34,729 nt of DNA from Flavobacteriales bacterium (lineage in GTDB: Bacteria; Bacteroidota; Bacteroidia; Flavobacteriales_D; Sanyastnellaceae): contig CANNHA010000012.1 of NCBI GenBank assembly GCA_947504275.1, positions 1 through 34,729 of the forward strand, in the 5' to 3' direction. Under the pieces are notes generated by a model. That model had not been told where the DNA came from. It saw only the letters and a program-made list of their open reading frames with translations, and searched no databases. How positions within the stretch are numbered: the first letter of the stretch is position 1; each line of letters begins with the position of its first letter. Shown here one piece after another: positions 1 to 34,729 of this stretch. A program made the position numbers and the translations under genes.

Positions 1-221
1 ACCTCCACAGCGGGAGTTACGTTTTCCAAGGCGCGACGCCATACTTCCAATCCTTCTTCTTGCGTCTTTGCAGCCACCTTCTCGATTGCATCGTAGAAAA
101 TGGTGAAAGCAACGCTCTTCTTACCTTGCAACATGATGTTGTTTACGAACTTGGTTACAACGGTATCGTTAAACCTTGGATCGGGTAATACTACAATTTT
201 TTTCGCTTTTCTTCTTCTCAT
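1..221 (-). CDS. rpsG: 30S ribosomal protein S7, N-terminal part (cut by window edge)
   Basis: About 73 residues are visible, beginning MRRRKAKKIVVLPDPRF and running through the conserved FVNNIMLQGKKSVA segment, which is typical of bacterial S7. S7 binds the 3' major domain of 16S rRNA and nucleates assembly of the 30S head. The gene starts 9 bases after the rpsL stop, so it is read from the rpsL promoter, as in the classical str operon (rpsL-rpsG-fusA). The remainder lies beyond base 1 of the window. The ATG on the minus strand is at 221-219, with no better start nearby. Confidence 0.96.
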   Translation of the reverse strand, partial: MRRRKAKKIVVLPDPRFNDTVVTKFVNNIMLQGKKSVAFTIFYDAIEKVAAKTQEEGLEVWRRALENVTPAVE

Positions 222-230
222 GACTTAAGC

Positions 231-638
231 TTATTTCTTTTTACCTGCAGCAGCTGGTGCTTGACCTGGCTTGGGGCGTTTTGTACCATATTTTGAACGA
301 CGCTGACCACGACCATTCACGCCGGCTGTATCCAACGCACCGCGAACGATGTGATAACGTACACCTGGAAGATCCTTCACACGACCTCCACGAACCAACA
401 CGATGCTGTGTTCCTGCAAGTTGTGCCCTTCTCCTCCGATGTAGGCGATAATTTCAAATCCATTGGTCAAACGCACCTTAGCCACCTTTCTCAAAGCTGA
501 GTTCGGCTTCTTAGGAGTTGTTGTATAAACCTTGGTGCATACTCCACGACGCTGTGGGCATGACGTTAACGCAGCACTCTTGCTGCGATACGTTTTGGGC
601 TCTCGGCCCTTTCTAATCAATTGTTGAACTGTTGGCAT
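231..638 (-). CDS. rpsL: 30S ribosomal protein S12
   Basis: This 135-residue protein has the near-invariant S12 core: [14 protein letters not shown] around residues 39-52, then [12 protein letters not shown] and [14 protein letters not shown]12 sits at the decoding centre of the 30S subunit. The lysine corresponding to E. coli K42/K43 (PKKPNS) is unchanged, so the sequence shows no streptomycin-resistance substitution there. The Asp in KDLPG, the residue methylthiolated in some bacteria, is present. The C-terminus carries a short Pro/Ala/Lys tail. I chose the ATG at 638 (MPTVQQL) because it matches the family N-terminus. A 15-codon upstream extension is open but lies inside the leader. It is the first gene of the operon. 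Confidence 0.98.
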
Positions 639-965
639 GTTCGTTCTAAGTTCCTTTGTTTCACTGATTTCTATCGTAGTCACTCTACGCGAAATTCGGG
701 TTGCAAATGTACATCTTTATTTCATTCTCGCAAGACCTCTTGTTGATTATTTTTTGAATTTACTAAAATTACTTCACAACACGCTCATTTTCAACGAAAT
801 AAAAATGAGTCGAAAAAGCTTTTTTTTCAACATTTCAACCGTTTTTTTGATGTTTAATGATTTTTTAATTGTGAATTTATCCACCATCATTTTTTCAAAA
901 CCCCAATTCCTTTTTTTTGAACCTAAGTGCTTTTTGATTCTACATTTTCCTCATTTTTGCAATCC
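639..965. other. Divergent intergenic region between rpsL and gldG
   Basis: These 327 bases hold no convincing gene. The left part carries the rpsL promoter and leader. The right part (about 734-965) is very AT-rich and has T-runs of 5-8 bases at 820-827, 842-848, 861-866, 890-895, 911-918 and 931-935. Their centres lie about 19-29 bases apart, close to multiples of ten. A weak rightward promoter candidate for gldG is TTG (917-919), 21 bases, then TACATTTT (941-948). A second partial -7 box, CATTTTTG, lies at 952-959, immediately before the gldG ATG. I saw no terminator or RNA gene here. Confidence 0.6.
704..733 (-). promoter_or_regulatory. Bacteroidota sigma-70 type promoter of rpsL-rpsG
   Basis: On the minus strand a TTG (733-731) is followed after 19 bases by TACATTTG (711-704). 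This matches exactly the -33/-7 consensus (TTG, N17-20, TAnnTTTG) known for Bacteroidota primary sigma factors. Transcription would begin a few bases further on, leaving a leader of about 58-62 bases before the rpsL ATG. The leader contains a 5-bp hairpin at 675-689 (CGTAG, 5-base loop, CTACG). Confidence 0.8.
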
Positions 966-2699
966 ATGAATGCAAGAAGAAAGGATATCACCCAATTTTT
1001 TATAGGGACTTTAATAGTTTTGGTGACGGGCTACATTTTACAATTCTCCTTTTTCAAATGGGATTTGACGGAGGAAAAACGCCACACGCTAACAACCGCA
1101 ACCAAAGACATGTTGTCCAATTTAGAAGACAAGGTCTTTGTGCGTTGCTATTTACACGGAGAATTTCCCGCCAATTTTAAACGATTGGAAAATAGTATCC
1201 GCGAAAAGTTAGAAGAATTCAAAGATTATAGTGATGGAAAGGTTCAATTTGAATTTATTGACCCTTATGCAAATACTGACAAAAAGCGTATTGCTGAACA
1301 AGAAAAAGCGCTAGATGAAAAAGGCATCAAATTCACGCGACTATCCCTCAAACAAGGCGGAGCGCAGCAGTTTAAATTGATTTGGCCCGGCTGCATCATT
1401 GAATACCGCGGTAAGGAAACCCCTGTGCAATTGTTTAAGAGTGAATCGCCCACGTTTACAGATGAAATGATCAATGCCTCTGTCAACAATTTGGAGTATG
1501 AACTGGCTAGTCGTTTGCGAATGGCCATCAGGCCTGAAAAACCCGCCATTGCTATTCTGGAAGGACATCGCGAATTGGCGCCTATTCAAATGGCTGATTT
1601 CCTCACTGCTGTTGAAGAAAATTACAATTTGGCTTTTGTTAAAATCGATGAAAAAATCAATGCTTTCTCCGATAAAGTAGATGGATTTGATGGCCGTAAA
1701 AATCGATTTCAAACCCTTGTGATTGCCAAGCCAGACAGCGCAATCAGTGAAAAGGATCGGGTAATTATCGATCAATTTATCATGAACGGAGGGAAGGTAC
1801 TTTGGTTGGTAGATCCTGTCAAAACAGATTTGGACAGCCTGCGGGTTAGACAAGAAACCATGGCCATTTCCAATGAAAATGGTGTATATGAGCAACTGTT
1901 TGAGTATGGTGTGCGGTTGAACCGAAACATTGTCATTGATTATCAATGCGCGCCCATTGCTTTTGACGCTGGGCCCAATGGTAACCAACGTGACATTCAG
2001 ATGTTCAACTGGTATTACGCTCCCTTGATGTTTACGCAAGGACAAACACATCCCATCGTTTCTCACTTGGATCCCATCAAATTGGAATTTGCTTCCAGTC
2101 TGGATTCAGTGAACGCAGGAAAAGGCATCAAAAAAACGGTACTGCTCAAAAGTTCACCCTTGAGTAAAGCTTGGAACACACCCGTGCGCATCAACACCTC
2201 TATCGTTAGCTTGGAACAAAACTATTTCGAAGCCAATAAAAATGCTGGAATGCCAATGGCCATGCTGCTAGAAGGAAGCTTTCATTCTGCATACTATGAT
2301 CAACTGCCCAACAACATCAGACAAGATAAAAGTATTGGCTTTAAAAACAACAGCGAAAAAACAGCCATCATCGTAGTTGGAGATGGTGACATTATCAGAA
2401 ATGGGCTTATGCCCGCGCAATCTGGATATACGCCATTGCCGCTGGGTTATGATCGTTACGCCAAGGCTGTATTATATGACAACAAGGAGTTTCTCCTGAA
2501 TTGCATCAATTATTTGATGGATGATCAAGCCTTGATCAGCGTCAGATCAAGAACCATCAAGTTGCGAAAGCTAGATGCAAAGAAAATTGCACACCAGAAA
2601 ACGAGCATCCAAATGGCGAACACAGCCATTCCGTTATTATTAGCAATGGTCATGGGTATAGGTCAATATTTATGGAGAAAAAGAAAGTGGGTAAAATGA
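966..2699 (+). CDS. gldG: Gliding-type ABC transporter auxiliary/substrate-binding protein GldG
   Basis: This 577-residue protein has the GldG/IFT52-like layout. A short basic N-terminus (MNARRKDITQFF) leads into a membrane helix at about residues 9-28. The family-typical stretch FKWDLTEEKRHTLT follows, then a long periplasmic region (including IDPYA and AILEGHREL) and a C-terminal membrane helix (about 553-570) ending RKRKWVK. GldG acts with the permease GldF and the ATPase GldA and is linked to gliding and envelope function, although its biochemical role is unsettled. The ATG at 966 gives the expected N-terminus; an upstream extension reads through T-tracts. Its stop overlaps the next ATG by 4 bases (ATGA). 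gldF, usually directly upstream in relatives, is absent here. Confidence 0.88.
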   Translation: MNARRKDITQFFIGTLIVLVTGYILQFSFFKWDLTEEKRHTLTTATKDMLSNLEDKVFVRCYLHGEFPANFKRLENSIREKLEEFKDYSDGKVQFEFIDPYANTDKKRIAEQEKALDEKGIKFTRLSLKQGGAQQFKLIWPGCIIEYRGKETPVQLFKSESPTFTDEMINASVNNLEYELASRLRMAIRPEKPAIAILEGHRELAPIQMADFLTAVEENYNLAFVKIDEKINAFSDKVDGFDGRKNRFQTLVIAKPDSAISEKDRVIIDQFIMNGGKVLWLVDPVKTDLDSLRVRQETMAISNENGVYEQLFEYGVRLNRNIVIDYQCAPIAFDAGPNGNQRDIQMFNWYYAPLMFTQGQTHPIVSHLDPIKLEFASSLDSVNAGKGIKKTVLLKSSPLSKAWNTPVRINTSIVSLEQNYFEANKNAGMPMAMLLEGSFHSAYYDQLPNNIRQDKSIGFKNNSEKTAIIVVGDGDIIRNGLMPAQSGYTPLPLGYDRYAKAVLYDNKEFLLNCINYLMDDQALISVRSRTIKLRKLDAKKIAHQKTSIQMANTAIPLLLAMVMGIGQYLWRKRKWVK

Positions 2700-3721
2700 A
2701 AAACAAAAAAAATATTCTATCCATCATCCTATTGATTGGATTGATTGGCGTTGCTATTTATTACTACAATAAAAATCAGCACAGTAGCATTGCGGAAAAT
2801 CCTTTCACCCAATTTGCCATTACCGACACCAGTTCAGTAACCAAAATCTTCATTGCTGATAACCAAGGCAACACTGCCCTATTGGAACGTCCGCAGCAGG
2901 GTCGCCTTTGGACATTGAACAAGCAATACAAAGCGCGTGAGGATGCTGTAAAGAATCTATTGCAAGTTGTCAATCGAATCAAAGTAAGGGGCAATGTTTC
3001 TTCCAAATCACGAGACAACATGATGAAAGTTCTGGCATCTTCAGCCAAGAAAGTTGAATTATATGTCAATGGAGAGAACGAGCCGTCAAAAATATATTAC
3101 ATTGGTCCCAATACGCAAGATCACACCGGAACCATCATGCTTTTGGAAATTCCCGAGGAAGGAAAATCACCCGAACCATACATATGCCATATGGAAGGTT
3201 TCACTGGTTTCTTGAATCCTCGTTTCTTTGCTGAAGAGATGGAATGGCGATATACGGGGATTTTTGACCATCCCAAATTAGATATTGCTAAAATAGAAGT
3301 GCAACATAGCATTCCAGATTACTCTTTTGATGTGACTTACAATGGGGGAAATCAAATTGCATTATTGCACAACCAAAATTCCATTGAAAAATTTGATTCG
3401 ATCAAAGTAAAAGATTTCCTTTTGAGTTTTAGAAAAGTCCATTTGGAATCTTATAGAACATTCTTAAAGCCATCTGTTGAAGACTCAATCAGGAAAATGC
3501 CTCCGGTGGTTCGCATCAATGTGTATAATACAAAAGGAAAAAAAGAAACCGTCTCATTGTTCTTGAAGAGAGGGAAAGAAGGTGGTGTTGATGCCAATGG
3601 CATCCCTACGCCTTGGGATGCTGAATATTTTTGGGCAATGAATGATCGAGGAGAAATTGGGTTGGCTCAACGCTATGTTTTTGATCCCATTACCATCCCT
3701 TATCAATCGTTTCTAGATTAG
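2696..3721 (+). CDS. DUF4340-like membrane-anchored protein, partner of GldG
   Basis: The protein has 341 residues. The N-terminus is Lys/Asn-rich (MKNKKN), followed by one membrane helix (about residues 7-23) and a long extracytoplasmic part of repeated beta-type motifs (TSSVTKIFIADNQGN, WTLNKQYKAREDAV, SKIYYIGP). This resembles DUF4340 proteins, which in other bacteria sit next to GldF/GldG-type ABC genes. The function is unknown; I infer a periplasmic accessory of the same transporter. The ATG at 2696 overlaps the gldG stop in an ATGA arrangement, implying translational coupling. An in-frame ATG at 2672 would add eight residues and cannot be excluded. It ends facing the convergent methyltransferase gene, 11 bases away. 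Confidence 0.7.
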   Translation: MKNKKNILSIILLIGLIGVAIYYYNKNQHSSIAENPFTQFAITDTSSVTKIFIADNQGNTALLERPQQGRLWTLNKQYKAREDAVKNLLQVVNRIKVRGNVSSKSRDNMMKVLASSAKKVELYVNGENEPSKIYYIGPNTQDHTGTIMLLEIPEEGKSPEPYICHMEGFTGFLNPRFFAEEMEWRYTGIFDHPKLDIAKIEVQHSIPDYSFDVTYNGGNQIALLHNQNSIEKFDSIKVKDFLLSFRKVHLESYRTFLKPSVEDSIRKMPPVVRINVYNTKGKKETVSLFLKRGKEGGVDANGIPTPWDAEYFWAMNDRGEIGLAQRYVFDPITIPYQSFLD

Positions 3722-3735
3722 CCTAAAAGGCTTTA
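3720..3735. terminator. Short hairpin between convergent genes
   Basis: AGCCT (3720-3724), an AAA loop and AGGCT (3728-3732) form a 5-bp stem overlapping the stop codon of the DUF4340-like gene, with only TTT following. It could act weakly as a terminator, but both the stem and the T-run are short. Confidence 0.25.
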
Positions 3736-4455
3736 AATGCTCCATTGGTGCATGATTATTGAACCTGCGATAGCTGCATTGAGTGACTCTGCATTTCCGG
3801 CCTGTTCTATGAGGACGTAATTGGAAACCAAAGCTCTTGCTTTTTGACTGATGCCATGAGATTCACTGCCTATTACCAGGATTAAATCCTTATTGGGTTT
3901 GTTCATTGACATCAGATTCTGACCACTTAGATCAGCACCGATTATTTCTCTGTTGGCAGCTTTAGCATCCCGAAGAAAATCACCTTCACTATCCGAAAAA
4001 ATGTTGACATGAAAAATACTCCCCATGGTAGACTGAACTACCTTGGGATTGTATAACTCAACGCACTGTGCGGCCAAAACAATTTGGGTCCAACCAAATG
4101 CATCTGCACTTCTTATCAATGTACCAAGGTTTCCTGGGTCCTTGAGACCATCCAAATACAAAACCTTGGAACCCATCAATATTGGTTTAAACGTCAACTG
4201 ATGAACAACAGCTAGACAGGGCGAAGCGGCATTCAGACAAGAAATTTGTTGCATTTCATGCTCCTCTATCCTTTCAGCGCTGAACCTAGAACAAATTCCA
4301 TCATCTGTTGCATATAGCGCATCAAAGATGGCACCTGAAGATTTGGCTTCCTGGATTAGCTTTTCTCCTTCAACAATAAACAAGCCTCTCTCCTTCCGAA
4401 ATTTGGATTGATGCAAGGAACGTATTTTTTTTATTTGCGCTTTTGAAATTGGCAT
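3733..4455 (-). CDS. SpoU/TrmH-family RNA 2'-O-ribose methyltransferase
   Basis: This 240-residue protein has an N-terminal substrate-binding domain (about residues 1-95, including KFRKERGLFIVEGEKLI) and a SpoU knotted methyltransferase domain. The three family motifs are visible: DPGNLGTLIRSADAFG (motif 1, with the N and R that bind RNA and SAM), LVIGSESHGIS (motif 2) and NAESLNAAIAGSI (motif 3). It would methylate a ribose 2'-OH in rRNA or tRNA using SAM; the target base cannot be read from sequence. Motif 2 has SH where GSEG is more usual. It is divergent from tamL, a neighbour pairing I recall as common in Bacteroidota. Confidence 0.9.
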   Translation of the reverse strand: MPISKAQIKKIRSLHQSKFRKERGLFIVEGEKLIQEAKSSGAIFDALYATDDGICSRFSAERIEEHEMQQISCLNAASPCLAVVHQLTFKPILMGSKVLYLDGLKDPGNLGTLIRSADAFGWTQIVLAAQCVELYNPKVVQSTMGSIFHVNIFSDSEGDFLRDAKAANREIIGADLSGQNLMSMNKPNKDLILVIGSESHGISQKARALVSNYVLIEQAGNAESLNAAIAGSIIMHQWSI

Positions 4456-4483
4456 GATGAAAGAAAAGACTTTGTACCTTCGG

Positions 4484-4491
4484 CAAAGGTA
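4484..4491 (-). promoter_or_regulatory. Candidate -7 element for the TrmH-family gene
   Basis: The minus strand reads TACCTTTG, an exact TAnnTTTG match, 29 bases before the methyltransferase ATG. No TTG lies at the expected distance upstream, so the promoter is only half supported. On the plus strand the same short region contains TACCTTCG (4475-4482), a 7/8 match that could serve tamL. Confidence 0.35.
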
Positions 4492-4497
4492 AATTTA

Positions 4498-7017
4498 GTG
4501 GTGTTGAATCTGCATAAAAAAAACATTTTTCTTCTTGCGTTGGTGATTCTCTTCACGAGCTCTTGCACCATTTTCAATAAAATTCCAGAGGGAAAAAGTT
4601 ATTTCAAAGAACACAACATCGTAATACACGACGCTCCTGTATTGGAGTTTAATAAAGATGAATTATTGGGCTTGAGCAAAATAAGCCCCAACAGAAAGTT
4701 GATTTTCTTTAGACTAAACATGAGGATTCACACTTGGTTTGTGCCAAACCAAGCGCTTGCACGCAGCATGAAACGTTCAGAGGTGCGATGCACGATCAAA
4801 AATGAAAAGCGACTAAAAAAAGGAAAAACGCCTACTACGTGCAACAGTTTTTGGGGGTGGTTGGCCTACACTGTCGGAGAACCTCCTGTGCTCTTGGATT
4901 CAACCAAAGTGGAAAAGTCGGCACGTATAATGGAAACCCATTTAAAAAAACAAGGCTATTTCCAGGTTAAAGTAAGACCCATCTATACAGCCGGACTATA
5001 CAAAAGATGGATCAGGTGGGATAAAAACGCATACTATGTAACCTACCACATCTATCCTGGAATAGCCACAAAAATTAACGACGTTCAATTCATGATTGAC
5101 GATGAAGGGATGGTACCATATACATCTGAAATAAAAAATCTAATTCAAATAAAATCTGGTGAAAACTTCAATGTCAATACTTTGGATGCTTCACGAGATA
5201 GAATTACACAATACCTCAACAACAAGGGGTATTTTGATTTCACCAAAGACTACATCGTGATCAAAGCGGACAGTTTGAATAAAAGAAACAAAATTGACTT
5301 AACATACAACATTAAAAGGCCCAGCTTCATCCTGAACGATGAAACAGTTTCTGTCAATCACAAACAATACACTATTGACCAGATATACATTCAAACAGAT
5401 TATAATCCACTTTCCTTGAAGGAAAATCAAGATGACACTGCTCTTTTTGATGGGATTAAATTCCATTATCATGAAAAAAATTACATGAAACCTCATCTGC
5501 TCTCGCACAATTTGGCCATTGAATCTGGACAATTGTATAGCCGTGAAAAAATTGATCTCACTTACAAAAGACTAGGGCAATTGGGTCTTACCCAAAACGT
5601 TTATGTGGAGTTAAAAACCAAAACAAAATCTTTCTCCAATGGTACCTACGCACTGGATGCTCATGTCCATCTCAACCCCTTGCCTCGACAAAGCGTTGCC
5701 GTGTTACCCAAAGTGACCAATCGATCTGGATATGCAGGAGTATATGGCAATTTGGTTTATCGTCATCGCAATGTGTTTGGAGGTGCTGAAAATTTAGAAA
5801 CCAAAGTAATGCTTGGATTTGAAGCATCGCAGTTATTGGGAAGCAATGGAAATAGTCAGGACAATATTCCTGAAAACATTCAAGATAATTTTCAATTGAA
5901 TACTTTTGAAATCGGACCCCAAGTTTCTCTTTCATTTCCAAGATTGTTTCCATTTTCTTTTGGGATTAGCAAAAAAAGTAGTGAACCCAGATCTACCATT
6001 CAAGCCACATACAATTACCAAGTGCGTCCTGACTATGAACGCTATTTAACACAAGTCAGCATAGATTGGGCATTTGTGGAAAATCCTGATAAAGTCAGTA
6101 AAATCAACATTGAGTGGGCAGAATTTTCAGTGATTAAAATTGATAAGTCGCCGACTTTTGAATCCTACATTTCCAATTTCAACGACCAATTCCTGGCCAA
6201 CTCCTATCAAAATCACTTCATTGCTGCGTCAAAAATAGGATTGACCATTAACACCCAAAAAACGAATTTTCAGAAATTCTACTATTATTACAACGGCTTG
6301 CTTTTAGAAGGAGCCGGCAATGCCATGCGCGGGATATTCAATATGCTAGCTCCACAAACCAAAGATGAATTGGGGAGTTACGAAATCAAAGATATTCGAT
6401 TTGCCCAATACGTTAAAACGGATCACGATCTCCGATTGTATTATTCAAAAGACACCAGAAATTCAGTTGTCTTGAGAAGTTTTGTAGGCTGCGCTTTACC
6501 CTTGAAAAATTTGGAGTCCATCCCTTTTGAAAAAAGCTACTTTGTTGGTGGATCCAACGGCATTAGGGCTTGGCAAGCACGAACTTTGGGTGTAGGAGCA
6601 TTCAGGGATACTGTCAACGCCATTTCATTTAACAATATTGGAGACATCAAACTGGAATTCAATGCTGAGTACCGATTCAAAATAACCAAGAAATTTCAGC
6701 CTGCATTCTTTATTGACGCAGGCAATATCTGGTTATTCAGACAAGATCTCTCAAGACCAAATGCAGAGTTTATGTGGGATCGATTTTTAACAGAAGTTGC
6801 CATTGGGGCAGGTGTTGGTATGCGGTTGGATTTTGATTTTTTCATCATCCGTTTGGATGCTGGATTCCCCATTAGAGACCCACAAAAAGCTCCGGGTGAG
6901 CGATGGAGTTGGCAACCCAAAAGCCAGTACAATGCATTTAGAGAAAAATACTTTGGCATTACTGAAGATTACAAATTAAAAGGAATATTAAATTTTGGAA
7001 TTGGATTCCCTTTCTAA
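4498..7017 (+). CDS. tamL: TamL-type lipidated Omp85/TamA-like outer-membrane assembly protein
   Basis: The 839-residue protein begins with a lipoprotein-type signal (hydrophobic stretch then FTSSC, Cys23), unlike ordinary BamA/TamA. POTRA-like segments follow up to about residue 380 (for example QLGLTQNVYVELK), then an Omp85 beta-barrel of about 440 residues. The barrel contains GGSNGIRAWQARTLGVG (the loop-6 type motif around RAW) and ends GILNFGIGFPF, with the terminal aromatic residue of outer-membrane proteins. Bacteroidota encode a lipidated TamA relative called TamL, thought to work with TamB. No tamB is nearby. The start codon is GTG at 4498; a second GTG (4501) and a TTG (4504) are equally possible, and no ATG is available. 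Confidence 0.8.
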   Translation: MVLNLHKKNIFLLALVILFTSSCTIFNKIPEGKSYFKEHNIVIHDAPVLEFNKDELLGLSKISPNRKLIFFRLNMRIHTWFVPNQALARSMKRSEVRCTIKNEKRLKKGKTPTTCNSFWGWLAYTVGEPPVLLDSTKVEKSARIMETHLKKQGYFQVKVRPIYTAGLYKRWIRWDKNAYYVTYHIYPGIATKINDVQFMIDDEGMVPYTSEIKNLIQIKSGENFNVNTLDASRDRITQYLNNKGYFDFTKDYIVIKADSLNKRNKIDLTYNIKRPSFILNDETVSVNHKQYTIDQIYIQTDYNPLSLKENQDDTALFDGIKFHYHEKNYMKPHLLSHNLAIESGQLYSREKIDLTYKRLGQLGLTQNVYVELKTKTKSFSNGTYALDAHVHLNPLPRQSVAVLPKVTNRSGYAGVYGNLVYRHRNVFGGAENLETKVMLGFEASQLLGSNGNSQDNIPENIQDNFQLNTFEIGPQVSLSFPRLFPFSFGISKKSSEPRSTIQATYNYQVRPDYERYLTQVSIDWAFVENPDKVSKINIEWAEFSVIKIDKSPTFESYISNFNDQFLANSYQNHFIAASKIGLTINTQKTNFQKFYYYYNGLLLEGAGNAMRGIFNMLAPQTKDELGSYEIKDIRFAQYVKTDHDLRLYYSKDTRNSVVLRSFVGCALPLKNLESIPFEKSYFVGGSNGIRAWQARTLGVGAFRDTVNAISFNNIGDIKLEFNAEYRFKITKKFQPAFFIDAGNIWLFRQDLSRPNAEFMWDRFLTEVAIGAGVGMRLDFDFFIIRLDAGFPIRDPQKAPGERWSWQPKSQYNAFREKYFGITEDYKLKGILNFGIGFPF

Positions 7018-7021
7018 TGGA

Positions 7022-7966
7022 TTACCTCAACAACATCTTCTGTCTTTTGATCAGATAAGCAGTCATGATTTCGTGAAAACCTTTTGAGACATCAACCTCA
7101 ACAAAATCAATGGCAAACTGGTTGCATTTTAATGCAATTTCACTTTTCCATTTTCGCCACTTCTCTTGGTATTCAGTTTGCAACAAATTTGGGTTTAACT
7201 TGATGGTTTCTCCTGTCTCTGGGTCAATGAAAGTATGCAATCGTGAATCAAAGTTTAACAAGGACTCTTTATCTTCATCGACAACGTGAAATATAACGAC
7301 TTCGTGTTTATTGTAGCGCAGATGCTGCAATGCAGCAAATAAATCTTCCAATTTTGATGAACTATCCAAAAGATCGCTGAATATTACCGTCAAAGATCTG
7401 CGGGAGGATTCTTCAGCCAATTGGTGCAGGGTTTGTACAATGTCTGTCTTCCACTGCTCATGTGCCTTCCAATCTTGATCGAGCCACTCCTCCAACTGAA
7501 GATAAAGTCGTTGAAGGTGAGTATTAGATGTAGCAGGCTTGGCATTGAATACAATTTGATCTTGGAACATGGTCAACCCAACTGCATCCCGTTGTCTTTT
7601 AAACAACTCCATCAAAACCGCTGCACAGTATATTGAAAAACTCAATTTATTGTGTTTGCCATTTGCTTTGAATTGGCCTATCGGAAAACGCATCGATGCA
7701 GAGGCGTCTATAATCAATTGGCAACGTAAATTGGTTTCTTCTTCATACCTTTTCAGAAACATCTTATCGGTTCGCGCCATTAGCTTCCAATCAAGATGGC
7801 GCAGGCTATCCCCTTGATTGTACAACCGATGTTCTGCAAACTCCACACTGAATCCATGAAATGGACTTTTATGCAGGCCTGTAATAAAACCTTCCACTGC
7901 TTGCTTGGCCATCCATTCCAAGTTTCCAAGTGACTCTGCAAGATTGCGATCGATGTTTATGGGCAT
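7022..7966 (-). CDS. DUF58 domain protein (vWA-like)
   Basis: This 314-residue protein has the DUF58 signature: RLYNQGDSLRHLDWKLMAR followed by a vWA-like core with a MIDAS-type DASASM (LIIDASASM). Such proteins usually sit beside MoxR AAA+ ATPases and Bat genes and are thought to help assemble or regulate complexes, possibly as metal-dependent scaffolds; no such neighbours are in this window. There is no signal peptide or membrane helix, so it should be cytoplasmic. I chose the ATG at 7966 (MPINIDRN); the frame stays open to 7993, but those nine residues look like leader. It converges on tamL with only 4 bases between stops and no visible terminator. Confidence 0.88.
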   Translation of the reverse strand: MPINIDRNLAESLGNLEWMAKQAVEGFITGLHKSPFHGFSVEFAEHRLYNQGDSLRHLDWKLMARTDKMFLKRYEEETNLRCQLIIDASASMRFPIGQFKANGKHNKLSFSIYCAAVLMELFKRQRDAVGLTMFQDQIVFNAKPATSNTHLQRLYLQLEEWLDQDWKAHEQWKTDIVQTLHQLAEESSRRSLTVIFSDLLDSSSKLEDLFAALQHLRYNKHEVVIFHVVDEDKESLLNFDSRLHTFIDPETGETIKLNPNLLQTEYQEKWRKWKSEIALKCNQFAIDFVEVDVSKGFHEIMTAYLIKRQKMLLR

Positions 7967-8034
7967 GCTGCAAATTTGAGATAGAAAAGTCAATTCTTAA
8001 CATGGAATAACCTTTTTTTCATATTCTGGAAAGA

Positions 8035-8062
8035 TTGAAGCGAAATAAGCAAACCAAATTTG
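8035..8062 (+). promoter_or_regulatory. Candidate promoter for the 53-residue ORF
   Basis: TTG (8035-8037), 17 bases, then CAAATTTG (8055-8062) match TTG-N17-20-TAnnTTTG with one mismatch. The element ends 16 bases before the small ORF's ATG. Confidence 0.35.
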
Positions 8063-8078
8063 TGCAAACAAAAAACCT

Positions 8079-8240
8079 ATGTTGCGTATCAGTGTTCAAA
8101 TCCAAGATCAAGTTTTAGAGTTCTCTGGAAAATTAAAACAGCTCAAAATGATTGGAAAATCAGAGTGGATTGAATTGGAAGAGGTTGGACAATTTCCATT
8201 GCAGGATGTTGTTTCCGTCAATGGGATCGAACTCTGCTGA
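8079..8240 (+). CDS. Small hypothetical protein, 53 residues
   Basis: ATG at 8079 to TGA at 8240. The product begins MLRISVQIQDQVLEFSGKL and ends VVSVNGIELC. It is hydrophilic, has no signal or membrane segment, and alternates in a way that suggests a small beta-barrel (strand-turn-strand, with WIELEEVG then PLQDVVSVNG). By eye the pattern recalls the small Sm/SH3-like fold of Rof-type or YgdI-type proteins, but this is a guess. It has a plausible promoter and sits 55 bases before accD on the same strand. It could be a chance ORF, though the region has no other gene and its codon use looks like its neighbours'. Confidence 0.5.
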   Translation: MLRISVQIQDQVLEFSGKLKQLKMIGKSEWIELEEVGQFPLQDVVSVNGIELC

Positions 8241-8268
8241 ATCTGGTATTTTCAATCTTGATTTTTAT

Positions 8269-8276
8269 TACTTTTG
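8269..8276 (+). promoter_or_regulatory. Candidate -7 element of accD
   Basis: TACTTTTG is an exact TAnnTTTG match, 19 bases upstream of the accD ATG. There is no TTG at the matching -33 distance, so strength is uncertain. accD also has a clear Shine-Dalgarno-like AGGAG at 8288-8292, unusual among the genes of this window. Confidence 0.45.
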
Positions 8277-8295
8277 GGCCTTAATCTAGGAGAAG

Positions 8296-9138
8296 ATGAG
8301 TTGGTTCAAAAGAATGAAAAAGGGTATAACCACCCAAAGTCAGGAGAAGAAAGAAATCCCTGAGGGACTATGGTATCAATGTCCCGAATGCAAGCACGTT
8401 GTAACTAGCGAACAACATGCAGAACATGATTGGGTATGTTCTTCATGTGATTACCATGAGAAAATAAATTCAAGACAATACTTCTCAATCCTCTTTGACG
8501 AGAATGAATATTCTGAAGTGGCTTCACATTTGATTAGTGCAGATCCATTGGAGTTTACGGATACAAAGGCCTATAAAGACCGCATTAAAACGACCATTGC
8601 TAAATCTGGACTTAAAGATGCATTGCGCGTTGGTCTAGGAAAAATTGATGGCCAAAAGGCTGTCATTGCTTGTATGGATTTTGGCTTTATCGGAGGTTCC
8701 ATGGGGTCAGTCGTTGGTGAAAAATTTGCCCGTGGAGTTGACAAGGCCATCGCTGAGAAATGTCCATTCATTTGCATTTCTAAAAGTGGCGGTGCAAGGA
8801 TGATGGAAGCAGGCTTCTCTTTGATGCAGATGGCCAAAACCTCTGCCAAACTCACACAACTAGCCGATCATCACCTTCCCTATATTTCTTTTCTAACAGA
8901 CCCTACAACAGGAGGTGTTACTGCGTCCTTTGCCATGCTTGGTGACATCAACATTGCAGAGCCCAAAGCTTTGATTGGGTTTGCCGGACCTCGCGTCGTA
9001 AAAGAAACCATAGGAAGAGATTTACCCGAAGGCTTTCAGAGCTCAGAATTCGTTTTGGAGCACGGGTTTCTGGACTACATTGTTAAACGCACTGAATTAA
9101 AAGCAAAAGTAGCTTTGAGCATCAAACAAATGATGTAA
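8296..9138 (+). CDS. accD: Acetyl-CoA carboxylase carboxyltransferase subunit beta
   Basis: The protein has 280 residues, the normal AccD length. Its N-terminal zinc ribbon is complete: Cys29, Cys32, Cys48 and Cys51 (CPEC...CSSC). The crotonase-type carboxyltransferase core follows, with [40 protein letters not shown] and [13 protein letters not shown], all standard for AccD. With AccA it transfers carboxyl from biotin-BCCP to acetyl-CoA, making malonyl-CoA for fatty acid synthesis. The ATG at 8296 follows AGGAG by three bases. A strong terminator follows the gene. accA lies on the other strand about 1.9 kb away. Confidence 0.97.
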
Positions 9139-9161
9139 TCCTTTAGGGGAAATATTTTTAC

Positions 9162-9189
9162 AGGTTGTCATTTTTGACAACCTTTTTTT
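9162..9189 (+). terminator. Rho-independent terminator after accD
   Basis: A 9-bp perfect stem AGGTTGTCA (9162-9170) / TGACAACCT (9175-9183) with a TTTT loop is followed by a run of T to 9189. It lies 24 bases past the accD stop. Confidence 0.88.
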
Positions 9190-9193
9190 GCGC

Positions 9194-9221
9194 AAAAAAA
9201 AAGAGGCCGAAGCCTCTTTTT
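9194..9221 (-). terminator. Rho-independent terminator with UUCG tetraloop after the OmpA/TPR lipoprotein gene
   Basis: Read on the minus strand, GAGGC (9216-9212), TTCG loop and GCCTC (9207-9203) are followed by nine T. The C(UUCG)G tetraloop is exceptionally stable. The flanking A/T runs also pair, so the element may work in both directions. It lies 21 bases past the stop of the leftward gene. Confidence 0.88.
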
Positions 9222-9241
9222 AGTTCATTTTATGTTTTGAA

Positions 9242-10939
9242 TTAATTTCCTTGGAAATTTCTGAATTCCAAATCAGACTTAGCTTTCTCAGCCAATTTAC
9301 CATCTTTCTCAATGGCTTTAGCCAAACTCTCTTTTACCATGTTGGCATCATTCAAACGCGCACCTACAATAGCTCTCAAATAATAGCCCATTGCACTGTT
9401 GTTGTCGTTGTTACAAGCATCCAAATCAGCCTTAGCACCTGAGAAATCTTTGTTCAAGCATCTTGCCAATGCAGAGTTAAATGTTTTGTTGTTGCTCATG
9501 TTGTTGATAGCAGCACCGTAATTACCGGCCATAATCATTCCAACACCCATGTTGAATTTGGCTTCAGATGAACCACTTTCATTCAACAATGCATTTGCTT
9601 TCTTCATGTCACCGCTCAAACGCGTAACCAAACCAAAATTGCAAGCCGTTTCAGCGTTTTTGGTCATTGTGTATGCCTTTTCAAATTGTGTTTTTGCGTC
9701 AGCCGTTTTGCCTTGATTAAAATAAGCAACACCTAAGTTATTATGAGCTCTGTAATCAGCGTCAGACTTCATTGATGCTTCTTTGTAAACAGCCACTTGG
9801 GTATTCAAATCAGAAACCAAACCACCAGCTCTCATCAATTCCTCATATTTCAAGCTTGATGGGTTAGAAGCCATTGTTTTCAATTCTTGGTCAGAGTAAC
9901 CTTCTAATGTGTAGTTTACACGAATAATAGAACGACGAAGACCTGGGAAAATAACCTTTTCAATTTCTTGATAGGTCTTTGAGATGTTCTTGATTTCTTG
10001 CTCACGCGCTTCTAGATCAGTTGTGCGCTGCAAGACGCGAATGATCAAATCCTTGTCATCTATGGCTGACTTTTCCATGGCCGTTTTGAAACCAGCCCAG
10101 TCTTCACCTTTGGGGTTTAACTGAATCATTGCAGCATATTGCGCATCTAGCTTGTTCTTTTTCAAAAGGTCCATCAATACAGTTTTACCAGCATCACCGC
10201 GGCCAGTAGCCAAATCATTGTTCAAGAAAATCTCACCTTCTGGAGAAGCATAAGACTGAACTTCAATGTTGGTAATTTTCATTCGGGGATTAGCAGGCAT
10301 TGTTTTGGATAAGAACTCAACCAAAGCTGCAATGTCCTTATCTTTCAATTCTGCTGGACGAATTTTATCACTGTTGTAATCAAACAAAATTTCAGCCTCA
10401 AAGGAGCTAGAAGTTGAGCGAACAAACTTATCCGCAGATGACATCACTTTGCCTTCATTCTTGTTCACCAAGTAAGAAGTGGTGATGACACCTTTTGCCA
10501 AACTTACCTCAGGTAAATTGGCTGACTTGCTTCCTTGTGAGCCAACAATGCGCAATTTTAACTCGCTGGTTTGCATGGATGGTGCGTAGGCAAATTTATC
10601 AGAATATGAAAAAGTTTTACCTGCTTCAAAGGGAACTACATCGCCATTGCCAGGGGCTGCTTCTCCACGAAACTGCTTGTCTTTTAGTTTCACTTCACTT
10701 GTACCGTAAACCAAAACTGGAGTAGCCACTACTGCTACTTTTTTAGCAAAAAATTTAGGAGGGAACTTACCTGAAATGGATACCGCAACAGTATCACCAT
10801 GAACCTCTAGAGGATCTGGATTTACTTTAGCATTGAATTCTGCCATTCTCTTCTGCATGGATCCAATATTGGTACAAGCAGAAAACAAACCCATGGCTAG
10901 GGCTACTGTTGAAACAACGAACAAATTATTTTTTTTCAT
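9242..10939 (-). CDS. Lipoprotein with OmpA-like region and TPR repeats
   Basis: This 565-residue protein starts with a lipoprotein signal peptide (hydrophobic core, FSAC, Cys22). Residues about 45-160 look like beta-rich domains. At about 180-270 there is an OmpA-C-like segment: AEILFDYNSDKIRP, then IEVQSYASPEGEIFLNN and TGRGDAGK, where YASPEG replaces the usual GHTDxxG of peptidoglycan-binding OmpA. After a helical linker, residues about 395-555 hold TPR-type repeats (YRAHNNLGVAYFNQGKTADA, FNMGVGMIMAGNYGAA). It is probably anchored in the outer membrane facing the periplasm. A -7-like TAATTTCG (10967-10960) lies 21 bases before the ATG. The function is unassigned. Confidence 0.8.
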   Translation of the reverse strand: MKKNNLFVVSTVALAMGLFSACTNIGSMQKRMAEFNAKVNPDPLEVHGDTVAVSISGKFPPKFFAKKVAVVATPVLVYGTSEVKLKDKQFRGEAAPGNGDVVPFEAGKTFSYSDKFAYAPSMQTSELKLRIVGSQGSKSANLPEVSLAKGVITTSYLVNKNEGKVMSSADKFVRSTSSSFEAEILFDYNSDKIRPAELKDKDIAALVEFLSKTMPANPRMKITNIEVQSYASPEGEIFLNNDLATGRGDAGKTVLMDLLKKNKLDAQYAAMIQLNPKGEDWAGFKTAMEKSAIDDKDLIIRVLQRTTDLEAREQEIKNISKTYQEIEKVIFPGLRRSIIRVNYTLEGYSDQELKTMASNPSSLKYEELMRAGGLVSDLNTQVAVYKEASMKSDADYRAHNNLGVAYFNQGKTADAKTQFEKAYTMTKNAETACNFGLVTRLSGDMKKANALLNESGSSEAKFNMGVGMIMAGNYGAAINNMSNNKTFNSALARCLNKDFSGAKADLDACNNDNNSAMGYYLRAIVGARLNDANMVKESLAKAIEKDGKLAEKAKSDLEFRNFQGN

Positions 10940-11016
10940 TTTCTTTTCTTTATCATTTGCGAAATTACATTAATATTGAATGTAGATGGGTAGAAGATTG
11001 TTATTTTTTTAACAAG

Positions 11017-11985
11017 TTATTGCATGTGGGGCTCTACAAAACGGCCCATATCGCAAAATTTCTCAATTCTGATGGCGGTTCTTTTTTCCGTTTCTAACTG
11101 AGACAATTCTTGAATGGCTTCTGTAATAACCGATTTCAAGATTTCTACAGCCTCCGTGTGATTGGCGTGAGCTCCACCTAAAGGTTCTCTGACAATTCCG
11201 TCAACCAATCCATTGTTATGCATGTCTTCAGCTGTCAATTTCAGGGCTTTAGCGGCTGTTATTTTATGATCCCAACTTCGCCATAAAATAGAGGAGCAAG
11301 ATTCTGGGGAAATAACGCTGTACCAAGTATTCTCCATCATCAATACTTTATCACCAATGCCAATTCCAAGGGCACCGCCAGAAGCTCCTTCACCAATGAT
11401 GATACAAATGACAGGAACTTTAAGACGCATCATTTCGAACAAATTGCGGGCAATGGCTTCTCCCTGCCCCCTTTCTTCCGCTTCCAATCCAGGAAATGCT
11501 CCTGGCGTATCAATTAATGTTACAATAGGCTTGTTGAACTTTTCAGCCAACTTCATCAAGCGCAAGGCTTTTCTATATCCTTCAGGATTGGCCATCCCGA
11601 AGTTTCGGTACTGACGCATCTTGGTATTCACACCCTTCTGCTGACCAATGAACATCACAGACTGACCATTCATAATGCCAAATCCACCTATCATTGCCTT
11701 GTCATCCTTAACCGTGCGATCACCATGCAGCTCAATCCAAGTACCTTCTGTCAGGGCTTCGATGTATTCTAAAGCGTATGGCCTATCTGGATGACGACTC
11801 AACTGCACGCGTTGCCATGGGTCAAGATTTTTGTAAATTTCAATAGTCTTCTCTTCCAGGGCTCTCTCCAATTCTTGAACAGCTGACTCGACATTGATTC
11901 CTGTCTTTACAGCACTATCTTTTAACTTTTGAATCTGTTCATTCAATTCCTTGATGGGTGATTCAAATTCCAAGTAATTTCTCAT
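11017..11985 (-). CDS. accA: Acetyl-CoA carboxylase carboxyltransferase subunit alpha
   Basis: The length of 322 residues is typical of AccA. An N-terminal helical region ([15 protein letters not shown]) precedes the carboxyltransferase core: [64 protein letters not shown] and [12 protein letters not shown]. It pairs with AccD in the second half-reaction of acetyl-CoA carboxylase. It begins 39 bases after rdgB on the same strand, so it may be read through from the men-rdgB run as well as from its own promoter; I see no convincing promoter in the gap. Confidence 0.97.
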
Positions 11986-12024
11986 ATTAAAATGGTTTGG
12001 GTGTGCAAATTACGCCAAAATCCT

Positions 12025-12642
12025 TTAGCCTATACTTTTGATTTTAAGCAACAATTGATGCATTGCATTGGCTCGATGGGACAGCAAATTCTTTTCCACA
12101 TTGGACAGTTCTGCAAAAGTTCTTGAGCAGTCATTTGGAACAAAAACTGGATCGTACCCAAAACCATCCCACCCCATCGGGGTGCGTGTTATTTTTCCGT
12201 GAACATATCCATTGACTTCAAAGGGTTGCCCATTGTAGTAACCGACAAGTACCGTTAAAAAATGGGCCGATCTATTGCTATTTTTTGACATCTCCAGAAG
12301 TAACTTAGAAACATTATTTGCATGCGAAGTTGGCTCTCCTGCATACCTAGCAGAATGAATACCTGGAGCTCCGCGTAAAGCTTCTACACAAAGCCCTGAA
12401 TCATCGGCCAAAATGTTGCCATTCCACAATGATCTTAGAGCATTGGCCTTCAACCAAGCATTGCCTTCAAAAGTTAATTCCGTTTCCGGGATGTCAATTT
12501 CAATACCGGCCTCCTTCAAGCCAATGGCGTTTACACCCAATCCATTTGTTTTAAAAAACAACTTGATTTCATCAATCTTGTGTTGGTTGTTAGATGCTAT
12601 CAACCATTCCTTCCGGGTTGTATTTCCGGACAATTTTTCCAT
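12025..12642 (-). CDS. rdgB: Non-canonical purine NTP pyrophosphatase (RdgB/HAM1)
   Basis: The enzyme hydrolyses dITP, XTP and related damaged purine nucleotides to monophosphates, keeping them out of DNA and RNA. Family motifs are in order: ASNNQHKIDEI (substrate-binding SxNxxK), ADDSGLCVEAL, SARYAG, GWDGFGYDPVF and SHRANA. From the ATG at 12642 the product is 205 residues, close to the usual 190-200. The frame is open to 12708, but that would add 22 residues with no family counterpart, deep inside menE. A TTG at 12603 is another possible start. The chosen start overlaps menE by 53 bases. Confidence 0.93.
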   Translation of the reverse strand: MEKLSGNTTRKEWLIASNNQHKIDEIKLFFKTNGLGVNAIGLKEAGIEIDIPETELTFEGNAWLKANALRSLWNGNILADDSGLCVEALRGAPGIHSARYAGEPTSHANNVSKLLLEMSKNSNRSAHFLTVLVGYYNGQPFEVNGYVHGKITRTPMGWDGFGYDPVFVPNDCSRTFAELSNVEKNLLSHRANAMHQLLLKIKSIG

Positions 12643-13609
12643 TTTCATTTCTATCCATTTTTTGAACAAGGACGATTTTTCGGGGTCTCCAATTTGGGTG
12701 ATTTTCAAAAATTATTTTTAGATTCAAACTCTTCCATTCAAGAATATCTGATTTTAGAACCACCAGTGTTACAGCCTTTCCCCACTTATTATCTGGAGAT
12801 TGGGTAATATAGAAAGGTAAAGAAGTCCAATGCGCCAGCACTTCCTCCACCAATAAAGGATGAATTTTAAGCCCCCCGGAATTGATTACATCATCCAATC
12901 GGCCCAATACTTCAAACTCATTTTCTCCATAAAAATGCAAGGCGTCATTCAATGAAACTTGAATTTTTGTGACATTGTCATGAATTTCAATTCCATCCTG
13001 ATGCTCCATCACGCTCACGCCATCGAATAAACGAAAATGACTTGGGATTGGCATAATGGATCGGACAGCAATATGGGTTAAGGTCTCTGTCGCTCCATAA
13101 CTCTCGAAGCAATGGCCATTGAAATTAATCAATTGATTCCGGAGCTGGGTAGGCACCTTACCACCACCCAATAAAATTTTTTGAAAAACGTTGGGGTCTA
13201 ATTTGGCCTCGAGAAATGCGGCCAACATAGCAGGTGTTGTTGTCCACCAATCCCATTGAATATTCTCCGGATTCCATGGGAGATTAAAATGCATGGAAGG
13301 TTGTTCTACCCAGACGGAATGGCCCGCTACTAGTGCTCGAACGATGTTCATCTTGCCTGCTACAAATTGCATGGGGAGGCGATGCAACACTTTGGTTCCA
13401 GAACCAAGATGAAAAAAATCACAAGTTCTTTTTGCACTCGCGATTAATTGCGTTCTTGAAAAAATCAGTTGTTTTCTGACCCCAGAAGTGCCTGAAGTCT
13501 CGAATTGAAAATTTGACTTATTTGACAACCAGTCATCAACCCATAACTTTATTTCTGGGAAATGCTCAACAGCATCAAGGACATTACCATTTCGAATAAT
13601 TAATTCCAT
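12590..13609 (-). CDS. menE: o-Succinylbenzoate-CoA ligase (MenE-like, short form)
   Basis: This AMP-forming ligase of 339 residues joins CoA to o-succinylbenzoate in menaquinone synthesis. It shows the P-loop FETSGTSGVRKQLIFSR, the adenylation motif ESYGATETLTHIA, the hinge GRLDDVINSGGLKIHP and the C-terminal catalytic lysine region DRNENGKIVRKYN. It lacks about 100 N-terminal residues found in proteobacterial MenE; shortened MenE is common in Bacteroidota. The ATG at 13609 overlaps the menC stop by 10 bases. A longer in-frame start at 13639 would overlap menC by 40 bases. Genomic context makes the MenE assignment much firmer than sequence alone. Confidence 0.9.
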   Translation of the reverse strand: MELIIRNGNVLDAVEHFPEIKLWVDDWLSNKSNFQFETSGTSGVRKQLIFSRTQLIASAKRTCDFFHLGSGTKVLHRLPMQFVAGKMNIVRALVAGHSVWVEQPSMHFNLPWNPENIQWDWWTTTPAMLAAFLEAKLDPNVFQKILLGGGKVPTQLRNQLINFNGHCFESYGATETLTHIAVRSIMPIPSHFRLFDGVSVMEHQDGIEIHDNVTKIQVSLNDALHFYGENEFEVLGRLDDVINSGGLKIHPLLVEEVLAHWTSLPFYITQSPDNKWGKAVTLVVLKSDILEWKSLNLKIIFENHPNWRPRKIVLVQKMDRNENGKIVRKYNPEGMVDSI

Positions 13610-14658
13610 GGCTCCTTCCAATTTAAAGCGTTGTTCCACTCCATATATTCACCATTCAGCTGCAATGGACTCTCCCAATTGTTGGTGTATAAGTGGCCTG
13701 TTCCTAAACCTTGAGGCAATGCGTTATGAAATTGACCGAGCCAACGGTAGATGTGAGAAAGACCAACATTGCTTTCCAAAGCTGAAGTTGCCCACCATTG
13801 AATTCCTTTGTTTTCAGCTGCTTGAATCCATTGGATTGACCTATCCAAGCCTCCATGCAGCGATGGTTTTATTACCAAGTACTGTGGCTCGATCTCATTT
13901 ATTACATTTTCTATATTCATAAGCTCAACACCAATCAGTTCTTCATCGAGGGCTATGGGAATTGGGGAGTTCTTGCTCAATTCTCGCATGTCTTTCCACT
14001 GCTCGGTAGCTATTGGCTGTTCAACGGAGTGTATACTCCATTTACTTAATGCATCTAATTTGGTCATGGCTTCACTTGGCTTCCAAGCACCATTGGCATC
14101 CAAACGCAAAATGACATCAGAGCCGAATTGATTTCTCAATGAACGAATTAAACTCAGTTCATCTTCAAAATTGAGGGCGCCAACTTTTATTTTAATACAT
14201 CTAAAACCTTGTTTGTATTTCTCAATGGCTTCATGGTGCATGGACACCAAATCATTCATCCAAACCAATCCATTGATTAAACAATGTTGGGGAAATGGTT
14301 TTGGAAACAGATCCTGCCAGAGCATATCAATGGCGGCATGCAAGGAAGAAGGCCATTGATCTGCTTGAGAAAACTCCCCCCTTAACCACTCTTGAATGGC
14401 TGCTTCAATTTGATCCCAAGATTCTATAGAAAGTCCAATAATTGGTGCTATTTCACCCTTGGCCATGACATTACCCTGTTCATCATGCAGAAAAACATAA
14501 CAAACTCGGTGCTGTAGCATTGTATTTCTGGACGTCTTTGCCGGACGATGAAATACAAGATCCCAATGTTGGAAGGTTAGCTTGCTGAATTGTTCTTTAA
14601 AGAAACAGACTTTATCAACCACTCCAGTGGGGTATATTTGTTCACTTTCTTCTTCCAT
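13600..14658 (-). CDS. menC: o-Succinylbenzoate synthase
   Basis: This enolase-superfamily enzyme dehydrates SHCHC to o-succinylbenzoate. All expected catalytic residues can be seen (352-residue numbering): Lys156 and Lys158 in CIKIKVGA, metal ligands Asp187 (RLDANGAW), Glu213 (SVEQP) and Asp238 (ALDEEL), and Lys264 (VIKPS). The substrate-loop motif RPAKTSRN is near residue 38. The N-terminus is about 25 residues longer than usual and overlaps the upstream membrane-protein gene by 82 bases. The only ATG is at 14658; a GTG at 14622 is an alternative that still overlaps. Confidence 0.93.
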   Translation of the reverse strand: MEEESEQIYPTGVVDKVCFFKEQFSKLTFQHWDLVFHRPAKTSRNTMLQHRVCYVFLHDEQGNVMAKGEIAPIIGLSIESWDQIEAAIQEWLRGEFSQADQWPSSLHAAIDMLWQDLFPKPFPQHCLINGLVWMNDLVSMHHEAIEKYKQGFRCIKIKVGALNFEDELSLIRSLRNQFGSDVILRLDANGAWKPSEAMTKLDALSKWSIHSVEQPIATEQWKDMRELSKNSPIPIALDEELIGVELMNIENVINEIEPQYLVIKPSLHGGLDRSIQWIQAAENKGIQWWATSALESNVGLSHIYRWLGQFHNALPQGLGTGHLYTNNWESPLQLNGEYMEWNNALNWKEPWN

Positions 14659-15683
14659 AATTTAAGCAGGAACATCATTCCAATAAAAAGTATTGCCAGA
14701 GAAATCATCAAGGTAGCAGGAAAAGAAAATCCAATGATGATAGTGCCACTATGTGCAAATCCCATGATGAAAAGTGAGCAGAAAAAATAAAAGAAAAACA
14801 AGATTGAATACTTCTGATAACTTAAATCTTTGATTACGTCCAGGGTTCTTTCTGCGTGAATAAAGGTGAAAAAATGATTGACAAAATTGATTAACAACCA
14901 TGAGAATCCAATGATGAATAGCATGAAAGATGGTTGATAAACAAATTGATTAAATGGATAAAGAAACTTTGCACGGTACATGTCCATTTGAGGATAAAGC
15001 CCATCACAATAACGATTCACCATGAAACCTGCTACAATGATCATGATAGCTACCAATGAGGAAGGAGGAAAAAACCCTCGTGGCCTTAGGGCACCTTTTC
15101 CAACAGCCATACCGCTGAGAAATATGGCAACCCAAGGAAAAAAAGAATAGTAACCATTGAACAAAAGAAAGGCTGTTAGTTTGACCAATCCATCATTCTG
15201 GAAGTCGATACCAAAATATCTCAATCGGAAAGGAATATCAAAATTTATCAGCACCATGGAAACTAATATGATGGTCAATGACAATCCATGGAGCCACAAG
15301 CCATCTGTTTTTCTGAAAAAACCTGAAACAATAAAGGAAGCGCCGGCAATGATAAAAACATTCATACCCCAATTGAGAAAAATCAAACCAACTGCAAAAA
15401 GGATCAGGCCTTTCCGCATATTATTGGCTGAAGCTTTCTTTTGATTGATGAATTTGTTTCTCAATTGAATGGACGCTCCTACACCAAGAACAAAGAGGAA
15501 GACTCCGACTAACCAGTCAAAAAAAACGAAATAAACAGGTATCTGCATCCGCTTTGGATCAAGAAGCGCAGGAATACCCCCCACTGCAACGTAACCCAAA
15601 TACAGGGCTACTAGACTTGAAAAAATAAATTGAAGAAAGTTGACTCCGTAAAAATGAGCCGCCTTTTTTGAATTGTCTTTCAT
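14577..15683 (-). CDS. Multi-pass membrane protein, HGSNAT/DUF1624-like, within the men operon
   Basis: The protein has 368 residues and roughly ten membrane helices. The segment LFVLGVGASIQLRNK followed by MRKGLILFAVGLIFLNWG, and the later FFPWVAIFLSGMAVGKG, recall the heparan-alpha-glucosaminide acetyltransferase/DUF1624 group of membrane acyltransferase-like proteins. I do not see the catalytic His of characterised members, so activity is unproven. It starts 8 bases after the menA stop and its end overlaps menC by 82 bases, so it is made with the menaquinone enzymes. Its place is where menH might be expected, but it is not an alpha/beta hydrolase and cannot simply be MenH. Confidence 0.7.
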   Translation of the reverse strand: MKDNSKKAAHFYGVNFLQFIFSSLVALYLGYVAVGGIPALLDPKRMQIPVYFVFFDWLVGVFLFVLGVGASIQLRNKFINQKKASANNMRKGLILFAVGLIFLNWGMNVFIIAGASFIVSGFFRKTDGLWLHGLSLTIILVSMVLINFDIPFRLRYFGIDFQNDGLVKLTAFLLFNGYYSFFPWVAIFLSGMAVGKGALRPRGFFPPSSLVAIMIIVAGFMVNRYCDGLYPQMDMYRAKFLYPFNQFVYQPSFMLFIIGFSWLLINFVNHFFTFIHAERTLDVIKDLSYQKYSILFFFYFFCSLFIMGFAHSGTIIIGFSFPATLMISLAILFIGMMFLLKLWKKKVNKYTPLEWLIKSVSLKNNSAS

Positions 15684-15691
15684 ACGCTAGA

Positions 15692-16576
15692 TTACACCTT
15701 GGAAAGGATGAAGACGAAGATAGCATTAAAAAAAACAATCAAGGCCAATTTTTTTAGGAAGGGGTCCAATTTTGCCGGATCTTGAATTTTCCGGATGGAA
15801 AGAAAAAACGCCACTGGTATGATTAACAATGTGATACTGGCTTTGAATAAGGGAAACATAAATAAAATGAGTGAGCCGAAACCCAAAGCAAACAAAGCAC
15901 ATAAGTACCACTTGGATTTTCTCCAACCCAACCTCAGGGCCACAGTGATTTTACCTGCTTTGGCATCATCATCAATATCGCGCATATTGTTTAGATGCAG
16001 AACGCCAACAGACATGGTGCCCATAAAAATTGAAAGGAGAAAAGACTCCATATCTAGACCGTTGTACAATATGTAATGCATGCCAAGAACGCTCATCAAT
16101 CCAAAAAACACAAATACAGATAAATCTCCAAGGCCGATGTAACCATAAGGTTTAGGGCCTGCTGTATAGGCGTATGCTGCGATTATTCCAGACAAACCAA
16201 ATGAAAGGAAAATCCAAAAATCGATGTGTCGATTGTTCAGCCAAAGCGCTTGATACAGAAATAGAATTCCGCAAACCAAGGTGACCAAGGCCATGATGAA
16301 TACTCCCAATTTCATTTGATGAGCGGAAATACTTCCGGACTGAACCGCTCTTGATGGTCCTGCTAATCTAACCTGGTCTGCTCCGTTTTCAAAATCTCCT
16401 AAATCATTGGCCCAATTGGAAAGAATCTGCAGGAAAAAAGCGGTCAACAATCCCAACATCAAAGTCACAATATTCATTGAAACTTGACTATTGTGCGAGG
16501 CACCCAATAAAATTCCAGAAGCTGCCAACGGTAAGGTTCTTAACCTAGAGGCGGATATCCATGGCCCAATTTTCAT
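15692..16576 (-). CDS. menA: 1,4-dihydroxy-2-naphthoate polyprenyltransferase
   Basis: This UbiA-family membrane prenyltransferase (294 residues, 8-9 helices) attaches the isoprenoid chain to DHNA, giving demethylmenaquinone. The first Asp-rich motif is NWANDLGDFENGAD (about residues 54-67); the second is NNMRDIDDDAKAGK (about 197-210). The MenA-typical YTAGPKPYGYIGLGD loop lies between. The ATG at 16576 shares one base with the menB stop (TGATG), a tight coupling. Confidence 0.96.
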   Translation of the reverse strand: MKIGPWISASRLRTLPLAASGILLGASHNSQVSMNIVTLMLGLLTAFFLQILSNWANDLGDFENGADQVRLAGPSRAVQSGSISAHQMKLGVFIMALVTLVCGILFLYQALWLNNRHIDFWIFLSFGLSGIIAAYAYTAGPKPYGYIGLGDLSVFVFFGLMSVLGMHYILYNGLDMESFLLSIFMGTMSVGVLHLNNMRDIDDDAKAGKITVALRLGWRKSKWYLCALFALGFGSLILFMFPLFKASITLLIIPVAFFLSIRKIQDPAKLDPFLKKLALIVFFNAIFVFILSKV

Positions 16577-17391
16577 CAGGGAAACTTTGGGAATTGCTGG
16601 AAATCTGGATCTCGTTTTTCCAAGAAAGCCTTCTTCCCTTCTTGTGCTTCTTGTGTTAAATAATACAACAAGGTGGCATCACCTGCAAACTCCATCAAAC
16701 CGCGTTGACCGTCCAATTCTGCATTCAATCCTCGTTTGATCATTCTGATAGCCAAAGGACTACGTTTCATGATGGTCTTGCACCATTGAATGGTTGTATC
16801 TTCAAGATCTGACAATGGAACCACTTTGTTCACCATACCCATATCACAGGCCTCTTGGGCAGTGTATTGCTCACACAAAAACCAAATCTCTCTGGCTTTT
16901 TTCTGCCCCACATGACGGGCCAGATAATTGGAACCGAAGCCAGCGTCAAATGAACCCACCTTAGGACCAGTCTGTCCAAAACGCGCATTATCGGAAGCGA
17001 TGGTTAAATCGCAAACAACATGCAGTACATGACCTCCGCCAATAGCGTATCCATTGACCATTGCAATGACAGGCTTGGGGATCTCTCTGATTCTTTTGTG
17101 CAAGTCCAATACATTAAGGCGGGGAACACCATTGTCATCAACATAACCACCGACGCCTTTTACATTTTGATCGCCACCGCTACAAAATGCCTTTTCTCCA
17201 ATGCCTGTCAATACAATCACAGCAATGTCTTGACGCTCTCTGCAGATATCCATAGCATCAATCATGTCCACATTGGTTTGCGGGCGAAATGCGTTATACA
17301 CCTCAGGTCGATTAATGGTGATTTTTGCAATCCCATCATGCCATTCAAAAAGAATATCCGAATATTCTTTAATTGTTTTCCACTCTCTCAT
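16576..17391 (-). CDS. menB: 1,4-dihydroxy-2-naphthoyl-CoA synthase
   Basis: This crotonase-fold enzyme of 271 residues cyclises o-succinylbenzoyl-CoA to DHNA-CoA. It has the oxyanion-hole region [11 protein letters not shown], the [12 protein letters not shown] motif and [17 protein letters not shown]. The Gly in QTGP is the bicarbonate-dependent (type I) signature, as against Asp in type II. The C-terminal [12 protein letters not shown] is characteristic of MenB. I chose the ATG at 17391 (MREWKTI), which matches family N-termini; the frame is open to a TTG at 17412. It overlaps menD by 23 bases. Confidence 0.97.
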
Positions 17392-19039
17392 TTTGCTGCT
17401 TAAAGTATTCAAAGAACAAATCTAATTCAATTGGGTTCACTGCTGACGGAGTTTTCACCACCAAGACATCGTAATCATGGTTTCCAAAGAAATTTATTAA
17501 ATCTTCGCCATTGAGCTCTATGTACTCAACTGCTTTCAATCCCCATCCATTGACCCATTGAATCAGGTTTCTTTGGTGCGGGGTTTCAAAAAAACGAGGA
17601 ACGGATGGCTCATTTTTAGCACCTTCTATGATGTTAAATATCCCTCCTCCCCCATTGTCCACCACCACAATTTTCAAATTCTTTGGCCATGGCTGATGCC
17701 ATAAACCATTGGCATCGTATAGAAAGGACAAGTCACCAGTTACTAAAATAACTGGTTGATTGACAACGGATGCAGCACCTACTGCTGTGCTGGTGGAACC
17801 GTCTATTCCGCTTACTCCCCTATTCCCGAAAAACCGCAAATCGCGGCGCTGTTCAAACAATTGAATATAGCGTACGACAGAACTATTACCCATTTGAATC
17901 TGCGCTCCAGTTGGCCAAAATTGAGTGAGGTGGTAAAACAACTTCAAATCAGAAAATGGACGATGATTGAAAAATTCCGTGAGCTGATTCTCATTCGTCA
18001 TTGATGGCCTTTTAATACAACCATCTTCCGTTATCGTTTTCACATTCATCAACCAAAATTGAAGAAAATCGTGAATGGAGCAATGAAAGACAGATGGTTT
18101 CAAACGATACGTATCGATGGGATTGTTTTGCCATTGAATAGACCAATGCGCCTTGGCTTTGGTTCTGATCAACGCTTTGATTTTTCTTGATATGATGTTG
18201 TGTCCCAGAGATATCACAACATCCCAATGCAATGCATTGATCTGAGCTTCCGACAACGACATGATCCAACGATCTATGCAATCCACACCACCCAATGCAT
18301 GGGAGTTGCTATGGGTTTCAGTTAAAACAAGCACATTATCCAATTTTGCCAGCTTTTGAACCAAGGGAGCTAAGGAATCATCGGTGTTTTGTCCTAAGAG
18401 AATCAAGTGCTTCCAATCCTCACGAAACAAAGGAATAGAAGGGATTTCTATCCTTTGAGGAAGTTCCGATCGAATCTGGGTAAAAGGGTTCAAGGTTGAA
18501 GCTTCTTTGTATAGTGGTTCTTTGAAAGGCACATTGATGTGCACGGGACCATAGGGAAATTGAATGGCCTCATTCAAAGTTTTGGCCAACATCAAATGAT
18601 TAGCGTCAACTTCTAAATCGCCATTTGCCTCCTCTATTACACTGCACTGCGCCTTAACAAAATTGTTGTAGATGCCTTTCTGATTGATGCATTGACCTTC
18701 ACTTTGATTAATGCTTTCAGCTGGGCGATCAGCGGTGATGACCACCAACGGAATTTCTTGATAAAAAGCTTCTGCAATTGCAGGTGCATAATTCAATGGC
18801 GCAGTTCCTGAAGTACATACAAGAGCAACAGGCTTTTTTAATTGTTGTGCCATTCCCAAGGCAAAGAAAGCAGCGCTGCGCTCGTCCACTTTGACATGAA
18901 CCTTGTAATATGGATGACCGTCCAAACTGATTGCAAATGGTGCATTCCGAGAACCTGGTGAATAAACAATATGCTGTATTCCTCTTTCTTGAAGTAAAAA
19001 CAACAAAGATTGAACAACTGTTTTATTGGATATTCTCAT
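17369..19039 (-). CDS. menD: 2-succinyl-5-enolpyruvyl-6-hydroxy-3-cyclohexene-1-carboxylate synthase
   Basis: This thiamine-diphosphate enzyme of 556 residues condenses isochorismate with 2-oxoglutarate. It shows the MenD start [12 protein letters not shown], the SPGSRNAPF motif (27-35), the cofactor-activating Glu53 in [26 protein letters not shown], and the TPP/Mg region [13 protein letters not shown] with [13 protein letters not shown]. The ATG at 19039 overlaps menF by 17 bases. The product is the substrate for MenH, which is not present in this window. Confidence 0.97.
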
Positions 19040-19958
19040 CTAGGGCAAAGATAAATGCGTTCTGCTTCATCACTGTTTCATTCCACTCGATTTCCGCATC
19101 GCTGTCAGACATTACACCACCACCAACAAATCCCAACGCACTTTCCTCTTTAAGATGTAAACATCGAAGCAAGACAATGGCGTAGCTTTCCTCTTGATCA
19201 TGAACGTTGACAATTCCCCCATACAAACCTCTTTGGTATTGCTCGTTTTCAACAATCCATTTCATCACTGGTTGCACAGGCATTCCTGCCAAGGCAGGGG
19301 TTGGAGATAAAGCTTGCACCAATCTGTGTACATCGCCTTGCATCGAACCCGTAATTTTTGTTTGCAAATGCTTAACTGTCTTAAAATACAACTCGCTTTG
19401 AGGGTGAACGTTTATCTCATCAACACCATGATCACTCAAAGTGTTTACAATCATATCTCTAACTACCTCGTGCTCCGCAACCTCTTTTCTTCCCCAAGCA
19501 AGAAGAGAGTCAGCGGCAAGTGTCCCCGCCAAAGCCATAGTTTCTAATCGGGTTCCATTCTTTTTCAACAGCAACTCTGGGCTAGCAGCAATCCATCTTC
19601 CCCAAATAGGATGATTCACAATTACAAAAAAAGACTCAGGAAAACGAAGCCGCAATTGATGCACGTAACGCTCTAAATTCCAATCTTTCATCTGCCACTC
19701 AAAGCATCGACTAGTAACAATTTTTTTCCAATGATGGACTTGCATTGCAGATTTGGCTTTTTCGACCAATTTCAAATAATCTGCATGGTTTAAACATTCT
19801 CCACCTATTCTACCGGGATCAGCATTGGGATCAAAAGGTTGAACAAAATTGGAGTCGTCCCATGATCCTACTAGCACCTTACCCCCCATAGATTGCGGTA
19901 AAGTGATGTGGTATCCAAATGTAACACCTGAAATCAATGCAGCAATCTCAAAGCTCAT
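19023..19958 (-). CDS. menF: Isochorismate synthase
   Basis: This chorismate-binding enzyme of 311 residues makes isochorismate, the entry step of the pathway. It has WKKIVTSR (general-base lysine region, about residue 79), ALAGTL, EHEVVRDMI, the active-site LSPTPALAGMP and RGLYGGIVNV, and the C-terminal VGGGVMSDSDAEIEWNE. It is shorter than MenF/EntC of enterobacteria (about 390-430), with the loss in the N-terminal half, which carries little of the active site. The context with menD favours menF over a siderophore entC. The ATG overlaps the menI stop in an ATGA arrangement. Confidence 0.93.
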   Translation of the reverse strand: MSFEIAALISGVTFGYHITLPQSMGGKVLVGSWDDSNFVQPFDPNADPGRIGGECLNHADYLKLVEKAKSAMQVHHWKKIVTSRCFEWQMKDWNLERYVHQLRLRFPESFFVIVNHPIWGRWIAASPELLLKKNGTRLETMALAGTLAADSLLAWGRKEVAEHEVVRDMIVNTLSDHGVDEINVHPQSELYFKTVKHLQTKITGSMQGDVHRLVQALSPTPALAGMPVQPVMKWIVENEQYQRGLYGGIVNVHDQEESYAIVLLRCLHLKEESALGFVGGGVMSDSDAEIEWNETVMKQNAFIFALDENIQ

Positions 19959-20368
19959 TTGGCGACTTTAATCATGGTAGTCAACTTGGCTGTGGCAATC
20001 AATTCCTGCTCTTCATCGACAATTTGCACCGCCCAAACATGAAGACTACGACCAATTTTTATCGGAGTAGCAATGCCAGTGACCCAACCATGTCTTTTAG
20101 ACTTAAGGTGAGTGATGTTCAAATCAACACCCACTGCAATGCTGTTGTTTTCTTTGGCAATGAGATATGAACCCACACTAGCGACAGTCTCGGCCAATGC
20201 CGCGCTGGCTCCACCATGCAATATACCATAAGGCTGATGTGTGCGCGAATCAACGGGCATTTTGGCTGTGACCTTCTCTTTGGTCATCTCCAGCATCTCA
20301 ATACCCAAGGCGCCCAATAGCGTTGTGTTTTTCCAATTTTCTAGTTCCAGTTCCATCTTCGTATTCAT
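19955..20368 (-). CDS. menI: 1,4-dihydroxy-2-naphthoyl-CoA hydrolase (hotdog thioesterase)
   Basis: This 137-residue hotdog-fold protein releases CoA from DHNA-CoA before prenylation. AKMPVDSRTHQPYGILHGG followed by ASAALAETVASVGSYL is very close to E. coli YdiI/MenI; the catalytic Glu is the E of LAET. The PaaI/ComA group shares this fold, but its place as first gene of the men run supports MenI. I chose the ATG at 20368; the frame is open to a TTG at 20389 with no family support. GAAAGG precedes the ATG directly. A partial -7 box (TAAAATTG) lies just upstream. Confidence 0.85.
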   Translation of the reverse strand: MNTKMELELENWKNTTLLGALGIEMLEMTKEKVTAKMPVDSRTHQPYGILHGGASAALAETVASVGSYLIAKENNSIAVGVDLNITHLKSKRHGWVTGIATPIKIGRSLHVWAVQIVDEEQELIATAKLTTMIKVAK

Positions 20369-20411
20369 CCTTTCAACTTTAAAATGCAATTTTATTCTAA
20401 TTTAGCCAGCA

Positions 20412-21623
20412 ATGGTGAAAAAACACATCTTGATTTTGAATTGGCAATTTCCGCCCAACCAAGGGATTGGGGGAAGACGCAGTGCAAAACTAGCCAAGGA
20501 GTGGAAGGCCTTGGGACATGACATCACCATTGTCACTCAATCAACAAAGGACGATGGCAAAGGTTCGCAAAATTGGATCGATGAAGAAACCATTCACTCC
20601 TTTGATTACCATTATATAGAAGAAAAAAATCATTTCAACGCGTTGTATTTCCAAAGTGGGTTAATCAATTCCATCAAACTTTGGATACTCAAAAAATGGC
20701 ATGGTGCATTTACTGCTGGCAATCCCATAGATGACTGCAGATTTTCAGAGTTGGCCATTTCTAAAAAACTTGAATCCATTCATCAAAAGAAACCCATTGA
20801 TCTGCTTTTTGTGAGCAGTGCTCCATTTAGTTTGAGTGTATATGCATCCAGATTCAAGAAAAAGCATCCAGAGATACAATTGTGGTGTGACTTTAGAGAC
20901 CCTTGGAAGAATGCTGTTAACTACGGTTTGCAAATCCTGAATAACCGTCAGCGGGAAGCAGAGCTCAAATTTCAGAAGGAGGTAGGCATCCAATCCGATT
21001 TCCTATCTGCGCCTTACGAAGCCATACTATCAGAGTTTGAAAAAGAAGATTCACAGGCAAAAAGAATTCTGATACCTCATTTTACCGATAGGCCATTAAC
21101 ACCGATAATTACCCCGCCTCATTCAGAAGTACCCACAATTACCTATGCAGGAAACCTTTATGACGGATCGATGCCCTATATCCAAACCGCTCTAAAAACT
21201 TTGAATATTCTGCCTGTAGAGCAACAGCCACAATTGCACTTTATTGGGAATTTTTCGACTAGTATCCAACAAGAAATGGTCAAAGAATACAACAACATAC
21301 TTTTTTATCCATGGATGGATCAGGGTCTAGACCATCATCTTGCTTCCAGTCAAGGATTAATAATACTGCTCAGTGAAGACAATAAGGATTTCCACACCAC
21401 CAAATTTTATGATTTCCTGCCTTTGGGTAAACCTTACTTGTACATAGGACCAAAAGGTCAAGTGCTCAAGACTATTGAGGATCATAACTTGGGTTGTTCT
21501 TTAGAACAATACAATTCAAATTCCCTTAAGTCCTATCATCCTGAGAAGGCGCTGCATTTGGCAAGGGCACATACAGCTGAAGCAATGGCTTTAACCATAC
21601 TCAATCATGTATTTCCCGAATAA
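20412..21623 (+). CDS. GT4-like (GT-B fold) glycosyltransferase
   Basis: The protein has 403 residues. The N-terminal domain begins ILILNWQFPPNQGIGGRR, the glycine-rich turn typical of GT-B enzymes, and carries WCDFRDPWKN in the middle. The C-terminal domain has ITYAGNLYDG and the sugar-nucleotide region TTKFYDFLPLGKPYLYIG. The donor and acceptor cannot be read; surface polysaccharide or glycoprotein glycosylation is likely. It is divergent from menI (43 bases between starts) and is the first gene of the rightward run. It overlaps the next gene by 17 bases. Confidence 0.85.
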   Translation: MVKKHILILNWQFPPNQGIGGRRSAKLAKEWKALGHDITIVTQSTKDDGKGSQNWIDEETIHSFDYHYIEEKNHFNALYFQSGLINSIKLWILKKWHGAFTAGNPIDDCRFSELAISKKLESIHQKKPIDLLFVSSAPFSLSVYASRFKKKHPEIQLWCDFRDPWKNAVNYGLQILNNRQREAELKFQKEVGIQSDFLSAPYEAILSEFEKEDSQAKRILIPHFTDRPLTPIITPPHSEVPTITYAGNLYDGSMPYIQTALKTLNILPVEQQPQLHFIGNFSTSIQQEMVKEYNNILFYPWMDQGLDHHLASSQGLIILLSEDNKDFHTTKFYDFLPLGKPYLYIGPKGQVLKTIEDHNLGCSLEQYNSNSLKSYHPEKALHLARAHTAEAMALTILNHVFPE

Positions 21624-22575
21624 AATTTCCATCATTTGTCCCAATTACAACAAGGGTCTATTCATTGGGGAAACCATTGAATCTGTTTTGGCAAGCACCT
21701 ATAAGGATTGGGAATTGATCATCATCGACGATGGGTCAACGGATGACAGTTTATTGATTATACAAGATTTTGCATCCCAAGACAAACGCTTACAATACCA
21801 TCAGCAAAGCAATCAAGGAGGAGCTGTTGCGCGCAATAAAGGCATGTCAATGGCCACAGGAGCCTATTTGTTGTTTTTGGATTCAGATGATTTGATATCC
21901 CCTGATTGCCTTCAAGAAAGGATAAAAGTGGCCGAGCAAAATCCAAGTGGTATCGGTTGGGTGTTTCCCCTAATGCCTTTTAAAGGAGATTTCTGCGATC
22001 AAGAATTTATTCATCCTTGGATCCCTCCAAAGGATCGGTTTTTGGAGCGGCTGATTGAACACGATATTACATGGACCAGCATGTCGCCTTTGTGGAAAAC
22101 AGCATCCATCGTTCCCTATTTCAAATGGAATGCCAACTACCATAGGTTGCAAGACATTGAATTTCACACACACATTTTACTCAAGGGAGAGCGCATTTTC
22201 ACATTTCCAGAAAAAAAACCAGATTGTTTCTACCGTCTAGATGAACAAAAATTGGTGATCGGCAGTCGTTTTCAATATTTGGAGAAATGGGGAAAAGGAT
22301 GCCACTTGTACGTCCATGAATTCTGGAACAAACTTCCTAAGCACATGGCTTCAAAACTGAGCAGAACCATATTGGCATTTTTATCCGTGGCAGGCCATTA
22401 CAATAGACAAAAACAAATTACCCAAGAGCAGTTTGAGTCATTGACCCAACTGGCAAAAGAAGCTACCCCCTTAAGACGGCATCAAATTCTATTGTCATGG
22501 TATGGGAAGCTTCTGCAAATGGCTCCAATTCATATACCAGGGCTGAATGGTTTTTTCAAATTTTGGATAAGATAG
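21607..22575 (+). CDS. Family 2 glycosyltransferase (GT-A fold)
   Basis: The protein has 322 residues and the classic GT2 start ISIICPNYNKGLFIGETIESVL. IIIDDGSTDDS binds the nucleotide, NQGGAVARNKGM follows, and FLDSDDL is the metal-binding DxD-type motif. The C-terminal half is variable, with no membrane helix, so it is probably a cytoplasmic or peripheral enzyme. It starts inside the end of the previous glycosyltransferase gene (17-base overlap) and probably adds the next sugar in the same glycan; that is inference. Confidence 0.9.
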   Translation: MYFPNKISIICPNYNKGLFIGETIESVLASTYKDWELIIIDDGSTDDSLLIIQDFASQDKRLQYHQQSNQGGAVARNKGMSMATGAYLLFLDSDDLISPDCLQERIKVAEQNPSGIGWVFPLMPFKGDFCDQEFIHPWIPPKDRFLERLIEHDITWTSMSPLWKTASIVPYFKWNANYHRLQDIEFHTHILLKGERIFTFPEKKPDCFYRLDEQKLVIGSRFQYLEKWGKGCHLYVHEFWNKLPKHMASKLSRTILAFLSVAGHYNRQKQITQEQFESLTQLAKEATPLRRHQILLSWYGKLLQMAPIHIPGLNGFFKFWIR

Positions 22576-22603
22576 GCAGCTCTACTTGTTGTATTTTTGA
22601 GGG

Positions 22604-24073
22604 ATGAAGTCACTTTACTCAGTCCTTGTTTTTTTACTATTGTCCCAAATGGGATGGTCGATGCGGTGTTACACGGATTATAGGGTTTTTCATCTGCCGG
22701 CTGCGATAAACGAAGGAAAAGATCAACCCTACATCGAATTTTATTTCGACTTTGACGGAGCATCCTTAAAAAGTTTTTCGGAAAATCAGTCGCAATTCAT
22801 TGGAGCCGAAATATTGATCACCCTTTTTAAGAATAATCAAATCATCGGATACAAAAAAGTCAAGGCCTTGTTTCCATGGAATACCAAAGAAGACCAGCGT
22901 CAGAATTGCTCTGCGTTGGAGCGGATACCGTCAGAAAATGGAAATATCCAGATAGAAATAGAAATGACTGATTTGGGATTGGCTGATCAAAAAAAGAGCA
23001 TTTTAAAAGATGAAATACAAGTCATCAATCTCAACAAAGGTGCCTTTATCTCTGATGTTGTTTGGGTAAAAGCATCTATTCCCACCAAAGAACCCAACGC
23101 TTTTACCAAGGGTGCTGTGGACATATTGCCTTTGATTTCAGACACTAGATTTTCCGAAGAAAATGAAATGGAATTTTACGCAGAATTGTACAATACCGAC
23201 CTTTATTTTCTTCAGGACCCTTTCGTCGTTCAATACTCCATTTTTGATCTTAAAAACAACATCATTCCTGGATTAAGCCGAATCAAAAGAGAAAGTGCAA
23301 AATCCGTGATACCCGTTTTGGGAAAATTGGATATTGCCCAACTAGCTGCAGGAGAATACATCTTTAAAATAGAAATCAAAGACAAATCCAATCAGGTGGT
23401 TGCAACCAAAGAGCGTAGATTTTTCAGAAAAACGGAACTTAGCGATGAAACATCAGCCTCTCCGCTCATTGACCTCACTTTTGTGCAACAATTTCAGGAC
23501 AGTCTCCAACTCATGGAGCACATACGTTCTTTGACTCCGATTGCACAAGGAAATGAAAAAAACATCATCATTGATGTATTGCCAGCATACAATTTAAAAC
23601 AATTGCAGGGATATATGTATCAATTCTGGTACAAGCGCAATCCCATTTCTCCAGAATTGGCATGGGCTGACTATAAAAAGGAGGTTGCAGCTTGTGACAA
23701 GGAGTTTGGGACAGCCATCAAGAAAGGCTGGGAAACAGATAGAGGGCGAGTATATCTGCAATACGGCAAGCCATCTACGCGCGTGGTTAGAAATAACGAT
23801 CCTGATTATTGGCCCTTTGAGATTTGGCATTTTTACCAAACCAACAACAACCTACACAACAAGCGCTTGTTGTTTTACAACACAAGTTTGAATGGGGATT
23901 TTGAATTGCTGCACAGTGATATTCCCAATGAAATTAGCAATTTTGATTGGAAGAATATGGTACGTTCTAGACAAATGAATGACCCCAACACGGTGAACCG
24001 TTTGAAGAACAATCAAAGACAGGATCCATACTCTGGTGACGAATTAGAGCAACTATGGTACAATCCGCACTAG
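22604..24073 (+). CDS. Secreted GWxTD-domain protein
   Basis: This 489-residue protein begins with a signal peptide (MKSLYSVLVFLLLSQMGWS). The middle has several beta-rich regions. The C-terminal third contains the GWxTD motif, GWETDRGRVYLQYGKPSTR (residues 375-393), followed by WPFEIWHFY. GWxTD proteins are found in Bacteroidota and related phyla and have no established biochemical function. An exact TAnnTTTG box (TATTTTTG, 22592-22599) sits directly before the ATG, too close for a normal leader and without a proper -33 TTG. The next glycosyltransferase starts one base after the stop, so the two are expressed together. Confidence 0.87.
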   Translation: MKSLYSVLVFLLLSQMGWSMRCYTDYRVFHLPAAINEGKDQPYIEFYFDFDGASLKSFSENQSQFIGAEILITLFKNNQIIGYKKVKALFPWNTKEDQRQNCSALERIPSENGNIQIEIEMTDLGLADQKKSILKDEIQVINLNKGAFISDVVWVKASIPTKEPNAFTKGAVDILPLISDTRFSEENEMEFYAELYNTDLYFLQDPFVVQYSIFDLKNNIIPGLSRIKRESAKSVIPVLGKLDIAQLAAGEYIFKIEIKDKSNQVVATKERRFFRKTELSDETSASPLIDLTFVQQFQDSLQLMEHIRSLTPIAQGNEKNIIIDVLPAYNLKQLQGYMYQFWYKRNPISPELAWADYKKEVAACDKEFGTAIKKGWETDRGRVYLQYGKPSTRVVRNNDPDYWPFEIWHFYQTNNNLHNKRLLFYNTSLNGDFELLHSDIPNEISNFDWKNMVRSRQMNDPNTVNRLKNNQRQDPYSGDELEQLWYNPH

Positions 24074-24074
24074 A

Positions 24075-25106
24075 ATGAAGAAGATTGCGGTTGTCATCTT
24101 AAATTGGAATGGAAAACAATGGTTGGAGAAATTCCTATCCAATGTTGAAACGTGCAGCAGTGAGCTGGCCGATGTTGTTATTATTGACAACGGATCAACC
24201 GATGAATCACATTCCTATTGCCGCGACAATCATCCCAATGTGCAATGGATTTCACTATCTAAAAATCACGGATTTGCAGGAGGATACAACGAAGGTTTAA
24301 AGGAATTAAACCATCCATACCTGATGCTGCTGAACAGTGATGTTGAGGTTACGCCCAACTGGCTCGAACCTATGCTGCGATGGATGGAAAAAGATACGCA
24401 ACTGGCAGCAGTGCAACCAAAAATCATCGATTATCAAACCAAGAAAAGGTTTGAATATGCTGGAGGAGCTGGTGGATATATGGATCGCGACGGCTATGCC
24501 TTTTGTGCAGGGAGAATATTTTATCAATTTGAAGATGACTTGGGACAATACCAAGGAAATAAAGAGGTTTTTTGGGCAACAGGTGCTGCGCTTATGATTA
24601 GAAATAGCGCTTGGAAAGAAGTGAACGGATTTGATGCTGACTTCTTTGCACACATGGAAGAAATAGATTTGTGTTGGCGGTTAAAAAACAGGGGATATTC
24701 AATCGGCGCTTGCTTGGATTCAACAGTATACCATGTCGGAGGTGGCACACTTGATCGTCAAAACCCCATGAAAACGTTTTTGAATTTCAGAAATAATTTG
24801 TATTTGATTACAAAAAATTATCGCCATTCAAATTTAACGATTAAGATTTTAAAGCGTTTGCTGATGGATGGTTTGGCAGGGGTAAGATTTTTGTCTGAAG
24901 GCAAGTTCAATCATCTTTGGGCTATCGTCCGTGGACACTTTGCCTTCTATGGTATGCTAAGCAATATGCTGAACAAGAGAGCTCTAGAATCCATACAGAT
25001 TAATAACATCAACAACAAAGGACTTTACAAGGATAGCATTGTATATGCATTTTTTATAGGAGGAAAAACAGAATGGAATGCCCTAAGAAAAGATAGGTTT
25101 GTGTAA
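24075..25106 (+). CDS. Family 2 glycosyltransferase, rhamnosyltransferase-like
   Basis: The protein has 343 residues. VVILNWNGKQWLEKFL and IDNGSTDES are the N-terminal nucleotide-binding motifs; LLNSDVEV is the DxD equivalent; WATGAALMIRN and HMEEIDLCWRL are the acceptor/catalytic motifs of WbbL-like rhamnosyltransferases. The C-terminus has an amphipathic or weakly hydrophobic stretch (LMDGLAGVRFL) but no clear membrane helix. It is one base after the GWxTD gene and 8 bases before comEC. Confidence 0.9.
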   Translation: MKKIAVVILNWNGKQWLEKFLSNVETCSSELADVVIIDNGSTDESHSYCRDNHPNVQWISLSKNHGFAGGYNEGLKELNHPYLMLLNSDVEVTPNWLEPMLRWMEKDTQLAAVQPKIIDYQTKKRFEYAGGAGGYMDRDGYAFCAGRIFYQFEDDLGQYQGNKEVFWATGAALMIRNSAWKEVNGFDADFFAHMEEIDLCWRLKNRGYSIGACLDSTVYHVGGGTLDRQNPMKTFLNFRNNLYLITKNYRHSNLTIKILKRLLMDGLAGVRFLSEGKFNHLWAIVRGHFAFYGMLSNMLNKRALESIQINNINNKGLYKDSIVYAFFIGGKTEWNALRKDRFV

Positions 25107-25114
25107 AAAAACAC

Positions 25115-26500
25115 ATGAGCCAACTGTTTAGGCAAAACCCATTTCTTCGGATTGCATTGTTCTTTGGTATTGGTGTTTATCTCCTCAATCATCCCGCCTT
25201 GTTTGGAGCTCACCTTCTGGCCTGTATAATAGGACTCATTCTCACCCAACTGATTAAAACCAAACTATTCATGTCCGCCGTCTTGGCTGGCGTTCTAATG
25301 CTTATGGGGTCAGCGCAACAATTTCTTATTCATGAAGTCGAAAAAAGAGATTTTCTTCCAAAACAACCCATTCAAGCATTCAACGGTCGCCAATTGCAAT
25401 CAGACAATGTCCCTATGTTCCAAGGGTTCCTTCAGCACCATGACAGCACGCATGCTGGGCTGATGGTGGCCATATTGGTTGGCGACACTAAATTCATCGA
25501 ATCAAGCACCAAGCAACAATACAAAGCGCTTGGTCTTAGTCATCTCTTAGCGGTGAGCGGAATGCACATTGGGCTTATTTTTCAATCCATCATTTTTTTG
25601 TTACAAATAACAACAAGAAACCGAATGCCAAAAACGGTTGTCGTCTTGGGGTTGATTCTGATTTGGGGATTTGCACACATTGGCCAATACAGTCCTTCCC
25701 TGCTCAGGGCTTGTGTGATGTTCACTGTTATTCACTTTGGTAAAATGTTAAGTGAAAAGAGTGGCGCACTGAATGCCTTGGGCATTTCATTTGTTTTGTT
25801 GTTGATTATTCAGCCCTTGCTGCAATTCCATTGGGGATTTATTCTATCGCACTTGGCGGTGCTCGGTATTGTTGTGCACCATAGAAAATGGCAATACATC
25901 ACCCAACAGATGTCCATTTGGAAACGTTGGATTGTCCAATCCTTGGCTATCACAATGGGCGCTCAACTTTACACCTCAATATTTTTGCTTCCCCTAACGC
26001 TAACCTTACCAACCTATTTTTTACTGTCCAATTTCATACTGGTACCTTTTTTCTCCATCCTTTTGTTTACGTGTTTTGGAGAATGGGTTTTGGGACTTTG
26101 CCTACCTGTTATTCCTTTTCATACCATCAACCAACTCCTTTTCCACGGGCTTGAATGCGTATTACAAACCCTGGAAAAACTACCTAACCTTCAATGGCAA
26201 TTGCACTCCATCTGGTGGTTGGTATTTTTAGCAATTTTGTCTTTGGTTATTCTGTACTATCTATTGCTTGAATTCAAGTGGCGCAAGAGTGTCCTTTTTG
26301 GACTTTTAAGCGTCAATTTTATCGCTGCCCTTGGAACCCTATCCATTGTTTTCTCGAGGCCTGAAATTAGCCTTTGGCGAGATAAAAACCAAAAAAGAAG
26401 ACTGTGGAGCCATCAATCTCAAGGGTATTATTCCAACACAAAATATTCGCCTTCAATATTCCTGGTTCAAAAAGGCGTTGAAATCCAACAAAGCCCATAA
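25115..26500 (+). CDS. comEC: Compact ComEC/Rec2-family membrane protein
   Basis: This 461-residue multi-pass protein has the ComEC competence core: LGLSHLLAVSGMHIGLIF (about residues 139-156) and the SPSLLRACVMFTVIHFGKML helix. ComEC forms the inner-membrane channel for single-stranded DNA uptake. It is shorter than most members: the OB-like DUF4131 region between the first helices and the core is nearly absent, and there is no metallo-beta-lactamase domain or long soluble tail. After the last helix the frame gives a 50-residue hydrophilic tail. Another frame also stays open to 26519, overlapping the next ATG, so a late frameshift is possible. No other competence gene is in the window. Confidence 0.82.
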   Translation: MSQLFRQNPFLRIALFFGIGVYLLNHPALFGAHLLACIIGLILTQLIKTKLFMSAVLAGVLMLMGSAQQFLIHEVEKRDFLPKQPIQAFNGRQLQSDNVPMFQGFLQHHDSTHAGLMVAILVGDTKFIESSTKQQYKALGLSHLLAVSGMHIGLIFQSIIFLLQITTRNRMPKTVVVLGLILIWGFAHIGQYSPSLLRACVMFTVIHFGKMLSEKSGALNALGISFVLLLIIQPLLQFHWGFILSHLAVLGIVVHHRKWQYITQQMSIWKRWIVQSLAITMGAQLYTSIFLLPLTLTLPTYFLLSNFILVPFFSILLFTCFGEWVLGLCLPVIPFHTINQLLFHGLECVLQTLEKLPNLQWQLHSIWWLVFLAILSLVILYYLLLEFKWRKSVLFGLLSVNFIAALGTLSIVFSRPEISLWRDKNQKRRLWSHQSQGYYSNTKYSPSIFLVQKGVEIQQSP

Positions 26501-26509
26501 CTTTGTTTT

Positions 26510-27370
26510 ATGGATTTGAGTCGTTTTACCTGGGTTGAATGTCCGCGTGATGCCATGCAAGGTATGACGCAATTCATACCTACTGGCCAGAAAATAGACT
26601 ATATCAATCAATTGATTGCAGTGGGTTTTGATGTGATTGACATTGGAAGTTTTGTCAGTGCCAAAGCCATTCCGCAATTACAAGACAGCTCTGAAGTCAT
26701 CAATGGTGTTGAATGGCAAAAGAAAAAACCTGATTTTTTGGTCATTGTTGCCAATGAGCGCGGTGCAGAAAATGCCTGCAAAGAAGAGCGTGTGGATACC
26801 TTGGGATTTCCCTTTTCTGTTTCAGAAACATTCCAGCTTCGCAATACCAGTGCAACGCAAGAAGACAGTTTAACAAGATTGGATGAAATCTTCAAAATGG
26901 CTGAATCCACGAATAAGAAATTAGTGATTTATCTGAGCATGGCATTTGGCAATCCATATGGTGATGCCTATAGCGCCGACATTGTTTTAGAATGGTGTCA
27001 GCAATTGTCTGAGCGATATCCAAAAAGTATTTTTTCATTGAGTGATACAGTTGGGGCTGCCGCGCCGAATCAAATAGAGTCATTGTATTTAAAGTCAACG
27101 GAGAAATTTCCTCATTTGACTTTAGGACTTCATTTGCATGCCACACCGCAGGACGCAATGATGAAAGCGCGTTCAGCCCTAAACAGCGGATGCTTGCGCA
27201 TTGACAGTGCAATGGGAGGATGGGGAGGATGTCCCATGGCCACCAATCAACTCACAGGAAATTTAGACTCCGCTGTTTTAAAAGAACTCCTCTACCCCAA
27301 CGAACGTTACGATTGGGAAGCCTTTCTAAAAGCCCAAATCATGGCCAACTCTTTATTTCAAAACGCATGA
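26510..27370 (+). CDS. Hydroxymethylglutaryl-CoA lyase
   Basis: This TIM-barrel enzyme (286 residues) cleaves HMG-CoA to acetyl-CoA and acetoacetate in leucine degradation. Catalytic Arg13-Asp14 are present in ECPRDAMQG. Metal ligands His208 and His210 are present in GLHLHATP, and the active-site Cys241 in GGWGGCPMA. Asn251 of TGNLDS matches the conserved Asn after the cysteine loop. The region after the histidines (HLHATPQDA) departs from the common HxHDTYGQA, so it is a divergent member; a homologous lyase activity is conceivable. It starts 9 bases after comEC and overlaps plsC by 4 bases. Confidence 0.88.
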   Translation: MDLSRFTWVECPRDAMQGMTQFIPTGQKIDYINQLIAVGFDVIDIGSFVSAKAIPQLQDSSEVINGVEWQKKKPDFLVIVANERGAENACKEERVDTLGFPFSVSETFQLRNTSATQEDSLTRLDEIFKMAESTNKKLVIYLSMAFGNPYGDAYSADIVLEWCQQLSERYPKSIFSLSDTVGAAAPNQIESLYLKSTEKFPHLTLGLHLHATPQDAMMKARSALNSGCLRIDSAMGGWGGCPMATNQLTGNLDSAVLKELLYPNERYDWEAFLKAQIMANSLFQNA

Positions 27371-28083
27371 GGGGAATAATAGTATTACCCATCGTTTTAA
27401 CATGGACCATTTTCTGCGGAATATTAGGGATTTTCATGCGAATCTTTGTTTCAGCCAATGAATGCGTGAAGATAATTGCCTACGATCTCTGGGCTCCGGT
27501 TATCTTCTTTTTATTCGGAATAAAATTCACCTCAGAATTTGAAGAAGAACTCCCTGAAGTACCATCCATATACATTGCCAATCATCTTTCACAATTGGAC
27601 ATAGCCGCTGTGGTTGGGAGCATTCCAAAAGGTCTCTTTTTTGTAGCAAAAAAAGAACTTTCATACGTACCGTTACTGGCGCAATACATGCAAGTCATGG
27701 GGATGATTTTTGTTGATCGCGGTAACAGAGAAAAAGCCATCAAAAGCATGGAGGAAGCCGCTGAAAAGGTGAGCAACGGTAAAAATCTGGTCACTTTCCC
27801 TGAAGGAACGCGTAGTACTTCAGGACAACTTCTCACCTTTAAAAAAGGCAGCTTTATCATTGCTCAAAAAAGAAATATTCCTATTGTACCCATGGCGATT
27901 TTTGGTACAGACAAAGCTCTAAAAAAAGGTAGCTTTTGGGTTAAACCTCACCCCATACATGTTCACATTGGGAAAGCCATTACCGCAGCGGAATACCAGG
28001 GGATGACACATGGCGAGTTAGCGGAATACTGCCGAAATCGAATTCAAAGTTATTTGGACAAATACACACCAACTGCAAAATGA
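27367..28083 (+). CDS. plsC: 1-acyl-sn-glycerol-3-phosphate acyltransferase
   Basis: The protein has 238 residues and an N-terminal membrane helix (IIVLPIVLTWTIFCGILGIF). It carries all the acyltransferase motifs: NHLSQLD (NHx4D, catalytic His-Asp), FVDRGNREKA, FPEGTRST and VPMAIFG. It acylates lysophosphatidic acid to phosphatidic acid at the inner membrane. The ATG at 27367 overlaps the lyase stop (ATGA); a long in-frame extension to 27220 is only the lyase read in another frame. Its own stop overlaps the next ATG in the same way. Confidence 0.94.
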   Translation: MRGIIVLPIVLTWTIFCGILGIFMRIFVSANECVKIIAYDLWAPVIFFLFGIKFTSEFEEELPEVPSIYIANHLSQLDIAAVVGSIPKGLFFVAKKELSYVPLLAQYMQVMGMIFVDRGNREKAIKSMEEAAEKVSNGKNLVTFPEGTRSTSGQLLTFKKGSFIIAQKRNIPIVPMAIFGTDKALKKGSFWVKPHPIHVHIGKAITAAEYQGMTHGELAEYCRNRIQSYLDKYTPTAK

Positions 28084-28739
28084 AATACCTTCTCTTGATT
28101 GCTCTTCTTAGCGGGATAACGATAACGGGATCCAGTCAAAATTTCTTGTTCAGTCCTAGCATAATACAACGCGAATTACCACTGGATGTCTATTCCATTG
28201 ATCAAATCGATATCACTCCATTGTATCCCAATGACACTGCCTACTTGAGTTATCGCCTGATTGAAAACACTTGCCCGTCATCGTGGGAATTTATTTTATG
28301 TGATTGGTCAGATTGCTTTACCGACATGCCCAATACAGATGATATGCATCCATTGCCCAATGGATACGATGCCTTGATCAAAATCAGCGCTCATCCTCAT
28401 CAAATGGAAGGCAGTGGTTTCTTACATTTTTGGATTTTTCCCACGGGAAGCATGGAATTGCACGAGAGCATTTACTTTTATTACAACACGCCCAATGCAG
28501 CCAGCATAAGACGAATAAAAACACCACAAATCCAGTATCAATACATCCAGAGCGAAATTCACATCAGCAACGCCCCAATTGGAGAATGGAAACTATTTGA
28601 TTCATCAGGCAAATTGATAAACAAAGGCACCAATTCTTCCTCAACTTTCATTTTGGAGCAATTCAAGACCAATCCATCTCATTTGATTTTGGTTTGGTCA
28701 GAGACAGGCCAAATGTTAAAAATCTCCCCTGCCTTCTAA
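28080..28739 (+). CDS. Small secreted protein with a T9SS-like C-terminal region
   Basis: I do not recognise a family for this 219-residue protein. It has a signal peptide (MKYLLLIALLSGITITGSSQ) and a beta-rich body with three cysteines (CPSS, CDWS, CFTD), suggesting oxidised folding outside the cytoplasm. A C-terminal stretch, GEWKLFDSSGKLINKG then HLILVWSETGQMLKI, resembles the type A T9SS sorting fold, though YPNP is missing. The ATG overlaps the plsC stop (ATGA), so it is translated with it. The C25 peptidase gene starts 53 bases downstream on the same strand. Confidence 0.65.
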   Translation: MKYLLLIALLSGITITGSSQNFLFSPSIIQRELPLDVYSIDQIDITPLYPNDTAYLSYRLIENTCPSSWEFILCDWSDCFTDMPNTDDMHPLPNGYDALIKISAHPHQMEGSGFLHFWIFPTGSMELHESIYFYYNTPNAASIRRIKTPQIQYQYIQSEIHISNAPIGEWKLFDSSGKLINKGTNSSSTFILEQFKTNPSHLILVWSETGQMLKISPAF

Positions 28740-28792
28740 AAATTAACCCCATTCAGCGTTAAAAGATTGAATGTGTGAATTACCTTGTGGGC

Positions 28793-31700
28793 ATGAAAAA
28801 AAATGTCCTGTTTTTTATTTTTGGATGCATCACCACTATCCTTAATGCCCAATCATCCATTGATTATTTGGGGCAAAACAATGGTGACCGAATTCGTTTT
28901 CAAATGTCCAATTTCAATTGGATAGCCGGAGAAGGAAATGATCAACGTCTTCAGTGCAAAGATTTGACACCTCTATTGGAATTGGGAAGTCCAGAGGTTC
29001 TTTATGCCACCACGTCCATCATCATTGATAACCAGCACGCGACACAAATCATTGTGGATCATGCTTCGTTTTATGAATTGGACAATATTCAACTTGCTGC
29101 CTCCAAAGGGAATCTTTCACGCTCTATCGATCCGTCAACCATAGCGGCGCAACATGGAGAAGCCTATCAAAATGATGCTTTTTTCCCCGGCACATTGGCC
29201 AAAGGAAGTAGTCCATATATCTTTGGTGATTTCCGAGGCCAAAACATTCATTTTTATCCTTTCCAGTACAATCCGACAACCCAAAAATTAAGGGTATACA
29301 CAGAGATTGAAATCGTTGTTGTTTCAACAGAACAGGTTGGCGAAAATCCTTTCAACACGTCAAGGAATCAAACCAATTCATTGAGGAAAGAATTGTATCA
29401 AAAGCAGTTTTTAAATTACGATATCCATGGCGATCGTTATGATATCATTGATGAAATTGGAAATATGCTCGTAATTACCCATAACAGTTATATGAGCGCT
29501 CTTCAGCCATGGGTTCAATGGAAGATTGAGAAAGGCATTGATGTGCGTGTGGTTGATGTAGCAGAAGTCCCTACTGTTGCGGCAATGGACAATTACATTG
29601 CCAACTATTACAACTCAGGTGGAAATGATTTTACCTATTTGGTTTTGGTGGGTGATGAAGATCAGGTTCCATCAGAATTGGTCACCAACCCCAGTGGAAC
29701 GGGTTATTGTGACAATTGCTTTGGATATATTTCAGGCAACGATCACTACCCTGAAATTTTTGTTGGTCGCTTGTTGGTACATAACACAACCGAGCTCAAT
29801 GGCGTTGTTTCAAAAATCATGGAGTATGAAAAATATCCCAACACGGATACGGATTGGTTCTCAACAGCAATGGGTATTGGTTCCGATGAGGGTGCCGGTA
29901 TAGGAGATGACAACCAAGCCGATTGGCAGCATCAAAATGGTTTAAAACAGGATCTTTTGGACTTTACTTATGACTTGGTTTATGAAAAATACGATGGCAA
30001 TCACACTGCCAATAGCCCTTCAGGGGGCGTTACAGCAGACGGAGCTGGAAATGCCACAGCTGCTGAATTAACCAATGTCATCAATGGAGGTTGCAGCTTA
30101 ATCAACTACACAGGTCATGGTGACCATAGTTTGATTGTAACAGGAAGTTATACCAATGCGCAAATTAATCAGTTGAGCAATTACCACAAGTTTCCTTACT
30201 TCATTATTGTAGGATGTTGCGTGGGAGACTTTGATGATGATAGCGGCACCGGAGACACCTTTGGCGAAGCTTGGTTGAAAAGTCCCAATCCTACAACGCC
30301 AACTGGAGGTATAGGCGGAGCTTTCAGTACCGTTTTTCAAAGTTGGGCTCCCCCAATGGAAGGACAAGATGAGATGAACGCTGTTATTGCGGAAATCTCA
30401 GGAACTGTTACCACTACACGTCACACCTTTGGAAGCATTCACGTGCACGGCTGTGCTGGAATGAATGACGTTTATGGCGGAGATGGTGAAGATATGACAG
30501 ATACTTGGATATTGATGGGTGACCCATCCATTCAATTGCGCACAGATTTCCCAACACAAATTGAGGCCCAACATGCAGCTACCCTGTTCTTGGGAATGAC
30601 ATCATTTACCGTGAATAGCGTTTCAGAAAATGCTCTGGTATCCCTTACCATTGGCAACGGAATACTGGCTACTGGATTTATCCAAGGTGGAACATGCACG
30701 CTAAATTTCGCCTCCATCAACAACCCTGGAACCATGTTGGTCACATTGACCAATTTTAACACGATTCCTTATCAACAGACAGTAGATATCATCCCTGCCG
30801 CAGGTCCATATGTTGTATTGAATAACCACATCAATCAAGACGCAAACGGCATCAACACCAATAATGGCGCTGTTGATTATGCTGAGCAAATAACCGTTGA
30901 TATCAATTTGAGCAATGTCGGTATTGAGGTTTCGGGTAATGTCACCATTACATTGACTTGTGACAATTCAAACATTACCATCACAGACAATACCGCCAAT
31001 ACCATCGCCATTGGTGTGAATCAAAACATTAACATCAACAATGCATTTTCGTATTTAGTTAGCGGAAACATCGCTGACCAAACAGTGGTCAATTTCACCA
31101 TCACCATTACAGATGATGCAGGAAACAGCTGGACCAGTAATTATTCGGAAGTGATTAATGCTCCCGTTTTAAGCTGTGGCAGTTTTGTCATTGAGGACAA
31201 TGGAAATGGCGATGGATATTTGCAAACAGGAGAAACAGCAACCATTTCATACACCATCCTCAACACAGGACATGCTGCGAGCAATACTGGTAATTTCTCA
31301 ATCAGTGACAACAGCAACAGCACAAGTCTCACAACAGAAAATGCCAACATGTCAAGCATTACTGTTGATGGTACCTATTTATTCAGCACAGTTGTTTCTG
31401 TTAACGGAACAGCTGGGATTACAGAGAATGTTACATTCAATTTTTCGGCTATCAGTGGGCTTTTAGGGGTTGATTGTTCTGCCAACACCATTATCAATCA
31501 AATCATCGAAACATGGGAGTCTGGAAATGATCAAACTTTCAATTGGCAATACGAAGGCAATGCCGATTGGTTTGTATCGACTAATTCCCCATACGCAGGC
31601 ACATATTGCATGGAAAGTGGCAACATCAATAATAGCCAAGGCACTACTTTGATGTTGGTCTCTGATTTTACCACTGCAGGTCTAGTGAGCTTCATGTATA

Positions 31701-32188
31701 GAACAAGTACGGAGGGTTCATATGACTTTTTGACTTTTCAAGTGGATAATACAGACATCACCAGTTGGAGTGGGGAAAATGCTTGGAGTAATTATTCCTA
31801 CAATGCATCCGCTGGCAACCACACCTTGCGTTGGATTTATGAAAAGGACAACATTGTATCATCTGGAAGCGACGCTTGTTGGGTAGACAATATTATTCTT
31901 CCTCCAAGCCAAACCACTTTTATTTTCGAAGAAAATTCAAACGATGCTGATATGAAGTTGTACCCCAATCCAACTATCGGGAATTGCATTATTGAGTGGA
32001 AAAGTATGGGACAATCACAAATTCGTGTCATTGACATTCAAGGCAGAACAGCTACCATGATTTACAGCAATGAACAGTTTGGTCTGACAAGAACAGAGAT
32101 CCCCACAGAGACATTGGCTCCTGGAACATATTGGATTGAAATCATCAATGACTACAAAGTATCGCGCAAAAAACTCATTGTCCAATAG
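28793..32188 (+). CDS. Gingipain-like C25 peptidase with T9SS type A sorting domain
   Basis: The 1131-residue protein starts with a signal peptide ending near NAQ (about residue 20). Residues about 20-200 look like a gingipain-type prodomain and adjoining segment. The C25 caspase-like domain spans about 220-590: VITHNSYMSALQPWVQWK, LVLVGDEDQVPS, the catalytic His442 in NYTGHGDHS, Cys475 (with Cys476 beside it) in VGCCVGDF, and ILMGDPSIQLRT at its end. Then come several Ig-like/CARDB-like beta domains (about 590-895), a MAM-like jelly-roll (about 905-1038), and a C-terminal sorting domain with LYPNP (1056-1060) and GTYWIEI. It is probably exported by T9SS and attached to or released from the surface. 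I chose the ATG at 28793; the frame also opens at a GTG, 28775. Confidence 0.92.
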   Translation: MKKNVLFFIFGCITTILNAQSSIDYLGQNNGDRIRFQMSNFNWIAGEGNDQRLQCKDLTPLLELGSPEVLYATTSIIIDNQHATQIIVDHASFYELDNIQLAASKGNLSRSIDPSTIAAQHGEAYQNDAFFPGTLAKGSSPYIFGDFRGQNIHFYPFQYNPTTQKLRVYTEIEIVVVSTEQVGENPFNTSRNQTNSLRKELYQKQFLNYDIHGDRYDIIDEIGNMLVITHNSYMSALQPWVQWKIEKGIDVRVVDVAEVPTVAAMDNYIANYYNSGGNDFTYLVLVGDEDQVPSELVTNPSGTGYCDNCFGYISGNDHYPEIFVGRLLVHNTTELNGVVSKIMEYEKYPNTDTDWFSTAMGIGSDEGAGIGDDNQADWQHQNGLKQDLLDFTYDLVYEKYDGNHTANSPSGGVTADGAGNATAAELTNVINGGCSLINYTGHGDHSLIVTGSYTNAQINQLSNYHKFPYFIIVGCCVGDFDDDSGTGDTFGEAWLKSPNPTTPTGGIGGAFSTVFQSWAPPMEGQDEMNAVIAEISGTVTTTRHTFGSIHVHGCAGMNDVYGGDGEDMTDTWILMGDPSIQLRTDFPTQIEAQHAATLFLGMTSFTVNSVSENALVSLTIGNGILATGFIQGGTCTLNFASINNPGTMLVTLTNFNTIPYQQTVDIIPAAGPYVVLNNHINQDANGINTNNGAVDYAEQITVDINLSNVGIEVSGNVTITLTCDNSNITITDNTANTIAIGVNQNININNAFSYLVSGNIADQTVVNFTITITDDAGNSWTSNYSEVINAPVLSCGSFVIEDNGNGDGYLQTGETATISYTILNTGHAASNTGNFSISDNSNSTSLTTENANMSSITVDGTYLFSTVVSVNGTAGITENVTFNFSAISGLLGVDCSANTIINQIIETWESGNDQTFNWQYEGNADWFVSTNSPYAGTYCMESGNINNSQGTTLMLVSDFTTAGLVSFMYRTSTEGSYDFLTFQVDNTDITSWSGENAWSNYSYNASAGNHTLRWIYEKDNIVSSGSDACWVDNIILPPSQTTFIFEENSNDADMKLYPNPTIGNCIIEWKSMGQSQIRVIDIQGRTATMIYSNEQFGLTRTEIPTETLAPGTYWIEIINDYKVSRKKLIVQ

Positions 32189-32194
32189 AACAAC

Positions 32195-33562
32195 TTAGCG
32201 ATGCAACAGCATGAGTCCATAAGGGCTCATGCTAACATTGCTAACAAGATTAACTGCGTTTCCTGAGACTACATCAGTCCATGTGGTATTTTGCAATGCG
32301 ACAGGGATGGTGAAGTCGATGCTGTTCGATGTTGGATTGGCAATAATAAAAACCTCCTCATCATTCCATTGTCTTTTAAAACAAACCAATTCAGTTGTTG
32401 AATGATGGGTGAAAAAGCCTTTTTTAGCTGCTAAACTAGTGGTATAGAATTGACCCAATCGTTTGTAATACTGAAAAATACTGGGATTCAAATTCCAATT
32501 GATGTTGCTATTGGAGAAAAACGGAATTGGATTGGCATATCCTATTTCCTGTCCAGTGTAAAGCAATTGAGCTCCCCCCATCATCATATTGACAGCAGAT
32601 GCCGTCATCGCTCCAGCAAAGCCATTGAACAAACCGACAGGGCTGTCCACCCAAGCACATTCATCATGGTTGGAAGTAAAGCGCAATTTGTGCTTCCCCA
32701 CAGGGATGGCAGTGTATTCAGCCAAATGTGCGCTATTGAGCTGATTGGCAGGAGCACCATTGTACAAATTCAACATGGCACTGTAAAAACTCCAACCGTA
32801 GGTCAAATCAAATCCAGCTGCATAATGGTCAGAACGCTCCCCCTCTGCTAGCATCAAAAGCGTTCTTTCCGGAATTGCGCGCAACGAATTGATGGCTGGC
32901 TGCCAAAAATCAAAAGGAATACCATCTGCATAGTCACATCTAAACCCATCTACATTGGCCTCCAAAACCCAATACTTCATGGCATCGATCATCGCCGTGC
33001 GCATGGAATAGTTATTAAAATTCAGATCGGCCACATCTGCCCAGTTAGTTCCTGCTGGTGAAATGACATTGCCATTGGCATCTTGTGTATACCAGGACTT
33101 GTTCACCATCCATGGGTTATCCCAAGAAGTGTGATTGGCTACCCAATCCATGATGACCGCCATTCCCCTGGCATGGGCCGCATCCGTTAAATCACGGAGA
33201 TCTTGTAGCGTACCATATTCAGACGAAACCGATTTATAATCCTTTACAGAGTAAGGAGAGTTGACACTATTGATTGCACCAATGGGATGAATGGGCATTA
33301 ACCAAATGACATTGATACCCAATGAATCCAATCTATCCAATTGAGCGATTACCCCATCCAAGTCGCCTGAATTAGAAAATGCCCTAAGGTTGACCTCATA
33401 CATTTGAATATCCCTTCCTTGCGGCACGCTGTCCAATGGCGTTCCATATTGCTGATAACCATTTTCAGCAGGATCCGCAATGATTACTGGCCCTTCCGTT
33501 GGAAGGTCTTGCTCTTTGCATCCCCAACAAAAAGCCAGCAACAACACAATCAAAATTCTCAT
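32195..33562 (-). CDS. GH13 alpha-amylase-family lipoprotein
   Basis: The protein has 455 residues. Its signal peptide ends WGC (Cys15), followed by KEQD, which might favour surface exposure, though the lipobox is atypical (Cys and Trp at -3 and -2). The GH13 barrel shows VIMDWVANHTS (region I), the nucleophile Asp210 in DGFRCDYADG (region II), the acid/base Glu240 in LMLAEGERSD (region III) and Asp300 in TSNHDECAW (region IV). A small C-terminal beta domain closes it. It should cleave alpha-1,4-glucans or malto-oligosaccharides; the exact substrate is not readable. It stands alone, with no SusC/SusD pair. It converges on the peptidase gene with 6 bases between them. Confidence 0.92.
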   Translation of the reverse strand: MRILIVLLLAFCWGCKEQDLPTEGPVIIADPAENGYQQYGTPLDSVPQGRDIQMYEVNLRAFSNSGDLDGVIAQLDRLDSLGINVIWLMPIHPIGAINSVNSPYSVKDYKSVSSEYGTLQDLRDLTDAAHARGMAVIMDWVANHTSWDNPWMVNKSWYTQDANGNVISPAGTNWADVADLNFNNYSMRTAMIDAMKYWVLEANVDGFRCDYADGIPFDFWQPAINSLRAIPERTLLMLAEGERSDHYAAGFDLTYGWSFYSAMLNLYNGAPANQLNSAHLAEYTAIPVGKHKLRFTSNHDECAWVDSPVGLFNGFAGAMTASAVNMMMGGAQLLYTGQEIGYANPIPFFSNSNINWNLNPSIFQYYKRLGQFYTTSLAAKKGFFTHHSTTELVCFKRQWNDEEVFIIANPTSNSIDFTIPVALQNTTWTDVVSGNAVNLVSNVSMSPYGLMLLHR

Positions 33563-33595
33563 GTTTCAAATAAACAACAATTTTGACACAATCTT

Positions 33596-33625
33596 TTGGC
33601 TTTCAATGAAAATGGCGTATTTTCG
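33596..33625 (+). promoter_or_regulatory. Bacteroidota-type promoter of rpsA
   Basis: TTG (33596-33598), 19 bases, then TATTTTCG (33618-33625) match TTG-N19-TAnnTTTG with one change. The spacing is identical to that of the rpsL promoter. The start point would fall near 33629-33632, giving a leader of about 110 bases. Confidence 0.72.
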
Positions 33626-33628
33626 CGT

Positions 33629-33742
33629 TCCTTGAAAAAGGACTTGGCGGAGTAAGCAGCCCGAGTATAAAAGAAAAGTTTAACCCATTTGTTTTCTGCT
33701 TATCACCATTGGTGAAGACGAATACAATTAATAAAATGCCAC
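33629..33742 (+). promoter_or_regulatory. Long, possibly structured 5' leader of rpsA
   Basis: About 110 bases separate the predicted start point from the ATG. A 5-bp stem with a GAAA tetraloop (TCCTT 33629-33633, AAGGA 33638-33642) lies at the 5' end. A second stem, TCACC-ATT-GGTGA (33703-33715), lies 27 bases before the ATG. S1 represses its own mRNA in gammaproteobacteria; whether this leader does so here is inference. No ORF of note is present. Confidence 0.4.
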
Positions 33743-34729
33743 ATGGCAGAAGAAATCAACCCAGCTGAAAACGCTGAAAACTTGGATTCTGTAGTAGAAT
33801 CTACCCCCGCTCAAGTTGAAGAAAAAGTTTCTCAAGAAGAGCCCATTGAATTGTATAGCACTGCAGATGATGCTGCCTACATGACAAGCACAGGTGAATT
33901 TAACTGGGAAGCCTATGAGGCTGCTGGTGGATACACCAACGATGAGCGCAAGCGCTATGATGAAGTTTACGAAAAGACTTTGTCTACCATTACCGAGAAA
34001 GAAGTGGTTCCTGGAACCATTGTTTCTATTGGTAAAAAGGAAGTAGTTGTGAACATCGGTTACAAATCAGAAGGAGTTGTTGCGGTAACTGAATTCCGTT
34101 ACAATCCAGATTTGAAAGTTGGAGATATCGTTCCTATTTTCATTGAAACCCAAGAGGACAAGACAGGTCAAATGCGTGTATCTCACAAGACAGCTCGTTT
34201 GTTGAGCGCTTGGACTGAGGTGAACAAAGCATTGGAATCTGGCGAGATCATCAAAGGAGAAGTGAAGTGTCGCACTAAGGGTGGTTTGATCGTTGATGTA
34301 TTTGGTTTGGAAGCATTCTTACCAGGTTCTCAAATTGATGTGAAGCCAATCCGTGATTACGATGTGTACGTAGGAAAAGTAATGGAATTGAAAGTTGTTA
34401 AAATTAACAACGAATTCAAAAACGTTGTTGTTTCTCACAAAGCACTTATCGAGGCAGAAATCGAAGAGCAAAAGAAGCAAATCATGTCAGGTTTGGAGAA
34501 AGGTCAAGTATTGGAAGGTGTTGTCAAAAACATCACCAGCTATGGCGTATTCATCGACCTTGGCGGCGTAGATGGTTTGATCCACATCACCGATCTTTCA
34601 TGGGGACGTATCAACCACCCAGAAGAAGTGGTTCAATTGGATTCTAAAATCAACGTGGTTATTCTTGACTTCGATGATGACAAGAAGAGAATTGCATTGG
34701 GCTTGAAGCAGCTTTCTGCTCACCCATGG
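33743..34729 (+). CDS. rpsA: 30S ribosomal protein S1, N-terminal part (cut by window edge)
   Basis: 329 codons are open to the window end. After an acidic, low-complexity N-terminal extension of about 70 residues (MAEEINPAENAENLDS...) come repeated S1/OB domains: EVVPGTIVSIGKKEVVVNIG (about 92-111), GEIIKGEVKCRTKGGLIVDV (about 172-191) and GQVLEGVVKNITSYGVFIDL (about 254-273). The third carries the most canonical RNA-binding face (GVDGLIHITDLSWGRI). S1 helps the 30S subunit capture mRNA, and in Bacteroidota the rRNA-mRNA interplay differs because SD use is low. The ATG at 33743 is in frame; the ATG at 33735 is not. Confidence 0.96.
   Translation, partial: MAEEINPAENAENLDSVVESTPAQVEEKVSQEEPIELYSTADDAAYMTSTGEFNWEAYEAAGGYTNDERKRYDEVYEKTLSTITEKEVVPGTIVSIGKKEVVVNIGYKSEGVVAVTEFRYNPDLKVGDIVPIFIETQEDKTGQMRVSHKTARLLSAWTEVNKALESGEIIKGEVKCRTKGGLIVDVFGLEAFLPGSQIDVKPIRDYDVYVGKVMELKVVKINNEFKNVVVSHKALIEAEIEEQKKQIMSGLEKGQVLEGVVKNITSYGVFIDLGGVDGLIHITDLSWGRINHPEEVVQLDSKINVVILDFDDDKKRIALGLKQLSAHPW

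Follow-up and report, generated by a model that had tools for sequence, protein, structure and literature searches.

The window, that is the whole stretch of 34,729 nucleotides of contig CANNHA010000012.1 (Flavobacteriales bacterium, assembly GCA_947504275.1) that we analysed, carries a menaquinone operon whose genes all lie on one strand in the order thioesterase-menF-menD-menB-menA-[men-linked gene]-menC-menE-rdgB-accA (Table 1). The gene between menA and menC, here called the men-linked gene, is a real open reading frame in the ORF list of the window and encodes a membrane protein. The first-pass annotation had found no MenH among the men genes here, and indeed neither menH nor menG is present in the window cluster. 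The MenE of the window is short (349 aa) and falls far under the curated MenE cut-offs despite its location in a men operon. Elsewhere in the window (28775-32188, + strand) we observed a gingipain-type Peptidase C25 that carries a Por secretion sorting tail as well as a propeptide.

Table 1. Features of the menaquinone operon and the adjoining conserved block, in positions of the window.
Feature	Position	Strand	Basis
Hotdog thioesterase, candidate DHNA-CoA hydrolase (MenI-like)	19955..20389	-	TIGR00369 passes its cut-off; MenI models fall short of theirs
menF-like isochorismate synthase	19023..19958	-	Chorismate-binding passes its cut-off; TIGR00543 falls short
menD	17369..19039	-	TIGR00173 over cut-off
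menB	16576..17412	-	TIGR01929 over cut-off
menA (DHNA polyprenyltransferase)	15692..16576	-	TIGR00751 over cut-off; 8 nt upstream of men-linked gene
Men-linked DUF418/HGSNAT-like (TmAT-fold) membrane protein gene	14577..15683	-	ATG start, 368 aa; ORF, homology, motifs, selection
Overlap of men-linked gene with menC, from likely menC start (GTG 14622-14620) to men-linked gene stop	14577..14622	-	Start comparison across loci
menC (o-succinylbenzoate synthase), longest frame; likely start 14622	13600..14658	-	TIGR01927 over cut-off
menE-like ligase, short form	12590..13639	-	AMP-binding passes its cut-off; TIGR01923, the best NCBIfam model, falls short
rdgB/HAM1 nucleotide pyrophosphatase, in conserved block	12025..12708	-	Family models
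accA, in conserved block	11017..11985	-	Family models

The men-linked protein had been called HGSNAT/DUF1624-like from its sequence, and this holds through its relatives only. Taken alone, the window protein had no match at E ≤ 1 among the Pfam and NCBIfam models; among 15 relatives, counting the window protein, five matched HGSNAT_cat (PF07786, best 1.6e-8) and four matched the DUF418 model (PF04235, best 6.3e-11). In a scan of 20 genomes, the men-linked proteins of five of the 13 carriers (G011, G025, G007, G013 and G001) passed the Pfam gathering cut-off of HGSNAT_cat (22 bits), one of them, with 23.5 bits, from the window's own genus. When we compared 15 men-linked proteins with 10 DUF418/HGSNAT proteins by hhalign, we obtained a probability of 99.8% (E 1e-29) over 345 columns. 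MenA, the membrane-protein control, also crosses the membrane several times and belongs to this operon, but it showed no homology to the men-linked profile (0.3%). Since relatives pass the HGSNAT_cat cut-off and the profile comparison is decisive, the HGSNAT/DUF418-type family call holds, and the full-length profile homology argues for fold-level membership in the transmembrane acyl transferase (TmAT) superfamily. The homology is to DUF418-type (YeiB family) proteins of the same class, with which the men-linked proteins also share a C-terminal W-x-K ... P-x-E end. They differ from human HGSNAT, in spite of the matches to its catalytic domain model, in having neither the TM1 Arg nor a conserved His in the TM1-TM2 loop, and the window protein itself stays below detection.

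The ten membrane passes proposed earlier are plausible, if short of proof: the hydropathy profile of the window protein has eight peaks, one of which is 56 residues long and must contain more than one helix, and the full-length homology is to a 10-TM fold. An AlphaFold model built from three sequences (window, L021 and L022) had a confidence too low for use (pLDDT 38.5, pTM 0.21). Sequence searches against solved structures gave no match, to HGSNAT or otherwise, for the men-linked profile and none for the HGSNAT paralogue of the window's own genome; a mixed profile gave only two cytochrome-oxidase matches, which we judged to be chance, and a PHROGs search returned two weak matches, both of unknown function. 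The paralogue (C22:14731-15417), an HGSNAT_cat protein of the ordinary kind, retains the D-x-x-R of TM1 and is located on a different contig from the men genes.

Within one Flavobacteriales family, where a menC match was found in 102 of 114 genomes, the men-linked gene is carried by at least 39 of the 114 genomes and by 13 of 21 genera. In 38 of the 39 carriers menC follows it immediately on the same strand, with a gap of -37 to +9 nt; the 39th (G003) has a contig edge on the menC side and menA and menB on the other. The position between menA and menC is thus stable, and this is not a one-genome case. These counts derive from 46 match rows, eight of which have no adjacent menC, namely G003, four pieces of contig-split genes in genomes already counted as adjacent, and three other weak matches (one in G074, two in G079). 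An apparent co-loss of the gene with the pathway in G006 and G020, where menC is not matched, was rejected and put down to assembly gaps, since in both genomes menD is located at the end of a contig; because of such gaps, the count of 39 carriers is a lower bound. In 12 loci from seven genera (L085-L095 and L098) the men-linked gene is absent and menC comes straight after menA. The flanking order menF-menD-(menB)-menA-menC-menE-rdgB-accA-ompA is otherwise equal in carriers and non-carriers as far as the loci reach, and menB is missing from the examined stretch in several loci of both kinds. A scattered men pathway has been described in Pontibacter (PMC4511580).

Outside this family the linkage was not seen. 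A sample of the order gave a match in 40 of 249 genomes, five of them outside the carrier family, and those five loci (8-9 kb) had no tblastn match to the men-block proteins of the window. A sample of the class gave a match in 17 of 296 genomes, 14 of them outside the family; five of these 14 have no menC match, and in the remaining ones no relative adjoins menC among the menC matches listed (for G407 the match is weak and its position is not given). Among the matches listed in both samples, no DUF418-type outgroup locus was found in a men operon, and the men-linked form was seen in a single Flavobacteriales family, so that the association is real but narrow.

The first-pass annotation had reported an overlap of 82 bases with menC. 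This figure is right for the longest menC frame, which extends to 14658, but not for the likely start, a GTG at 14622-14620 that spans the E354-W355 codons and leaves an overlap of 46 nt. A candidate menC start occurs at the same place, 37-46 nt before the stop of the men-linked gene, in 12 of the 17 loci examined: it is an ATG with a 46 nt overlap in G001, from the same genus, and an ATG with a 40 nt overlap in seven loci. The other five loci have a later menC start and are more divergent or do not have that codon. Since the likely start spans the Glu-Trp codons, the conservation of W355 may in part be imposed by menC.

In a tree of MenA and MenC, carriers are spread across the family, while the non-carriers form one clade (g3, g4, g9, g10, g13 and g14; support 100) plus g18, and the tree of the men-linked gene contains the same large groups. 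A single early gain followed by at least two losses would be the simplest history, and a largely vertical inheritance is supported by the agreement of the trees on large groups, with an uncertain root since several deep nodes are weak (support 27-56). Because the block is syntenic across the family together with the unrelated rdgB, accA and ompA, the conserved position is probably the outcome of one ancestral event and not of 13 independent ones. It was claimed at the outset that the coupling to menC is too tight to be accidental; the position is indeed stable, but a one-family association that sits in such a syntenic block does not by itself prove a role with quinones.

The dN/dS of the men-linked gene between the window and L021 and L022 was 0.020 and 0.024, and that of the other men genes ranged from 0.005 (menB) to 0.16 (menC) in the same comparison, all rough values since dS (about 1.5) is near saturation. 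Among the men genes MenB alone has a lower value than the men-linked gene, while those of MenA, MenC, MenD, MenE, MenF and the thioesterase are all higher, and accA and the ompA-like gene gave 0.02-0.03; rdgB was left out because of a misaligned start (pN 0.70). The men-linked gene is under strong purifying selection and is evidently functional. Across genera, its protein is less conserved than MenA and MenC: men-linked proteins from other genera are 18-30% identical to that of the window, against about 37-45% for MenA and MenC.

The conserved residues of the TmAT superfamily line the acyl-CoA site, and the Arg of the TM1 DxxR motif is essential in HGSNAT, OafB and OacB, according to PMC12423673. 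We compared these positions in the men-linked set (36 distinct proteins minus six that do not exceed 300 aa, giving n = 30; these are not independent and correspond, at 70% identity, to about 18 effective sequences) and in an outgroup of 11 proteins that the men-linked profile matched beyond that set, an outgroup that is small and not a neutral sample. The outgroup, of DUF418 type, has D-x-x-R-x10-N in TM1 and the TM9 Tyr in 11/11 each. In contrast, the TM1 Arg is found in none of the 30 men-linked proteins, the TM1 Asn in seven (all from one genus) and the TM9 Tyr in 11, whereas the Asp of DxxR is present in 18. The window protein has N15 and Q18 instead of the Asp and Arg, L29 instead of the Asn and L295 instead of the Tyr. 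Other features of a working acyltransferase are retained: FxxxxG in TM2 (F62 in 25/30 and G67 in 28/30, both present in the window protein), the Arg/Lys of TM3 (29/30, R in 20 and K in 9; K91 in the window), an exchange treated as conservative in the same source, and the Gly of TM6 (G191, 30/30).

The men-linked proteins also have a polar set of their own. Lys291 occurs in 29/30 of them and in 0/11 of the outgroup, Asp56 in 26/30 against 0/11, and Asn108 in 28/30 against 0/11 (the outgroup has Asp there in 11/11); all three are present in the window protein, and Tyr292, found in 26/30, is absent from the outgroup. From the charge pattern and homology, Lys291 would lie at the cytosolic base of TM9, and Asp56 and Asn108 at the outer ends of TM2-TM3. 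A His in the TM1-TM2 loop (column 48) occurs in 44% by weight of the men-linked set and is absent from the window genus; this His and Asp56 may correspond to the dyad residues of human HGSNAT. A His-Asp dyad (PMC11199644) and an acetyl-CoA site (PMC11357348) have been described. Men-linked proteins that lack the DxxR Arg and yet share Lys291 and Asp56 are newly described here, and among the open-access papers listed in our searches we found none that connects menaquinone genes with proteins of the DUF418, DUF1624 or HGSNAT type.

One could imagine that the men-linked protein replaces MenH, a soluble alpha/beta hydrolase, or another missing enzyme of the pathway. Not one of 20 genomes (13 with and seven without the men-linked gene) has a MenH over the TIGR03695 cut-off, which 3 of 14 control genomes pass, and so far this would suit a replacement. 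However, MenH is equally missing in the seven genomes without the gene, which indicates that the gene does not stand in for it; moreover, weak matches to the MenH model exist in 16 of the 20 genomes, and a strong match to the UbiE/MenG family is present in all 20, although this broad model does not prove MenG since it is also positive in 14 of 14 controls. Together with the soluble nature of MenH, this makes a replacement highly improbable. The window's genome has two such strong UbiE/MenG-family matches (C36:915-1610, E 3e-66, and C55:14298-14993, 4e-64), the other 19 having one each of that strength, and the pair may reflect a duplication or an assembly effect.

Among the functions first suggested, the acylation of an unrelated envelope molecule is disfavoured, since the TM1 Arg, essential in three studied members of the superfamily, is gone in 30/30. 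A broader version, in which the protein remains a transmembrane acyltransferase but its donor site has been remodelled, appears unlikely to us without being negligible. Lys291 and the TM3 Arg/Lys would then hold the CoA diphosphate, Asp56 would be the acid of an HGSNAT-type dyad, and the acceptor would be periplasmic or a lipid, perhaps linked to quinones. Departures from the motif do occur in working enzymes, GWT1 being an acyltransferase although it has neither the DxxR Asp nor the catalytic His (PMC12423673). Acyl-CoA could still be bound by the men-linked proteins, since the TM3 Arg/Lys, the TM2 Phe and Gly and the TM6 Gly are kept and Lys291 could replace the lost Arg; strong purifying selection and a Lys291 and Asp56 common to the subfamily and absent from the outgroup fit such an enzyme as well. 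It would nevertheless have to work without the TM1 Arg in all 30 proteins, without the TM1 Asn in 23 and without the TM9 Tyr in 19, the window protein included, and with a loop His present in under half of the set by weight.

We give a similarly low rank to the idea that the gene is a passenger whose function is unrelated to quinones and which is kept in place by the conserved block and by the menC start in its end. The company of rdgB, accA and ompA speaks for it, as does the likely menC start inside the gene in most loci, which would hinder separation. However, the overlap need not lock the gene in, since in two lineages that lack it menC comes straight after menA, and selection on the gene is stronger than on most men genes. 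Neither the absence in two lineages nor the strong selection shows a quinone function.

The reading we favour, with confidence a little below even, is that the men-linked protein is a repurposed TmAT-fold protein of the men operon, with a putative service to the membrane stage of menaquinone synthesis. A DUF418/HGSNAT-type protein would have entered the operon early in one Flavobacteriales family, keeping the body of the fold while losing the TM1 Arg and, in most members, the TM1 Asn and TM9 Tyr of the acyl-CoA site, and bearing instead Asp56, Asn108 and Lys291; we infer that it is no longer an ordinary acyl-CoA-dependent acyltransferase. A channel re-tuned to another ligand would fit, because the CoA-contacting Arg is lost while Lys291, Asp56 and Asn108 are common to the subfamily, and a compound of the pathway is the most economical guess for this ligand given the location in the operon. 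Made together with MenA and MenC, the protein might then serve the membrane stage, the old acyl-CoA channel perhaps holding or passing a hydrophobic or anionic compound such as DHNA, demethylmenaquinone or a polyprenyl diphosphate. Its role would be that of an optional improver and not of an essential enzyme, since the two lineages (seven genera) without the gene keep menA beside menC. The earlier suggestion that the protein modifies or transports a quinone or organises a quinone step is thus favoured, though in reduced form. More specifically, and more tentatively, the protein could be an undescribed accessory of menaquinone biosynthesis that works with MenA, its TmAT fold devoid of acyl-CoA chemistry and its trans-membrane substrate channel now serving either a polyprenyl diphosphate or a precursor of the quinone.

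The TmAT superfamily has been described through its acyl-CoA site, and a subfamily without DxxR under strong selection would represent this fold doing something else. That such a subfamily is found, in one bacterial family, only beside menaquinone genes suggests that the membrane stage of vitamin K2 synthesis may involve a partner not yet recognised. A copy of the men-linked protein 94% identical to that of the window occurs in a public MAG deposited as 'Chryseobacterium gleum' (L022), a label that is perhaps erroneous, given that another MAG, designated simply Flavobacteriales, carries this block too. In genus g14, which does not carry the men-linked gene, the menC and menE matches fall in a single ORF (L091:4018-6120, + strand, 700 aa; L092:2069-4057, - strand, 662 aa), and for L091 a domain check confirmed enolase-C as well as AMP-binding in this ORF.
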